From positions 124,001-188,000 of IMG/VR virus record IMGVR_UViG_3300049043_000112: a DNA stretch of 64,000 bases. One strand, given 5' to 3'. Positions 1-64,000 of this stretch are shown piece by piece. Position numbers and translations under genes: made by a program. Position 1 is the stretch's first letter, and every line of letters starts with the position of its first letter. The notes beneath the pieces were generated by a model. That model saw only the letters and a list, made by a program, of their open reading frames with translations. It ran no database searches and was not told the DNA's origin. Source of the stretch: a virus.

Positions 1-1743
1 GATTGTATGAGGCAATATTGAAGATTCGGAGATAATTCAAAGGTTTTTTCTGGAATAACATAACTTGTATCACCACTAATATCTCCACCAGTCAGTGCAG
101 TATATCTTAATTCAAGATATGATAAACTTGTATTTGTAAACTTTGGCATTGCACCAGTTAATGGTGATGCATAGAAATACAAAGTACTTAGTGAACTGCA
201 ACCATTAAACTTATAAACATTACTGCCAGTAAAAATACTTCCAATATTTCTACAATAATAACCATAAAATGTAGTTAGAGATGTTCTAGTACTTAAATCG
301 GGGCATGGTAATCCAGTGCTGTGAATGCTAACATATTGAATTTTAGTGTTAGATGAAGAGATACTAAAAGTTGGATCAGTCAGATAATAATTTCCACCTA
401 AATCTAAAGAAACTAGATTTGTAAGGTCTTTTAAATTATAATTACTGCCACTTGTTGTTCCGAATGCTCTAAAATCATTTCCATAAACATTATAAGTTTC
501 GCAGGTATTTGGAACATTTGGCAATGTACAATTAGCATCTGCATTATCTGGATGGAAATATGGTCCACTACTTCTAGATAAATTTAATGTGGTTAATGTT
601 GTAAATCGGTTGCTAATTAGATTTTCTGGAATTGAACCATAAAAAGTTCCACCAAGAGTTAAATTCTTAAGTCCTGTAGGTATTTTTGTAACAATGTTTG
701 AATTTAAACTTCTTTCAGTTGCAGTTTCACTTAAGTATAATGGATTTTGATTTAAAAATAAGTTTTGTATACTAGGAGCAACGAAAGTAAAATCTGGAAA
801 ATTAACAAGACTATTACTTGCAAGATTAAAACTAGTTAAATTCTGAAACTTAACTGCAGGTATACTTGAAATATTTGCAGAATTAATTGTTACAGATGAA
901 ATATTATCAGGATTATAATAATACTGAATATATCTTTCTTTTGAAACTGCAGAACGATAACGAATTGTTGTACCTTGATTTGGAAATCTTGTAAATGAAT
1001 TTGCGTTATCAGTATCTACAATTTTCCAACTTGCTGGAGTATTATTAATTAAAGAAGTAAGTTGAATATTTGCATCTAGGTTTCTAAAGAATCCTGTAAA
1101 TACGACAGGAATTCCTTTCATTGCATAAAGAGATATTGTTCTTCCATCAATATTACACATTATTTTATGTGTAGGAAATTCTGAAGCAAACTCTTTTGCT
1201 TGTGGTGTAAGTGTTGTTTGTAGTCTTGGACCACTTACACTTGGAGATTGTGTTCCAAACTGCAATAGTCCACCAGTAATAATTCCAACTCTTGCACCAT
1301 AAGAAATTGGTGAAGTGTCTAATACTGGAGAGGCACTTGAACTCCAAGCACTGACTCTTGATGTTGAAATGTCTGCGATTTTAACTGTAGCAGAAGGTCC
1401 AGTTCCATCAAGATAACGATAACGAATTGCATTACCACTTAATGCACCGTTTAAAGTTATGTTTCCAAATAAAGTTCTATTGGTTCCTGATTTTGAGTCT
1501 AAAATTGAAGAATATAACTGCGAGTCATAATAATAACAATCTAAAGTCTTATAAAGAGGATTTGATAATCTAGACAGACTAATCCAGTCACCTCTTGTTG
1601 CACCAGCATTTTGCGATCCTCTGATGATATCAAGAATCAAGTGGTGGAAGATTTAATGAATAAAGAGATGTTGTTCTATCTTGAACATCAGAAAGAAAAC
1701 TAGTAACGTTTAAACCAAATAACTTCGGATTGGAAAGTGCCAT
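1..1743 (-). CDS. Leucine-rich-repeat virion adhesin, frameshifted and cut by window edge
   Basis: The ATG is at 1743, one base after the collar gene stops. The first 37 codons reach a TGA at 1630-1632. One frame over, the protein continues without a stop to the window edge, so a single extra base near 1633-1636 would explain the break. The body carries leucine-rich-repeat segments such as LTTLNLSRSS and LVSLDLGGN, and a few cysteines. LRR modules bind proteins or glycans. The position next to a collar protein and giant fibres suggests a receptor-binding or tail-tip adhesin; that role is inferred. The C-terminus is outside the window. Confidence 0.6.
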
Positions 1744-1744
1744 A

Positions 1745-2257
1745 CTAGATGGTCCTCATAATAAATGCAAGCGCATAGTATGGTGGACGGTTCTCGTGGT
1801 AATCATCTGCACCTGCTGAATTTGTAGAGTCTGGACCAATATCATTAGTTGTTGCAAGTGCATAACGACCACTTTGACTATTAACGTTATTGTTACCAGA
1901 ATATCTTGAAAGTTGGTGCGTGTGTGATGGCATCTCAGCAGTTGTTAGTTGGTGTGCAGTCTCGCCACCAGTGTTTCCAGGTGCATATGCTCCACTTACA
2001 GCACCAGTATCGGCATTAAATGTGACTCCAGTTCCAGCATCACTACCAGCACCAACGATAAAACGACTTCTTAAGTCTGGTGTTCCACTAGAACCATTAC
2101 AAAGTGCCCATCCTGTTGGAATAGTTGCAATGGTACCAGACCACATAATAATACCACCAATAGGAATTGTTCCATTCCCTACTAATCCGTCAGAATCAGT
2201 TAATTCCTGTATCTGATTCGCAGCAGCATTAACAATTAGAGGTCTACGAGTTGCCAT
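1745..2257 (-). CDS. Phage tail-collar domain protein
   Basis: A 170-residue protein with the Phage_Collar signature: GGIIMWSGTIATIPTGW near residues 34-50, CNGSSGTPDLRSRFIVGAG, then PSHTHQ and the C-terminal ENRPPYYALAFIMR. Collar domains occur in T4 gp12-type short tail fibres and in many microvirus, myovirus and siphovirus tail tips, where the His-rich knob helps trimerise the fibre and coordinates metal. It lies between two large structural genes and is nearly contiguous with the LRR gene downstream. An AATAAATA late-type box lies about 20 bases upstream of the ATG. It is probably a short fibre or fibre-tip protein of the baseplate. Confidence 0.85.
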   Translation of the reverse strand: MATRRPLIVNAAANQIQELTDSDGLVGNGTIPIGGIIMWSGTIATIPTGWALCNGSSGTPDLRSRFIVGAGSDAGTGVTFNADTGAVSGAYAPGNTGGETAHQLTTAEMPSHTHQLSRYSGNNNVNSQSGRYALATTNDIGPDSTNSAGADDYHENRPPYYALAFIMRTI

Positions 2258-2275
2258 TATAATTTCTTTTTTCTT

Positions 2276-2283
2276 TATTTATT
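2276..2283 (-). promoter_or_regulatory. T4-type late promoter box (AATAAATA)
   Basis: On the minus strand AATAAATA lies about 20 bases upstream of the collar gene ATG. It is one mismatch from the T4 late consensus TATAAATA, which is recognised by gp55 with gp33. It overlaps the 3' end of the preceding gene. Confidence 0.4.
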
Positions 2284-5200
2284 ATTGTTCTTTGAAGTTA
2301 AGGCTAACTTCAACAGTTCCACTTCCACCAGCATCAAGTTTTTTAGCAGTAATAAAGGTTGCTTCAAGATTGTTATTGTCTGGTGTAATAACTCGTTTCT
2401 CTGGTCCAAATATTTTTTTCATATCAATAGTTTCAGTAGAATTTGCACCAATATAAAGAGTGTCTCTTTCTGTATAGGTTCTTAAACTTTGTTCATTCTG
2501 AACATCAATCAAAGCAGATGATAATCTAGAAATTTCTTCAAAGTTAGTTGGTGGAACGCCAGTTGTGTCTGCATTTCCACTCGCGTTTGTAATTTCTATT
2601 GCATCGCCAAGAATATACCACTTAGGACTTACAGTTCTTTGGAAATCACCAATTGTTTCTTTAACACTAATATTATTAATTTGTGAATAATCTCTTAGTT
2701 TTGCAACTAAGTAAAGTGGATATGGATTGTAATTATAAAGTTTGGTTGAATTGATCGAACCTTCCGCTGTAATATTAATAGGTCTAATTAGAATTGTGAA
2801 GTTAGACCCTGCGCTTAAAGTTTGATCAATCTCGATATAAGAATATGTATCTCCACCAGAACTATAACTACTTGTAACACCAACAAATCTTGAATTTGTT
2901 ATGTTGACAGTTCCACCCGTTTGCAGAATTGCAATCTGCCCGCCATTGTAATCAATTGCTGGAAATGTTCCTTGAATTTGAACATAAAGATTTCCATCTG
3001 GAAGACCTGTTTTTGGATTTACATTATATTCATTTACATTTGGAATTTGCAATGGATCTTGAACATTAATAGTTGCTTTTGAACACACACCACCTGCAGG
3101 ATTTGCAAGTGTTGGAATACGATAATCAATACCCATACGAATAGATGGTTGTAGTGGAGCCCATCCTTCGGCACGTTCTACACCTTCTTCATTGGAAACG
3201 GTATAACTATGAGTGTGTTCACCATAAAGAATATCACTATTTGGTAACACTGTTGTTGTGCCAACTCCAGGAATAACAAATCCATTTAAAGTATTTGGAA
3301 GACTTGTATCTGGTTGCTTATCAGTGATTCCAATTAGAAAATCTGCAAAGTGACTATAACTATCACCAGCACCAGGATTTACAAACTGCAATTCAATTCT
3401 AGAACCAGTAAATCCAAAATCTGATGCTGCATAACAATCATAATTACTTAATCTAATCTGGTGTGGATATGTAACACCAATTCCAATTGTTGTTGTAATT
3501 CCAAGAACTTGGTCATAAACTAAATTATCAGAAGATGCAATATTACGGTTCGTTAAAGAAAAACTAGACAATCCTCCGAATCCTTTAATAGTTGCAGTTT
3601 GTGTATTCACATTGACGCTTGTAATATAAGCGTTATAAATCGATGGTGCGATAATCTTAGCACCAACATCATCAGCAGTAAAAGAACTTACACCAACAGT
3701 TGTGATTGTATTTGCATCACTAAACTGAATATCAAGATATCTTCCACTTTCTGTTTTTGCAATTCCAGGAGTATAAACGTGACCAAATCCAGGGCAGGCA
3801 GTACAAGTTACAACTTTAACTTCTGTTAATGAATCTGAAGATATATTTAATTCTGTAGGAATAATCAGTTTTTTGTTTTGAATTGGAACTCCATCACGAT
3901 TTAAGATAAAATCTTTTGGTGTAATTCCAAGAAGTGATTTAATTTTTGAAGAACTAATTGTTCTTTGCTTAGAACTTGCCGAATAAATTTGTGACGTTCC
4001 TTCATCACCACCATCAATATAATATGAAGCACCATACTTATAGATGTATTGTGGTGTTCTAACGTCTCCAGTATTTGCAATGTTCAGCGCATACTTAAAT
4101 CTAAAGTAAGAGTCTTGTAAACAAGGAGACCCTAAGGAGTTTTCAATCACTAAAGTATGAATAACTACCCATCGAGCATCGCCATTATCGGTTGGAATAT
4201 AGGCATAGAATCTTGCACCGATTGCACCATACCAACCAAATTCAATCTTATACATTGTAACTTTTTCTGGATTCAACAGATATCCAGAAGGTCCATTTGA
4301 ATTTAATGGATCTCCATTGAACTTATCTCTTGGAATTTGAATTGTCCAATACAATTCATCATCGAAAGGATCACCACTTTCAATACGTGTTTGATCTGCA
4401 AGAGTTAATCCACTTCTTTCTAAAGCACTTCGTTCTAAAGGAATTGTACTTCTACGAACAATATAAAATTGTCCAGCATCAATTCTAAACACATATTGAT
4501 CTGTTGGATTTGAAATACCCCATTCTAAAGTAATACCAGTTACAGGTTCAGTAGATGATCTTAAACCAAATGTAAATCCACTTATTCTACCAGGTTGATA
4601 TCTAAAAACTCTTCTTGATTGTAAGTAAGCATATCTTTGGTCTGAATCAGAATATCCTGGTCGTGTTGTTGTAGAATCTACATAATAATTTAAAAGTAAA
4701 ATAATTTTAGTGAATGTAAATGGATTTCCAGTTACAGGATCAATTAAAATACTATCTTTAATGTCTCTCCAAGTATCAGTCCAGGTATCAATTTGTCTAA
4801 ATGCAGCCGTAATTCCTGCAACATAATTGATATCACCAGATTCGACATAAGCAAAGCTAGGAGATAAGAATTTATCTTTCCAATCAGAAGGATAAGAAGT
4901 TCCTCCAGGACCATTAAAATAATTATACAAATTGTTTCCTAGTTGAATAAAGTTAACATACTGACTAAAAAGTGTGTTATTATAAAGCCCTAGTCTTTCA
5001 AACTTTGGTCCAAATGGAAATGAATATGGAGTAGGAAACGCAGTAATTTTAATTGCAGATTCTTGTGTCTCTTCCGTTCTTGTTGCATCATAACGATTTC
5101 CATAAACTTCATTTCCTCTATTATCCCAGGATCCAAAACTAGTTCCTTCACTAAAAGAATAAAATTCAAATTCATCAGGATCTAGTCCATATGATGAAAC

Positions 5201-5939
5201 ATTAGAAAATAATGCTAGTTGAACTTCAGCACGATTAACACCAAGTAATGTTGTACTAACTTCACTAGATTCTTTAAATTGTTCTTCAATTTTCCAAACA
5301 ACATCTGACTTTCTTGTTGTCTCTACTGCTCTTTTAATTAAAACTTGAGAAGATTGGACACTTGCCGATGAAATATTATTTGATAAGAATGCTTCATAGG
5401 TATTACCGAGACCAACAATTCTAGAAATGAATGTTCCATCAGGAATATCTGGACCATCAACTTGGTCTCCTACTTGTATACCCAAGTTTGATATTGAACT
5501 ATCAAAATAAATTTTATTTCCCTGTAAGCTAACTTTATCAACAACTCTAACTTCCAAATATGGATATTGTGCAAGTGTGACGGCAACACCAACTACATCC
5601 GCAACTGTGGTCCCAAACCCTACTGTACCGCCGCCAGTTGTACCAACACCTGTAGAAACATCAACATCCAAATCACCATATACTGCAGTTACAATACCAA
5701 TTTGTTGAAACTGAAGTCGATTATAAGCAGCATCACGATCATTAAAAACAATAGAAGTCGAATCTCTTTTTACTTGCGTCTAAAGTATAAAAAGTATCAA
5801 CTTCCGTAATGAGAGGGTTGCCAAATTCGTCAGTTAAAAGTTCTCCATTTGAAATATTATATAAATTTTGTTCACTAGCGGGGACAATTGAAACCCGACG
5901 TTTATCATCCCCAAACTTTATATCTTTCCCCCCTGCCAT
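2282..5939 (-). CDS. Large virion structural protein (about 1218 aa), one frameshift
   Basis: The gene starts at 5939 with MAGGKDIKFGDD. The first frame ends after 65 codons. Removing one A from the A5 run at 5767-5771 joins TLDASK to RDSTSIVFNDRDAAYNRL and then to the 1129-residue body. The body shares blocks with the next upstream protein (5943-9131): VTMYKIEFGWYGA, NGDARWV, and YGASYYIDGGD near its middle. The two are paralogues. No enzymatic motif is visible. Size, position and the late-gene neighbourhood mark it as a virion protein, probably of the baseplate or fibre apparatus. It follows its upstream neighbour by 3 bases. Confidence 0.75.
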
Positions 5940-5942
5940 AAA

Positions 5943-8900
5943 TCACTGCTCCTCCCAGGTAATACTTGCAGAAATATCCGCTGCTGATGCTCCGCTATTG
6001 TATGTTGTTTGTGATGAAGCACATAGATATAAACTATCTACTTTATTTGTGAGAGGGAAAGAAAGATACTCTTTGTTGTAATCAAAGTATGGTGATAAAT
6101 CATACTGTGCTCCAGATGCAGGTATGAAAATACTTGCCACAACAGTACCAGTTCCAGGAATTGGACTTCTTACTTGAGGATTAACTTTAATTGAAGATAA
6201 TGCTGCAAGAGTAAATTCGGTTGTAATGCCAGAAACTCCATTTCCAGTTGGATCACTATTTTCTTCTTTCAGGAAACTATTTGTGGTCGTCAGAACAATA
6301 TTATCAGATGTTGAATTCAGGGCATAGAAATAATAACCACTAACTGTTCCTCTATTTTCAAGGTAACCTAAAACTGAAATTGGTTTTTGAGTTACATCAT
6401 TCTGATAATATCCTCTAAAGTATCCATAAACTCCAGTATTATCTGAGAGATAAGATGAATTACTTACACCAACCTGTGTTGGATTTCCAGTCTTTCCAAT
6501 ATTTGCACTTGCAGAAAGAGAAAGAGTTCCTGTTGTTGAAGCAGTTGTTTGGAAAATAGGAGTTTTTAGGAGATTTAATTTAACAACTCCAGTAGATCCA
6601 GAAGAAAGACGAGTTGGATAAACTTGAGTTCTATTTCTTACATTTCTTCCAGTGCTGCTTTGAATAAAATCTCTACACTTCAGACCAATCAATGGAGTAA
6701 GTCTATCTGGAATTACTGTAATTGTAGATAATGATGTTGTATTCAATGGAGCATTCAGATAAAGTCTTCTATTCGTTGTATCTACAAAATTAACTTGAAT
6801 ATTTTGGTCTAAGGGATTTGAAGTAACAACTTTGGCACCAACATAGAAAGATGTTGAAAGTCCTGCAGATGTTCCAGCAGTGATATATGGATCTGATGTG
6901 GAAACTCCTGCATTTGTAAGTACAACTTCTGTTCCACCAGCACCGACAGTGTATAGTCTCTTTGAACCATAAACACTTAGAGTTGATGGAGTTGAATAAC
7001 TAAAGAGTTTTACAGTTCCTCTATCTCCACCATCAATATAGTATGAAGCACCATACTTAACAATATGTTCAGAGGATGAACCATAAGAGAACGTAGATGC
7101 AAGTCTCTTATTGTTCGCATATCCAAAACGATTTGCTCCACCACCACCATAAACAAGATAAGTAATTGGAAGAGTAGCATTTCCAAGAGATGAAACTTTC
7201 AGTTGATTAGATGCTCTAAGGTGATGAACTCTTACCCATCTTGCTTCACCATTGCTTACAGGAACATAAGCAAGGAATAGAGCACCAACAGCACCATACC
7301 AGGAGAATTCAATCTTATACATTGTAACCTTGGTTAGGTCAATGTCCCAGATGCTGGTATCAGTTAATATTTCTCCTGTATCAGGATCAACTACAGGTTC
7401 CCCTGCCCTCTTATCACTTACAACATCACTATAAAGTAGGTCTTCAGTCTCTCCATCAAGACAATCACCACTAAATCTAAATCTTGGAATACGATATTCA
7501 TAAACGTTCCAGTATTCTTTCTTTACGTTTTGATTAACCCACTTATCATAATAAGTATTAACTGCATCAATTTGATCTTTAAGAGTTGATGTATCAGAAA
7601 CTCCGAGAGAAGTGTCAACATATCCTTCATTGTTTCCATCACCATCTTCATACAGATATGGAAACATTCCAGTTGGTTTAACTGTAGTATATTTCGTTCT
7701 CGATGCATTAATCAGAGCACCACTCGTTGGTTGTACAAAAGGAACTGGAGTAATTAAAACGTGTGATGAAATTCCAGTAACATTTGTAATTCCAGTTAAG
7801 GAACTTCCATCTAAATTATTCAGTGTCAGTGTTCCTCTACCAGTCGAACTATTGACAGAAACAGATGCGAGTCTATAAATCTTAGTATCTGTAAATCCAG
7901 TAATGACTCCAACATTTGTCCCTTTGGAGTATGATACGTATTGCCCAGTGGAAAGACCAACTGCCATTCCACCAGATTGATAATAAGTAGGAACCGTCGA
8001 AATACCAATATTAACGGTAAATGAAGTGCTTGAATTAACTTGTAGAACATTATATCCAAAAGTTCTATTTGGATAATATTTTGGAGTAACTGGATCAAGA
8101 TAACAAGTCATCCCAATGCCACTTAGAGTTACATACTTACCAGCATCAAAACCGTGAGCAGCAGAGGTCGTAATGACCATTAAACCTGTGCTTATATCAT
8201 ACGTTGCATTTGTAATGGTTTTACCAAGACCAGCAACTGAAATCGTATTTCCACCAGTAACTGATGTAATTCCAACTTGTGATTCACTTTGAAGTAGTGA
8301 TGGATCATAAACTGCTGCATGAGTCATCAGCAGATTATCTCTTAAAATTACAAGGTCACCAAACTTTTTAGGTGTTGCTACTGGATTTTGAAGCGCAGTT
8401 GAATTACTTTGTGACTCTGAACCTCTTGCCGACAGGGGATTTAAAGGATTCGTTCTTCCATAGTCTTGAGTTTGCTGACCTGCGCCAGTTCCAAATGTAA
8501 GAGGGTTTTCATAAATGATGGATTGTGTTCTTCTTACAACACTAAAGTTATCTCCTGTTCCATCATTTCTAGATTCCCAATAATATCCATCATAGTTATC
8601 AAAAATACCATACTTACGAACCGCAGGGTTTTGGACTGATGCACCATCATCATTGATTAGAGATGTTTTAACACCAAAAGTCGCTGCTGATACACGTCCT
8701 GGTTGGTATCTAAAGAATCTCTTTGATGTTAGGATGGCAGTTCTATCTGCTGGACCTTCAATCAGTGCTCCAGACTCTTCAGGGACGTGAGTTAGACCCC
8801 ATCCCATCGTTTGACCCACACCAGAATAAACACCAGTTCCAGCGACTGTGGAGTATTGTTCAGGAGATGGTGACCATTCTGTAGGGTTTACATCATAAGT

Positions 8901-9131
8901 GTTTACGTCAGCAAAGATACCAAGAGCAACTTCGGAACGAGGAATACCAAGAAGAGAGAGTGCAACTTCGGATTGAACCTTATTTTGTTCAGCAACTGGA
9001 ATTGTTGTTTGGTCACTTGCAATAACAACAGGAATAGACTTTTCAGACGTTTGCTGACCAGGAGGTACAGGAGCAGTTCTACCTACAACAACAACTGCTG
9101 CGTTATTATTGACGTTAGTATTATCTGGCAT
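5943..9131 (-). CDS. Large virion structural protein, paralogue of the following gene
   Basis: A 1062-residue protein starting MPDNTNVNNN, with AGGAG about 9 bases before the ATG; the ATG overlaps the previous gene's stop region by a few bases. It shares RFFRYQPGRVS, VTMYKIEFSWYGA, NGEARWVRVHHL and VKYGASYYIDGGDRGT with the protein encoded at 2282-5939, so a duplication is likely. The N-terminal stretch with VPVVIASDQTTIPV resembles the low-complexity leader of other phage fibre proteins. No catalytic motif is seen. It is probably part of the tail-fibre or baseplate assembly; the exact T4 counterpart, if any, is not recognisable by eye. Confidence 0.75.
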   Translation of the reverse strand: MPDNTNVNNNAAVVVVGRTAPVPPGQQTSEKSIPVVIASDQTTIPVAEQNKVQSEVALSLLGIPRSEVALGIFADVNTYDVNPTEWSPSPEQYSTVAGTGVYSGVGQTMGWGLTHVPEESGALIEGPADRTAILTSKRFFRYQPGRVSAATFGVKTSLINDDGASVQNPAVRKYGIFDNYDGYYWESRNDGTGDNFSVVRRTQSIIYENPLTFGTGAGQQTQDYGRTNPLNPLSARGSESQSNSTALQNPVATPKKFGDLVILRDNLLMTHAAVYDPSLLQSESQVGITSVTGGNTISVAGLGKTITNATYDISTGLMVITTSAAHGFDAGKYVTLSGIGMTCYLDPVTPKYYPNRTFGYNVLQVNSSTSFTVNIGISTVPTYYQSGGMAVGLSTGQYVSYSKGTNVGVITGFTDTKIYRLASVSVNSSTGRGTLTLNNLDGSSLTGITNVTGISSHVLITPVPFVQPTSGALINASRTKYTTVKPTGMFPYLYEDGDGNNEGYVDTSLGVSDTSTLKDQIDAVNTYYDKWVNQNVKKEYWNVYEYRIPRFRFSGDCLDGETEDLLYSDVVSDKRAGEPVVDPDTGEILTDTSIWDIDLTKVTMYKIEFSWYGAVGALFLAYVPVSNGEARWVRVHHLRASNQLKVSSLGNATLPITYLVYGGGGANRFGYANNKRLASTFSYGSSSEHIVKYGASYYIDGGDRGTVKLFSYSTPSTLSVYGSKRLYTVGAGGTEVVLTNAGVSTSDPYITAGTSAGLSTSFYVGAKVVTSNPLDQNIQVNFVDTTNRRLYLNAPLNTTSLSTITVIPDRLTPLIGLKCRDFIQSSTGRNVRNRTQVYPTRLSSGSTGVVKLNLLKTPIFQTTASTTGTLSLSASANIGKTGNPTQVGVSNSSYLSDNTGVYGYFRGYYQNDVTQKPISVLGYLENRGTVSGYYFYALNSTSDNIVLTTTNSFLKEENSDPTGNGVSGITTEFTLAALSSIKVNPQVRSPIPGTGTVVASIFIPASGAQYDLSPYFDYNKEYLSFPLTNKVDSLYLCASSQTTYNSGASAADISASITWEEQ

Positions 9132-9132
9132 T

Positions 9133-10577
9133 TTAAATAACTCCTACTCTTCCTTTAGCGATTGTAAAGATATTCCTTATAGATATATATCCAGTCTGCG
9201 CTCCGTTAGTTACTGAAGTTGTTGTAATTCCAGTGAGTCGGAGTCTCTTTGTTGTGGCACTAACATCAATCTTTTGAGCAACTGTAAATTCAACTGTGGA
9301 TAAGTCAGGTGATACTGAGTGATTTACTAGTTTTACAATGTCTCCTGTTGAGATTCCACTGAATTGAGTGTAATCATCAAGAGTTACTGTGTATTGTGTT
9401 GCACCAGCACCGATTGTATTCCACGTGCCAGTACCAATACCAATATATGTAGTAAATCCTGCTGGTTGAGTCAGAAACTCTTTGGCAATAATATCATAAC
9501 CAAGTGATGAAGTCAGTCCAAGAGTATTGGTTTGTGTTGATGTTAGACTGAGTTGAATGTATCCATTTTGTCTTCCAAAAGTTCCCGAATCAGGAGTTGT
9601 AATGTTAAAGTTTAGGAATCTTGTACCAAGAGTTTCATTTGTAGTTCCTTGACCAACAACTGTACCAATACCAGCAGAAGTAATTGATACTTTAGTGCTA
9701 CTAATGTCCTTAGCATCTCCATCTTCAACATAAAGAAGAACAGGACTATTAAATGTAACTCCTCTTTGAATTGTGAAGTTGACAGAATTATAATCACTAT
9801 CATAAATGTCTGGTGATGGAATCCATTCATCAGATGGTCCCAGAATAATATTATTTGTGGTTGTAATCTTACCAGAAGCATAAGTTCTAAGACCAGTTCC
9901 ACAGTTGCGAATAATGTTACCTCCAGTTGAAACAACTGAAGTTACAGACAGATCAACAGGTCCTGGATAATTTTCAAATAAACAATCATTAATTCTTAGT
10001 GTTTGTGATTGTTGAGCATTTAATGGTTGGAATGAAAATCTATCCGTAATACAACCGTCAACAAAAGATGAATCTTCGATTGAAAGTCTTCTAGAATCAT
10101 AAACATATAGTCCGTGACCAGAAGAATTACGGATTTCAATTCCTTTAATTAATGAAGAATTGATTTCTGGAAGATACATCAAGTAATTATCAAGATCTGA
10201 ATCGTATAGAATATTGTTTCCAGAGTTTCCATCAATTGTTAAATTAGAAATTGTAATATCAGATATACTTGTTGTTGCAATGCCAACTAGATTGCCATTG
10301 AAAGACATAGAGTTTCCACCACCGTCTGTCAGATCATTTGCAAAATATTGCATCTTAATTACAGTGTTCTTACCATTACCTCTTAACGTAAATCCAGATG
10401 GAATTGTAACGTTATTTGTTAGATAAGTTCCACTTGGAAGATCAAGATAATTTCCACCAGCAGCAGCAACAGATGCAACTGCCTGAGACAATGCATAAGT
10501 GTTATCATGAGCAACTTTGACTGCATTATCAGGGTTAATTCTATATTGACCATTCAGAGTGATAAAGCTTGCTCCTG
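9133..10577 (-). CDS. Pectate-lyase-like beta-helix, C-terminal fragment of giant fibre gene
   Basis: About 480 residues read in a frame different from the upstream fragment. The sequence NPDNAVKVAHDNTYALSQAV, then YLDLPSGTYL and FTLRGNGKNTVIKM, is the classic start of a right-handed beta-helix of the pectate-lyase superfamily found in phage tailspikes. Successive coils follow with ITISNLTIDGNSG and IEIRNSSGHGLYVYD. The upstream frame reads IDRIVGV and then fails, while this frame supplies GASFITLNG. One extra base near 10574-10580 would fuse them. There is no good independent start here (only a TTG). Beta-helix tailspikes bind or degrade surface polysaccharides; the activity is not shown. 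Confidence 0.7.
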
Positions 10578-13500
10578 ACTCCAACAATTCTATCAATTGC
10601 CCATCCTCTTCTGCTTGTCGTTACACCAACGTTCGGGAAGTGAATTTGATTAGTTGTGTATTCGTTTGAAGTTCCTTTTGTTGACCACTCTGGTTGTTCA
10701 TAAACTCCATAATCTATCCAAGTAATTCCTGAAGTAGAAGAACTAAGTTCTTTTGGACCAAGAATTCCTACAAGTTTTGCATTGCTAATATTTGCAGTTC
10801 CACTTGTTCCAACACTATCCTGACGATAAACCAATATACCGTAGTTTGTATTGGTTCTAGCAAGTGTTAGTGTAATATTATTTAAATCGTTCCAATCTCC
10901 AATTGCAACCTGACCAATTCCTGCAAGTGGTGTAATTTGTGCTGCAGGACCTACTTTACCGTTTCTAAAGTGATACTGTGCAACCCAGTAGAAATAAGTA
11001 TAAGCAGTTGCTCCTGTTCCAACTTTTACAGCGTTACAAGATGCTGTAACAGGACTTTCAATTAAAGTGGTGTCACTAAAATCAGTTGCACCAAAAACTT
11101 TAACTCTTTGGTTAACTGCAAACTTAGCAGTAGAAATTCCACTAATCTGTAAACGATTGCTTACTGTAGAACCAATACCAGCATAAACTGTAGGATCATT
11201 GCTGACACCAAAGCTTCTAAGTTTATAAAGTTCTAATTCATGACTATCAGTTAATTCATAACCAGTTGCAGCATCATTAACTCTTAGAACACGATCTTGA
11301 GCAAAAGTTGGTTCATCTGTTGTAGGAAGATCACTGAGTTTAAAATTCTCGTAAGTTTTTGCACGAATTGATTCAGCAACATCAATGTTCTTTGCTCTGA
11401 CTTGCTTGTTAAAGGAGACTGGACCATCAAATTGTGATAAGACAGTTCCAGATGGTCCACCTTCTACCCAAAGTCTATTTCTAATCGTAACGTTATCAAA
11501 GATAACATTTACTGCTTCAGGATCTTCTCCAGTTTCAGTTGGTCTTGGAATATCAAATTTAGTCTTGCCGCTGAAGATTTCTCCAGCGTTATTCATACCA
11601 CTATAAACTACAATACCTGCAGAACGTTTTTGACCTTGTGCTAAGAGATTTTCATCTTCGTTAAGTGTCTTAAGTTGAACCTGAGGAAGACCTGTTGAGT
11701 AGTTACCAGGACCATATCCAAGATATTCAAATGTATGTCCAGAAGCACGAAGAATTGATGGTCTACGAAGTTCAATTGCTAATGGTTCAATCTTACGAAT
11801 TAGAGAGTTTGCATCATGACTTTCTTGACGAGTTCCAAGAGATCCACGAATTACAGTTGCAGTAGAATTATTGTTACTACTGATAACTCGCATAACTTCA
11901 TTATCAATTTGGATATAAGATCCAAGTGGAAGTCTTGCTGCAGTTCCAATTCCAGTGCTCTGAATACTAATTGACGTTCCAGTTGTAATTGCAGAACTTA
12001 AAGTAAACTTATCATTTCCATAGAAAGATACATGCCTAATTCCATAATTTTCTTGTGAACTATCTGACACACCTTCATTTGCAGATAATCCATGCTTCAT
12101 AACAAATCCATTGGTGATGGATAATTGTTTGTTTGTTGTGACTGTAAATTGATTGTAATCTAGTTTTTCTTTTACAACATATTCACCAACTTTATTGTAA
12201 GAAGAATCTAGAATTTGGAATTTATTTCCTGACAACAATCCATGTGCAGCAGTTGTTCTAACTGTTGTAATTCCAGATGTATTATCATAATAAGTCAATA
12301 GAACACGTGAAGATGGTCCAACAACAAACGCATATTGTGTTGGTAAAATATCAGGATCACCTGCAGTCTTTGCAACTGCAACTTGAGTTGAAGAAGGTAT
12401 TGAGGTAATTAAATAGTGATTACTTGCGGTTGTTCCTATACCAGTCATTTGAACAACATCGCCAACATTTGTTGAAATTCCTGTTGTGGCGATTGTATAT
12501 CTTGCAGCACCGTTTCCTGCACCGATTACAGTCTGATCAAAATACAATCCTGCTGCACTGTAACCAGATCCTGGTGCAATAATATCAACTGTTGTAACTG
12601 CACCACCAGAAATAACAACTTTTGCTGTTGCACCATTCCAAGTTCCAGTTTGAGAACTGTTCAGAAGTTTTACATTGTAATAAGTTCCGTTGTTATATCC
12701 ACTACCACCAGTAACTGTTCCTGTTGCAATTCCGGAAAGACCATGGAATCTAGGGAAAGTGATTGTTGCTGTGCCACCACCAGTCGAAACAGAAGAAATC
12801 GTAAGACCAAGACCAACGGATTTTAGAAGAAGATCTGCACTTTCTCTAGTAATGCTATTCTTCAGATCGTTTGTAACGATTGCACCGATTGGAGAACGCT
12901 TTGCAAATGTTTTTGCTGCTGGTGGATTTGAGTTAACATTATCTCTATCTAATTCAGGATAAAGATTTGTTGCTAACTGACTGAATTCAAGATTTGTGAA
13001 TTCAGCATTCATTGCATTGCTTGCATTTAACACATAAACGTGATAAATGCCATCTTGCTGATTGTAAATGTATGGAGAAATTGTATCATAATCATAGATA
13101 TACAGATTGCTTTGGAAATCATTTCTTTCAAATCTTGGCAGATTTGTACTTCTAATTCCAACATTGTTTGCAAAGGTTCCTACAAGATGTGAAGTTCCAT
13201 TAATATCAGTCTGCCCATACTGGAATGAATAAGAGTTTGGAATTCCCGTAACCACGAATGAACCATTATATCCACTGTTTCCAGCCCCAGTTGCATTTGT
13301 ACTGGATTGAACATTCTTAATGTTAATGATATCACCAACTTGAACATTGTGAGGAAGTTCTGTCAATACTGTGATTGTTCCAGAACTTGATGAACACGTT
13401 GCAATAAATCTTGGATTTTTATTGTATTCATAATCTGTACTTGCAATGCTAGTTCTGGTAAAATCAAAGTTATTTCTTGCACCAGTTGTACTGGATTCTT

Positions 13501-15105
13501 GAATTACAAAACCTATTTCAGGGTTTCTAGCATTTTCTTGCTCTTTTGGAATAACAACACGAACCTTATAAAGTCTTTCGTCCAAACTTCTTTGGTCAAT
13601 AACTCTCTTAAGATATCCAAGTTCTCTGGTTGAAGAGTATGAAGGAATTGAATCATTTACAAATGCATTATAAATTTCATTGCTTGCATTAACGTGAACA
13701 AACCAATTTCTATTCAGAGCATCATATTGAATTGGAGAACCAAGATCACCAGAATCTTTATCAGATACTCGACTTAAAATATGAAGTTTTGTTCCACCAT
13801 ATAAAGTAATTGCTTGTCCTTGAGTTGCGTTTGTAAATGAAGATGCTAGTTTAACAGTGTTATTGTCACCATTATTGATGGCATAATATGTTACGTGTTC
13901 GTTGATGTTTTCAGGAAGATCGCCATCGTCACTGATGATTTTAACTTTTTCACCAGTTAATAGATTGTTCGCGCCAATTGTGAATGAATTTGATGATGGA
14001 GCAGAGGTAACATCATAAATTTTTACTGCGCTTGTAGTTCCAATTGCTGTTGTAATTCCACTAGTGCTGATTGCGTTATCGCACATGTGAATGGATGCTG
14101 AATATGTTGATCCAGCAGATACTAAGTATAAGGTGTCATTTGTCTTTGCACCAACTCTACATCCTTGTGCTTGAGATGGTGGTGGAACATCTACTGAATT
14201 AAATCCAAAGAGATAAAGATGACTTGAAATTCCAACAGACTTGGTTAATGCATCATCAAATGATAACCACTGAACTTCTGTCTCTGTTTCCGAAACTGCT
14301 CTTGGAGGTAAAACTGAAGTAATAAAAGCTTTATTATCTTTTCCAAATGCTTCTCTTTTAAAACCAGTTGCAGTCAATGAAATCTGACCGAAGTTGGAGT
14401 TAGAGTTTGTAATTGATCCATCACCACCAGATGTTGCATCAAAGTGACGATTAAATCCAATTGCAAAAACAGAAACGATTTGAATGAAACTATCGTTTGA
14501 AATCTTGATATGACTGGTTTCCCATCCACTGCGATAAACAGCATCAGGATCTAAGTGATAAACTTTCGTAGAATCTGTTTGTGATGCACCATCTGGTAAT
14601 GATGATCCATAAACAGTGGTATAATTTACACCTTGATATGTTCTAGAAGATTTGTCATATTTTACAAAAGCACGATCATCTTTTTGAAGAGAAATTGCCG
14701 TGAATTGTGCAACAACTGTACTTCTAAATCCAGCAGACTTATTACCATCGGCATGAAGTCCATTCATACCCCATACTGAACGTAAGGAGCAGTTGAAGAT
14801 ATATGGAGATGCTCCAGAAACAGTGTCAGTTTCAACAGTAACAGTTGCCGAAGCAGCACTGGGACTTGGATTGATATTTGGATATGAGGAAAGTGATGGT
14901 AAAAGGTAAGTAAAAGTTGTGGCATCTACAACGTTCTGAACGATTGTAGAAATATTGTATGGAGCAACCACACCAGAACCACTAACTCCTTTAATCTTAA
15001 TTGGAGTGCCTTGGTTAAGATTATGAGGAACAGCAGTAGTGACAGTTACAACACTGGTTGGTGTTGCACCGTTTCCAGAAATAATTGATGAAATACTGAT
15101 TGGAT
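10541..15105 (-). CDS. Giant fibre protein, central fragment
   Basis: About 1520 residues between two apparent frameshifts. The fragment is joined upstream at 15110-15111, where an extra T separates GAFA from QNPISISSIISGNG, and downstream near 10577. It is rich in Ser, Thr, Gly and Ile, with repeating beta-strand modules such as VVTVTTAVPHNLNQGTPI and ITVLTELPHNVQVGDIINIK. The block LRASGHTFEYLGYGPGNY, followed by GIVVYSGMNNAGEIFSGK, also occurs as a variant in the protein at 63391-64000. This suggests a common fibre module. The assembled gene (9133-15971) would encode roughly 2280 residues. Confidence 0.7.
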
Positions 15106-15971
15106 TCTGAAGCAAACGCACCAACAATTTGCCATTCTGGATTTCTTTTATTAAATCCACGTGGAGAACTTGGAAACTTTTGATCAATATCACGATATGA
15201 ATTATAAGCATTGGATACTTTACTATAATACATATCAAGGTCTGTCAGACCAGTTGTAGCACCATTTGATAATGTAATTTGATTTACACCATCACAGAAT
15301 TCAAAACACGTTAGTTTATGGTGAGAAAAGTTTGGTGTTGAACGATAATTTGACGCAAAGTTATCAGGATTTGTATAAACTACATCTGTTGAATCGGCAT
15401 CAAAGAATGAAAACTGCCAGAAATAACAAGCACCAGTAATTCTAAAAATTGCAGAGTTTTCTACTGTTGCATCAGTAGGATTTGGAACATATTTTGGACG
15501 AAGTTTTGTTTTACGGAGATTTAATCCAACAATCGAAGTTCCTCTTGGAACTACAACACCACCATAAATACTATTAAACTTATAGAGAATATTATCTTCT
15601 TGAGTTAAATCAAAATTTGAATCAAGACCTAAAGAAAGAACAGAAGCTGCAATGGATCCTACACCACCAGATCTTGGAACTGCATATGCCGTTCCACTAT
15701 TATCATAAACAGCATATCCAGGTCTGTTATCAACAATATATTCTCCAGGGAAAAGGAGAATTGTTGTTTTTTCAACTAAATCGTTATTATCTCCCTTTAC
15801 ATATGAAAATCTTGCTGCTTCTAATAAAGCACGTTGAATTGTTTTAAATGGTTGAGCAAGAGAATTTCCCTGATTTGTGATCGCATCAGTTGCATCAAGG
15901 TCATTTGGATTGACGTAGAGAATGCGACCTTCAGTGTTCTTGATAAAATTGTCTAATTTATTCAAGGGCAC
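15021..15971 (-). CDS. Giant fibre protein, N-terminal fragment
   Basis: The N-terminus begins with a GTG codon (MPLNKLDNFIKNTEGRIL), with GGGAG about 10 bases upstream. The real coding stretch runs to about 15110; the last 30 or so residues before the stop at 15021 are out-of-frame noise rich in Asn and Cys. The module GNSLAQPFKTIQRALLEAAR followed by TTILLFPGEYIV is typical of the start of a parallel beta-helix, where the first strand set follows an amphipathic helix. It continues in another frame as the central fragment. An AATAAATA late box lies at 16008-16015. Confidence 0.7.
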   Translation of the reverse strand: MPLNKLDNFIKNTEGRILYVNPNDLDATDAITNQGNSLAQPFKTIQRALLEAARFSYVKGDNNDLVEKTTILLFPGEYIVDNRPGYAVYDNSGTAYAVPRSGGVGSIAASVLSLGLDSNFDLTQEDNILYKFNSIYGGVVVPRGTSIVGLNLRKTKLRPKYVPNPTDATVENSAIFRITGACYFWQFSFFDADSTDVVYTNPDNFASNYRSTPNFSHHKLTCFEFCDGVNQITLSNGATTGLTDLDMYYSKVSNAYNSYRDIDQKFPSSPRGFNKRNPEWQIVGAFASESNQYFINYFWKRCNTNQCCNCHYCCSS

Positions 15972-16007
15972 GGTAATATTACTCCCTAAATTTCTTCTTA
16001 TATCCTT

Positions 16008-16015
16008 TATTTATT
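16008..16015 (-). promoter_or_regulatory. T4-type late promoter box (AATAAATA)
   Basis: Minus-strand AATAAATA followed by AGGATATAAG, about 37 bases before the GTG of the giant fibre gene. It matches the T4 late box except for one base. Confidence 0.4.
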
Positions 16016-16316
16016 AAGTCAAATCTTCCCTATCATATTCAAATTCAAGATCATCAGGAAGGTCTTCAGGGTTTTCTAACTCTACAGGAAAAAAGCAAGG
16101 ATAAGCTTCTTCATCTATCAAATAAAACGAATTTCGGTATAAGTCTTCGGGTTCATATGTACGATTCTTATCTGCTTCTCTACAAAGGTCTTGGTCGTAT
16201 AAGTGCCCTTCTGGAAGTTCATCAAAAGTGAAAGGAACGTGATTGATAAAGTACATCTTCACGATCATACTGCCATCAAGATACCAGCAGTATGCGGTGT
16301 CGATACGATAAGACAT
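16014..16316 (-). CDS. Small acidic protein of unknown function
   Basis: A 100-residue protein, strongly acidic towards the C-terminus (LENPEDLPDDLEFEYDRED). I recognise no domain. It is the last gene of the early cluster that starts at the promoter at 17055-17083 and runs through an antitoxin-like gene and three tRNAs. A second promoter between two of the tRNAs (16444-16472) would also transcribe it. The ATG is at 16316 (MSYRIDTAYCWYLDG). Its small size, acidic nature and early position would suit a host-takeover protein, but that is only inference. Confidence 0.65.
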   Translation of the reverse strand: MSYRIDTAYCWYLDGSMIVKMYFINHVPFTFDELPEGHLYDQDLCREADKNRTYEPEDLYRNSFYLIDEEAYPCFFPVELENPEDLPDDLEFEYDREDLT

Positions 16317-16349
16317 AGGGGTGTGCCCGATATCTTATATTTATTTTTA

Positions 16350-16433
16350 TGCGAGTAGGGAGACTTGAACTCCCACGGGCATACGCCCAACAGATTTTAA
16401 GTCTGGTGTGTCTACCGATTCCACCATACTCGC
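16350..16433 (-). tRNA. tRNA-Leu(UAA)
   Basis: The minus strand folds as a class II tRNA. Acceptor GCGAGTA pairs with TACTCGC, anticodon stem CCAGA pairs with TCTG, and the loop CTTAAAA gives anticodon UAA. There is a long variable arm (TTGGGCGTATGCCC region) and T-arm GGGAG TTCAAGT CTCCC. CCA is not encoded. The tRNA reads UUA, a codon that is very common in the AT-rich genes of this window. Confidence 0.93.
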
Positions 16434-16443
16434 TTGTGGGACC

Positions 16444-16472
16444 ATTATAACTCTTAGAGTCTTAATGGTCAA
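16444..16472 (-). promoter_or_regulatory. Sigma-70-type promoter between tRNA genes
   Basis: Minus strand TTGACC (16467-16472), exactly 17 bases, then TATAAT (16444-16449). Transcription would begin near 16437 and produce tRNA-Leu(UAA) and the acidic protein. It abuts the 3' end of the CAU tRNA. Confidence 0.75.
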
Positions 16473-16547
16473 GTGCTGGTTGCGAGGATCGAACTCGCCT
16501 CCCATCGATTATGAGTCGATTGCATTCGCCAGATTGCTAAACCAGCA
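16473..16547 (-). tRNA. tRNA with CAU anticodon (Met or Ile2)
   Basis: Acceptor TGCTGGT pairs with ACCAGCA. The anticodon arm is ATCGA CTCATAA TCGAT, giving anticodon CAU, and the T arm is GCGAG TTCGATC CTCGC. The sequence alone cannot decide between elongator Met and lysidine-modified Ile2 reading AUA. The base after the acceptor stem is C rather than the common A. Confidence 0.88.
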
Positions 16548-16575
16548 TTCGCTATTCGCAAATAGAGAATAGCAA

Positions 16576-16667
16576 TAGGGACACCTGGATTCGAACCAGG
16601 ACCTCGCGGTAATCTGCCGCTAATACAAGGTATAAGCTTGCTGTTCTAACCGTTGAACTATGCCCCC
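16576..16667 (-). tRNA. Unusual tRNA, anticodon UAU with a long variable arm
   Basis: Acceptor GGGGGCA pairs with TGTCCCT (two G-U pairs), and the D arm is GTTC AACGGTTA GAAC. The anticodon arm is GCAAG CTTATAC CTTGT, with U33 and anticodon UAU. The T arm is CCTGG TTCGAAT CCAGG. Between the anticodon and T arms there are 24 bases that form their own hairpin (GCGG and CCGC). Bacterial tRNA-Ile normally has a short variable loop, so this is either a class II-like tRNA with an Ile anticodon or a tRNA carrying a roughly 21-base insertion. Confidence 0.75.
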
Positions 16668-16673
16668 GTACTA

Positions 16674-16844
16674 TTATGATGCTTCGTCGTGGTCTGTGTA
16701 TATTCGTAAGAGCTCTTCTTCATCATACTTTACGAGAACTACATTGCCACTTTTGTTCTCGATAAGGTAAGACTCTCCTTGTTCTACCTTATCAAGATAC
16801 TCTTCAAAATTGTTCTCTAGTTCTTCAATCGTGAGTCGTTTCAT
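16674..16844 (-). CDS. Phd/YefM-like antitoxin-type protein
   Basis: A 56-residue protein, taking ATG at 16844 as start. An in-frame upstream start would add 13 residues lying inside the preceding gene. The segment MKRLTIEELENNFEEYLDKV then ESYLIENKSGNVVLVKYDE follows the Phd/YefM pattern: N-terminal 'lsvtea..nl..ll..v..g' and a beta hairpin for DNA binding. There is no toxin partner (RelE, Doc or YoeB) beside it. It overlaps the stop of the upstream gene by about 20 bases. It could act as a small repressor or as an antitoxin that neutralises a host toxin. Confidence 0.65.
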   Translation of the reverse strand: MKRLTIEELENNFEEYLDKVEQGESYLIENKSGNVVLVKYDEEELLRIYTDHDEAS

Positions 16845-17028
16845 AGATTGCAAGATCGGCGTACTCGATTTGGTCTGGTTCAAGATTGCTGGTTACAACT
16901 TCCAGCACATTCATAAATTCTTCGGTGGTGTCACACTGAACGTGCTTTTCGTTACCTTGGTCACTGATAAGCAGAAAGGACTTGGTGCATACATCAATAA
17001 CAATGCCCAGGACGCATTCAGTATTCAT
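16825..17028 (-). CDS. Small early protein of unknown function
   Basis: A 67-residue protein starting MNTECVLGIVIDVCTKSF. It has a beta-rich N-terminal half (VLGIVIDV, FLLISDQG) and an acidic C-terminal half. It is the first gene after a strong sigma-70-type promoter (17055-17083) and overlaps the Phd-like gene. No domain is recognised. Its length and place suggest a conserved early cyanophage protein. Confidence 0.65.
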   Translation of the reverse strand: MNTECVLGIVIDVCTKSFLLISDQGNEKHVQCDTTEEFMNVLEVVTSNLEPDQIEYADLAIYETTHD

Positions 17029-17054
17029 AATGTGGTTTGTTTGATTACCCCCAT

Positions 17055-17083
17055 ATTATAGGGCAGGTTAGAGCGGGTGTCAA
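17055..17083 (-). promoter_or_regulatory. Strong sigma-70-type early promoter
   Basis: Minus strand TTGACA (17078-17083), 17-base spacer, TATAAT (17055-17060): both hexamers match the consensus. The start site would be near 17048, 20 bases before the ATG at 17028. Confidence 0.88.
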
Positions 17084-17088
17084 GGGTT

Positions 17089-17776
17089 TTAAGAATTACT
17101 TTGGATTGAGGTAATTGCCAGAGAAATTCTTGTATTTTCTTCACCCAAAATGCGAATGCTATAATTTTCACCATATCTTTGAATTTCATAATCAACTCGT
17201 TCACCTTTAATTTTATTTGATGATGAAACTAAATCAGTTAATTGTGTTCTGAGTGTTGTAATTTCAGTTTGTTTTGCAGTAATTGACGCTGCAAAACCAG
17301 CACAAACTCCACTATTACATCCAGAAGCAGGTCTAAAACACGTATTTATTGTCCCAAAAAGACTTCCAATACCAGACTGAGATGTATCATTCTGAGTATA
17401 CACCAATAAAGTTCCAATTCCAGCGTTGGAAAGACTTAAAGTACTTATAGTCACATCATAAGGACTATTTCCATCATAAGAGGAAGTACAAAGATTATAA
17501 CGGTGATTTTTAACAGTGTCTGGAAAAATATTTGTTACTCCTCCAGTCGTTCCACATCCAACAGCAAAAGCACTGGTCGATAAAGTTACAACTTCATTTT
17601 GAAGTGTTACAATGCTAGCAGCGAATCGAAACAATTCTCGTATCAATGTTTGAAGTAATACCAGAAAAAAGTCCAATATTGTTTTGAGTTTCTGGTTGCC
17701 TATCTTTTATTGATTGAATAGCATCACTATTACCAGATATTTTCTTTGAAAGAAGATCAGTTAATTCAACATTCAT
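17089..17776 (-). CDS. Virion protein of the spike region, frameshifted
   Basis: The ATG at 17776 opens MNVELTDLLSKKISGNSDAI and reads for about 50 codons to IDTRIVS, then meets a TAG near 17608. One base over, the protein continues as AASIVTLQNEVVTL to a stop at 17089. Dropping one base near 17622-17628 restores about 228 residues. The C-terminal part is helical (FAASITAKQTEITTLRTQL) and contains several Cys. It overlaps the S74 gene end by 11 bases, so it is translated with the spike cluster. No family is recognised. Confidence 0.6.
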
Positions 17777-18425
17777 TTATTTTCTCCCATTTTTCTTTCA
17801 GTTCATCAATTTGTTTTTGTTGTTCTTTAATTGCTTCAATCAGTAGTCCAACAAGATTTCCATATTGAACACCTTTATAACCATCTGGATTTTCTCCAAC
17901 AACTTCTGGTATGACTTGTTCGACTTCTTGAGCAATGACTCCGATTTGTTTCTTTTTATCTTTGGTAAAATCAAAAGACACTCCACGAAGAGAACAAACT
18001 TTTGAAATTGGATCTGTAATGGTATGTATATTCTCTTTTAGGCGTTCGTCTGATGAAGGAAGTGCTTTTGCTTGAATAATTTCTGCTGCAACATCTCCAC
18101 ATCCTGCAAGAATAATTCTTCCGTTTACAATTAGGTTTCGATTCATCGTCACCATATTGTTAAACAAAGAAATGTTGGTAACTGTTAAATTTCTTCCTAA
18201 GAAAGTATTACCAGAAACAAAAAGATTTGGTGGTTTTGGATTTTTTTCAAGTGCATTCAGAGCAAGAGTAACATCTCCACAGATAATTGTTTCACCTAGA
18301 ATAAAAGACCCACCATAGGTAATACTATCTCCACATACGGTTAGGTTCTTATTAAAAGTAGAACTATCGTGATAATATTTCTGTTTACCAATTTCAGGTG
18401 TTAAGAAGTCAAAACTAAATGCCAT
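17766..18425 (-). CDS. S74 peptidase (endosialidase-type chaperone) capped spike or fibre protein
   Basis: A 219-residue protein. A beta-rich N-terminal region (LTVCGDSITYGGSFIL, LFVSGNTFLGRNLTV) is followed by the intramolecular chaperone: SDERLKENIHTI near residue 125, GVIAQEVEQVIPEVV, YGNLVGLLIEAIKEQQKQI and a terminal coiled coil. S74 domains fold trimeric beta fibres and then cut themselves off at the conserved Ser before Asp. The gene is directly downstream of the gp5-like and spike genes, with 1-base overlap to its upstream neighbour. It is probably a small trimeric tip or fibre protein of the baseplate. Confidence 0.85.
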   Translation of the reverse strand: MAFSFDFLTPEIGKQKYYHDSSTFNKNLTVCGDSITYGGSFILGETIICGDVTLALNALEKNPKPPNLFVSGNTFLGRNLTVTNISLFNNMVTMNRNLIVNGRIILAGCGDVAAEIIQAKALPSSDERLKENIHTITDPISKVCSLRGVSFDFTKDKKKQIGVIAQEVEQVIPEVVGENPDGYKGVQYGNLVGLLIEAIKEQQKQIDELKEKWEKINEC

Positions 18426-18985
18426 TATGCGATACCTATATTCACACCAACGTTACCAACATATACATCTCTAATATATTCTGCACCAATTGGAACCTTA
18501 GAAAAGCAACGGACACCAAATGTATTTTCAATTGCATTTCCAGTTAATGCTTTTTGGTCTATCTTATTTGCTTTCATTAATATTCTTCCCGAACCACACG
18601 ATGCTGTGATATTTCTTCCTGCTTTCAAATCCAAATCTTCAACTGCTTCAATCATTACACTCTTCCCTTTGATACGAATTGCACCATTTCCTTGAGCAGT
18701 GATTGTAACGTCACCATTTCTACCAACGATTACAATATCTACACTCTTACCTGAATTTTTTTCTCCAGCAGAAATTTCAATTGTTCGGTCATTGATAATT
18801 CTAAATGTACCAGATTCACTAAATGACATTAAATTAACGTCATTATTATCATTATAAGAGTAATAAGTATAAACTTGCTTTCCATCAGCACCAACTTGAA
18901 AGTCGTTGGTTGTAATTCTAAACTTTGGTCCTAGACTAAAAATATCTCTCAGCTTCGTAATTTGTTGCCATATTATGTGATACAA
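18425..18985 (-). CDS. Baseplate spike-like beta-helix protein
   Basis: A 186-residue protein. The middle consists of short alternating strands: DVTITAQGNGAIRIKG, SVMIEAVEDLDLKAG, NITASCGSGRILMKA. This is the pattern seen in gp5/VgrG C-terminal needle helices. It overlaps the end of the gp5-like gene by 13 bases and ends on the start of the S74 gene (ATGATG overlap). The likely role is the membrane-piercing spike, encoded separately from the hub OB domain. The family call rests on pattern and neighbourhood, not on a specific motif. Confidence 0.55.
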   Translation of the reverse strand: MYHIIWQQITKLRDIFSLGPKFRITTNDFQVGADGKQVYTYYSYNDNNDVNLMSFSESGTFRIINDRTIEISAGEKNSGKSVDIVIVGRNGDVTITAQGNGAIRIKGKSVMIEAVEDLDLKAGRNITASCGSGRILMKANKIDQKALTGNAIENTFGVRCFSKVPIGAEYIRDVYVGNVGVNIGIA

Positions 18986-21027
18986 TCTATTTGTGTTTTA
19001 AGTTCTTTATTTGGAATGCTTAAGGAAAGACCAAGAATTGGTTTTAGAATTGCACCAGTGCCAGTTGCAGAATTGATTTCAATTGTAACGTCTTCTGCCA
19101 CTTCAATTTTATTTATTGGTGTAGCAGAAATCACAGCGCCATCATCAATCGTTAATGCATACTGGTTTCCAAGATTATCTGTTGCGGTATCTCCATTTGA
19201 ATAACCATATCCAGGAGACTGAACATAGACATCAGTGACTGCATAAGAATCAGTGTCACCAACTGGATAATTCTCTCCAGAAGAAACCATATAAACTGAA
19301 GTAACTTGCCCTTGGTCGTTGATTAATGCTCTTCCAACAGCACCATATCCCAACCCACAACTATCAACAAACTCTACAAATGGTGGTACAGTGTAACCAG
19401 AACCACCATCGGTAACAATTGTACCAATAATACTTGCAGTTCGATTAACATTATTAATTAATTCATTCGGAACGATTGAACCAAAGAGAGGAACCGCAGA
19501 AGCACCTGTTCCACCACCACCAAAAATATTTACAACTGGTGGTCCACAGGTAAATGGAATTCCTGCATAACATCCTTCTAGTCCAGATAATGCATTGTTC
19601 AAAGCAGTTTCTGGATTAAAGATATCTAAAGTCTGAGTGATATTTTCAAAACTTCCAATGTATCCTTGAGCCTGACCAGCAAGGTCTCCTGCCTGAGCAA
19701 CCATATTGTTTAGATTATTGTAGATATTTTCAAATGTAGAAATTGCATTAACACTTTGTTTTGGTCCCTGTCCAATTACATATTCCTTGGTAAGACCAGA
19801 ACACTTATTTTGATTTTGGTTACAATCAAAAAGACCACCGATTGACTTAATCAAATCACTTGTACTACGTAGGAAGTCAGCAACATCTAACGCTGTTCCC
19901 AGAATACTTGCAACACCATCTAGTGCAGTTGTTAATCCCGTTGCAATTGCATCAACAACAGCATTTAAAAGAGCACCAACAAATTGCTCTGCAGCGCAGG
20001 ATACAAAGTTTTTAACATTATCAATCAAAGATTGAAGCAGAGCTTTAACAAGTGCTTTAAGTCCATTAATGACTTGTGCAGCAACACAGGAGATTGCTTC
20101 TTCTAAAGTCTTAACAGCAGGAACAAAAGGTTCGAGTGCTGCAACACCAGCTTGTTGTGCAACTCCTGGATTTCCAGTTGCCGCTAATGTCGCACCAAAT
20201 ACAGTCTTGTATAACTTATCTAATCCTTCTGTGATTAATCCTGGTTTAGGTGGTGTTGCAGTTTCATCTCCACATAATAAAGTGAATAGACCATCAAACA
20301 TCTGACCAACTTGCCATTCAATACACGATACAATAATATCTACAACTGCATCTGCCTTTTGCTTATAATCACTTACTTTATTTTTTGCATCTTGAATATC
20401 TTTTAGAAGATTATTAATTTCATTCTTAATCGTTTTAATTGATGTATCTTCACACGTGTCTGCAAATACAACTTCCTTTCCAATACTTGTGGATGCAGAA
20501 ACCTTATTTGCTGGAGTCTTATCTGGAGGTAATAATACAGGAGATGGATTTGATTTAACGTTAGACTCACTTGTTTGGTCTGGTATTAATCGTCCATTTG
20601 GTTTTTTAATATTATCGGTATATCCAGTAAATGGAACAAATGGAGTTGTGAATTGACTATTCAGAGTTGCAATCTGTGATGTGTTGCCCAAAGCTCCCAT
20701 AATGACCGGAACTTGAGCATTATCACCATCTAGGAAAAATCCAATTACAACATCACCTGGACTTACTTTTGGATTAACTGCATAATTTGCTGCACCAGTT
20801 CCTGCCGTTGTAGGCAGCATAACCTGTGCCCAAGGTAAGTCATCATTTGGAAGATCTTCTAGACTATAAGGATGATAACCAATAATTCTAACCTTATATC
20901 TGTGACCCCAACCCTGCCCCTCAGAAACTTGCCCCTTCATAGTAGATATTGGAGCAATCTGCCCTATCCACCAACGGAAACCATCTCTTCCTATAAAATT
21001 ACTTTGGAGTAGTGATTGATTTAACAT
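18973..21027 (-). CDS. 5: gp5-like baseplate hub protein without a lysozyme domain
   Basis: A 684-residue protein. Residues about 15-115 carry the gp5/VgrG OB-fold signature: GRDGFRWWIGQIAP, YKVRIIGYHPYSLEDLPNDD, PWAQVMLPTT, VSPGDVVIGFFLDGD, VPVIMGALG. This is followed by a long Ala/Val-rich helical region and a C-terminal part with repeated glycine-tyrosine modules (TDGGSGYTVPPFVEF, SSGENYPVGD, SPGYGYSNGD). T4 gp5 has a lysozyme domain after the OB fold; none is visible here. Muramidase activity appears to sit in the nearby gene at 23181-24344. The gene is contiguous with the gp27-like hub gene upstream (no gap). Confidence 0.8.
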   Translation of the reverse strand: MLNQSLLQSNFIGRDGFRWWIGQIAPISTMKGQVSEGQGWGHRYKVRIIGYHPYSLEDLPNDDLPWAQVMLPTTAGTGAANYAVNPKVSPGDVVIGFFLDGDNAQVPVIMGALGNTSQIATLNSQFTTPFVPFTGYTDNIKKPNGRLIPDQTSESNVKSNPSPVLLPPDKTPANKVSASTSIGKEVVFADTCEDTSIKTIKNEINNLLKDIQDAKNKVSDYKQKADAVVDIIVSCIEWQVGQMFDGLFTLLCGDETATPPKPGLITEGLDKLYKTVFGATLAATGNPGVAQQAGVAALEPFVPAVKTLEEAISCVAAQVINGLKALVKALLQSLIDNVKNFVSCAAEQFVGALLNAVVDAIATGLTTALDGVASILGTALDVADFLRSTSDLIKSIGGLFDCNQNQNKCSGLTKEYVIGQGPKQSVNAISTFENIYNNLNNMVAQAGDLAGQAQGYIGSFENITQTLDIFNPETALNNALSGLEGCYAGIPFTCGPPVVNIFGGGGTGASAVPLFGSIVPNELINNVNRTASIIGTIVTDGGSGYTVPPFVEFVDSCGLGYGAVGRALINDQGQVTSVYMVSSGENYPVGDTDSYAVTDVYVQSPGYGYSNGDTATDNLGNQYALTIDDGAVISATPINKIEVAEDVTIEINSATGTGAILKPILGLSLSIPNKELKTQIDCIT

Positions 21028-22077
21028 TTATTTTTTAATTCCAAATGTATCTCTAATTAATTTAAGTGATGTATATGAATTCCTAGTATCAAAATGATGA
21101 CACACTTCTTTAATCATATATAGACCACCTTTTTGAGTGTCATCATATTCTCTTGCATCACCTCTTGTAATTTTTGGAAACTGGCATTCAATCAAATCAC
21201 CTGCTCTTAAATTTGTATTTGAAGGAATCATTACACTTAATGATTGAGTGAATAAAGTATTATATCTCATTAATGCTTGAGATTGATATTTTGATTGGTC
21301 GGAATTAATTGCTGTCGAAACTCCTGGATCTAGTGTCCCAATATCATAAACAGCAGTGATAATTCTAGAAGGAACATCTGCTAATGTCTTATCTGACCCT
21401 TTTGTAACAGGAGGTAAGTCTATTTTTTCAGTTCCTAATCTTGTTGCCTTTCCCTTGTAATTATTTTGATCATAAATTGGATTAGAAAATGTATGACGTA
21501 ATGGATCAAAGAACATTCGATTACTTGAATATGTTCCTAATCTTAGTTTTTCAATTAGGTTTTGATTTTTTTCTGTTCTATAGCTTAAAATTTTAAAATC
21601 ATTATCTACTTTATTTAAATCTGTATCATAAGATTGTGTTGCTTCACTGTAAATAAGAACAATTGGATTACCATTTATATCCTTTCTTGGTTTTTGCTGA
21701 TTTAAATTATCAATACCACGAAACTGAAATCCATCTACAGTTTGATAAAAGAAAAATCCAGCAGTAGCATCACCAGTTTCAGGAATGTATGGAACAGATT
21801 TGGATGCTAACCAGGTTAAAACTGTAAATGGTTTTCTTAAATTGCCAATAAAAGAATATTTGTTTGAAGTCTGATCAATTTTACCAATTGTATTTGCCTT
21901 TAAGACATCGGTAAGAATTTTATTGACTGACTCATTAATTGGTAAATTTGAATACTTTTTAGAAACTCTAGATGTTTCATTTGTAATTGCTTCTCGTGAA
22001 ACTAGATTTAAAGTAAAACTTTCTCGATTGTTTTCAGAAATTACATCAGTAATGCTTGAAACATACAAATATTTTTT
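21028..22077 (-). CDS. 27: gp27-like baseplate hub protein, C-terminal fragment
   Basis: About 346 residues joined in a different frame to the fragment at 22041-22376 through a T6 run on the plus strand (22072-22077). Restoring one base gives the join NSKKYLYVSSITDV. It contains FTLNLVSREAI, LPINESVNKILTDVL, PFTVLTWLASKSVPY and SNTNLRAGDLIECQFP, the hub-ring pattern of gp27/VgrG N-domains (LysM-like inner domain, 'W.as...y' helix, 'l..Gd.v...'). It precedes the gp5-like gene directly, as gp27 pairs with gp5 in the hub. It lies beside PF12322-like gp26 and gp54. Confidence 0.65.
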   Translation of the reverse strand, partial: KKYLYVSSITDVISENNRESFTLNLVSREAITNETSRVSKKYSNLPINESVNKILTDVLKANTIGKIDQTSNKYSFIGNLRKPFTVLTWLASKSVPYIPETGDATAGFFFYQTVDGFQFRGIDNLNQQKPRKDINGNPIVLIYSEATQSYDTDLNKVDNDFKILSYRTEKNQNLIEKLRLGTYSSNRMFFDPLRHTFSNPIYDQNNYKGKATRLGTEKIDLPPVTKGSDKTLADVPSRIITAVYDIGTLDPGVSTAINSDQSKYQSQALMRYNTLFTQSLSVMIPSNTNLRAGDLIECQFPKITRGDAREYDDTQKGGLYMIKEVCHHFDTRNSYTSLKLIRDTFGIKK

Positions 22078-22376
22078 GAATTTGTGGAAAAATCTAGTCC
22101 TGGATTTTTATTTGAATTTGGAGCAATTTTAATCGAAACTCTTTCCCCACCTCTTAAAGGAAGTCCTTCATAAAGAGATTGTTTCTGTGCTGTTTTGCTG
22201 TCTGCACCAACAATCGTACTACCAGTATTAATAACTCTTATCTTTGCAGTAATCGTAGGAGAAAATACATCTTCATAATAATCAATCATTGCAGATCCAG
22301 AGGTAATATCTACTGTCCTCTGACCATCTGTTGACTCGATTAGTATTTCTTCAAATATTGACTGCTTAATTGACAT
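22041..22376 (-). CDS. 27: gp27-like baseplate hub protein, N-terminal fragment
   Basis: Begins MSIKQSIFEEILIESTDGQR; true coding runs to about NSK at the A6 run (22072-22077). The last few residues before the stop at 22041 are out of frame. MIDYYEDVFSPTITAKIRVIN and GLPLRGGERVSIKI form the first beta domain of the hub ring. The ATG overlaps a TAA (TAATG), and that TAA ends the read-through extension of the M23 gene upstream. This coupling argues that the extension is genuine. Confidence 0.65.
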   Translation of the reverse strand: MSIKQSIFEEILIESTDGQRTVDITSGSAMIDYYEDVFSPTITAKIRVINTGSTIVGADSKTAQKQSLYEGLPLRGGERVSIKIAPNSNKNPGLDFSTNSKNICMFQALLM

Positions 22377-22543
22377 TATACGTAGCTTAAGTCTAAGAGG
22401 AATCTATTCTTGATAAGACTATTTAATATAGAAGATTCATCTACTGATATATCACTAATTATACTATTATCACTGGAAGGAATCATCATTGTACTAGAAG
22501 GTTGTCTATCATCAACAACAACTACTTTTCTACCTTCTCTTTC

Positions 22544-23190
22544 TTAAGATAACCCTCCAAGTAAAACTTGCAGTGCAATAGTAGATTCCATATTAACTTC
22601 GGGTGCTTGTTGAGTAGAAATTGATGGTGCTCCAGGAACTAATGGTGTTGTTCCAGAGAATGCTTTACCAACTGCAGTGCTTGTAAGATATAATAGTCTT
22701 ACATATGCCTCTGGATTTCCAGCACCACCTCCAGTCATTCTTCCTTTTTTGTATCATATTCAAAGTGAATATGTGGACCAGTTGCATTTCCTGTTGCACC
22801 AACTCTAGCAAAAGAAGTTCCTGCTGGTATTTTTCCAGTTTTAATTAGAACAGCACTTAGGTGTGCCATTCTTAACTGAACTCCATATGCAGGAACCCAA
22901 ACATCCATTACCAATCCATAATCTCCATAAGTTCCTTGTCCTACAACTTCACAGTCTGCTCTTAAGGAAATATAAGTTCCACTTGGTATTAGAATATCAA
23001 TTCCACCGTGCTTTCCACCTCTAGAACCATATAAATCACCAATTTGAATATAATCAACATTTTTTCCTAAAGATTTTGTAAAAATATCACCTTTTTGAAG
23101 GCGTCTTTGTCCTGTTGGAGTTACTGATGGAGTTTGTCCTGTGGGTGATGGTGTTACTTTTGCTGTTGATGGCGTTGATTTTACTTTTTT
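22544..23190 (-). CDS. M23 peptidase domain, C-terminal part of a two-enzyme baseplate hydrolase
   Basis: In a frame different from the muramidase part, joined by adding one A to the A6 run at 23185-23190 (LKPILKK then VKSTPSTAKVTPSP). A proline/threonine linker leads to an M23 (LytM) endopeptidase: KHGGIDILIPSG (HxxxD zinc ligands), YGLVMDVW, RMAHLSAV and GPHIHFEY (HxH). M23 enzymes cut peptidoglycan cross-links. A TAA at 22544-22546 stops the frame. The same frame stays open to 22376 (about 55 codons containing KVVVVDDRQPSS and ILNSLIKNRFLLDL) and ends as TAATG on the next gene, so the full gene probably runs to 22376. Confidence 0.8.
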
Positions 23191-24344
23191 AAAATTGGTT
23201 TTAATTTATCGAATCCAATACTTCCTGTATTTCCAGGTAAAACATATCCACTGGCACTCCTAAAAGCTCCCCATTTTCCGGCAAGATACTCACTAAATTC
23301 CTCATCCGTAATTTTTCCACTCAACCAATATTTACCTTTCCTTTTACCTTCAATAATATTAATTGCCATTCTATCTTGATTTTCTGGACTAAATGTGTCT
23401 TTATCTGGATTTAATCCAGCAGCCTTTGCCTGTGCTTTAACTGTTGTAAATTGATATCTACCAACAGCATAATTTCTACCATCTCCAGGATCTCCAGCAT
23501 ATCTACTTGCCTGACTGATTGTCATTTTGGAGACTGGTTTACCTTCCTTTTTAGTGTTTCTGCCAGGATACATTGCATCATAACCACCAGAGGAACTAGA
23601 CTCTCCACTAGCAATCAAATCTAATAATGGTTTCCATTTTCCACCACTACCTCCACTAGGAGGTGGTTCTGGTCCATCAAATCCTGGTAAAATTGAAGGT
23701 AATTTATCATAAGCGTCAGGAATTTTTTCAATTGCACTAAAAGGTTGAATTAAAACCTGAAATGCTTGACTAATACCATCACCTAAACTATCAATTGAAA
23801 GTTTTAATTCATTCAATGAACTTCTAACAAGATATGAACTATCAGAAAAATCAAATCTAGATAAGTTTTGTACAACGGATGAAAAAACATCACCAACGTC
23901 AGTAATTACTTTTAACAATTCATCACCATAATTACCTAAAATAGATGTTGCAATTGTAATTCTAGTTACAAATTGTTCGCCTAATCCAATCCAAGTAGGT
24001 AAATTTGATAACGCCCATCCAGCAGTTAAATATCCAACAAATCCAAGAAGACGATTTACAACACTTGTACCAGAATCAGAAGCAGATAATATTCTTGGAC
24101 CCGTTGGTTTAATTGCAATCAAAGGTGCAGACATTCTATCAATTAAAATATTTCTTTTTTCTCTTTGAATTCTTCTGCTTTTTAAAGACTTAATATCAGA
24201 AGATATATTTCTTTTATCACTTATATTTTTATTTAAAAGTTTAGAAATTCTAATTGTTGTTTTACCAGTCTCTGCTGCCACAGATTTTGTCTTTGAAACT
24301 GAATCTGATATTCTTTTAAATGAAATTCCAGATGATATTGCCAT
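23181..24344 (-). CDS. GH104-like muramidase with hub N-domain, N-terminal part of a two-enzyme hydrolase
   Basis: 387 residues before the frameshift. Residues 1-230 form a helical basic N-domain with a hydrophobic stretch (LLGFVGYLTAGWALSNLP) and a Pro/Gly linker. Residues 237-385 match the lambda-endolysin (GH104 lytic transglycosylase) pattern: LLDLIASGES (E248 candidate catalytic acid), GGYDAMYPG, YAVGRYQF, FSPENQDRMAINII and GKWGAFRSASGY. It then continues, after a one-base indel, into the M23 domain at 22544-23190. It sits in the hub operon and probably replaces the lysozyme domain missing from the gp5-like protein. Confidence 0.8.
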   Translation of the reverse strand: MAISSGISFKRISDSVSKTKSVAAETGKTTIRISKLLNKNISDKRNISSDIKSLKSRRIQREKRNILIDRMSAPLIAIKPTGPRILSASDSGTSVVNRLLGFVGYLTAGWALSNLPTWIGLGEQFVTRITIATSILGNYGDELLKVITDVGDVFSSVVQNLSRFDFSDSSYLVRSSLNELKLSIDSLGDGISQAFQVLIQPFSAIEKIPDAYDKLPSILPGFDGPEPPPSGGSGGKWKPLLDLIASGESSSSGGYDAMYPGRNTKKEGKPVSKMTISQASRYAGDPGDGRNYAVGRYQFTTVKAQAKAAGLNPDKDTFSPENQDRMAINIIEGKRKGKYWLSGKITDEEFSEYLAGKWGAFRSASGYVLPGNTGSIGFDKLKPILKK

Positions 24345-24345
24345 A

Positions 24346-25593
24346 CTATGTCACCACACTATAACTGACCTGAGCATATAATGCATAGAAATTATCAGGA
24401 TTTGATGATGGAATTAAAGGAACGTCCGTAAGAGTTTCTACTCCACCAGACACAACTGCATTATTATTTTGTTGACTATTTTGTAAATAAACAACATCAG
24501 GTGATGGTTCTGGAAGTGCTCCAATTTTTGGTGGTTGTTTAACTGGTTGATATGGAACTGTATCTAATTTAATTGGTGTCGGAGTTGTTTTTGGAGTTTC
24601 TACTTTACCTTGAACTTCTTTTGCAGGTGCGTCAAGATTTGTTTCTCCAGACCCAAAAAGATTTTTTCCCAGTTCGGAAAAATTAATATTCATTGGGTTT
24701 AATTGATTAATATTAAAATTATATTTTTGCATTGCACCTTTACCCTGAGATAACATTTTTCCAATATCAACTCCACCACCAGTAAAAGTTTCATATGCAA
24801 GACTTCCCAATGCTGCTGGAAATTGTACAGGTGATGGAATTGTTGCTACACCACTTAAAGCAGCTCCAGCAATATCACCTTCTTTGATATTCTGTGCTGT
24901 TGCAACTGCACCTACAACACTTGTGCCTGCTTTGCCAATAGTTTGAAGAATTTTTAATAGACCAGATTCTGATGCAGTTGCAGCAGCTCCAGCCGCTGCG
25001 GCGCCAGACTTTCCACCCAAGTTAAATAAGTTCTTAAAAATGTCAGAAATTGCTTTAAATGGAGACGATGCTAATTTAATTGCACTTTTTGCAATTTTTG
25101 ATGTAATTGACTGAACTCCACTAATCAGTGAAGAAAAACCATTTTTCAACAAAGAAAATCCTGATCCAATAAATCCAAAAGCATTTCTAACAATGCTTCC
25201 GATTGAACTTATTGCTTGAACACTTTTGGTGGTACCTGCTTTTAAAATACCTAATATATTCTTTCCTAAAAATCCAACAAATAAGAATTTTAGAGCATTT
25301 GTAATTCTTTCAAATAATGGAGTAATCTTATTTTCAAGTTTAACTACAGGTTGAACTAGAGATGCAGAAACTCTTTGTTGTAACTGTTCTTCCTGTCCAA
25401 GTCTTATTTCTCTTTCGTTTAATATTCTTTGCTGCTCTCTCTCATCACGAAGTTTCTGTTGATCAAGAAAACTATCAGTCTGAATTAACCCCGCTATGTT
25501 CTGAAGTCCAGAATTAATCGTAAAGACTTCCGAACGTACAGTATTTAATTGATCTTGGAGACCTACAAGTGCTGCGGTGTTTCCGTTAGCCAT
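24346..25593 (-). CDS. Tape-measure or hub-like helical protein
   Basis: A 415-residue protein. Residues 1-85 are predicted coiled coil (LRDEREQQRILNEREIRL). Several hydrophobic or amphipathic segments follow (ALKFLFVGFLGKNILGIL, FGFIGSGFSLL, SGAAAAGAAATASES), then a Pro-rich C-terminal tail (PKTTPTPIKL, PKIGALPEPSPD). Coiled coil plus hydrophobic helices is the usual layout of tail tape-measure or hub proteins such as gp29, but the length is short for T4 gp29. It overlaps the gp26-like gene by 8 bases and is 1 base from the muramidase gene. Confidence 0.5.
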   Translation of the reverse strand: MANGNTAALVGLQDQLNTVRSEVFTINSGLQNIAGLIQTDSFLDQQKLRDEREQQRILNEREIRLGQEEQLQQRVSASLVQPVVKLENKITPLFERITNALKFLFVGFLGKNILGILKAGTTKSVQAISSIGSIVRNAFGFIGSGFSLLKNGFSSLISGVQSITSKIAKSAIKLASSPFKAISDIFKNLFNLGGKSGAAAAGAAATASESGLLKILQTIGKAGTSVVGAVATAQNIKEGDIAGAALSGVATIPSPVQFPAALGSLAYETFTGGGVDIGKMLSQGKGAMQKYNFNINQLNPMNINFSELGKNLFGSGETNLDAPAKEVQGKVETPKTTPTPIKLDTVPYQPVKQPPKIGALPEPSPDVVYLQNSQQNNNAVVSGGVETLTDVPLIPSSNPDNFYALYAQVSYSVVT

Positions 25594-26479
25594 TAGATGA
25601 ATTCTTTAAGTTTTCTTCTTCAATATATTGATGAAGTAATCCAATATAAATTTCCCTTTCCCAAGGGATCATATTTTCCAGTTCATTCAAAGAATATTTA
25701 TGGTGCTGAATCAACGCAAAATTAGTTTTATAGTATGACGCAAGATCAACGTGCGCCATTCCTAACCAAAAAGATGTTAGTCCCTCCAAGAGAATTTCAT
25801 TTTCAACACCAGTATTTGGATTTGTTACAGTCACAGTGTGTGAAAGTTTAGGCATTGTTTCAAAGAATTTTTCAATCTGCTTAAACTGTTTTGAACTAAG
25901 TTGTTCTAAAAATTCATTCAGTTCTTTTTTAGTTACATCAGAAGATGTCCAAGACTCTTCTTCGCTGTAAATTTGCTCAACGCAAGAAGAAATCATACTA
26001 AAAGTATCATCAACAGTCATATCACCTTCATTTGAAAAATTACTCTTAACAAATTCTTGCATTGAAGGATATTTCATTCTTAATGTAAGTTCATCATCAA
26101 GTTTAATATCTCTCTTATGTTCTGGTTTTACTTGAACTGTAATTTCATCTAAATTGATTGCTATTGGAACCTGTGTTACTCCATCATCGGGGCAGGTGAT
26201 AATTACTTCTACTTCTTCTCCTACAGACTTTCCACGAATGTTTAGGAAAAGATATTCGATATCAAATGTAGATAATTGTTCAATCTTAATTCCCCTAGTT
26301 AAAATACAGTTTCCAATTACTGTTTTAACTGCTTCTGCAATTTGCTTTGGATCCTCACTCTCCATTGCAATAATCAGAATTTTTTCTTCTTTAACTAGAA
26401 AGGGGCGATATTTGATTACTTTTTTTAATGAAGGAATTTCCAACTCATAAGTTGGTGTAACGATTTTTGGTAAAGGCAT
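25586..26479 (-). CDS. 26: gp26-like baseplate hub assembly protein
   Basis: A 297-residue protein fitting the T4 baseplate family (PF12322): LPKIVTPTYELEIPSLKK, KYRPFLVKEEKILIIAME near the N-terminus, then CILTRGIKIEQLSTFDIEYLF and RGKSVGEEVEV, and a C-terminal helical WEREIYIGLLHQYI. gp26/gp51 assist hub assembly and are not necessarily in the virion. It is longer than T4 gp26. A GATAAATA late box lies 22 bases upstream of the ATG. Confidence 0.75.
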   Translation of the reverse strand: MPLPKIVTPTYELEIPSLKKVIKYRPFLVKEEKILIIAMESEDPKQIAEAVKTVIGNCILTRGIKIEQLSTFDIEYLFLNIRGKSVGEEVEVIITCPDDGVTQVPIAINLDEITVQVKPEHKRDIKLDDELTLRMKYPSMQEFVKSNFSNEGDMTVDDTFSMISSCVEQIYSEEESWTSSDVTKKELNEFLEQLSSKQFKQIEKFFETMPKLSHTVTVTNPNTGVENEILLEGLTSFWLGMAHVDLASYYKTNFALIQHHKYSLNELENMIPWEREIYIGLLHQYIEEENLKNSSNG

Positions 26480-26500
26480 AATAACTTATTCAGATAAAAA

Positions 26501-26508
26501 TATTTATC
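26501..26508 (-). promoter_or_regulatory. T4-type late promoter box (GATAAATA)
   Basis: Minus strand GATAAATA 22 bases before the gp26-like ATG. It adjoins the gp54-like stop codon. One mismatch to TATAAATA. Confidence 0.45.
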
Positions 26509-27338
26509 TAGTATCCGTTAATGATTGTACGTCCTTGTGAGTCAGTAAAACTATTTGAAACTGTTGCTTCAGCCTGTGTTTGAGTGCTGGATCTAAAAAC
26601 AACTCCACTATTTCCGCGAACAGGAGTTAATGATTGCTGTTCAACATTTGCAGGTTGTGTTGGTGGTGCAGATGGATCAATATTATTAAAATCACCATTA
26701 AGTGTATTAACACTTAAAGCACGTCCAGCAATATAACGATCATACTGAAATGATGCTGACACTTTTAATACATCAGATTGAACATATGAAACTGTTGGAG
26801 CACTCATAGATACTGGCCATAATCCAATAAAAGTATATTCAATCTCTGCCTGATAATTTCGGTCAAATTTAATAATCTTAGTAGAATTACACTTATAATT
26901 TTCAGGATATTGCATTCTCATAAAATAATTTGCGTTTCCCTGACTTACAAATCCAGCAGAGGGATTATCAATTGGATTATGAGATCCACTTGCAATAAAC
27001 TCCATCCAGTGCTCTAAGAATTTTAAATTATAATAGTTATTATCAACATAAAAATCTAAACCAATTTCACTGTATAATCTTGCAACCGCAAACTTCTCCT
27101 GAATTCCTGTAAAGTTGCCATCAACAGTTTTAGTGTTATAAGATGTTGTAGGTAAAGACGCAGAGTAGCAAAGAAGTCCTGCATTTTCAGCAATAAAAAA
27201 CGAATTAACCCCTCTACGACTTAAATAAGATATTAAAGCCGTAGGTAACCCACCAAATATTACTTGGTAATGAGAGGTCTGAGCAAGATTTGTAAATAGT
27301 GGCTTGATATCAGATATTCTACGTGGTGTAGCGGTCAC
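26508..27338 (-). CDS. 54: gp54-like baseplate-tail tube initiator
   Basis: A 276-residue protein, start GTG at 27338 (MTATPRRISDIKPLF). Tube-fold features are visible: SHYQVIFGGLP, FFIAENAGLLCYSASLPTT, GIQEKFAVARLYSEIGLDFYV, NLKFLEHWMEFIASG and MRMQYPENY. These match the tail-tube/gp54 fold (the protein on which the tube polymerises). It diverges from gp4 with inverted CTAAATAC boxes between the two starts. Confidence that it is a tube-fold protein is high; gp54 rather than another tube paralogue is supported by gp48 just across the divergence. Confidence 0.7.
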   Translation of the reverse strand: MTATPRRISDIKPLFTNLAQTSHYQVIFGGLPTALISYLSRRGVNSFFIAENAGLLCYSASLPTTSYNTKTVDGNFTGIQEKFAVARLYSEIGLDFYVDNNYYNLKFLEHWMEFIASGSHNPIDNPSAGFVSQGNANYFMRMQYPENYKCNSTKIIKFDRNYQAEIEYTFIGLWPVSMSAPTVSYVQSDVLKVSASFQYDRYIAGRALSVNTLNGDFNNIDPSAPPTQPANVEQQSLTPVRGNSGVVFRSSTQTQAEATVSNSFTDSQGRTIINGY

Positions 27339-27339
27339 T

Positions 27340-27378
27340 CTAAATACCTTATATGATTTGAATAGTATAAGTATTTAG
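27340..27378. promoter_or_regulatory. Divergent late promoter pair (inverted CTAAATAC)
   Basis: Plus strand CTAAATAC at 27340-27347 points to gp4 (ATG 27379). The inverted copy GTATTTAG at 27371-27378 reads CTAAATAC on the minus strand and points to gp54 (GTG 27338). Both match the late box apart from the first bases. Confidence 0.55.
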
Positions 27379-27810
27379 ATGTCGTATAAGGGAAAATACA
27401 AACCATCGTTTCCAGAAAAATACTCTGGAGACCCAACCAATATCATTTATCGTTCTTTATGGGAACGTAAGTTCTGTGTTTATTGCGATTTAAACGAAAA
27501 CATTTTATCTTGGTCCTCAGAAGAAAAAGCAATCGCGTATCGTTCACCAATAGATGGTAAAGTACATCGGTATTTTCCAGACTTTCTTATTAAAGTAAAA
27601 GAATCTAACGGGTCTATTAAGAAGTATGTGATTGAAATAAAACCAAAAAAACAAACGGTTCCTCCAACAAAACCCCAAAGGCAAACTAAAAAATATATTA
27701 GTGAGGTTTATGAATACGCTAAAAATCAAGCAAAATGGGAAGCAGCAAAAGAGTGGTGTGCAGACCGTGGTTATGAGTTTAAAGTTATTACAGAAAAAGA
27801 ACTTTTTTAA
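27379..27810 (+). CDS. 4: gp4 head-completion nuclease
   Basis: A 143-residue protein with the TnsA-like PD-(D/E)xK arrangement: YRSLWERKFCVYCD, WSSEEKAIAYRSPIDGKVHRYF, PDFL with the acidic residue, and VIEIKPKKQT with the ExK. These blocks match the T4 gp4 head-completion nuclease, which finishes filled heads before tail joining. It is the first gene of the plus-strand block, divergent from gp54. The ATG directly follows GTATTTAG. Confidence 0.82.
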   Translation: MSYKGKYKPSFPEKYSGDPTNIIYRSLWERKFCVYCDLNENILSWSSEEKAIAYRSPIDGKVHRYFPDFLIKVKESNGSIKKYVIEIKPKKQTVPPTKPQRQTKKYISEVYEYAKNQAKWEAAKEWCADRGYEFKVITEKELF

Positions 27811-27813
27811 ATA

Positions 27814-28191
27814 ATGCCTAGAAAAACAATTCAACAGAGAGGAAAAATAAATCGTATTGCTCCATTAGTTAAGAGACTAATTGGAACAGAAAGTTCTGAT
27901 GATTTAATGATTGAACTAATGAATATTTTACCAGAAACTAGAACTCGTCCTGTTGCTGGTAAGTTTTATATCTTTGTTTACAATGCTAAAACAGCAGGAA
28001 TTCAATACGATCAAAATCCATTAGTTGCTGTGACTGATGTTTATACCTGGGGATTTAAAGGTGTTAATTTCCACTGGGGAGAAACTAGACAGTATACTTG
28101 GGATGAAGTTGCAGGAGGACTGTATGAAGTTTATCAACAAGAACTTCAAGACTTAAGAAGACTGCCTTTTAGCAATATTCGTTCTAAATAA
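27814..28191 (+). CDS. Small conserved virion-region protein
   Basis: A 125-residue protein starting MPRKTIQQRGKINRIAPLVK, 3 bases after gp4, with YIFVYNAKTAGIQYDQNPLV, YTWGFKGVNFHWGETRQYTW and YEVYQQELQDLRRLP. The last part looks like the 'structured, Trp-rich' neighbour of gp48/gp53 seen in other T4-like phages. I cannot assign a T4 gene number. It lies between head-completion and baseplate genes, so a role in head-tail joining or baseplate assembly is plausible. Confidence 0.65.
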   Translation: MPRKTIQQRGKINRIAPLVKRLIGTESSDDLMIELMNILPETRTRPVAGKFYIFVYNAKTAGIQYDQNPLVAVTDVYTWGFKGVNFHWGETRQYTWDEVAGGLYEVYQQELQDLRRLPFSNIRSK

Positions 28192-28205
28192 TTAGAAAAG
28201 GATAA

Positions 28206-29117
28206 ATGGCAGAGTTTAACTACAGATATCCATTAACAAAACTTACATCATCTGACGATTATTTGAAAATTGATATTGTTGAATATATTCCTCCAGGATT
28301 TATTCCCGAAGAAGGGACTTTTGCACTTCCTTCTTCAGATGATGTTGGTTATATTGATAAACTCAGTGGAGACACTGCTAATATAGTAGGAACAATTATT
28401 CTTCCAATACCTGACGACGTAAAAGATAATAATAATGTTCAATGGGGCACTAGTTCTCTTAATCCACTACAAGCAGGAGTAGCATCTGCCATTGAGGGTT
28501 TGTACAAAACTAAATCGGGAGACGATTTTAAAAATAAAATTAGCACTACTTTGCAAAAATTTTCAGGAACTGCAAAATCCGGAACAACACAAAAAGCAAT
28601 TCAAGCAATATCAATTGAACTTGCACAAAACTTAATTCTTGGAAAAAGTGATTCCAACAATATTCTTCCAAGATTTGCAGGTGTTGTAGCAAACTCTAAT
28701 ATAGAACTAGTTTTTACTGGTGTTAATCTTAGAGATGGATTTTCTTTTGGATTTGATATGACTCCTCGTTCACAGAAAGAAGCAGAAGTCATCAAACAAA
28801 TTATTAGAAAATTTAAAATTCATAGTGCTGGTAAAAAAGGAAAAACAGGTAAAGGGTCTGCAGGGTTGTTTCTACAAGCGCCCGAAGTTTTTAGAATTCA
28901 ATATATGAGTGGGTCTAAACCACATCCATATCTGAATAAATTTAAAATTTGTGCTCTTAAGGGAATGTCAGTTAGTTACACTCCTGGTGGAACTTATGCA
29001 ACATATACCGATGGAGCACCAGTTAATATTCAATTAGCATTAGGATTTCAAGAACTCACACCAATTTACGCTGAAGATTATAATACTACAGTTGGTTCAG
29101 AAGGAGTTGGATACTAA
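28206..29117 (+). CDS. 48: gp48-like tail tube cap / baseplate protein
   Basis: A 303-residue protein. The C-terminal half is the diagnostic part: DGFSFGFDMTPRSQKEAEVI, IKQIIRKFKIHS, FRIQYMSGSKPHPYLNKF, ALKGMSVSYTPGGTYATYTD and ALGFQELTPIYAEDY. The N-terminal part has YPLTKLTSSDDYLKIDIVEY. gp48 sits on the baseplate hub and links to the tail tube with gp54. Translation appears coupled with gp53: the ATG of gp53 overlaps its stop (TAATG). Confidence 0.82.
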   Translation: MAEFNYRYPLTKLTSSDDYLKIDIVEYIPPGFIPEEGTFALPSSDDVGYIDKLSGDTANIVGTIILPIPDDVKDNNNVQWGTSSLNPLQAGVASAIEGLYKTKSGDDFKNKISTTLQKFSGTAKSGTTQKAIQAISIELAQNLILGKSDSNNILPRFAGVVANSNIELVFTGVNLRDGFSFGFDMTPRSQKEAEVIKQIIRKFKIHSAGKKGKTGKGSAGLFLQAPEVFRIQYMSGSKPHPYLNKFKICALKGMSVSYTPGGTYATYTDGAPVNIQLALGFQELTPIYAEDYNTTVGSEGVGY

Positions 29118-29689
29118 TGTCTTACTTTAGAGAATTACCAAATCTAGAATACCAATCATTTTTATCAGACAGTAGATCATCTGATGATTACTTGTTGGTA
29201 AAAAACGTATTTCGTCGCGTTAAACTTCGTGATGATTTACAAAATGTCTTCACTATTTTTGATAAGTATCAGATTGTTGATGGTGCGCGTCCAGAAACAG
29301 TTGCACAAGAACTTTATGGAAGTGTTCAGTATGATTGGATTGTTTTAGTCTGTGCTGGAATTACAAGAGTTAGAGATCAATGGCCCCTTTCAGATAAGCA
29401 AATTTATGATTATGCCTATGAAATTTATGGAAACGATTTAAACTCTGTACATCATTATGAAACAACAGAAGTTAAAGATTCTCAGGACCGTTTAATTCTT
29501 CCTGCTGGGAAAATTGTTGATTCTAATTTTACAATTCCAAATCCAAGTTCTCCAACTGCAACATTAAATCCTGTAGTTGGTATTAGCAATTATGAATACG
29601 AAATTAGAAAAAATAATGATAAAAGGGGAATTTACGTTCTTAAACCAAGGTATCTTCAACAAGTACTTTTAGACACAAGAAAGAGATGA
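29117..29689 (+). CDS. 53: gp53 baseplate wedge protein (tail probably frameshifted)
   Basis: A 190-residue protein with YFRELPNLEYQSFLSDSRSS, FTIFDKYQIVDGARPETVAQ, ELYGSVQYDWIVLVCAGI and RGIYVLKPRYLQQVLLDT, the gp53 pattern of 'Ly.n..ydWvil..N.i'. T4 gp53 is a wedge component next to gp25 and gp6. The stop TGA overlaps an ATG (ATGA) of a 25-residue stretch ending at 29763 (MNYDKSSQYVNERLIK). The same residues would join in frame if one base were missing near 29685. So the real gp53 probably extends to 29763. Confidence 0.82.
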   Translation: MSYFRELPNLEYQSFLSDSRSSDDYLLVKNVFRRVKLRDDLQNVFTIFDKYQIVDGARPETVAQELYGSVQYDWIVLVCAGITRVRDQWPLSDKQIYDYAYEIYGNDLNSVHHYETTEVKDSQDRLILPAGKIVDSNFTIPNPSSPTATLNPVVGISNYEYEIRKNNDKRGIYVLKPRYLQQVLLDTRKR

Positions 29690-29763
29690 ATTATGATAAG
29701 TCATCTCAGTATGTTAATGAAAGATTAATTAAAACTGAAAATACTAAAGCATCAAACCCATAA
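29686..29763 (+). CDS. Short continuation of gp53 or tiny overlapping ORF
   Basis: 25 codons after an ATGA overlap with the gp53 stop, ending with TAA at 29763. The sequence MNYDKSSQYVNERLIK reads like a natural C-terminus for gp53 in the -1 frame, so I treat it as part of that gene after a one-base loss. If it is real as encoded, it is a 25-residue peptide coupled to gp53. Confidence 0.35.
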   Translation: MNYDKSSQYVNERLIKTENTKASNP

Positions 29764-30342
29764 GAGTTCTAGACTCTTATCAAACATCATTACATATCGG
29801 TGTTTGCGGGAGCGGTCTTTCCATTCTCCTTCAGCACCTTTAATTTTGCCTCTAGAGTGCTTAGTTCCGTCTGCATAGTAGAAATCTTTCTTTGGGTCTG
29901 TGAGTCCGCAATATTTAAAATTACAAGCGCGATAGATTGTGCCAGTATGAAAATCGTTATCAGCGTAAGAGATGATTGCTTTGACTTCAGTATCCTTTCG
30001 TAACTGTTTAATCGCTCTTGAAACGAACCAAGAAGTGATATTATATTCTCGTTGTTGGGTTTCAGGGTGTATGCAAAGTCGTGAAAGTTCAAATAATCCT
30101 TCTTGTTCATTCCTCTCTAAACCAAATGCTCCTTGTGCGACTTCAGGAACAGGGAGTCCAGTGAAAACACAGACTCCCTGAATACCTCCAATATTCAATG
30201 GGCAAAAGTCATTATTCTTATAAAGACCATAATTATACCCAGATTTAAAACTTTTAGAAAAGTCCTTAAGATAATGAAACCGCAGAAGTAACTCTGCGGC
30301 TTCGGACTTGCTTACACGATCAATGGTGTAATCAGACTTCAC
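29752..30342 (-). CDS. Mom-like DNA adenine modification protein
   Basis: A 196-residue protein matching the phage Mu Mom family: GIQGVCVFTGLP and VPEVAQGAFGL, FELSRLCIHPETQQREYNITS, AIISYADNDFHTGTIYRACN, FKYCGLTD and RGKIKGAEGEWKDRSRKHRY. The conserved cores are the ELxRLxI block and the ISYAD.....G..Y.a.nF.y.g block. Mom proteins have a GNAT-like fold and modify adenine in phage DNA, protecting it from host nucleases. The start overlaps the gp32 stop by 4 bases (ATGA). The likely role is protection of phage DNA. Confidence 0.78.
   Translation of the reverse strand: MKSDYTIDRVSKSEAAELLLRFHYLKDFSKSFKSGYNYGLYKNNDFCPLNIGGIQGVCVFTGLPVPEVAQGAFGLERNEQEGLFELSRLCIHPETQQREYNITSWFVSRAIKQLRKDTEVKAIISYADNDFHTGTIYRACNFKYCGLTDPKKDFYYADGTKHSRGKIKGAEGEWKDRSRKHRYVMMFDKSLELLWV
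29760..29780. terminator. Possible bidirectional hairpin between convergent genes
   Basis: Palindrome ATAAGAGT-TCTAG-ACTCTTAT: 8 perfect base pairs with a 5-base loop, lying where plus-strand gp53 and the minus-strand Mom-like gene converge. No U-run follows on either strand, so intrinsic termination is doubtful. It overlaps the coding end of the Mom-like gene. Confidence 0.3.
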
Positions 30343-31259
30343 TCTTCGGCAAGACGGGCAAAGTAGGACAGGGCATCATCATCCTCATCTTCTACAGGTG
30401 CGGCAGCACGACGAGTAGGTTGAAGGTTGCTGAGTTCAGAACGAAGGTCTTCAGTCAGTTCACGAGTAGAACCACGGGTATCATCTTCATCCTCAACTTC
30501 AGGGTCAACACGACGGGAACCTTTAGAACCAAGCACATAGTCAAGACGCTTCTTCAGTTCATCATAAGATTTAAACTGGTCAGCAGCGGTAAGTTCGGCA
30601 AGCGAATACTGCTTCTTCCAGATTGCTTCCATCGCATCATCATCGTCCAGAAGTGCCTCAGAACGGGCAAACTCACTAGAGTCATAGTTACGATAACCAG
30701 CAACATTCTTTGCCTTCAGTTTGAAGTTGGCACCTTGCCAGAAGTCAAACGGATCGATTGCTTCCTCATCTTCAAACTCAGGTTGCATCGCAGCAGTCAG
30801 TTTGTCAAAGATCTTCTTACCATACTTGAACAGGAAGACTTTGCCTTCGTTGGCGGGGTTGGCAGGATCCTTCACCACGTAGATATTAGACACATAAGTC
30901 AGTTTGCGCTTCTGCTTACGTGCCACTTCTTTGCCAGCATCAGTACCGTTATTCCACAGTTCGGAATTCAGTTCGGACACAGGATCCTTCTGACCCAGAG
31001 TGGTAAGCGAATTTTCGATGAACCAACCACCAGGACCTTGGAATGCGTGACTGTAGAGTTTCACGAACGGCAGGTCTTCACCGTTGGGAGCAGGAAGGAA
31101 ACGGATAACGGCATAACCATTGCCGCTCTTATCTACATCCAGTTTCCATACGCGGTCATCACTAGAACCGCTACTCGTATTCATTTTTTCAACTTCTTTG
31201 ACCAGTTTAGCGGTCAGATTACCAAGTTTAGATTGTTTTTTAAGGTCGGAAAACGACAT
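30339..31259 (-). CDS. 32: gp32 single-stranded DNA-binding protein
   Basis: A 306-residue protein. FSDLKKQSKLG at the N-terminus is the basic cooperativity segment. NGYAVIRFLPAPNGEDLPFVK, YSHAFQGPGGWFIENSLTTL and VSELNSELWNNG belong to the OB core. The tail is highly acidic (DPEVEDEDDTRG and APVEDEDDDALSYFARL), the domain that contacts replication partners. It contains no cysteine at all, whereas T4 gp32 binds zinc through His-Cys3. It is driven by the sigma-70-type promoter at 31302-31330, placed inside the preceding gene, and followed by the Mom-like gene (4-base overlap). Confidence 0.95.
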   Translation of the reverse strand: MSFSDLKKQSKLGNLTAKLVKEVEKMNTSSGSSDDRVWKLDVDKSGNGYAVIRFLPAPNGEDLPFVKLYSHAFQGPGGWFIENSLTTLGQKDPVSELNSELWNNGTDAGKEVARKQKRKLTYVSNIYVVKDPANPANEGKVFLFKYGKKIFDKLTAAMQPEFEDEEAIDPFDFWQGANFKLKAKNVAGYRNYDSSEFARSEALLDDDDAMEAIWKKQYSLAELTAADQFKSYDELKKRLDYVLGSKGSRRVDPEVEDEDDTRGSTRELTEDLRSELSNLQPTRRAAAPVEDEDDDALSYFARLAEE

Positions 31260-31301
31260 TAGATTACCTCGGATTAATTGGATTCGGGGGATTACTCGGA
31301 T

Positions 31302-31330
31302 ATTATAGCAGGGATAACCTTAACGGTCAA
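31302..31330 (-). promoter_or_regulatory. Sigma-70-type promoter for gp32
   Basis: Minus strand TTGACC (31325-31330), 17-base spacer, TATAAT (31302-31307). Its -35 box lies in the last codons of the DUF1825-like gene. The predicted start site is near 31295, some 35 bases before the gp32 ATG. Confidence 0.8.
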
Positions 31331-31652
31331 CGTACTGCTTTAAAGATTCGATTGTTTTGTCCATACTGCTGAACAGAATGCTCATATCAGTCTCTGGTGG
31401 GAAACCCATCAGAGCAACTGACTTACGAAGATTCTCTTTCATCTCAACCGCTTCAGGGTCATCAGAAAGAGACAGACGTGTGTACATTACACGCTGCTTT
31501 TCAAGGAGCACTTGTAGTTTTTCAATGTGTTTCAGTTTTGTTTCACGGTCCATTGCACCAAAAGTAAGAATACTTCCGTAAATCTCCTCTTGCAACTTAT
31601 TGATTTCTTTCAGTTCTTCTTGAATAATATCGGAGTCAAAAAAGCTACTCAT
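31320..31652 (-). CDS. DUF1825-like protein
   Basis: A 110-residue all-helical protein starting MSSFFDSDIIQEELKEI, with a middle block LKHIEKLQVLLEKQRVMYTRL and the end MDKTIESLKQYV. The pattern FFdsdiiqeElkei, then 'lLeKq.vmyTRL.LSdD' is that of cyanobacterial DUF1825 proteins. The function is unknown. It overlaps the gp59 gene by 8 bases and precedes gp32, so it is part of the replication cluster. Confidence 0.7.
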   Translation of the reverse strand: MSSFFDSDIIQEELKEINKLQEEIYGSILTFGAMDRETKLKHIEKLQVLLEKQRVMYTRLSLSDDPEAVEMKENLRKSVALMGFPPETDMSILFSSMDKTIESLKQYVDR

Positions 31653-32235
31653 TTACAATTTCCCGTAAAATTTTCTTGTAAGAAAACACATCAATATTTA
31701 GAAACGGATTATACTTCTTAATTTTCAAACTGACGGTTTCCCACACTGGGTCCAAAAGTTTCTTATCAAAATCCTTTGAAAAAGAAAAGATTTTGTCGTA
31801 GATTACGAATGTTTCTGGAGATAATCTCCCGCTTAGAAACCTTTTTAGGACTGGTGGATGACCTCTGGAACAACTCAGCGCATCCTCTAATTTTGTCTCC
31901 GAGAACAATTCGTTGCTTTGCTCCTTGAACAAGTAAGTCAAACTCTGTTGTCTCCGCATCCAATCTGCGTATGTTCTTTCTCCAGAATTGATAATTTCTC
32001 CAATCCATAAGTTACTCGGTGAATCTACTGCTACAAAATTTGCTAATAGAAAATCTACTACTTCTTTATCTGAATATTTGCGACTGGTTTTCTCGAACCA
32101 GTATTTGTCCTTGCGTTTATTAAACGAAGTGACTGTTGCTCTAGACTTACCTCCATACTTAAAAAAGTCATATTTACTATTCGTAAAATGACTTTTCATC
32201 GAAAGATAAGTTTGATATGTCTCAAATGGACTCAT
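31645..32235 (-). CDS. 59: gp59 replicative helicase loader
   Basis: A 196-residue protein. YLSMKSHFTNSKYDFFKYGG, NKRKDKYWFEKTSRKYSDKE, FLLANFVAVDSPSNLWIGEI and LKRFLSGRLSPETFVIYDKI follow the T4 gp59 sequence (KYDVIKYN, KRRDKYFFQKLSEKY, NLVANQDAWIGDI, LLQSNIISFETFILLD). gp59 loads the gp41 helicase on gp32-covered forks, consistent with gp32 downstream. It overlaps gp33 by 4 bases (ATGA). Confidence 0.88.
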   Translation of the reverse strand: MSPFETYQTYLSMKSHFTNSKYDFFKYGGKSRATVTSFNKRKDKYWFEKTSRKYSDKEVVDFLLANFVAVDSPSNLWIGEIINSGERTYADWMRRQQSLTYLFKEQSNELFSETKLEDALSCSRGHPPVLKRFLSGRLSPETFVIYDKIFSFSKDFDKKLLDPVWETVSLKIKKYNPFLNIDVFSYKKILREIVNE

Positions 32236-32492
32236 AACGGAAGTTTTGCTTTCGAAGTTCGTTTCATAAAGTTAAGACGGGTTGCGTCCCACTTTAATCG
32301 CTCTTTTAAAGGTTTTGAAATTAACTTTGTTACTGATTCTACTTCAAGACTATTAATTTCGCAATAGTGGACAATTGCGTCGATATAGTTGAAGTTTTCT
32401 TCTGCAACAATCTTTTCGATTTCCAGAGCAAACTTGGAAGGCGTTAGAAACTTATTCTCAATGACTTGTTCTAGTTCTTTATTTGGTTCCAT
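32232..32492 (-). CDS. 33: gp33 late-transcription co-activator
   Basis: An 86-residue protein from ATG at 32492, preceded by GGAG. An upstream in-frame start would add 35 residues lying inside the nuclease gene and is unlikely. KELEQVIENKFLTPSKFALE, NYIDAIVHYCEINSLEVES and SKPLKERLKWDATRLNFMKR are the cyanophage gp33 pattern, ending in a basic segment that contacts the sliding clamp. In T4, gp33 couples RNA polymerase, gp55 and the clamp for late promoters. Its presence fits the late boxes seen in the window. Confidence 0.72.
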   Translation of the reverse strand: MEPNKELEQVIENKFLTPSKFALEIEKIVAEENFNYIDAIVHYCEINSLEVESVTKLISKPLKERLKWDATRLNFMKRTSKAKLPL

Positions 32493-33159
32493 AGAGCTCC
32501 AGTTTATCTCCAACAAACTTTCTAATGTATTTGCCGAGTAGTTTGATGTACTTTGATTTGTCTCTTTCTTCATAAACGACGCATTCTCCATTTTCACAAG
32601 CCATAATGATTACAAGTTTTTTGACTGAAATACCAGTCAACTCGTATAGCATACAACCGTAGGCCATACATTGAACAAAATAATGTTCAATCCACTCACG
32701 TGGTTTTGGTTTTTTAGAAGTTTTAAAGTCGATTATTGATAACTCGCCATCATATTCAGCGATACAGTCAACAGTCCCAGCAATACCTAGTTGCTTACTA
32801 TATAGGGACCCTTCAAGGGCGTAAATATTATTTATACGATTTAATTCTGTTTTTGAGATTTTAAACAGAAAATCTGAAAGAGGTTGAACAGGAGGAAGGT
32901 CACGATTATAAAGATAGTTCTCTACAAGCGTGTGCATATCAGTTCCACGACTTGTTGCCTGTCGTGTAATCTTTTCTGCTTCTTCCTCTCCGACTTTTTT
33001 ACGCCAGTTAATAAAGATTTCTTTATTAAAGTGACTGGTAATTGAAGTGATTGAAACTAATTTAATTAGTTCTTCTTCATCTGGTACAGAGTAATAACGG
33101 ACACCATCAATGGTTTCACGCTCCAACTGAGGGAGTTCAATATCAATATGATTAAACAT
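32479..33159 (-). CDS. RecB-like PD-(D/E)xK exonuclease
   Basis: A 226-residue protein. RGTDMHTLVENYL, YALEGSLYSKQLGIAGTVDC, IAEYDGELSIIDFKTSKKPK (catalytic D, DxK) and FVQCMAYGCML are the Cas4/RecB-family core: motif II GTVDxIA, motif III IIDFKTS and the QxxxY motif. Such nucleases in cyanophages are annotated as exonucleases involved in host DNA breakdown or recombination. It ends overlapping gp33 by 14 bases and follows PhoH with a 1-base overlap. Confidence 0.85.
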   Translation of the reverse strand: MFNHIDIELPQLERETIDGVRYYSVPDEEELIKLVSITSITSHFNKEIFINWRKKVGEEEAEKITRQATSRGTDMHTLVENYLYNRDLPPVQPLSDFLFKISKTELNRINNIYALEGSLYSKQLGIAGTVDCIAEYDGELSIIDFKTSKKPKPREWIEHYFVQCMAYGCMLYELTGISVKKLVIIMACENGECVVYEERDKSKYIKLLGKYIRKFVGDKLELYGTK

Positions 33160-33914
33160 TAAAAACCAGATTCTATTTTTGCAAGGATGTATTCTTTAAC
33201 AAGTCCAGAACGAACAATATCTTCTACACCAAACTCAATTATATCAAAAGAAGGCATTTTACGCAATACCGTCATAAAATCTACAATACCATTGCGCTCA
33301 TTTGTTTTCTGTAAGTCCGACTGTGATGCATCACCACAGAAGACAATTCTGGTATTTTCACCAACACGAGTAATAATAGAATCTAATTCGTGGAAGTTAA
33401 GGTTTTGAAATTCGTCTACGATAATAATTGAGTTGTCAAGAGTCGTTCCACGAAGGAAAGAAGTGCTCCAGAACTTGATTGTCTCTTGTGACTTTAAGTT
33501 ACCATAGAGCATCTCAAAGTCTGCATCAGAAGGCATCTGGAACATATACTTTACCATATTCTTATAAGGAATCTGGTAGATATCTGCCTTATCATCGTGT
33601 GTACCAGGTAAGAAACCAATCTCTCTTGTAGCAACTAATGAACGAACAAGATAGATTCTTTCATAAGGAGTTCTTTCATCAAGAACATCTTTTAGAGCAT
33701 TATAAAGAGTAATAAACGTTTTACCAGTTCCAGCGCATCCATAAGCAACTAAATGCTTTTGGTCGGCATAAGATTCAAAAAGTTTTTTCTGATTTTCTGT
33801 AAGAGGATCAATATCAACTAGATAATCAGAACTTAATGGTTTTTTACGCTTCATTTGACGAGTAGTAAGACCAACCCCGATAGGTTGTTCTGCTCTTCTG
33901 TTTCTTCTAGCCAT
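33159..33914 (-). CDS. phoH: PhoH-like P-loop ATPase
   Basis: A 251-residue protein. Walker A GCAGTGKT at residues 59-66, Walker B IIIVDEFQ at 163-170, then VGENTRIVFCGDASQSDLQ (PhoH sensor). PhoH proteins are ATPases, some with helicase or RNase-related activity, and are near-universal in marine T4-like cyanophages. It is nearly contiguous with the nuclease downstream and the small protein upstream. Confidence 0.92.
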   Translation of the reverse strand: MARRNRRAEQPIGVGLTTRQMKRKKPLSSDYLVDIDPLTENQKKLFESYADQKHLVAYGCAGTGKTFITLYNALKDVLDERTPYERIYLVRSLVATREIGFLPGTHDDKADIYQIPYKNMVKYMFQMPSDADFEMLYGNLKSQETIKFWSTSFLRGTTLDNSIIIVDEFQNLNFHELDSIITRVGENTRIVFCGDASQSDLQKTNERNGIVDFMTVLRKMPSFDIIEFGVEDIVRSGLVKEYILAKIESGF

Positions 33915-33915
33915 A

Positions 33916-34164
33916 TTAGAGTTTTTTAACGGTTGAACCTGGTGCCTTACTGAGCTTTTCTAGTACATCATTCCACCCTGGATTACGATTAATCAGTTTG
34001 TTTCTCCACTCACCAACTTCTCCAGGAGATGGGCAAGTTGAAGGATCAGACCAATCACGAATCCAGTCTTCGTTATCTTTTTTCCACTGGTCCCAGTCGT
34101 GGATACTCATTTCCACTTCTTTCTGTTCACCAGTTTTTGTATTCACTACGGGGTACGTTGGCAT
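33916..34164 (-). CDS. Small conserved cyanophage protein downstream of ThyX
   Basis: An 82-residue protein starting MPTYPVVNTKTGEQKEVEMS, then WRNKLINRNPGWNDVLEKLS and PGSTVKKL. The opening resembles FmdB-type proteins, but no zinc-binding cysteine pair is present (one Cys only). The function is unknown. It lies between ThyX and PhoH. Confidence 0.65.
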   Translation of the reverse strand: MPTYPVVNTKTGEQKEVEMSIHDWDQWKKDNEDWIRDWSDPSTCPSPGEVGEWRNKLINRNPGWNDVLEKLSKAPGSTVKKL

Positions 34165-34188
34165 TGTTAAAAATTCAAGATAATTTAT

Positions 34189-34825
34189 TTAGACCCACTC
34201 CAGAGCTTCGGCAACTGTTGGAAACTGTTCGGTAAACACCTTCTTACATTCCAGAGCAATGTCCATATGCTCTTTCTGAGTACCGTTTGCGGAACGAAGA
34301 TTGATGTAATGAATCCAGGAACGGCAAGAATCCTGTCATGTAAATGCGCGTAGGGGTCGCCAGAGGCAGTACAAACCTTGCACACTCCTTAGCAACTCCG
34401 TGGTCTAGAAGTTCCTTGTAGAGGCGCATAGAGTGTGCAAAATGCTCTTGAATCTTGCTCTGGAGACCCAGTTTCTCATACTCACCAATATCGTCAATCG
34501 AGTTCTGACGATTCTTAGTGTCCTGACGGCGAAGGTCAGGCACAGGAATATATTCACTCAACAGGGAAGAATCAGCATAACGCTGTGAAAACTCTTGGAA
34601 CGTGAAACTACGATGGCGCAGAATCTGTGCTGCAATACCACGGTTCGTTTCAATCTCAAGACTCATAGACGACTGCTCAAAAACAGACCAATGATTGTGC
34701 TTAATACAATAACGTAGCAGACCTGCATAGTTTTCAGAATCTTGATTTGCTGGATTAGAAACCCTAGCAATATACGCCATTGTTTGTTCTGCATCGGGAG
34801 TTACACTGATAAGTTTTACAGTCAT
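34189..34825 (-). CDS. thyX: ThyX flavin-dependent thymidylate synthase, frameshifted
   Basis: The ThyX motif [14 protein letters not shown] is at residues 70-83 and [20 protein letters not shown] near residue 23. The first frame ends at 34244 with out-of-frame residues. Removing one T from the pair at 34329-34330 joins TRIYMTG to [18 protein letters not shown] and [17 protein letters not shown], ending at 34189, which is the normal ThyX C-terminus. ThyX makes dTMP from dUMP using FAD and folate, supplying phage DNA. It is coupled to the upstream gene (ATGA overlap). Confidence 0.92.
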
Positions 34826-34986
34826 TTACCAAATCCTTTTGATGTTTTCTTTTCTAGTTCTGCGAGTTCTTGTTTTACAACTCGCAGTTGTTTTTTCATT
34901 TCAATCAATTTTTCAGGAGGATAAAGGTGCTCCTGCTTTGCCATTCTTTCTAAAAGTTTTACTAATTCTCTTGCCCTATTAGTCAT
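34822..34986 (-). CDS. Small coiled-coil protein
   Basis: A 54-residue protein: MTNRARELVKLLERMAKQEH and then EKLIEMKKQLRVVKQELAEL. It is almost entirely helical with a heptad-like pattern. It ends on the ThyX ATG (AAATGA overlap) and starts inside the end of the previous gene (8-base overlap), so it is translated in the same chain. The function is unknown. Confidence 0.6.
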   Translation of the reverse strand: MTNRARELVKLLERMAKQEHLYPPEKLIEMKKQLRVVKQELAELEKKTSKGFGK

Positions 34987-35152
34987 CTAAATCGGAATCC
35001 TCGAAAATTTCATCGTAATCTAAAATTGGTCTTTTTCTAACTTCTGGATTAGTATAAGAATAAACAGAAACATCAGAATAGACTTCTGCTTTCAATGAGT
35101 CAACCAAGAGTTCAAGATTACGAACAAGAAGTTTTAGTTTGTCTTTGTCCAT
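34979..35152 (-). CDS. Small acidic early protein
   Basis: A 57-residue protein: MDKDKLKLLVRNLELLVDSL then a Tyr/Ser stretch (YSDVSVYSYTNPE) and an acidic tail (DYDEIFEDSDLDD). A helical N-terminus and acidic C-terminus suit a small regulator. It is just downstream of the terminator at 35184-35208 and so would need its own promoter. Confidence 0.6.
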   Translation of the reverse strand: MDKDKLKLLVRNLELLVDSLKAEVYSDVSVYSYTNPEVRKRPILDYDEIFEDSDLDD

Positions 35153-35183
35153 AAAATACTTTTCTCTTTTAGTATCTTAGCAT

Positions 35184-35208
35184 AAAAAAAGGGGGGAATC
35201 AACCCCCC
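35184..35208 (-). terminator. Intrinsic terminator
   Basis: Minus strand GGGGGG TTGATT CCCCCC followed by seven T: a perfect 6-base GC stem and a U-tract. It ends the transcript of the DUF4278-like and 27-residue membrane peptide genes. Confidence 0.92.
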
Positions 35209-35212
35209 GACT

Positions 35213-35296
35213 TTAATTGAATAAAAACTGAATATAAAGCGATAATAGCATAATTGCAACTGCACAACCTGCGGTAATTTGTAATATCGCAAACAT
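35213..35296 (-). CDS. 27-residue membrane peptide
   Basis: MFAILQITAGCAVAIMLLSL then YIQFLFN: a single hydrophobic helix over most of its length. The start overlaps the previous stop (TGATG), so translation is coupled. The terminator begins 5 bases after the stop. This is too short for most gene callers but well placed, so I consider it real. A small membrane peptide could act in lysis or inhibit host membrane processes; that is speculative. Confidence 0.55.
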   Translation of the reverse strand: MFAILQITAGCAVAIMLLSLYIQFLFN

Positions 35297-35556
35297 CACT
35301 TTGCACCAACTAGTTGTGCTAATTGTGCTTGATGACGACGCTCTTCTTTTTGTTTTTGTTCTTTAATTAATTGAAGGAAGTTAAGTTTCTTCATTTCCCA
35401 CCTCCCTTGGATTTTTCCATTAGAGAGTTTGTTTCCATTTTCATCCACCCAGAACATTGCTCCGCGATAGATTTCTACGTGTGGTTGAATCTTGAACGTT
35501 TGATTTGGACGTTCAGTAGTGTCATATTCGACACCACGATATACGACTTTAGACAT
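35296..35556 (-). CDS. DUF4278-like protein
   Basis: An 86-residue protein starting MSKVVYRGVEYDTTERPNQT and then HVEIYRGAMFWVDENG. The opening 'lvYRGv.Yd' with a later 'YRG' is the DUF4278 pattern of cyanobacteria and cyanophages. The C-terminal part is a basic, charged helix (IKEQKQKEERRHQ). The function is unknown. It is followed by the membrane peptide and terminator. Confidence 0.75.
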   Translation of the reverse strand: MSKVVYRGVEYDTTERPNQTFKIQPHVEIYRGAMFWVDENGNKLSNGKIQGRWEMKKLNFLQLIKEQKQKEERRHQAQLAQLVGAK

Positions 35557-35595
35557 TAGGTTTTCTCCTTAATTTTGAGGCTAAAGAGCGTTCCT

Positions 35596-35763
35596 TCAGT
35601 CGGCTTTTGCGTCTAATGGAAAGTTATCCCACCTACAAGTTTTTGGCGAAACATCTTTGATTTGTTGTACGAGTTCTTTTTTAACTTCCAAAGGAAGATT
35701 TTAAGAACCAATATTTGAAATCAAGACATTTGCTTGAAAACAAGTTAATAGCAGAGTTTCCAT
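35596..35763 (-). pseudogene. Small ORF interrupted by in-frame TAA
   Basis: From ATG at 35763 the frame reads METLLLTCFQANVLISNIGS, meets TAA at 35701-35703, and continues in the same frame as NLPLEVKKELVQQIKDVSPK and TCRWDNFPLDAKAD to a TGA at 35596. Both parts look like ordinary coding sequence (hydrophobic leader, then a soluble tail). Either the TAA is a sequencing error or the gene is dead. It resembles the 69-residue secreted-type protein next door in layout. Confidence 0.4.
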
Positions 35764-35813
35764 AGATGAACGATTCCGTTCCGAGTCGGCTTACTTCCGT
35801 CCTATTGAATTGT

Positions 35814-36023
35814 TCAGCACTTAAGTCTCACAACATCCTTTCGGAGTTCTAATAGCAATCGGTCTTCTCTTCTTTGGTCTACTACATCGTCGTTTTTAAC
35901 GATGTCCATTAGTTCCCAAGCTGCACCACAACTTATCGTCACTTGAGTATCAGATTTGGTAAGTTGTGGAGTAGAGATAGAAAGAAGTGGAACCCATGCT
36001 AAAAGCAAAAGTGCTTTAGTCAT
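35814..36023 (-). CDS. Small exported-type protein
   Basis: A 69-residue protein with signal-like N-terminus MTKALLLLAWVPLLSIS followed by a polar mature part with two Cys (TISCGAAWELM and VRLKC). A basic Lys, a hydrophobic core and small residues before TPQ fit a Sec signal peptide. No cleavage site is certain. The function is unknown. Confidence 0.65.
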   Translation of the reverse strand: MTKALLLLAWVPLLSISTPQLTKSDTQVTISCGAAWELMDIVKNDDVVDQRREDRLLLELRKDVVRLKC

Positions 36024-36117
36024 AGGATGAACGTTAGAGGGATATTATACCTCTATTCATTGATATTTAGGGAGTTTTGTGTGTATTTCCTGATACAATT
36101 TTAAAAACCTTCACACA

Positions 36118-36142
36118 GGAAAATTTTGCCGGGAAATTTTCC
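36118..36142. repeat. 9-bp perfect inverted repeat between two small genes
   Basis: GGAAAATTT, seven bases, AAATTTTCC. It lies between the stop of the gene at 36157 and the exported-type gene. It has no U-tract of its own on the minus strand, so it may be an operator or an RNA processing site. Confidence 0.4.
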
Positions 36143-36156
36143 GCCGATTATGGAAA

Positions 36157-36510
36157 TTACTTCCGCTTTTTCCTTTCAGGTGCTTTGTATCCCCAGGTCT
36201 TTGGATTATAACGCCCATATCCAAAGTCGATACTCTTCAAATTTTCACGAAACTTATCCCAATACATATCAAACAATTTAATTCTAGAGCCTCTAGTTAA
36301 ATCGAAACAAAGTTTTTCATCAACCATATACTTGACAATATAAGCATCATTAGGTGCTTCTTTGGTACAGACATCAGCATACGAACCATTCTCAATCATA
36401 ATTTCACAACCGTAACGTGACTTACAGGTTTCTTTTTCTGCTGATGTCCAATAATCCATATCTGTTTCCTTTACTTCATCAACAACTGAACTCACGAACG
36501 CCCACCCCAA
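36157..36510 (-). CDS. Conserved hypothetical protein
   Basis: A 117-residue protein with WTSAEKETCKSRYGCEIMIE, then ICE-free aromatic stretches (MYWDKFRENLKSIDFGYGRY) and a very basic end (KAPERKKRK). Two or three Cys could bind metal or form a disulphide. It overlaps the upstream DUF6433-like gene by about 19 bases. No domain is recognised. Confidence 0.6.
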   Translation of the reverse strand: MGWAFVSSVVDEVKETDMDYWTSAEKETCKSRYGCEIMIENGSYADVCTKEAPNDAYIVKYMVDEKLCFDLTRGSRIKLFDMYWDKFRENLKSIDFGYGRYNPKTWGYKAPERKKRK

Positions 36511-37115
36511 TGAATATCAGGATATGCTTCTGCAACAATTTCTTTGGTGATTTTATACTTTTCTCCAAGTTTCTTATCCTTAACTAGAATTAAAATCTCC
36601 GCTTCAAAAGGATGCAAACCTTGTAAAATATTAATGAACATTGTTTCTCTGCGAAGAGAACTTAGTCCATCATTACCACCTTTTACAAAATTATAAAACT
36701 TAGAATATTCTTTGCGAATGGAAGAACGCCCTTGGTCTTGTGACCCTAGAGAATTACTTTGAATTTCTCCCATTTTAGAAACTGCATCATTAATCTTGCC
36801 TGAAAGAGTTCCACTAAATGAGGTTTGTTCATTTGTAGCGGCATAAGGAACATCTCCAGGAGGGAGCATAGAAACTATAGTCTCATCAAAGTTCCAAATG
36901 AAAAGTGCTTTCAGAGAAGGATGATTAAATTTTTGAAGTACTTCAACTTTTTTAGCACTAGACCTTTGTTTTGAAGCAAGTTGAAGAACTTCAAAAGCAA
37001 ATGGATTTCCAGGAAGGTCTGGAATTGGTTGGTCTACTGGTTTTGCTTTTACTGCTTTTGGAGCAGTAGTTTTTGTACTAGTCTTCTGCGCTGTCGTCTT
37101 CTTCGTCGTAGTCAT
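36492..37115 (-). CDS. DUF6433-like cyanophage protein
   Basis: About 207 residues from ATG at 37115; an earlier in-frame start adds 8 residues. The N-terminus is a Thr/Lys/Ala-rich tail (TTTKKTTAQKTST). The body has PFAFEVLQLASKQRSSAKKV, FNHPSLKALFIWNFDETIVS and FINILQGLHPFEAEILILVKD. I recall such proteins as DUF6433 of T4-like cyanophages and have not checked it. The function is unknown. It overlaps the membrane-protein gene upstream. Confidence 0.65.
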   Translation of the reverse strand: MTTTKKTTAQKTSTKTTAPKAVKAKPVDQPIPDLPGNPFAFEVLQLASKQRSSAKKVEVLQKFNHPSLKALFIWNFDETIVSMLPPGDVPYAATNEQTSFSGTLSGKINDAVSKMGEIQSNSLGSQDQGRSSIRKEYSKFYNFVKGGNDGLSSLRRETMFINILQGLHPFEAEILILVKDKKLGEKYKITKEIVAEAYPDIHWGGRS

Positions 37116-37308
37116 GATAGTTTTCAAAGTTAAATGCAATTACTTCGTCAGGTATAAGATTACCTTGTTGGTCAAACATTTCGGGATAAGGTCTTGGAAT
37201 TTCCCGATAATTCATCATATATTCTCTCGCAACCCAACCTGCCATTACTCCCACTATAAGAAATAATACTGTTAGAAAGGAACCAAATACTAAGCTAACT
37301 GCTAACAT
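37078..37308 (-). CDS. Small membrane protein
   Basis: A 76-residue protein. LVFGSFLTVLFLIVGVMAGW (residues 6-25) is one transmembrane helix. The rest is a soluble domain, MNYREIPRPYPEMFDQQG, with an acidic tail (HDYDEEDDSAED). It overlaps the next gene by 38 bases. The topology is probably N-out or N-in with a cytoplasmic acidic tail. Conserved in T4-like cyanophages by memory; the function is unknown. Confidence 0.65.
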   Translation of the reverse strand: MLAVSLVFGSFLTVLFLIVGVMAGWVAREYMMNYREIPRPYPEMFDQQGNLIPDEVIAFNFENYHDYDEEDDSAED

Positions 37309-37423
37309 TTCTTTTTCTCCGGGAAACTACTCTTTTCTTTCTTGAGTGAAAGGAAAATTCAAAGTAGATGGTTACTTCCCGATTTAGAAAGCAAATCATC
37401 TTCTCAAAAATGATGTGGAACGG
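37309..37423 (-). other. Structured intergenic segment
   Basis: About 115 bases between genes. On the minus strand it contains GGGAAG and TTTCCC flanking pairs and several AT-rich stems. Just upstream GAAAGCAAA and TTTGCTTTC (about 37391-37440) form a 9-bp inverted repeat. No clear coding capacity. Possibly RNA structure or a leader. Confidence 0.3.
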
Positions 37424-37546
37424 TTAAGTTTGCTTTCTTTTACCTCCATTAAGAATAAATTCAACACCACGGTTTCGGTGGTCTTCTTTTTTATTTAGGT
37501 CAGGATTTGATGATTTGGTGTTCTTTGAGGAATTTGATTGTGTCAA
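37424..37546 (-). CDS. Possible 40-residue ORF overlapping glutaredoxin
   Basis: From TTG at 37546, AGGAGG just upstream, to TAA at 37424. The C-terminal part reads NPDLNKKEDHRNRGVEFILN and GGKRKQT, which looks like a real protein end. However, the ribosome-binding-like AGGAGG is part of the glutaredoxin 'LGG' codons, so the start is uncertain. It overlaps glutaredoxin in another frame. Confidence 0.3.
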   Translation of the reverse strand: MTQSNSSKNTKSSNPDLNKKEDHRNRGVEFILNGGKRKQT

Positions 37547-37742
37547 CAGAACCTCCTAACTTTTTATCATTACATATAACTTGTGGAAACGTAGCACCCT
37601 GACCAAATTCAGAATAGAATTCTTCTCTATTAAAGTGCTCTCCCAAATTATAAACCACAAAGTTACTTCCTGTCAACTCCAATACTTGTTTGACTTTATA
37701 GCAATATGGACAGTCCTCTTTGCTGTATACAGTGAAATTCAT
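37500..37742 (-). CDS. Glutaredoxin
   Basis: An 80-residue protein with the active-site CPYC at residues 11-14 (YSKEDCPYCYKVKQVL), the cis-Pro motif TFPQVICND and GGSVD. It reduces ribonucleotide reductase or other disulphides with glutathione, as T4 NrdC does. It follows the terminator of the candidate small RNA. TATAAATC-like AT-rich sequence just upstream could be its promoter. Confidence 0.92.
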   Translation of the reverse strand: MNFTVYSKEDCPYCYKVKQVLELTGSNFVVYNLGEHFNREEFYSEFGQGATFPQVICNDKKLGGSVDTIKFLKEHQIIKS

Positions 37743-37775
37743 AAGGTTTATAAGATTTATATTAATTTATATAAG

Positions 37776-37800
37776 AAAAAGGAGGGTATAAAACCCCCCT
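37776..37800 (-). terminator. Intrinsic terminator of candidate small RNA
   Basis: Minus strand AGGGGGGT TTTAT ACCCTCCT followed by TTTTC: an 8-pair stem with one G-U pair, a 5-base loop and a U-run. Confidence 0.85.
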
Positions 37801-37874
37801 TAGTAACCACCAACTCACCTCTTCACACCACTGAAGAGGGTCTTCATTCCCAAAGATACAAGGATGTTGAAGAC
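37776..37874 (-). ncRNA. Candidate small RNA (about 99 nt)
   Basis: It is bounded by a consensus promoter (37881-37909) and an intrinsic terminator (37776-37800), with no sensible ORF (a 9-codon start only). It folds into three stems: GGTCTTC with GAAGACC, CCTCTTCA with TGAAGAGG (37818-37839, loop of 6) and the terminator. This is the classical layout of a bacterial small RNA, here in a phage early region. The function and any target are unknown. Confidence 0.7.
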
Positions 37875-37880
37875 CTTGAT

Positions 37881-37909
37881 ATTATAAGGGATTTTTTGAA
37901 AGGTGTCAA
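37881..37909 (-). promoter_or_regulatory. Strong sigma-70-type promoter of candidate small RNA
   Basis: TTGACA (37904-37909), 17 bases, TATAAT (37881-37886): both hexamers perfect. The -35 lies in the last codons of the 70-residue gene. Transcription starts about 37874. Confidence 0.9.
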
Positions 37910-38118
37910 GCAGGTACTTCAGTCTCTTCTACAGGTTCTTCAGTTACTTCTGGTTCTGGAAGAGTTACTCCAGTTTGCTGTAGATATTCAATAATACCCT
38001 GAAGCTTAACTGCCATCTCTCTCTTTTCAACGACTTTAGTATTCAACTCTTGAATTTCTTGAATTAAGTCGCTTTGTTGTTGAATTGCAGACTGTAGGTG
38101 TAGTTGTTGTTCGTTCAT
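37906..38118 (-). CDS. Small coiled-coil protein with acidic tail
   Basis: A 70-residue protein: QQLHLQSAIQQQSDLIQEIQ and ELNTKVVEKREMAVKLQGII form a coiled coil. The end is Glu/Pro/Val-rich (LPEPEVTEEPVEETEVPA). Similar short helical proteins occur throughout T4-like cyanophage early regions. Expressed from the promoter at 38139-38167. The function is unknown. Confidence 0.65.
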   Translation of the reverse strand: MNEQQLHLQSAIQQQSDLIQEIQELNTKVVEKREMAVKLQGIIEYLQQTGVTLPEPEVTEEPVEETEVPA

Positions 38119-38138
38119 TGTTCTGTTTAAATTCTTAT

Positions 38139-38167
38139 AGAATAACTTAAAAAATTAATTAAGTCAA
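38139..38167 (-). promoter_or_regulatory. Sigma-70-type early promoter
   Basis: TTGACT (38162-38167), 17 bases, TATTCT (38139-38144), about 20 bases before the ATG at 38118. Upstream it is flanked by an inverted repeat GTCAAGT and ACTTGAC (38162-38192) that may be an operator. Confidence 0.6.
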
Positions 38168-38226
38168 GTCTTGACAGAATGCCAAAACTTGACTAGACTA
38201 GGTTTGTCGCCTTTGAAGATATAACT

Positions 38227-38394
38227 TTAGCTATTTTCTGCAACAAAAGCTTTACCAGCTTCAATTGCTGCTTCAACATCAGAAAGGTCATCATCTGAAC
38301 CAGTGATATGCTCACTGGTCATTTGAAGTTCTAAGTGTGCAACATTTCTGCCAACAGCATCAACAACTTCTTTGGTGACTTCTTCTTTTTCCAT
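38227..38394 (-). CDS. Small acidic protein
   Basis: A 55-residue protein MEKEEVTKEVVDAVGRNVAH, LELQMTSEHITGSDDDLSDV and EAAIEAGKAFVAENS. It is helical and acidic, with no Cys. It is preceded by a gene 1 base away whose stop (TGA) sits 2 bases from this ATG, so they form a pair. The function is unknown. Confidence 0.55.
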   Translation of the reverse strand: MEKEEVTKEVVDAVGRNVAHLELQMTSEHITGSDDDLSDVEAAIEAGKAFVAENS

Positions 38395-38395
38395 C

Positions 38396-38485
38396 TCACT
38401 CGGTAATTACCCAGACACTATCTCTCATTGCGGAAATTGCACCAGCAATTTCTTCAGCAGTAGGAACTCTATTTTCTTCAGGCAT
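38396..38485 (-). CDS. 29-residue peptide
   Basis: MPEENRVPTAEEIAGAISAM then RDSVWVITE. A good GGAG lies 9 bases upstream of the ATG, and the next ORF begins 2 bases after its stop, so it looks translated. It lies between the 55-residue protein and the sulfotransferase. The function is unknown. Confidence 0.5.
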   Translation of the reverse strand: MPEENRVPTAEEIAGAISAMRDSVWVITE

Positions 38486-38513
38486 TGTTTAACTCCTTTT
38501 TGATATTTAGTAA

Positions 38514-39464
38514 TTAACCACCAATTAGGTCAGTGGTGTCATCCGAACTTTCATCAACTGCAGTGACTTCTTCGGTTTCAGTTTCCTCTTGACTTGTTTC
38601 ACCAAGAACTCTCCAGAACTCAGTGTTCTTGCACTTCTCTAGAATTTCTTCGGAAAGAATTTCTTCAGGAGCAGGTGCAGTAGACTTTACAACTGGACGA
38701 ACTTCATGCATATCAGCAAAGCCATAGACCTTACCATCATTTTCACGGTTCTCGTTTTTCAGATTATCAAACGTATGTTCAAAAGGTTCTTCACCTAAGA
38801 ACTCATACAGTTTCTGCATTGTCTCTGCAGGATTGTTTACTAGGTCTTGATACTCTACAAAGTGTAGGGACTGGTCATAACCCTCCATCAGCGCCTTCTG
38901 GAGACCCTCTACGGACTGTCCAAGGATACCTGCGGGGCTTGCTAGCAGTTCGCAGCGATTGTCGTCTGTCAGGGGGATATTGTTCTTAATCAACATCTCA
39001 TCAACAAAGTTGATTTTTCCATCCACCTGATAAGGATTGCGACGAAGCATCGAAATAAACGAAGTCAGGATTTCTGCAGTGTCTCTGACAGGGCAGATAA
39101 CCTTTGGTGCAATATCAAAGTACCCAGGAATATATTCCATACGAACAGTCCAAGAACGGTTCTTATCGAAGATGACAGGTTCTGAACGGTCACCATAATA
39201 CTGTGGCAGAACTGATGCAATGATTTCTTTTGCCTGTTGTGGTTTTGGATAACCAAGGAACAGTTCGTCATTTGCCAGACTATTCTCCAGTGCAATCATT
39301 GTAGGAACGACTGGTGAACTAGGACCAGAATAGAACCTAGGGTTTTGGTTCAGAATAGATGACAGCAGCGTGCTTCCCGAACGTGGAAGTCCTGCCATAA
39401 AGTAGAATGTTTTGTTCAATCTGCTCATCTCTTCACGGATAATTTCTTTAATCATTTCTTTCAT
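38514..39464 (-). CDS. Sulfotransferase
   Basis: A 316-residue protein. P-loop-like GLPRSGSTLL (residues 25-34) binds the 5'-phosphosulfate of PAPS. The later VRDTAEILTSFISML is the 3'-phosphate-binding region. SLHFVEYQDLVNNPAETMQK and LYEFLGEEPF match the sulfotransferase C-half. The tail is acidic (TETEEVTAVDESSD), possibly for tethering. PAPS-dependent enzymes sulfate sugars or proteins. It heads the surface-chemistry island together with glycosyltransferases, so its substrate is likely a glycan of the fibres or host envelope; that is inference. Confidence 0.85.
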   Translation of the reverse strand: MKEMIKEIIREEMSRLNKTFYFMAGLPRSGSTLLSSILNQNPRFYSGPSSPVVPTMIALENSLANDELFLGYPKPQQAKEIIASVLPQYYGDRSEPVIFDKNRSWTVRMEYIPGYFDIAPKVICPVRDTAEILTSFISMLRRNPYQVDGKINFVDEMLIKNNIPLTDDNRCELLASPAGILGQSVEGLQKALMEGYDQSLHFVEYQDLVNNPAETMQKLYEFLGEEPFEHTFDNLKNENRENDGKVYGFADMHEVRPVVKSTAPAPEEILSEEILEKCKNTEFWRVLGETSQEETETEEVTAVDESSDDTTDLIGG

Positions 39465-39479
39465 TGGTTTTTAATCCTC

Positions 39480-40391
39480 CTATTGTTTGTCGATGGATGC
39501 AATGATTTTGTCAAAATCATAAAGTTCTTCTTGTTCTCCAAATGGATACTCTACTTCACTTCCGTTGAAATCAAAATCAAAGAAGTAACTACCTGGAAGT
39601 TTAAAGTCATATGGAATTTCAGTGCAGATATTATCGTGCATTGCATAACCAAAAACTTTCGGACTTGTGCCGTTCCAAAGAACTGTAGATGGCAGTCTTA
39701 ATGCTGCAGCTGCGTGTTGTACGCAACTGTCAATTAAAACTCTCTTCTTACTATGTAGTAGAATACTGAACAACTCCATCAGCGATAATGAACTTTCTGG
39801 AGTTGCAAAAATTGGATATGTATCTTCCAGTTTTGGAGAGTTCAGTTTTGTGATTTGGTAAATATGGTATTTGTCTTTATAATGGTCTACAATACGCTGT
39901 GCAAGGTCTTCAGGCATATCCCGTGTCCAGGAATATGGTTTTGCATCAGTCGTCATCATACCGCCATTGGTATGAAGAACCATTATAGGTTTCTTACCTT
40001 TTGCCCATACTTCTCTAGAAATATTCTTCTGGAGATTGTTGAACTTTAATTCTGGTTTTTCGTTATTAAATTTTAAATTGTATAACTTGCACCAATTTTC
40101 AATTAGGGGCAGTTTCTTATGAATGTGTTCTGTGGTATAATATGGTTCGTGATAAAAGATTAAACTATCCTTGTCCCGAACATAGTTCTGATAAAAATAA
40201 CTCGTGTTTCCAAGTTGATATACTCTATCAACAAAAGAAACATTAATGTAAACTTCCGTGTAAACACAGACAACAATTAGTTTTCTATCAGGATAATTAT
40301 TCTTGATACACTTTGCAACAGCAATTGAAGCAATGTGTTTTCCAATTCCACCTTGGACGTGGAATATACAATACTTTGATTTTGAACTCAT
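39480..40391 (-). CDS. Glycosyltransferase family 9-like
   Basis: A 304-residue protein from ATG at 40391; a TTG upstream would add 4 residues. Begins MSSKSKYCIFHVQGGIGKHI (GT9 'p.GGiGD'), and the C-half has KKRVLIDSCVQHAAAALRLP and STVLWNGTSPKVFGY, the 'vg.Ds...H.AaAl..P.v.lfg.t' motif of ADP-heptose:LPS transferases. It probably transfers a sugar. The donor is unknown; no catalytic test is possible here. Located between the sulfotransferase and methyltransferase. Confidence 0.7.
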   Translation of the reverse strand: MSSKSKYCIFHVQGGIGKHIASIAVAKCIKNNYPDRKLIVVCVYTEVYINVSFVDRVYQLGNTSYFYQNYVRDKDSLIFYHEPYYTTEHIHKKLPLIENWCKLYNLKFNNEKPELKFNNLQKNISREVWAKGKKPIMVLHTNGGMMTTDAKPYSWTRDMPEDLAQRIVDHYKDKYHIYQITKLNSPKLEDTYPIFATPESSLSLMELFSILLHSKKRVLIDSCVQHAAAALRLPSTVLWNGTSPKVFGYAMHDNICTEIPYDFKLPGSYFFDFDFNGSEVEYPFGEQEELYDFDKIIASIDKQ

Positions 40392-40437
40392 AAAAGATAT
40401 CAACTCATTATCTATTATATATCATTTTTACAAAAAG

Positions 40438-41020
40438 TTAAAGCTGGAAAGTAGTCTTGATTTCATCAATCAATTCTTGGTCTTTTGATGCAACACCAAG
40501 ACCATGCGAGCAGGTAAAGTTTGTCTTCGGCAAATCTTAATTCAGCAAAAAACTTATTTACTTCATAACCTGGACGTTCTACAATCGTATCGTGAAATAA
40601 AATCACACCATCATCTTTAACAAACTTATTCCAGGTATCATAATCATTCTTGACTGCCTGATAAGTGTGAAAACCATCAATATGTAGAATATCAATCGGG
40701 TGCTTCCATTGTTTTGCAACCAGTCCAAAATATCCTTTGATAAACTGAATATTGTTCAGTTGTAGTTCTTGTTTCTTTTGCTTGACGTATTCATAGGTAT
40801 TCTTCACACCTGCCATTGCATCACCAGCAAAACTATCAACACCATAAACAGTACCGATTTGTGGAAGTGCAAAACAGAATGTAGAGTAACCATAATCTAC
40901 ACCTAAGTCTACAACGACTTTTGGTTGTTTTCTATTCACTATCCACTGTGCAAATGTAATGTGGTCAGTCCAACCCGTTGGAATTGTTTTAAGTAATTCC
41001 AGTTTATCGTTTAATTCCAT
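40438..41020 (-). CDS. Class I methyltransferase (Methyltransf_24-like), frameshifted end
   Basis: About 194 residues. VVDLGVDYGYSTFCFA and YGVDSFAGDAM, then DILHIDGFHTYQAVKNDYDT and DGVILFHDT, follow the Methyltransf_24/cephalosporin-hydroxylase pattern with the 'HIDG.H.y' metal-like signature. The frame ends at 40466 with out-of-frame residues. Removing one T from the run at 40516-40518 yields the tail SHGLGVASKDQELIDEI to 40438. The likely role is sugar or glycan modification. Confidence 0.78.
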
Positions 41021-41540
41021 AAAAATATAAGTCCTTAATTTTTGTATTGACAGAAAACTTGTACTTGCTAAAGTGTGAAGAGAAATCTACCTTCTCTGTG
41101 AAGTCTTGTTCAGTCAGGTTTTGGTAATAGTCCCATCCCAAATCAATGGTCAGTGGACTATCTTGCACTGATGTTCGTCGTGTTCCGTGCTCTTGTCTTC
41201 CCGTTGTTGCACAGGTGAAGAATACAAGACCGTCTTTCTTGCATAGACGTATCATATTCATAAAGGTTTCATACCAATAAGGGTTATGTTCAAAACATTC
41301 TAAGGAACAAACCACATCATAACTTTCATCAGGTGCGTCATAGTCCTGCCCTTCACAGACGATATCAACATTTTCACCGTATCCAACATCAATTCCAGTG
41401 TAATCACAGTTCTTAAAGTGCTTCTTGACTGAACCATTGATGTCTAAACTTCCAATATCCAATACTTTTTGATTTGCAAAGTAATATTGGTGTTTATTCT
41501 TTAGGTCCATTACAAAGAAGTCTTGTTCAGGATGTGCCAT
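41004..41540 (-). CDS. Methyltransferase type 11
   Basis: A 178-residue protein from ATG at 41540 (GGAT upstream; an in-frame TTG 4 codons earlier is less likely). VLDIGSLDINGSV (SAM motif I), YTGIDVGYGENVDIV, YDVVCSLECFEHNPYW (motif post II) and FFTCATTGRQEHG. It belongs to the SAM-dependent class I enzymes. The substrate is unknown. It overlaps the next methyltransferase by 17 bases. Confidence 0.8.
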   Translation of the reverse strand: MAHPEQDFFVMDLKNKHQYYFANQKVLDIGSLDINGSVKKHFKNCDYTGIDVGYGENVDIVCEGQDYDAPDESYDVVCSLECFEHNPYWYETFMNMIRLCKKDGLVFFTCATTGRQEHGTRRTSVQDSPLTIDLGWDYYQNLTEQDFTEKVDFSSHFSKYKFSVNTKIKDLYFYGIKR

Positions 41541-41541
41541 A

Positions 41542-42282
41542 TTAATATCCAAAAATGTTTGTTTTAGGTTTTAAAGTGTGCTTAATGATGTCCCATTGCT
41601 TTGCACCTTTAAAATGATTGTATTGATAAGCATTATGAGTATCCAAATCAATTCGTTTTTGTATTGGACCCTTTTTGTTTCCAAGAGTTTTTGAAATTTC
41701 TCCTGTGATTTTATTGGTCTTCAGAGCGTAGATATGTTCACAGTTTTGAATTAAATAATCATCTCCATACCAGACTTTATAAAGACTTGGAATTGGTTTG
41801 TAGACGGAGCGTTTGATGAACATACAGACACCAAACGCATAACTCTGACTACCAATTGGTCTGTTTTTTAGGATGTTCAGTTTGATTAATTCATCCCCTT
41901 CAATTGATTGATGTGCAATATGAAAATTATCAATACTTCCTTTTAAGTATGAACCAATAATATCAATATTTGACATATCTAATGTGGAGATATAATTGAA
42001 AATATCTTCTTCTACAAAAACATCATCATTCAGAATACCAAGTACGTCTGCATTGGAACGATAATATCCTTCGTTCCAAGCAGGATTAACATAAATGTTC
42101 TTATTATAACACACCAATTTAATTTTAGGATGATTTAGAATATCATCCTGTGGTCTATTGGACTTCTGATTATCTACAAGAATAATTGAATTGATTGAAG
42201 AATAATCGCAGTATTGTTTTAAGTATTGAATGAAATTATCAACACACCACATCGTTGGTATGACTATATCAATGCTGTTCAT
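41542..42282 (-). CDS. Glycosyltransferase family 2
   Basis: A 246-residue protein. SIDIVIPTMWCVDNFIQYLK (GT2 'siviPt.n'), then NSIILVDNQKSNRP, WNEGYYRSNADVLGILNDD (GT2 DxD-like NDD), VFVEEDIFNYIST and VWYGDDYLIQNC (ED/GDD catalytic base region). GT2 enzymes transfer sugars from nucleotide donors. It overlaps the next gene by 4 bases. Confidence 0.82.
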   Translation of the reverse strand: MNSIDIVIPTMWCVDNFIQYLKQYCDYSSINSIILVDNQKSNRPQDDILNHPKIKLVCYNKNIYVNPAWNEGYYRSNADVLGILNDDVFVEEDIFNYISTLDMSNIDIIGSYLKGSIDNFHIAHQSIEGDELIKLNILKNRPIGSQSYAFGVCMFIKRSVYKPIPSLYKVWYGDDYLIQNCEHIYALKTNKITGEISKTLGNKKGPIQKRIDLDTHNAYQYNHFKGAKQWDIIKHTLKPKTNIFGY

Positions 42283-42917
42283 AGGTTATACGACTTCTGA
42301 AAATCTCCTTTAAATTTCTTTGTTCCCATATGTGTCACAGTATGAACTGGATTTAACCAAATCTGATAACCAAGTTCTTTAATCTTTTCACATAAAACAA
42401 TATCTTCTCCGTGGAAGCTGTCGTTAATCACCGTGTACTCGCAGATATACTTTAACTGTCTGCCTCTGAATTCACACACAGGGTTGCTTTCCCATAGGTC
42501 TTTAATCACCTTTTGTGATAACTTTAGAAAACCAGTACCACACCGACCAATCTTTAAGTACCCGTCTGTGTCTGGTTCTTTCTGAACATCATAGACATTA
42601 TACTGGATTTTTTTATCACCTTTATTCACCACTGGAACTGCAACAACGTCTTTGGAAGAGTTGACGATGTTAAGTAATACTGTAGGGTCCCATTCTTCAT
42701 CATCATCAATAAAGACCATTGCATCATAACGTTCCCGATATGCTAGATTAAGCAGTTCATTTCTTGCCATCGGGAGGATGCTTTCATTTGCAAGAAACAC
42801 TGGTTGGAACATTACATTGTTCGCAAGACCAAGTTTTGTGCTTTCATATAATGAATTGACGAACCAAGCATCAACCTTGCCGTCTAAGCACGGGGTTGCA
42901 ATTAATACTCTTTTCAT
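42279..42917 (-). CDS. Glycosyltransferase (GT-A fold, Anp1/GT2-like)
   Basis: A 212-residue protein. RVLIATPCLDGKVDAWFVNS, NESILPMARNELLNLAYRE, YDAMVFIDDDEEWDPTVLL (DxDD metal motif) and GRCGTGFLKLSQKVIKDL, then HGEDIVLCEKIKELG. Substrate unknown. First gene of the island after the repeat-fibre genes in reverse order; a CTAAATAC box lies within the end of the fibre gene just upstream. Confidence 0.8.
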   Translation of the reverse strand: MKRVLIATPCLDGKVDAWFVNSLYESTKLGLANNVMFQPVFLANESILPMARNELLNLAYRERYDAMVFIDDDEEWDPTVLLNIVNSSKDVVAVPVVNKGDKKIQYNVYDVQKEPDTDGYLKIGRCGTGFLKLSQKVIKDLWESNPVCEFRGRQLKYICEYTVINDSFHGEDIVLCEKIKELGYQIWLNPVHTVTHMGTKKFKGDFQKSYNL

Positions 42918-42935
42918 TTGGACTAATGATGTATT

Positions 42936-43649
42936 TTAAGTATTTAGTTTGTTCTCCAATGCCTCTATTCTTGCCTTAAGGTCTTGGTTTTCTTGGTCTA
43001 GTTCTTTAATCGCATTAACGAGTACTGGTATCATATAGTCGTGAGTGATACCAAGATTATCAGGGTCAGAATTATTAACAATGATTGGTTCATCACCTTC
43101 TAGAGACATTACCTCCTGAGCACTAAATCCATATCTCTTTCTAGGGTCTTTGACTTCACCAGTTTCTTTATCTTTAAAGGAATACTTAATCGGATTGACG
43201 CCTCTTAAGAAGTCACGTCCATAAGGAACTGCACCATAAACACACTTGTATCTAATGTCTGATGCAACACCCCACGCAATTTGGATACAGACCGTGGTAT
43301 GGTTTGCATTACCCATAACAATGCAGTTGGAACCAGTGATGGCGATAAGTCCACTAGGACTTCCACCTGACCCTGCATTAAATCCTATAGCAATATTATT
43401 ACTTCCAGTAACATTAGAAAGACCTGCATTTGTACCTAAGAAAAGATTACAGGCTCCACTGGTAATACACCAACCAGTTGCTTCCCCCATTAATATATTA
43501 TAATTAGCAGTACTATTTCTTCCTGTTTGGTTTCCAATCATAATATTGGAAAGTCCTATGATATTGGAACATCCAGTACCAGGTCCTATGAAAACGTTGT
43601 TGGACCCTGTTGTATTATTAAGTCCTGAATCTCCACCCAAAGAAGTTAT
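42936..43649 (-). CDS. S74 chaperone-capped fibre, C-terminal fragment
   Basis: About 237 real residues. The frame is entered from the fragment at 43618-45846 by deleting one G at 43636-43638 (FFG then GDSGLNNTTGSNN). A few last repeats lead to NANHTTVCIQIAWGVASDIR, YKCVYGAVPYGRDFL, NPIKYSFKDKETGEV and RYGFSAQEVMSLEG, then DYMIPVLVNAIKELDQ and a coiled coil to the end. This is the intramolecular S74 chaperone that trimerises the fibre and is cleaved off. Confidence 0.8.
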   Translation of the reverse strand: MTSLGGDSGLNNTTGSNNVFIGPGTGCSNIIGLSNIMIGNQTGRNSTANYNILMGEATGWCITSGACNLFLGTNAGLSNVTGSNNIAIGFNAGSGGSPSGLIAITGSNCIVMGNANHTTVCIQIAWGVASDIRYKCVYGAVPYGRDFLRGVNPIKYSFKDKETGEVKDPRKRYGFSAQEVMSLEGDEPIIVNNSDPDNLGITHDYMIPVLVNAIKELDQENQDLKARIEALENKLNT

Positions 43650-44390
43650 TATAAGAACCAGTAGTATTATTGACACCTGTATAATAACCAAACATAACAT
43701 TATGATTTCCTGTGGTGTTGCTACATCCAGTACGATATCCACCAAAGAAGTTATCAGTTCCAATGGTATTAGAACATCCTGCACGACGACCAATGAACGT
43801 ATTAGAACATCCAGTGGTGTTACAACGTCCAGCAAGAGGACCAAAGAAGTTATTATTTACTCCTGTGGTGTTGGATTGTCCTGCAAATCTTCCAAAAAAG
43901 TTGTTGTAATTTCCAGATGTATTGGCACATCCAGCATAACGACCAAAGAAGTTATTATCAATTCCAAAAGTATTAGAATATCCAGCACATTGCCCTATGA
44001 AGTTGTTGTTGTTTCCTGTAGTGTTGCAATAACCAACACGTTTACCAAAAAAGTTGTTATTAGTTCCAGTTGTATTAGAATACCCAGTAAGACGACCTAA
44101 AAAGTTATTGTATTCACCAGTTGTATTTGAATATCCAGAAAGACGACCAAAGAAGTTATTGTATGCACCAAAAGTATTATTATACCCAGCGCATCTTCCT
44201 ATAAAACTATTATTACCTCCTGTGGTGTTGCAGTATCCTGTTTCTGTTCCAAAGAAGTTATTATTACTTCCTGTGGTATTATAACGTCCAGCAAAACATC
44301 CAAAGAAATTATTAGAACTTCCAGTCGTTGTGGAACTACCAGCACCAACACCAGCAAAGAAGTTATTGGTACCACTGGTAATACTTGCAC
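43370..44390 (-). repeat. 51-bp tandem repeat array (17-residue units), about 20 copies
   Basis: Coding repeats of the form NNFFGxxAGxxNTTGxx. Positions 6-7, 10-11 and 16-17 vary (often Cys, Arg, Tyr or Asn). This is the smallest of three arrays in consecutive fibre genes. Some units share identical DNA with the other two genes. Confidence 0.9.
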
Positions 44391-45846
44391 CAGTTGTGGT
44401 ATCACCAATCTTGATATTCGTATCACTAAAACCAATTACACCACCAGAACCAATTCTAACAGTGCTATCAGTAATTCTAAGTCTTTCATTCGCTGCTAAT
44501 GTACCACCAGTGAAGAATGAAAGGGTCTTACCAATTCCAGCAACACCAATACTTAAACTACCATCACTGGTGTATAAGTAAGCATCATTTGCTCCATTGA
44601 TTGTCCAAGTAGACGTTGAAAATCCACTGTTGTTAATTCCTAAGTCTACAAAGTTCGTTGTATCACTACCATTATCTGCAGTTATAACAAGGTCAGCAGA
44701 AGCAGTGTTACCAGTGTTTGCGTTACGAATATTAACTTGAGTATAATTATTCGCAAATGCTGTGAAGTCTGCAACACAGGAAGTCAGTCCAGATAATGCA
44801 GGAGTTCCAGTTGGTGAAACTGTTAGATTATACGTTGGATTTGTAATTCCTATTCCAAAATTACCAGAAACATAAGAACCACCAACGACTTGTAGTGTTT
44901 GATTTGCAGTTCCAGAAGACGTTGCAGTACCGACTAGAAGAGTACCAACATTAACAACATCATTGGTTGTCAGTCCAACGTTACCAGTTCTTCCATAGAA
45001 CCCAGTAACTGCACTGGACGTAGCACCAGCAAAACCAATGTGTCTTACTTGAATTAAACTACCATTTCCAGGTGCTTCAACAAACGTTAGAATGTTTCCA
45101 GTAACACTATATGCTCTAACGTTCGTTGCGTCATTTGGATACTGAACAACACCGTTGATTGTAACTAATACGTTCTGATTGTTTGGTGGTGTTTTGGATA
45201 ATGCAAAGTTTGTTGTGGACCCATCACCAGTGAAACTATCAACGGTGTTGTCACTGGTATCAAACGTTGGATAATTATTTGCAATGACATTACCCCAGAA
45301 GACATCTGTGTTAACTGGAGGTGTTGAAAATACAATGGTGCTGTCTGCATCAATTCCAAAACCATCTGAAGGTGAAGAGGTATCACTTGGTTGTTGGAGA
45401 ACACCATTAATCGAAATCGTTAACTGCGCTGCTCTGGTGACTTGTGCTTTGGTGCCGTTGTTATAAGTCGCTTTGAACTTGGTGTTAATCCCATCAAAAG
45501 CAACGTTGATTGTATGAGTTGCTCCAGTTCCTAATGCTGTAAGAGTAATATATGTACTACTATTTGCGTTTGAAAGAGATGTTGCAAGTTGAATTGTATT
45601 TTGGTCTTGCTTGATAATATAATAATATGTACCCGACGTTAAACCACCAATTGCAGTTCCAGTGGTTGAATAAAGAACTCTCTGACCGGTAATAAAACGG
45701 TGACCAGTTAGAGAAATCGTTGAACCACTTGTAGACACAGAGGCAGAAGAAGACCCATCAAACGTCTGTGTGAACGTTGATATTTGGTCTAAAATCCGGA
45801 AACTGTTGTCTCCTGTTACAGGTTGGTTGCCGATATAGGAAGCCAT
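43618..45846 (-). CDS. 17-residue-repeat fibre, N-terminal fragment
   Basis: 742 residues starting MASYIGNQPVTGDNSFRIL. The N-terminal third is a beta-rich attachment region (VAFDGINTKFKATYNNGTKA, LVTINGVVQYPNDATNV). The middle is GIGITNPTYNLTVSPTG ('GIGttnP..L.v', the usual lead-in of S74 fibres), then the NNFFG repeats. Continues after one extra G at 43636-43638 as the S74 fragment. A TATAAATA late box lies directly upstream (45862-45869). Confidence 0.82.
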   Translation of the reverse strand: MASYIGNQPVTGDNSFRILDQISTFTQTFDGSSSASVSTSGSTISLTGHRFITGQRVLYSTTGTAIGGLTSGTYYYIIKQDQNTIQLATSLSNANSSTYITLTALGTGATHTINVAFDGINTKFKATYNNGTKAQVTRAAQLTISINGVLQQPSDTSSPSDGFGIDADSTIVFSTPPVNTDVFWGNVIANNYPTFDTSDNTVDSFTGDGSTTNFALSKTPPNNQNVLVTINGVVQYPNDATNVRAYSVTGNILTFVEAPGNGSLIQVRHIGFAGATSSAVTGFYGRTGNVGLTTNDVVNVGTLLVGTATSSGTANQTLQVVGGSYVSGNFGIGITNPTYNLTVSPTGTPALSGLTSCVADFTAFANNYTQVNIRNANTGNTASADLVITADNGSDTTNFVDLGINNSGFSTSTWTINGANDAYLYTSDGSLSIGVAGIGKTLSFFTGGTLAANERLRITDSTVRIGSGGVIGFSDTNIKIGDTTTGASITSGTNNFFAGVGAGSSTTTGSSNNFFGCFAGRYNTTGSNNNFFGTETGYCNTTGGNNSFIGRCAGYNNTFGAYNNFFGRLSGYSNTTGEYNNFLGRLTGYSNTTGTNNNFFGKRVGYCNTTGNNNNFIGQCAGYSNTFGIDNNFFGRYAGCANTSGNYNNFFGRFAGQSNTTGVNNNFFGPLAGRCNTTGCSNTFIGRRAGCSNTIGTDNFFGGYRTGCSNTTGNHNVMFGYYTGVNNTTGSYNNFFGWRFRT

Positions 45847-45861
45847 ATATGGTTTTTTAGG

Positions 45862-45869
45862 TATTTATA
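45862..45869 (-). promoter_or_regulatory. T4 late promoter TATAAATA
   Basis: Perfect T4 late consensus TATAAATA, 16 bases before the ATG at 45846, overlapping the stop of the upstream fibre gene. Confidence 0.75.
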
Positions 45870-48800
45870 GACCCGCAGCATCTAAACGAGCACGGATTTC
45901 TTGATTTTCATTTTGAAGAGTTTGTACAGTTTCTTTGAGTTCTGTGTTCTCTTGGTCTAATTCTTTAATCGCATTAACAAGAACTGGTATCATATAATCG
46001 TGAGTGATACCAAGATTATCAGGGTCAGAGTTATTGACGATAATTGGTTCATCACTTTCCAGCGCAAGAACTTCTTGAGCACTGAAACCATATCTCTTTC
46101 TAGGGTCTTTGATTTCTCCAGTTTCCTTGTCCTTAAAGGAGTACTTAATTGGATTTACATTTTTCAGGAAATCTCTGCCGTGTGGTACAGTTCCATAGAC
46201 GCACTTGTATCTGATGTCTGATGCAACACCCCAAGCAATTTGGATGCAAGCTGTTGTGTGGTTTGCATTACCCATAACAATTTGGTTACCAGTGGTGGTG
46301 AAATTGATAAGACCACTTGGAGTTCCACCTGTTGTTCCTGCACGATGTCCAATTGCAATATTGTTGACTGCTGTTGTGTTATTAACTCCCGAAAGACCGC
46401 CGATAAAAACATTACAAGTTCCTGTAGTGTTATTAGAACCAGCACTATCTCCAAAAAATGAATTATAGCATCCAGTTGTAGTTTTGCAACCTGCATCGGC
46501 ACCAAAGAAGTTGTTATTAGTTGCTGTGGTGTTACAACGTCCAGCATTATTACCAAAGAAGTTGTTATTAACACCAATAGTATTTGCAAGTCCTGCATAT
46601 TTTCCAATAAAATTATTAAAGCATCCTGTCGTATTACTAGACCCTGCATAAACTCCAATAAAAACATTGCAAGAAGCAGTGGTATTGCAACGTCCAGCAG
46701 CTTGACCAACAAAAATATTTCTAGTTCCAGTAGTATTTGCACATCCTGCAAGATATCCAAAGAAGTTATTATAACATCCAGTGGTATTGCAAAATCCTGC
46801 AAGATTACCAAAGAAATTATTAAGTCTACCAGTAGTATTAGAATATCCAGCACATTGCCCTATGAAGTTATTGTTGTCTCCTGTGGTGTTTGAGTATCCT
46901 GCATAACGACCGAAGAAATTATTATTGGACCCTGTGGTATTTTTCCACCCAGAACGATATGCAAGAAAAAGATTATTATTTCCAAAAGTGTTACAAAATC
47001 CTGCTTGATATCCTATAAAAGTGTTGCAAGTTCCAGTAGTACTACTATATCCAGCACTATCACCTATAATAATATTTCCGCTTCCTGTAGTATTAGATTT
47101 ACCTGCTTCACGACCAATAAAAGTATTATAACCACCAAAAGTATTAGAACATCCCGCGATGTTACCTATGAAGGTGTTGTTGTTTCCTGTGGTGTTTGAT
47201 TGTCCTGCTTGCAATCCAAAGAAGTTATTATGAGTTCCTGTAGTGTTGCTTCTACCTGCATAATAACCAAAGAAGTTATTATGAGTTCCAGTGGTATTAC
47301 ACCATCCAGATTGAGCACCAAAGAAGTTATTATAACATCCTGTTGTATTAGCGCATCCTGCACCATACCCAATAAAGTTATTATATCTACCAAACGTATT
47401 AACACGTCCCGATATTTGACCTATAAAATTATTATTGTTTCCTGTGGTATTACAACAACCTGCAAGAGAACCAAAGAAGTTATTGTTTGACCCAGTGGTG
47501 TTATTTTGCCCTGCACGTAATCCAATAAAGTTATTATATCCACCAAAAGTATTAGAACATCCAGCACGATTACCTATGAAATTGTTATTATTTCCTGTGG
47601 TGTTTGAGTATCCTGCAGCATATCCGCCAAAGAAATTAAAAATACCAAAAGTATTGGAATATCCAGCACATTGCCCTATGAAGTTGTTGTTGGACCCTGT
47701 GGTGTTTTGATTACCTGCACTTAATCCAATAAAGTTATTATGATTTCCTGTAGTATTAACACATCCAGCACCAAGTCCAAAGAAGTTATTATGGCATCCA
47801 GTAGTATTATTACGCCCCGCATTAGCACCAAAGAAGTTATTATAACATCCAGTAGTGTTATATTTTCCTGCTCCAGTTCCAGAGAAATTATTAAAGTTTC
47901 CAAAAGTATTAGAATATCCAGCACATCTTCCTATGAAGTTGTTGTTGTTTCCTGTGGTATTCGAGTACCCTGCTTGATATCCACCAAAGAAGTTATTAGA
48001 CCCTGTGGTGTTGCTTCTGCCTGCAGCATAACCACCAAAGAAATTATGACTTCCTGTAGTATTAAAACGTCCTGCATAAAAACCAAAGAAATTATTACAA
48101 CTTCCCGTGGTATTTTCTTGTCCAGCACGACCACCAATAAAGTTATTAAAACCTCCTGTAGTATTACAACATCCAGCATTAACACCAAAGAAATTATTAT
48201 AGCAACCAGTAGTGTTAAACCTTCCTGCACTAAGACCAAAGAAGTTATTAAAAAATCCAGTAGTATTACACCATCCAGCACCACATCCAAAGAAATTATT
48301 ATGACATCCAAAAGTATTAGAATATCCAGCACATTGCCCTATGAAGTTGTTGTTGGAACCGGTGGTGTTATAATATCCCGTAAGTTCTCCAAAAAAGTTA
48401 TTGTCTGTACCAATAGTATTAAAATATCCAGCACATTTTCCTATAAAGTTGTTATCGTTTCCTGTGGTGTTGCAACGACCTGCATTAAATCCTAAGAAGT
48501 TGTTAAAAGACCCTGTAGTATTTTCACGTCCTGCAGTATTTCCTAAAAAGTTATTATGACATCCTCCAGTATTGCACTGTCCAGCATTTAAACCAATAAA
48601 ATTATTTCTAGAACCAGAAACATTATTTTGTCCAGCATAAGCACCAATAAAGTTATTAAATATTCCTATTGTATTGCAACGTCCAGCATAAGCACCAATA
48701 AAGTTATTAAAACAACCAGTTGTAACATTTGCACCGGTGAAACTATTACCAATGCTGATATTCGTGTCATTAAACCCAATGGTTCCACCGACTTGTAACT

Positions 48801-49161
48801 TAACCAGTGGATTTGTGGTTCCTATACCGACAGAACCAGAAACATAAGCACCACCAACAACCTGTAAGTCTTGATTGGCAGTATTAGTACTTGAACCCGT
48901 ACCAATCAATACAGGTCCATTCACGAATGTACCTACACCAGTAACTTGTAGGTCTGCAAAAGTATTAGGACCAACTGATATAACACTCTCTATGGTCGCT
49001 GCAGTAACGGCATCAAGAGAAGCAATGTTTTGAAGTTCTCTGGCACCTGAAACAACTTGTGTCGAACCAACACTTAACGCAGAGATTGTGGTAACACCTG
49101 ATAAAGAAATACCAGTTGCTATACCAAGACTTGTAATCTGAGTGAGACCTTCAAGTGCCAT
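45865..49161 (-). CDS. 17-residue-repeat tail fibre with S74 chaperone
   Basis: A 1098-residue intact protein. N-terminal head-like region MALEGLTQITSLGIATGISL, then LQNIASLDAVTAATIESVIS and VGIGTTNPLVKLQVGGTIGF. About 47 NNFFGxxAGxxNTTG repeats follow (residues about 145-940), then NANHTTACIQIAWGVASDIR, NPIKYSFKDKETGEIKDPRK, RYGFSAQEVLALES and a terminal coiled coil. The repeated beta-roll units form a trimeric shaft. The C-terminal S74 domain is 80% like that of the preceding gene by eye. It lies after a TATAAATA late promoter. Confidence 0.9.
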   Translation of the reverse strand: MALEGLTQITSLGIATGISLSGVTTISALSVGSTQVVSGARELQNIASLDAVTAATIESVISVGPNTFADLQVTGVGTFVNGPVLIGTGSSTNTANQDLQVVGGAYVSGSVGIGTTNPLVKLQVGGTIGFNDTNISIGNSFTGANVTTGCFNNFIGAYAGRCNTIGIFNNFIGAYAGQNNVSGSRNNFIGLNAGQCNTGGCHNNFLGNTAGRENTTGSFNNFLGFNAGRCNTTGNDNNFIGKCAGYFNTIGTDNNFFGELTGYYNTTGSNNNFIGQCAGYSNTFGCHNNFFGCGAGWCNTTGFFNNFFGLSAGRFNTTGCYNNFFGVNAGCCNTTGGFNNFIGGRAGQENTTGSCNNFFGFYAGRFNTTGSHNFFGGYAAGRSNTTGSNNFFGGYQAGYSNTTGNNNNFIGRCAGYSNTFGNFNNFSGTGAGKYNTTGCYNNFFGANAGRNNTTGCHNNFFGLGAGCVNTTGNHNNFIGLSAGNQNTTGSNNNFIGQCAGYSNTFGIFNFFGGYAAGYSNTTGNNNNFIGNRAGCSNTFGGYNNFIGLRAGQNNTTGSNNNFFGSLAGCCNTTGNNNNFIGQISGRVNTFGRYNNFIGYGAGCANTTGCYNNFFGAQSGWCNTTGTHNNFFGYYAGRSNTTGTHNNFFGLQAGQSNTTGNNNTFIGNIAGCSNTFGGYNTFIGREAGKSNTTGSGNIIIGDSAGYSSTTGTCNTFIGYQAGFCNTFGNNNLFLAYRSGWKNTTGSNNNFFGRYAGYSNTTGDNNNFIGQCAGYSNTTGRLNNFFGNLAGFCNTTGCYNNFFGYLAGCANTTGTRNIFVGQAAGRCNTTASCNVFIGVYAGSSNTTGCFNNFIGKYAGLANTIGVNNNFFGNNAGRCNTTATNNNFFGADAGCKTTTGCYNSFFGDSAGSNNTTGTCNVFIGGLSGVNNTTAVNNIAIGHRAGTTGGTPSGLINFTTTGNQIVMGNANHTTACIQIAWGVASDIRYKCVYGTVPHGRDFLKNVNPIKYSFKDKETGEIKDPRKRYGFSAQEVLALESDEPIIVNNSDPDNLGITHDYMIPVLVNAIKELDQENTELKETVQTLQNENQEIRARLDAAGL
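46345..48730 (-). repeat. 51-bp tandem repeat array (17-residue units), about 47 copies
   Basis: Same unit as the neighbouring arrays: NNFIGxxAGxxNTTGxx. The conserved Asn-Thr-Thr-Gly and Phe-Gly turns fit a trimeric beta-roll. Some units carry Thr-Phe-Gly instead of Thr-Thr-Gly (SNTFG), often after QCAGY. Confidence 0.92.
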
Positions 49162-49175
49162 TTTTGTTTTTTAAG

Positions 49176-49183
49176 TATTTATA
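49176..49183 (-). promoter_or_regulatory. T4 late promoter TATAAATA
   Basis: Perfect TATAAATA followed by CTTAAAAAA, 15 bases before the ATG at 49161. Confidence 0.75.
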
Positions 49184-49194
49184 GACGTGTTCTT

Positions 49195-52100
49195 TCAGTT
49201 TATTTTATTTTCTAAAGCTTCAATTCTGCTTCTTAAGTCTTGGTTTTCTTGTTTGACTTCTGTGAGTTCAGTGTCGAGTTCTTTGATTGCATTAATCAAG
49301 TACCAAGTTAGATTAGAAGTATCAACACTATAAACACCAGTGCTTTCTTGCTTAACAATTTCTGGTAATACTTCTAGTGCCTCTTGAGCGATTAGACCAA
49401 TTTGTACTCCTTCTTTGTTGATTGCAGTGTGCTCTGGAAGTTCAGTAATTTCTTCTGGTTTTCTATATTCGAAATTACGAACTCGGAATGCATTAATGAT
49501 TTCTAAACCAACAGTGTTATCTACAATGTTCTTTTTAATTCTTTCATCTGATGTAGTAGACCAAGTGGAACTATTATTACCTTGATAAATTCCACCACCA
49601 CCAGCATTGATAAAACCGGTTTGTGATCCCTTGCCCACTATCCAAGCGCCATTATGAGCAGCGATAACCATTTCACAATTCACACCTGTACCCGAAGCAC
49701 AAGATGCATAACCTATAAAAGTATTACCCTGTCCTGTTGAGGCAACCTGACCTGCTTGAAATCCTAAGAAAGTATTTTGAGCTCCAGTGGTAAGGTTTTG
49801 ACCCGCTTGAGCACCTAAAAAGACATTATTACTTCCAGCGGTAAGGGAATATCCAGCATTACATCCTAAAGCTGTATTGCAAGTTCCAACTGTATTGTAA
49901 CGTCCCGCATTACATCCTAAAAAGACATTATGAGATCCACATGTGTTTGTAACTCCTGCTTCTCTACCAATAAAAACGTTATGAGTTCCAACAGTATTGC
50001 TAAATCCTGCAGCATAACCAATAAAGACATTGCAAGTACCTGTAGTATTTCTTTCTCCAGCAGAAGTTCCAAAAAATATATTATAAGATCCAGTGGTATT
50101 ACAACGTCCAGCATTCTGTCCCATAAAGGCGTTGTTAGATCCTGTGGTGTTGTTAAGTCCAGCAAGAAAACCGAAGAAAGTGTTGTGGTTTCCTGTGGTA
50201 TTTGCACATCCTGCACGACATCCAAAGAAGTTATTGCTGTTTCCAGTGGTGTTGCAAAGCCCTGCAAGATATCCAAAGAAATTGTTGTAACATCCAGTGG
50301 TATTATAACGTCCTGCCTGAGAACCCATAAAGACATTATAGGAACCATAACTATTGCATTGACCTGCTCTTCTTCCTATAAAAGTATTATGACTTCCAGT
50401 GGAATTAAAGCATCCTGCATAGAAACCAAAGAAGTTGTTGTTGCCTCCTGTAGTGTTAGATTGTCCTGCACTCTGTCCAATAAAGTTATTATTTGCACCA
50501 AAAGTATTAGCGTATCCAGCACATTGCCCTATGAAGTTGTTGTTGTTTCCTGTGGTGTTTGAGTATCCAGTATAACGACCGAAGAAATTATTATTAGACC
50601 CTGTGGTATTTAATTGTCCTGCACGTACTCCAAAGAAGTTATTGCAACCTCCTGTGGTCGTGAAATATCCAGCATATTTTCCAAAGTAATTATTATAAGC
50701 ACCAGTGGTGTTAGCAAGACCAGCAGCTCTACCTAAGAAGTTATTATATGCACCAAAGGTATTGCATCTACCTGCACTACTTCCAATAAAGTTATTAAAT
50801 GAACCAGTCGTATTACACCATCCTGTAAGAGGACCAATGAAATTATTATTATCACCAAAAGTATTAGCAAATCCAGAACATTGCCCTATGAAGGTGTTGT
50901 TGGACCCTGTGGTGTTTGAGTATCCAGTATTAAATCCAAAGAAGTTATTATTACTACCAAAAGTATTAGCGTATCCAGCAAAAACACCAATAAAATTATT
51001 ACTATTTCCAGTAGTATTGAGCCAACCTGTACCACGACCAAAGAAGGTATTATAAGAACCAGTGGTGTTACAGTATCCGGCAAAACATCCAAAAAAGTTA
51101 TTAGCAATTCCAGTCAGATTATAACGACCTGCAGCATAACCTATAAATTGATTATATCTACCAAAACTATTTGTTGTTCCTGTTAAAGCTCCGATAAAAG
51201 TATTAAAACCTCCTGTAGTATTAGAACGTCCAGCAGCCCATCCTAAGAAAGTATTATAGTTTCCAAAAGTATTATTACATCCTGCCCTATCACCAATAAA
51301 AATATTTCCATTTCCAGTTGTATTTTTATACCCACCTAAACAACCAGCAAAGAAATTACACCCACCAAAAGTATTAAACTGACCGGCAGCGTATCCAATA
51401 AAAGTATTATGATTTCCAGTGGTGTTGCAATATCCACTAGTGTACCCAAAGAAGTTGTTATGACATCCTGTAGTATTATTAATTCCAGCAAGAGGACCAA
51501 AGAAGTTATTGCAATTTCCAGTAGTATTACATCTACCTGCGGAAGAACCAAAGAAATTATTGGAAGTCCCTGTAGTGTTACAATACCCAGCAAGAGGACC
51601 AAAGAAGTTATTGTTTCCACCAAAAGTATTAGAAAATCCAGCACATTGCCCTATAAAAATATTATCGCTTCCTGTTGTGTTTGAATATCCAGCATTAACA
51701 CCAAAAAAGTTGTTAGTATATCCAGTAGTATTGCTATAACCTGCTTGATATCCAAAGAAGTTATTATTACTTCCCGATGTATTTGCAATTCCAGAAAAAC
51801 GACCTAAGAAGTTATTATAAGCACCAAAAGTATTAGAATATCCAGCACATTGCCCTATGAAGTTGTTGTTGTTTCCTGTGGTGTTACTTGCACCTGCTTG
51901 ATATCCACCGAAGAAATTAAAACTTCCAGTAGTATTACATACACCTGCAACACGACCAAAGAAGTTGTTATGACATCCAAAAGTATTAGCAAATCCAGCA
52001 GAAGAACCAATAAAATTATTACAACCTCCAGTGGTGTTATTACATCCTGAACGTTCACCAATAAAAATATTGCAACAACCAAAAGTATTACAAAATCCAG

Positions 52101-52559
52101 AACATCTTCCTATAAAGACATTATCGTTTCCTGTAGTATTACTTCTACCAGAACTTATACCAAAGAAGTTATTATTTGACCCTGTAGTATTATAACGTCC
52201 TGCAGCAAGACCAAAGAAGTTATTATAATTTCCAGTGGTATTACAACGACCTGCAAAACGACCAATGAAGTTATTATAACCACCAAAAGTATTAGCAAAT
52301 CCCGCACAGGTACCTATAAATGTGTTGTAGTTTCCTGTAGTATTACAACGTCCTGCCTGGTTTCCAAAGAAATTATTGTTACAACCAGTTGTATTTTCTC
52401 TTCCAGCATTAACTCCTAAGAAATTATTAGAACTACCAGTAGTAGTTTTATAACCACCATAACGTCCAAAGAAGTTATTATAACACCCAGTGGTGCTAAA
52501 ATACCCAGCAAATTGCCCTAAGAAATTATTACAAGAACCAAAAGTATTGCAATAACCAG
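49195..52559 (-). CDS. 17-residue-repeat fibre, C-terminal fragment with S74 chaperone
   Basis: About 1120 residues, open without a stop from 52559 to 49195 but with no ATG, GTG or TTG until 50328, so gene callers see only the last 377 residues. The join to the next fragment is one lost G at 52560-52562. The repeats end near residue FIGYASCASGTGVNCEM; the C-terminus has TTSDERIKKNIVDNTVGLEI, EGVQIGLIAQEALEVLPEIV and SNLTWYLINAIKELD, a different S74 subtype from its two neighbours (classical SDERIKKNI form). Confidence 0.85.
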
Positions 52560-54590
52560 CCCAGAACCAATAAAATTATTATTACTTCCTGTGGTATTAT
52601 AACGTCCTGCACCAGAACCAAAGAAGTTATTGTATCCTCCAAAAGTATTGCATAGTCCTGCAGATACTCCTATAAAGTTATTACGAACGCCTGTTGTATT
52701 GCAGAAACCAGCACGTAATCCTAAGAAATTATTATATTGTCCAAAAGTATTAGAAAATCCAGCACATTGCCCTATGAAGTTGTTGTTGTTTCCTGTGGTG
52801 TTGTTTCTACCAGCAGAAGAACCAAAGAAGTTATTGTTGCTTCCAGTGGTATTACAAAGTCCAGAATTAAGACCAAAGAAATTATTATATGAACCTGTAG
52901 TATTATACCTACCTGCACTACGACCCATCAAATTATTAAAACATCCTGTAGTATTACGATATCCAGCAGAGCATCCTATAAAATTGTTACTACTACCAAA
53001 AGTGTTGATACATCCAGCACATTGCCCTATAAAAGTGTTGTAGTTTCCTGTGGTGTTGCAGAAACCTGCAAAGTATCCAAAGAAATTATTAGATTGTCCA
53101 AAAGTATTAAAATACCCAGCACATTGCCCTATGAAGGTGTTGTTGGACCCTGTGGTGTTTGAGTAACCACCAGCAAATCCAATAAAGTTATTATAATTAC
53201 CAAAAGTATTTCTGTATCCTGCAGATACACCTATAAAGTTATTAGCATTTCCAGTTGTATTTAATTGCCCTGCAAACGCTCCAAAGAAGTTGTTGTATTT
53301 TCCTGTCGTATTAGAATATCCAGCACATTGCCCTATAAAAATATTATTGGTTCCTGTAGTATTTTGATTTCCTGCAGCACTTCCGATGAAATTATTATTA
53401 CAACCAATAGTATTAAAACGTCCAGCACCTCTTCCTATAAAGTTGTTATTAGACCCTGTGGTGTTGTTTCTACCTGCATAGAAACCAAAGAAGTTATTAT
53501 AGCAACCAGTAGTATTAGAACATCCAGCAAATATACCAAAGAAGTTGTTATAAGTACCAAAGGTATTAGAAAATCCAGCACATTGCCCTATGAAGGTGTT
53601 GTGGTTTCCTGTGGTGTTGCAAAATCCAGCACGTGATCCAAAGAAATTATTGCAACTTCCATAAACATTAGAAAAACCTGCATAACGACCTATAAAATTA
53701 TTATCATTTCCAGTAGTATTTTGACATCCAGCACCACGCCCAAAGAAATTATTACCAAATCCAGTGGTATTAAGAACTCCTGTAGCAACACCAAAGAAGT
53801 TATTAAAACAACCTGTAGTATTACATAATCCTGAACTTTGTCCAAAAAAGTTATTATAAGAACCAAAAGTATTATTTGCTCCAGCATTGGAACCTATAAA
53901 GGTGTTGTGGTTTCCTGTGGTGTTACAACGACCTGCATTAAACCCGAAGAAGTTATTATTTCCACCAAAAGTATTAGAATATCCAGCACATCTTCCTATG
54001 AAGTTGTTGTTGTTTCCTGTGGTATTAAATCTTCCACTGTAAGCACCAAAGAAGTTATTATAAGAACCACTAATATTACATAAACCAGCAGTTGTACTTA
54101 AAAAGATATTTCCATTTCCAATGGAATTATTTTTCCCTGCGTTTAAACCTATAAAAATATTTCTAATTCCAATTGTATTATAATATCCAGCACAGGTTCC
54201 TATGAAGGTGTTATCAGTTCCTGTGGTGTTACAAAATCCTGCACTAAATCCAAAGAAGTTATTAAAACAACCAGAAGTATTAAAAGCACCAGCACTATTT
54301 CCTACAAAGAAATTACTACATCCAAATGTATTACAAACTCCAGCGGTACGACCAATAAAAGTATTATTAGACCCAGTAGTATTTGCTTGTCCAGCACCAC
54401 TTCCTATAAAGACATTACGGGTTCCAGTGGTATTACATTGTCCAGCATTTTGTCCAATAAAAGTATTATAAACTCCAATTGTATTAGAATATCCAGCACA
54501 TTGTCCTATAAAAATATTATGATTACCAGTCGTTGTGGAACTACCAGCACCAACACCAGCAAAGAAGTTATTTTGCCCACCACTTAAACT
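49695..54590 (-). repeat. 51-bp tandem repeat array (17-residue units), about 96 copies
   Basis: The largest of the three arrays. Units NNFFGxxAGxxNTTGxx with changes at 6-7, 10-11 and 16-17. An identical DNA stretch (ccagcacattgccctat on the plus strand) recurs at least ten times within it and also in the other arrays. Confidence 0.92.
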
Positions 54591-54878
54591 ACTTCCAGTT
54601 GTGGTATCACCAATTCTTATATTCGCTGTAGAACCAAAAGATACCTGAGTAAACGTAGAAACACCAGTGATATTCAGGTCTGCAAACGTGTTAGGACCAG
54701 TTGATATAGCACTTTCAATTGTTGCCGCTGTTGTAGCGTCTAGCGACGTAATGTTTTGAAGTTGTCTTGCAGAACTGATAACTTGTGTTGAACCAATGGA
54801 TAAGGTTCTTACGCTTGTAATACCAACACTAAAATTATCGTCTTGTACGTTATCTCCGCTAATTCTAGTTAGTGGCAT
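52518..54878 (-). CDS. 17-residue-repeat fibre, N-terminal fragment
   Basis: 786 residues starting MPLTRISGDNVQDDNFSVGI, with SARQLQNITSLDATTAATIE and FADLNITGVSTFTQVSFGST, head elements shared with the protein encoded at 45865-49161. Then about 40 repeats. The frame is lost at 52560-52562 (GGG should be GGGG), after which GAGYCNTFGSCNNFLGQFAG continues in the next frame. The full protein would be about 1894 residues, one of the largest in the window. Confidence 0.85.
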   Translation of the reverse strand: MPLTRISGDNVQDDNFSVGITSVRTLSIGSTQVISSARQLQNITSLDATTAATIESAISTGPNTFADLNITGVSTFTQVSFGSTANIRIGDTTTGSSLSGGQNNFFAGVGAGSSTTTGNHNIFIGQCAGYSNTIGVYNTFIGQNAGQCNTTGTRNVFIGSGAGQANTTGSNNTFIGRTAGVCNTFGCSNFFVGNSAGAFNTSGCFNNFFGFSAGFCNTTGTDNTFIGTCAGYYNTIGIRNIFIGLNAGKNNSIGNGNIFLSTTAGLCNISGSYNNFFGAYSGRFNTTGNNNNFIGRCAGYSNTFGGNNNFFGFNAGRCNTTGNHNTFIGSNAGANNTFGSYNNFFGQSSGLCNTTGCFNNFFGVATGVLNTTGFGNNFFGRGAGCQNTTGNDNNFIGRYAGFSNVYGSCNNFFGSRAGFCNTTGNHNTFIGQCAGFSNTFGTYNNFFGIFAGCSNTTGCYNNFFGFYAGRNNTTGSNNNFIGRGAGRFNTIGCNNNFIGSAAGNQNTTGTNNIFIGQCAGYSNTTGKYNNFFGAFAGQLNTTGNANNFIGVSAGYRNTFGNYNNFIGFAGGYSNTTGSNNTFIGQCAGYFNTFGQSNNFFGYFAGFCNTTGNYNTFIGQCAGCINTFGSSNNFIGCSAGYRNTTGCFNNLMGRSAGRYNTTGSYNNFFGLNSGLCNTTGSNNNFFGSSAGRNNTTGNNNNFIGQCAGFSNTFGQYNNFLGLRAGFCNTTGVRNNFIGVSAGLCNTFGGYNNFFGSGAGRYNTTGSNNNFIGSGLVIAILLVLVIIS

Positions 54879-54879
54879 A

Positions 54880-55206
54880 TCAGGTCATCTCCAGAATTGA
54901 TAAACTTGCGTCTAAACTTGAATTTGTATCACTAATTGCAGTAATGCTATCATTCGCTTCCATAATAATTTTGTTCCCCTGCATTACTTCTAATGAGGAA
55001 CCTTGTGGAATTGGAACATTCTTAACTAAACTTACACTATCAGAACTCGTTCTTGAAATTCCAACCGTGACATTAATACTTCCACCAGAAATATTTGCTA
55101 ATGTCAGACCAATCACTGTGGTCATAGTAGCAGATGGAACTGTATAAATTCCAACGGTCGTAACACCGATGTTTGTTTTTGTGCGTAGCTTGAAAACGTT
55201 CGCCAT
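54880..55206 (-). CDS. Small structural protein beside fibre genes
   Basis: A 108-residue protein, with FKLRTKTNIGVTTVGIYTVP, TVIGLTLANISGGSINVTVG and VPIPQGSSLEVMQGNKIIM. It resembles the 113-residue protein at 63045-63386 (VGIYTAPVGYTGVVLLAQAA, and a 'LaGkl.le..d.v' ending), so these two are paralogues. It lies 1 base before the repeat-fibre gene and 8 bases after the giant repeat-fibre gene. Possibly a capping or collar protein of the fibre. Confidence 0.65.
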   Translation of the reverse strand: MANVFKLRTKTNIGVTTVGIYTVPSATMTTVIGLTLANISGGSINVTVGISRTSSDSVSLVKNVPIPQGSSLEVMQGNKIIMEANDSITAISDTNSSLDASLSILEMT

Positions 55207-55213
55207 TTATAGT

Positions 55214-58200
55214 TTATCCAAATGCTATTGAGAGACGTAGTGCTTCATCAAGAATATTAACTCCACCCACTTTAAGCGCGGTTGAACTATTTATATCACC
55301 CACCACATCCAGTTTATAATTTGGTACTGAGGTTCCTATACCGACGCTGCGAGTTTGAGTATCAAATACAAACGGGTCAGTGGATGTTGAAATACCGATA
55401 ATGGAGGTTGTAGCACTTCCAACAAACGCAATACTCTGATAACGTGGATTGGTGACTGTGGAGATACTTAAGGCACCAGCGGCAGCAGAGAGTTGTGTGA
55501 AATCAACAACAACTGTGCTTCCGTATCCAGCGATTGTAATTCCACTTCCAACAATATTAATGTCAGTGAACCCAACACCAATTCTGCGGTTGATAACACC
55601 AGATTGTGGATTAACACTTGTGGAACCAATACCAATTCCAGAAGTGAATAACTGACCACTTTGATACAATGCACCACTGAAGTTAATGTTTCCACCAACG
55701 TCTAAGGTGTATCCAGGAGCAGTGGAATTAATACCAACTCTTGGTCCGTTGGTTGTGGTAAGAATTGTTCCACCAACACCAACGTTTAGAAGTCCCGTTG
55801 TTGTAGCAGCACTGACACTGAGATTGGTTGCGTTCAGTGCTGCAATTGTTCCAACACCAGTGTAGTTAAGATAAGTTCCAGAAATATATGGAAGTGATGC
55901 AGTTCCACTGACTGTTAGATTATTCAGTGTTCCAACAGAAGTCAGTGAAGAGTTTGTTACACCAGTCCCAAGTGATGTTGAAGATAAGACATCTATACCA
56001 TTAATCTTATAAGTCTTACCTGTCGGAATATTTAAATTTTCACTAGATTTTAGTGAATTATTAACATAATCATAAGTGAAAGTCTTACGAATATTCGTAG
56101 AACCAATTCCAATTCCAGCACCATCAAGAAGAACATTGCTTGCAACACTTGTAGCAATACCAACAATAAAGTCCCCAAGAGCAATGGCAGTTGAATTAAC
56201 TACAACCTGACTACCATCAACATAAAGGTCACCCTTAATTCGAACTGCTCCACTATTGTCTCCAATGGCAGCAGGGTCGATAACAATACTTGAAGGTCCA
56301 GTGATTGTATCAGTGGTAATATTAATTCCAGTACCAATTGCACCCGTTGAAAGGCGAGTTGCAGTTACAATTCCCGTTAAGTTTAGATTTGTAATTGAAG
56401 CTGCAGTGCTATTGAAGTTGGTGATTGTACCAACTCCAGTGTAGTTCAGATTAGTACCACTGATTGTTGTAACGACACCAGTTACAAGATTGCCTCTATT
56501 TGCGTTAAGAGTAGAAGCATCTATGTTCGTATAATTTGCAGTTGTACCAGTGATTGAAGTTACAACACCAGAAGTAATATAAGCATTATCAAAGTCTGCA
56601 AATGTATAAGTAAGATTTGTACCGCTTAAAGTATCAACCGTACCAATACCAGTGTAATTTAAGAAAATACCTGTTGCACTGGTTATAATACCAGTAACGA
56701 TATTTGCACGATTAAAGTTACCAGTTGCATATGTTAAATTAGTTCCACTGAGAGTTGTAATTGAACCAGTAGTGCTATTCAGTGTTGCAATTGTACCAAC
56801 ACCAGTATAGTTAAGGTTTGTACCAGTTAAGTTGGTTGCGACACCAGTAACAATGTTTGCAGTTCCAAAGTTTCCAGTACCATACGTTAAGTTAGTACCA
56901 CTAAGAGTTGCAATTGTACCGATACCAGTGTAATTCAGTGTTGTACCAGTGATTGAAGTTACAACACCAGTGACTACATTTGCGGTCCCAAAATTACCAG
57001 TGGTATAGGTTGCACTTGTACCACTAATCGTTGAGATACTTCCAGTGGTACTATTAAGTGTTGTAATCGTACCAACACCAGTGTAGTTAAGATTTGTACC
57101 ACTAATGGTCGTAACTACACCAGCAACAACGTTTGCTGTACCAAAATTACCAGTGGTGTATGTGGCATTAGTACCAGAAATCGTGGTAACAACACCAGTT
57201 ACAATATTGCCAGTTGTAAGATTGCCAGTACCATAAGTCAGATTAGTACCACTAAGTGTCGTAACAACACCTGTTACAATATTACCAGTTCCTAAGTTAC
57301 CTGTGGTATAAGTTAAGTTGGTTCCACTGAGAGTTGTAATTGAACCCGTAGTACTGTTAAGCGTTGTAATTGTACCAACACCAGTATAATTTAAATTACT
57401 ACCTGAAATCGTGGTAACAACGCCAGTAACGATATTACCAGTTGTAATGTTTGCAGTTCCAAGATTACCTGTGGTATAAGTAAGATTAGTACCACTAATT
57501 GTTGTGACGACACCAGTAACGATATTACCAGTTGTAAGATTACCAGTACCATAAGTCAGATTAGTACCACTAAGTGTCGTAACAACACCTGTAACTACAT
57601 TAGCAGTGCCTAAGTTACCTGTAGTATAGGTAAGATTAGTACCACTTAAAGTTACGATACTACCTGTAGTGCTATTCAGTGTTGCAATCGTACCAATACC
57701 ACTATAAGTTAAGTTAGTACCACTAAGTGTCGTAACTACACCAGTAACAATATTACCAGTAGTAATATTTGCAGTTCCTAAGTTACCAGTCGTATAAGTT
57801 AAGTCAGTACCTGAAATCGTGGTAACAACACCAGTAACGATATTTCCAGTTGTGAAGTTACCGTTACCATACGTTAAGTTAGTGCCACTAAGAGTAGTAA
57901 CAACACCAGTTACAATATTTCCTGTAGCAGCATTGAGTGTTGTAAGAGTTCCTGTTGTACCAGTTAGATTGGTAATTGTACCAACACCAGTGTAATTCAG
58001 ATAAGTACCACTGATATTGGTAACAATACCAGTTACAACATTTGCATTTGTAATGTTTGCAGTTGTAATAATAGCAGTTGGTGCCGTGATAATACCAGAA
58101 GCATTGATATTTCTAACAACTGCTAAATCTCTTTCAGTGAATTGAACACTTCCAGCAGCAAGTCTTGTACCAACTGGAAACTGAGTTGAACCAATACCAA

Positions 58201-60223
58201 CAGCATAGTTTGTTAACCAAGCATCAGTTCCTAAACCAGAGAAGGAACCTGCCTTAAACCACATAATTTTCTTATATGTGGCAGGAGTGGTTTCAATTCC
58301 AGCAATGAATAGTTGAGTTAATGGTGTTCCTTCTGTCGATGCAACTGCAATACCACCATGATTTGCTGTTGTATCTGTAGAAACATCATTATTATAAGCA
58401 TCTGTAGTGAAACCAAGAACAATATCTGCGTCTTTAACTCTAAAGTCTTGTGCAACAATATAAGCACTTGTACCACCAATCGTGATATTGCCAGTTACAT
58501 TCAGATTGTTATTAACCTGTAAGTCATTTGCAATCGTGACATTTCCAGGTAACGTTGGATTGTTTGCAATTGCAACAACTGGTGTTGAGCTCTCTCCAGT
58601 TCCACCAGTAATTGTAATTTGATTTGTAGTTCCAGAAATATTCTGAACATAATCACCAGTTGTATCAGAACCAAGTGCAACAGAGTTAGGTTGAATTGTT
58701 GCAGCAAGAGAAACATTACCCGTTCCATCAAAGAAGATTGGTGAAGCAACAACATCACCAGTAATTTCAAATGTTCTTCTAGTTACAAGTTGAGTTGCAG
58801 ATGCTGCAATACCTGTAAGAGCACCTACAAATCCACCAGTTGAAGTTGTAACACCAGATATTAATAGATTGCTTCCACTGATATTTCCTGCAACTGTTAG
58901 ATTTCCAGTACCACCAAGTCGCATAACTTGAGTGGTGTTTCCATACCATTTAAATCCAACAGCATCAATATTATCATCAACTCCAAACCAAACATTATTT
59001 CCTTCAACACCAATTGCATAATTGGTTTTGGTGTTATTAGTAAAGTCATATAAACGAAGTCTTTCACCACTATAGTTACCAGCAGTTGGTGCTAAGAGTG
59101 ATGTACTGGTCGAAATAAAAGCGTTCCGAGTTGTTACAAACCCAAGAGCATTTAAATTATTTTGAACTGTAACTGTTGGAGTTGTGCTTCCAGTAAATTC
59201 AAGTGCCTTATATCCCCCAGCACTATTAATCTGCCCAACACCAATCGTTCCTTGGAAAGCAACGTTTCCAGTACCGCTATAAATGTAGAATGAATTAGTT
59301 CCGTCTGCTGCTTGAATATATCCTGTGCTTGGACGGAATGTGGAACCAGTTACAATACCTGATGAATTAATACTCTGAGCAGTCAGGTGTGTTACAGAAG
59401 TAACTCCAAGAGTGCTAATTCCAGTATAATTTAAATATGTACCAGTTAAATTAGTTGCGATACCAGTTACAATGTTCGCAGTACCAAAATTACCAGTTGT
59501 GTAAGTTAAGTTACTACCAGAAATCGTGGTAACGACACCTGTTACAGCGTTAGCGGTCGTGAAGTTACCATTACCATACGTCAGGTTAGTACCAGAAATC
59601 GTGGTAACAACTCCAGTAACGACATTTGCTGTTCCTAAGTTACCAGTAGTATAAGTGAGATTAGTACCACTTAGAGTTGCAATAGTACCAATGCCACTGT
59701 AATTCAGAGTGGTACCAGAAATCGTGGTGACGATACCTGCGACTACATTAGCAGTACCTAAGTTACCCGTAGTATAAGTGAGATTAGTACCACTTAATGT
59801 GTTAATCGTACCAATGCCACTATAATTTAAAGTAGTACCAGAAATTGTGGTTACAATACCACTAACAATGTTCGCGTTTGTATAATTAACTGTTGTACCA
59901 TTGAGTGTTGCAATTGTACCAACACCAGTATAATTTAAGTTGGTACCTGAGATTGTGGTAACAACACCAGTTACAATATTCCCTGTTCCTAAATTACCAG
60001 TTGTATAGGTTAAATTGGTACCACTTAATGTTGCAACGGTACCAATGCCTGTGACATTTAAATTTGTGCCGGTAATATTTGTAAGAGTTGCAATACCAGC
60101 ATTAATATTTCCGTTAAAAGTAGTGGCTGTAACTACACCAGTAACTAATACATCTCCAATTACGTGTAGAGCAGAAGTTGGATTTGTTGTCCCTATTCCA
60201 GTATTAGTCTTAAGTAGAGCCAT
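55214..60223 (-). CDS. Giant tail fibre with degenerate TTGNLGTANVVTG repeats
   Basis: A 1669-residue protein. Starts MALLKTNTGIGTTNPTSALH with VIGDVLVTGVVTATTFNG (the 'GIGTTnP' fibre lead). Two regions of repeated Thr/Gly-rich units (VVTTISGTNLTYTTGNLGTA, NVVTGVVTTLSGTNLTYGNG) flank a middle module with GNYSGERLRLYDFTNNTKTN. The C-terminal portion contains AVRIKGDLYVDGSQVVVNST, IGIGSTNIRKTFTYDYVNNS and YTLDVGGNINFSGALYQSGQ, and ends with no S74 domain (SSTALKVGGVNILDEALRL). Predicted to be a long beta-solenoid fibre. Confidence 0.85.
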   Translation of the reverse strand: MALLKTNTGIGTTNPTSALHVIGDVLVTGVVTATTFNGNINAGIATLTNITGTNLNVTGIGTVATLSGTNLTYTTGNLGTGNIVTGVVTTISGTNLNYTGVGTIATLNGTTVNYTNANIVSGIVTTISGTTLNYSGIGTINTLSGTNLTYTTGNLGTANVVAGIVTTISGTTLNYSGIGTIATLSGTNLTYTTGNLGTANVVTGVVTTISGTNLTYGNGNFTTANAVTGVVTTISGSNLTYTTGNFGTANIVTGIATNLTGTYLNYTGISTLGVTSVTHLTAQSINSSGIVTGSTFRPSTGYIQAADGTNSFYIYSGTGNVAFQGTIGVGQINSAGGYKALEFTGSTTPTVTVQNNLNALGFVTTRNAFISTSTSLLAPTAGNYSGERLRLYDFTNNTKTNYAIGVEGNNVWFGVDDNIDAVGFKWYGNTTQVMRLGGTGNLTVAGNISGSNLLISGVTTSTGGFVGALTGIAASATQLVTRRTFEITGDVVASPIFFDGTGNVSLAATIQPNSVALGSDTTGDYVQNISGTTNQITITGGTGESSTPVVAIANNPTLPGNVTIANDLQVNNNLNVTGNITIGGTSAYIVAQDFRVKDADIVLGFTTDAYNNDVSTDTTANHGGIAVASTEGTPLTQLFIAGIETTPATYKKIMWFKAGSFSGLGTDAWLTNYAVGIGSTQFPVGTRLAAGSVQFTERDLAVVRNINASGIITAPTAIITTANITNANVVTGIVTNISGTYLNYTGVGTITNLTGTTGTLTTLNAATGNIVTGVVTTLSGTNLTYGNGNFTTGNIVTGVVTTISGTDLTYTTGNLGTANITTGNIVTGVVTTLSGTNLTYSGIGTIATLNSTTGSIVTLSGTNLTYTTGNLGTANVVTGVVTTLSGTNLTYGTGNLTTGNIVTGVVTTISGTNLTYTTGNLGTANITTGNIVTGVVTTISGSNLNYTGVGTITTLNSTTGSITTLSGTNLTYTTGNLGTGNIVTGVVTTLSGTNLTYGTGNLTTGNIVTGVVTTISGTNATYTTGNFGTANVVAGVVTTISGTNLNYTGVGTITTLNSTTGSISTISGTSATYTTGNFGTANVVTGVVTSITGTTLNYTGIGTIATLSGTNLTYGTGNFGTANIVTGVATNLTGTNLNYTGVGTIATLNSTTGSITTLSGTNLTYATGNFNRANIVTGIITSATGIFLNYTGIGTVDTLSGTNLTYTFADFDNAYITSGVVTSITGTTANYTNIDASTLNANRGNLVTGVVTTISGTNLNYTGVGTITNFNSTAASITNLNLTGIVTATRLSTGAIGTGINITTDTITGPSSIVIDPAAIGDNSGAVRIKGDLYVDGSQVVVNSTAIALGDFIVGIATSVASNVLLDGAGIGIGSTNIRKTFTYDYVNNSLKSSENLNIPTGKTYKINGIDVLSSTSLGTGVTNSSLTSVGTLNNLTVSGTASLPYISGTYLNYTGVGTIAALNATNLSVSAATTTGLLNVGVGGTILTTTNGPRVGINSTAPGYTLDVGGNINFSGALYQSGQLFTSGIGIGSTSVNPQSGVINRRIGVGFTDINIVGSGITIAGYGSTVVVDFTQLSAAAGALSISTVTNPRYQSIAFVGSATTSIIGISTSTDPFVFDTQTRSVGIGTSVPNYKLDVVGDINSSTALKVGGVNILDEALRLSIAFG

Positions 60224-60243
60224 CTTCTTCCTTTATATAAGGT

Positions 60244-60251
60244 TATTTATT
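60244..60251 (-). promoter_or_regulatory. T4-type late promoter box (AATAAATA)
   Basis: AATAAATAACC on the minus strand, 21 bases before the ATG at 60223. One mismatch to TATAAATA. Confidence 0.4.
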
Positions 60252-60253
60252 TC

Positions 60254-61123
60254 CTAGTAATTAACATTATATCCAGTATAAATCGTCCAACTCGTACCAT
60301 CACTATTTCCTTCAAAAACATAACTTTGATTTTGCGATAATGTATAAGTTGCATATTGTGTTGTAGCACTTGCAACCATTCTTGCACCAGTAATCCTAGA
60401 ATGATTACCAACTAATAATTCCAAGACATTTTTTCCACCCATAATGCTTGGATTGAATAATGTAATCTCCAGAACAATGTTAGGAGACCCAACAGTTCCT
60501 GAAGTCGCTGCAGTTCCTTCATAACGAATTCTCTGATAATTCGTTCCACTTGCAAATCTAGAAACTCTTTGGTATGAGTTATCAGCAGAACCAAAATGGA
60601 ACTTAGGAACTGGTGGACGAGTTGCACCCAGTGCTCCAAGATTTCCATATTCACTTGCACCTGCACTAAAAGTTAGATACGTATTAGAACCCATATAGGT
60701 TGTTGTATATCCACTTCCAGCAATATAGAATGTAAATGGAAGAGTAATCGTTAAGAAACTATCATCGACAGAAGCATTTTGAATACTTGTCCACCCAGAA
60801 GGTGGATGTGGAGATGCCGCTCCAGCACCATAAGTAGGTGCTTTTGTTCCTGATACAATCGAATAAGAACCAGCAGGTGGTGGAGGTGTTACATCACTTA
60901 CACCAGTCAATTCATCAAAATAATTATAAACTCTTAAGTCCTTATTACTTACAATTCGCATTGGAACACTGCTGGTTAAGTCAGAAAACGTTCCTTCTTG
61001 CATTGTATTGGAGTAAAAAACTCCATACTGGTCTACACTTACATTTCTACTTGGTGCAGAAAATTCATCAAACAAGTTTGTAAATAAAACTCCATCTGAA
61101 CGTAATCTTGCTACAGTATTCAT
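60254..61123 (-). CDS. Fibre-associated virion protein
   Basis: A 289-residue protein: MNTVARLRSDGVLFTNLFDE then FSAPSRNVSVDQYGVFYSNT, a PPPPAGSYSIVSGT linker, then a beta-sandwich-like domain LPFTFYIAGSGYTTTYMGSN and YLTFSAGASEYGNL, NYQRIRYEGTAATSG. The first half recalls anchors of fibre proteins; the second resembles carbohydrate-binding modules. The start is shared with the stop of the upstream gene (1-base overlap), so they are translated together. Confidence 0.6.
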   Translation of the reverse strand: MNTVARLRSDGVLFTNLFDEFSAPSRNVSVDQYGVFYSNTMQEGTFSDLTSSVPMRIVSNKDLRVYNYFDELTGVSDVTPPPPAGSYSIVSGTKAPTYGAGAASPHPPSGWTSIQNASVDDSFLTITLPFTFYIAGSGYTTTYMGSNTYLTFSAGASEYGNLGALGATRPPVPKFHFGSADNSYQRVSRFASGTNYQRIRYEGTAATSGTVGSPNIVLEITLFNPSIMGGKNVLELLVGNHSRITGARMVASATTQYATYTLSQNQSYVFEGNSDGTSWTIYTGYNVNY

Positions 61124-63042
61124 TAGATAAAGATAAAGTCTAAGGAATTTAATGTAGAATTATGTTGAATTTCAAAACGATTTGTTGAACCACTTGCCTG
61201 AACACCAACAGTACCAATCACGTCCAAGGTTTCTCTTGGTACTGCTGTTCCAATTCCAACTTCACCACTTACGTAAGCACCACCAGTAACTTGCAATCTT
61301 TGACTTGCAGTTCCAGTGCTTGTACCACTACCAATGAGTACTGGTCCATTGGTGAATGTCGAAACACCAGTAACACGAAGTTGTGTAAGTGTTCCAACAG
61401 AAGTCAGTGAAGAGTTAACAACTCCAGCACCTAAAGTTGTTGCAGATAATACATCAGTACCATTAATCTTATAGGTCTTTCCGGAAGGAAGATTGAAGTT
61501 TTCACTAGACTTCAGAGCATCATTTGTGAAATCATAAGTGAAGGTCTTACGAATATTCGTAGAACCAATTCCAATTCCAGCACCATCAAGAAGAGTATTT
61601 GATGCAACTGTGGTCGCAATACCAACATTGAAGTCAGCAAGTTCAATTGTTGATGAATTAACAATAAACTGAGTACCGTCTACATAAAGGTCTCCCTTAA
61701 TTCTAACTGCCCCAGTATTATCACCAACTCCAGCAGGGTCGATGGTAATCGTTGATGGTCCAGTAATTGAACCACTTGTAATATTAATTCCAGTACCAGA
61801 AGCGCCAGTTGAAAACTGAGTTGCAGTAATAATTCCTGATGAATTAATATAAGTAGCATTCAGATTGGTAATCGTACCGACACCAGTATAATTTAAGTTG
61901 GTACCACTGATTGTCGTAACAACACCAGTAACAATATTACCAGTTGTAAAATTGCCTGTTGTGTATGATACATTTACACCATTGAGAGTAGTGATACTTC
62001 CAAGAGTGCTATTCAGTGTTGCAATTGTACCAACACCAGTATAGTTTAAGTTAGTACCACTGATTGTGGTAACAACACCAGTGACGACATTTGCAGTTCC
62101 TAAGTTACCAGTCGTGTATGTTAAGTTAGTACCACTTAATGTGGCAATCGTACCAATACCACTGTAGTTCAGAGTGGTACCAGAAATTGTGGTAACAATA
62201 CCAGTAACAATATTTGCAGTTCCTAAGTTACCAGTTGTATAAGTGAGATTGGTACCACTTAAAGTTGCGACAGTACCAATGCCACTATAACTAATATCAG
62301 TTCCTCTTAAGGTGGTAACAACACCAACTACAACGTTTGCTGTTCCTAAGTTGCCAGTTGTATACGTTAAGTTAGTACCACTTAATGTAGCAATCGTACC
62401 AATGCCACTATAATTTAAAGTAGTACCAGTAATACTTGTTACTAGACCACTAACAATATTAGCAGTGCCCAAGTTACCAGTGGTGTATGTTAAGTTAGTA
62501 CCACCTACCGTAGCAATCGTACCAATACCACTGTAGTTTAGATTAGTACCAGTAATACTTGTAACAACACCAGTTACAATATTTCCAGTTGTAAAATTAC
62601 CATTGTTAAAGGTAAGATTTGTACCACTGGCAGTAATCAGTACACTATTAACACTATTGAAGTTGGTAATACTACCAGTTCCAGTGTAGTTTAAATTAAC
62701 ACCTCTTACGGTGTCAATCGTACCATCAGCATAAAAGAGTTCTGAACCATATAGAATTGCAATCGTACCAACACCAGAACTGACCTGTCCACTGAATGTT
62801 CTAGCAGTTACAACTCCAGTAAAAAGTCCATCACCAACAACAGACAATTTTGAAGTTGGAATTGTTGTACCAATTCCAAGATTGCGATCAATATAAACGT
62901 CACCAAAAACATCTAAAGAAGTGCTTGCATTTGTTGTTGCAATACCAACTCTTCCAGTTACATCAAGTACTGTCTGATTTTCGGTATAAGAACTAATACC
63001 AACTTTAATTTTTTGTTGTCTGCCGCTGGTATATTTTGCCAT
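61123..63042 (-). CDS. Giant-repeat tail fibre protein (paralogue of 55214-60223)
   Basis: A 639-residue protein. Starts MAKYTSGRQQKIKVGISSYT, then VGIATTNASTSLDVFGDVYI and a 'SGTNLTYTTGNLGTANIV' repeat region. The C-half has SSGIITATQFSTGASGTGIN, NTGAVRIKGDLYVDGTQFIV, IGIGSTNIRKTFTYDFTND and VGIGTAVPRETLDVIGTVGV, parallel to the 1669-residue protein but shorter. It is probably a second shaft of the same apparatus. Confidence 0.82.
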   Translation of the reverse strand: MAKYTSGRQQKIKVGISSYTENQTVLDVTGRVGIATTNASTSLDVFGDVYIDRNLGIGTTIPTSKLSVVGDGLFTGVVTARTFSGQVSSGVGTIAILYGSELFYADGTIDTVRGVNLNYTGTGSITNFNSVNSVLITASGTNLTFNNGNFTTGNIVTGVVTSITGTNLNYSGIGTIATVGGTNLTYTTGNLGTANIVSGLVTSITGTTLNYSGIGTIATLSGTNLTYTTGNLGTANVVVGVVTTLRGTDISYSGIGTVATLSGTNLTYTTGNLGTANIVTGIVTTISGTTLNYSGIGTIATLSGTNLTYTTGNLGTANVVTGVVTTISGTNLNYTGVGTIATLNSTLGSITTLNGVNVSYTTGNFTTGNIVTGVVTTISGTNLNYTGVGTITNLNATYINSSGIITATQFSTGASGTGINITSGSITGPSTITIDPAGVGDNTGAVRIKGDLYVDGTQFIVNSSTIELADFNVGIATTVASNTLLDGAGIGIGSTNIRKTFTYDFTNDALKSSENFNLPSGKTYKINGTDVLSATTLGAGVVNSSLTSVGTLTQLRVTGVSTFTNGPVLIGSGTSTGTASQRLQVTGGAYVSGEVGIGTAVPRETLDVIGTVGVQASGSTNRFEIQHNSTLNSLDFIFI

Positions 63043-63044
63043 TG

Positions 63045-63386
63045 TTAGTTAAGAGTTTCTAGAATACTTCCTAAGAACTTAATGTCTGTTGCGTTACTTG
63101 CAGAAAGAACAAGCACGTCACCGGATTCAAGAACAAGTTTTCCTGCAAGAAGATTTGCAGTGTCACTTGAAGAAATTGGAAAGTTCTTTAAGATTTCTGT
63201 TGTAACTGCAATTCCAGAGGTTGTTCTCTTATGAGAAAATGAAATTGTTTGAGTATTGCTTCCAATGTTTGCTGCTTGTGCTAAAAGAACAACACCCGTG
63301 TATCCAACGGGTGCTGTATAAATTCCTACTGCACTTGTTGTTGCAACTTTTGTAACCGTCTTAAATACATTTAATGGTAATGCCAT
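63045..63386 (-). CDS. Small structural protein, paralogue of 54880-55206
   Basis: A 113-residue protein with VFKTVTKVATTSAVGIYTAP, VGYTGVVLLAQAANIGSNTQ and LLAGKLVLESGDVLVLSASN. Layout and strand pattern match the 108-residue protein near 55 kb. The start is 4 bases after the upstream gene. Perhaps a fibre collar or cap; inference only. Confidence 0.65.
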   Translation of the reverse strand: MALPLNVFKTVTKVATTSAVGIYTAPVGYTGVVLLAQAANIGSNTQTISFSHKRTTSGIAVTTEILKNFPISSSDTANLLAGKLVLESGDVLVLSASNATDIKFLGSILETLN

Positions 63387-63390
63387 TCTA

Positions 63391-64000
63391 TTAATCTCCT
63401 CCTAATGCTAGAATGAATGGTGTCATTGTGGCGAACAAACTCTTCGAATAGAATGTTCCAGATATGGTTCCAGTGTTTTGATTAACTATGACACCATCAC
63501 CAATTCTAAAGTTACCAGACTGGTCAGTACTTGTGAAAACAACAAGACCACCATTACGAGCATCAGTTTCATTATCTTGAATTGGAACTCCACCTTGAGC
63601 AGGAAGAGCAGAACCAATGTTTGTTCCAGAACCAATGTATTCAAACGAATGCCCAGAAGCTAAAACTCTACTTTGCTTATAAAATGGAACTGTCGAACCA
63701 ACACCAACTGCATAAGGTACATTTTCAGAAACTGTAATTGTAGAAATTCCAGCAGAAATTGGAGTTGCTTGAGTGATTGAATAATATGTTGGAAGTAATT
63801 CTAAAGTCGCTGTTGCTGTATTTATTCCAACATCAGGACCAGCGATTGTGATTGTTGGAGTTGTTGTATATCCTCTTCCACTTGAAACAATATCAATTGC
63901 AATCACACTTCCATTTCTAATTTCTGCGACTGCGGTTGCTTGAACACCCCAATCAGTACTTGGTGCTGAAGATTGTAACAGTTGGAGTTGAAGTATATCC
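63391..64000 (-). CDS. Fibre protein, C-terminal part, cut by window edge, frameshifted
   Basis: The visible frame reads SAPSTDWGVQATAVAEIRNG, SVIAIDIVSSGRGYTTTPTI and then YIGSGTNIGSALPAQGGVPI with RNGGLVVFTSTDQSGNFRIG. Just before SAPST, another frame gives GYTSTPTVTI, so one extra T at 63969-63970 is likely. RVLASGHSFEYIGSG parallels LRASGHTFEYLGYG in the gene at 9133-15971, so it is a module of that type. The N-terminus is outside the window. Confidence 0.65.
   Translation of the reverse strand, partial: DILQLQLLQSSAPSTDWGVQATAVAEIRNGSVIAIDIVSSGRGYTTTPTITIAGPDVGINTATATLELLPTYYSITQATPISAGISTITVSENVPYAVGVGSTVPFYKQSRVLASGHSFEYIGSGTNIGSALPAQGGVPIQDNETDARNGGLVVFTSTDQSGNFRIGDGVIVNQNTGTISGTFYSKSLFATMTPFILALGGD

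Follow-up and report, generated by a model that had tools for sequence, protein, structure and literature searches.

A putative cyanophage small RNA family with a dedicated promoter and terminator and a GGUGGU motif at two exposed sites

To our knowledge, few small RNAs of lytic cyanophages have been found, and none acting in trans has had its role worked out. Yfr1 of cyanobacteria is a short RNA in which two hairpins flank an exposed conserved stretch, the core of which reads ACUCCUCACAC. Among the RNAs described in cyanophages, CfrI of S-PM2 is an antisense RNA of ~225 nt at the psbA 3′ end (PMC12197685, PMC5931967); wcaG, manA, PhotoRC-II and glnA (the glutamine riboswitch) have been described as leaders or cis-elements tied to particular classes of genes (PMC2864571, PMC9964418); and the abiF RNA (RF03085) is a non-coding RNA reported in cyanophage S-CREM1 (PMC9964418). 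Here we analysed a small RNA gene of ~99 nt at 37777..37875 (minus strand) of a 64,000-nt stretch of a virus record (IMGVR_UViG_3300049043_000112, positions 124,001 to 188,000), which is referred to as the window. Like CfrI, the window RNA would be an expressed non-coding RNA of a T4-like cyanophage, its expression being predicted, but it is intergenic, has three hairpins and faces no cis-antisense gene. Like wcaG, manA, PhotoRC-II and glnA, it is a structured cyanophage RNA found by comparison, yet none of these families matches it in Rfam, and the described link of the abiF RNA is to abiF genes rather than to a GGUGGU motif, again with no Rfam match at the window RNA. It shares with Yfr1 a short length and an exposed conserved stretch between structures, whereas the unpaired Yfr1 core is absent from its transcript, no Rfam match was obtained and none was found in the cellular genomes searched. 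The RNA thus represents a new family of phage small RNAs, a known kind of molecule, with an unusual two-site arrangement, and the described cyanophage RNAs differ from it in context.

With the Rfam 15 covariance models, neither the window nor any of ten divergent loci gave a match above the gathering score at the RNA. The same scans detected the tRNAs of the window and, in the related contig L086, a glutamine riboswitch, which shows that the scan works. The original prediction, made from the window sequence, that the RNA matches no described family was therefore borne out for Rfam 15. A literature search, with partial coverage of subscription papers, yielded no description of such an RNA, and the paper on the Synechococcus phage S-SRM01, a carrier described below, mentions no small RNA.

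The RNA gene is unannotated and occurs as a single copy in the 236-kb virus record that contains the window. The perfect TTGACA-17-TATAAT promoter that had been proposed was found on the minus strand, the strand having been left unstated before, with the -35 hexamer at 37904..37909 and the -10 hexamer at 37881..37886; it is a 12/12 match, and only two such sites were present in 16 kb. The 5′ end of the RNA is placed from this promoter and the 3′ end from the intrinsic terminator at 37776..37801 (minus strand), AAGGGGGG-UUUUA-UACCCUCCUU, whose stem spans 37801-37779 and is followed by T-rich sequence. Terminator-like sites numbered 32 in the stretch vs 8.8 in shuffled sequences, so this class of site is not noise here. 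The 100-nt transcript was predicted to form hairpin 1, hairpin 2 and the terminator, with a folding energy of -39.4 kcal/mol (z = -3.97), and both of the further stems claimed in the original prediction were thus recovered. Hairpin 1 (37839..37875, minus strand) consists of an outer stem GUCUU...AAGAC, an inner stem and a conserved 9-nt apical loop. Hairpin 2 (37819..37838, minus strand) carries the loop GUGGUG at 37831-37826, and a second copy of this motif was read from the sequence in the single-stranded linker, GUUGGUGGU (37806..37814, minus strand). A peptide-coding reading was rejected: neither the length nor the frame of the longest ATG ORF was constant among homologues, and no ATG ORF at all was present in 17 of 75 sequences, in agreement with the proposed lack of a meaningful ORF.

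A blastn search against 50,697 phage records revealed one clear homologue, in the freshwater Synechococcus phage S-SRM01 (E = 2e-20), where the RNA occupies an unannotated gap immediately ahead of the glutaredoxin gene that also follows it in the window; all other hits in this collection were to just the terminator or were weak partial matches. Further homologues were collected from IMG/VR by searching with the glutaredoxin protein and DNA patterns and then with a covariance model, R1; the window RNA matches the covariance model at 124 bits. After parsing, 75 distinct RNA sequences were obtained from 154 locus occurrences (some contigs having been fetched twice), comprising viral contigs and the cultured S-SRM01; most are metagenomic contigs of unknown host. 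A divergent group with a different downstream gene (e.g. L117, L121, L141, L159 and L180) was found by R1 at E ~1e-5 to 1e-8, the E-values from models R1 and R2 being rough. Judged from the habitats of relatives, the carriers would be many freshwater and marine phages. Among 16 cyanophage records searched with R1 and R2, S-SRM01 was the only cultured carrier. No match was obtained with a strict exact pattern in 84,980 cellular genomes, nor with R1, under strict filters and with no positive control, in 42 genomes of the Cyanobium group, and a search of plasmids gave nothing convincing. MAFFT put the gap of stem 2 in the wrong place in A2, the mixed alignment, and the comparisons below are therefore based on alignments within groups and on anchored parsing.

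Comparison of the homologues indicated that both internal hairpins and the terminator keep their pairing through compensatory changes. In hairpin 1 the inner pairs covary, and the core UUUGYRNCUUUGRGA is invariant or almost so. Hairpin 2 was represented by 28 distinct stems among 74 parsed homologues, for example CCTCTTCG/TGAAGAGG, CCTCTCT/GGAGAGG, CTTCCC/GGGAAG, CTGTTCT/AGAACAG and CCGTCT/GGACGG, around a GUGGUG or GGUGGUG loop. When the arms were swapped among members, the mean duplex energy rose from -9.3 to -5.3 kcal/mol for hairpin 2 and from -12.2 to -8.5 kcal/mol for the terminator, whose stem likewise covaries among relatives. In the divergent group, 96.4% of the pair cells were standard pairs, with 20 double-change cells, and the covariation score was reached by 0 of 500 shuffles, a count inflated by relatedness. 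Relatedness persists through such shuffling, and greater weight is therefore given to the diversity of stems and to the slide control, in which pairing fell to at most 50% once the partners were shifted by 1-3 columns. Conservation of the stems among relatives, the lack of which the original prediction had named as one possible refutation, was hence found together with compensatory changes and a fixed promoter geometry. These results also bear on the idea that the locus is only an insulator, with a promoter and a terminator that clutter the border of the late and early gene blocks but no function for the RNA. The position of the RNA between structural and metabolic gene blocks fits this idea, which would not predict conserved loop sequences or conserved stem pairing and, being disfavoured by both, is scarcely credible.

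The promoter was compared in the 71 distinct members with enough upstream sequence. TTGACA was found in 66 of the 71, and in 70 of the 71 a 17-nt spacer was combined with exactly 6 nt from the -10 box to GUCUU at the foot of hairpin 1. Pairwise identity was 92.5% for the hexamers vs 38% for the spacers, which are near random. Read from the aligned sequences, this pattern is what selection on a promoter for the RNA would look like, and the fixed 6-nt distance to GUCUU places the 5′ end at the hairpin 1 foot. The upstream gene in the window (37906..38118, minus strand), which encodes a 70-aa protein of unknown function (phrog_20934), ends with its stop codon within the -35 box; this overlap cannot explain the promoter conservation, which is not borrowed from a coding region, because the upstream genes differ among members. 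Collectively, the promoter geometry and the stems strongly support the proposal of a dedicated, strongly promoted and terminated non-coding RNA, and the cyanophage appears to carry a real small RNA gene of ~100 bases with its own promoter and terminator, from which transcription is predicted. As a separate observation, GTCAA was present 0-8 nt before TTGAC in 33 of the 71 distinct members (~0.6 expected), for example in L010, L041, L088 and L001, where it forms an inverted repeat overlapping the -35 box; this repeat, absent at the promoter of the window RNA, is a possible operator.

Downstream of the RNA in the window lies a glutaredoxin gene (37500..37742, minus strand; Pfam PF00462), separated from the terminator by an AT-rich stretch, CTTATATAAATTAATATAAATC (37743..37775, minus strand), which is conserved in the glutaredoxin group. 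This stretch resembles a T4-type late promoter and would be a separate promoter of the next gene. Glutaredoxin follows the RNA in most loci, a vWA/peptidase gene follows it in the divergent group and other genes follow it in L049, L069 and L306, which argues for a stand-alone RNA cassette rather than the leader of one gene, and a leader of glutaredoxin was accordingly disfavoured. A cis-acting leader or attenuator, with the RNA forming the 5′ end of the next gene's mRNA and setting the read-through at the terminator, would fit the directly preceding terminator and the ~30-50 nt gap before glutaredoxin in most members, and native pairing between upstream sequence and the terminator was slightly better than swapped pairing (-9.10 vs -8.86 and -7.42 vs -6.92 kcal/mol). 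This gain of 0.2-0.5 kcal/mol, vs 3.6 kcal/mol for the terminator arms, could be explained by relatedness, and comparison of native and swapped energies revealed no strong alternative pairing with the terminator among members. Furthermore, the downstream gene changes (glutaredoxin, vWA/peptidase, an MSIVASKS gene, an MTEQQQHLQ gene), the terminator stems vary widely while the upstream elements are constant, so that a conserved antiterminator is not seen, and the glutaredoxin group has its own promoter-like stretch past the terminator. A cis role is thus unlikely, less firmly so for the glutaredoxin group, before whose gene most homologues lie. The genes for glutaredoxin, thymidylate synthase, phoH and an exonuclease are near the RNA in both the window and S-SRM01, and these neighbours, along with the sigma-70 type promoter, make a place of the RNA in the early region plausible.

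The GUGGUG loop of hairpin 2 was almost invariant, and a second GGUGG/GUGGU copy was found in the linker in 56 of 74 homologues, in the terminator loop in 12 of 74 and in both in none. This second copy was present in 68 of 74, vs a mean of 7.6 and a maximum of 15 of 74 when the letters of the linker and terminator loop were shuffled, and most of the remaining six carried a near-variant (GTGAT, TTGGT or GTGGA). The terminator-loop members are related to one another, so that the independent events number fewer than 12, yet they include different terminator stems (e.g. L121, L304, L320 and L220). That the site is kept while its place changes points to a function of the exposed motif itself, and suggests an RNA with two binding sites for a putative partner. 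The broader proposition, of a widespread, uncatalogued RNA family of T4-like cyanophages that exposes GGUGGU in exactly two places, the second moving between linker and terminator loop, is advanced tentatively. In L222 (12585-12655, minus strand), a copy of the RNA promoter and hairpin 1 was also observed with an incomplete hairpin 2; it breaks off inside GTGGTG and runs on into glycine-rich, tail-fibre-like sequence, and reflects either recombination at the motif or an assembly chimera.

Taken together, we consider it probable that the RNA is a stand-alone, phage-encoded small RNA acting in trans through its two exposed sites, most likely by pairing with CCACC-containing mRNA. Comparison establishes the RNA gene with its structure, promoter, terminator and two-site motif at the level of sequence, and its transcription, timing, action in trans and partner would follow from these features. 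The host RNA polymerase with its main sigma factor would transcribe the RNA early from its own strong promoter, starting at the foot of hairpin 1 and ending at its own terminator, to give a ~100-nt transcript with three hairpins, which the 5′ hairpin and the 3′ terminator would stabilize. GUGGU/GGUGG would be exposed twice, in the hairpin 2 loop and in either the linker or the terminator loop, and both sites would bind a partner in trans. As a first choice, pairing with CCACC stretches of mRNAs would alter translation or stability during infection, so that the RNA may serve as a host or phage regulator, as had been suggested.

The second choice, a sub-case of action in trans, is a protein sponge in which the two GUGGU sites sequester an RNA-binding protein of host or phage in the manner of CsrB/RsmZ, with a different motif. 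The resemblance lies in the way of working: a short motif is repeated, always at unpaired sites, and a second site in either the linker or the terminator loop would suit a single-strand-binding protein. The window RNA has just two sites, however, of GUGGU/GGUGG rather than the known sponge motif GGA repeated in hairpin loops, and we know of no cyanobacterial or cyanophage protein with GGUGG specificity, so a sponge is possible but doubtful. Almost all motif copies contain UGGU or UGGA, and the sites might thus bind the 3′ CCA ends of tRNAs (UGGU vs ACCA), for example as a decoy during take-over of translation; but a match of four bases is weak, a few copies read GUGAU instead, and a tRNA-specific element such as an anticodon-pairing loop was not seen, which leaves this reading very improbable.

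For the preferred pairing with mRNA, a search of phage and host sequences yielded no firm target. CACCAC-type sites were weakly commoner near phage start codons (8 in 14 kb and 5 in 13 kb), not at matching genes. Of 151 genomes from the likely host family, 23 contained a 13-nt complement of the linker region, the sites shown lying mostly in unrelated coding contexts. In S-SRM01, two identical 25-nt leaders, TCTCAGTTCACACCACTGAACCATG, were found directly before ATG, near 89,338 and 90,322 of the record (3329-3353 and 4313-4337 in L354). These leaders can form a hairpin whose loop reads CACCAC. Over 14 nt they are complementary to the window RNA's hairpin 2; the same stretch is complementary to the hairpin 2 of S-SRM01 itself, with one G-U pair. 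Judging from this complementarity, the leaders and the RNA could meet loop to loop. The leaders were found neither in the phage of the window nor in three cyanobacterial genomes, and are hence kept only as a lead.

Besides many environmental phages, the family includes one cultured phage with its host (S-SRM01 and Synechococcus KCZYC6), which makes its function directly testable, and the two-copy rule provides a precise mutational prediction. Should the proposed action hold and the partner prove to be either a protein of the host or CA-rich leaders of a shared class, the RNA would be a general take-over RNA, of a sponge-like class unprecedented in cyanophages. The family also illustrates how conserved RNA genes of common aquatic viruses escape both annotation and Rfam.

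Several further features were observed in the window and its relatives. A second perfect sigma-70 type promoter, TTGACA-18-TATAAT, lies at 37647-37676 (minus strand) inside the glutaredoxin gene, on the strand of the RNA. Immediately downstream of glutaredoxin, a short frame that lacks an ATG start (37424-37546, minus strand) encodes EDHRNRGVEFILNGGKRKQT. S-SRM01 likewise has a similar peptide, REDHFNRGVELILNNGGKRKQT, behind its glutaredoxin (L001, ~6400-6480). The frame may represent an extension by frameshift or else a small gene that starts at a codon other than ATG. The glutamine riboswitch of L086 (RF01739; 3320-3369, plus strand) is situated ~1.9 kb from the RNA of that contig, and three tRNA genes, Leu-TAA, Met-CAT and Ile-TAT, are clustered at 16350-16667 (minus strand) in the window.
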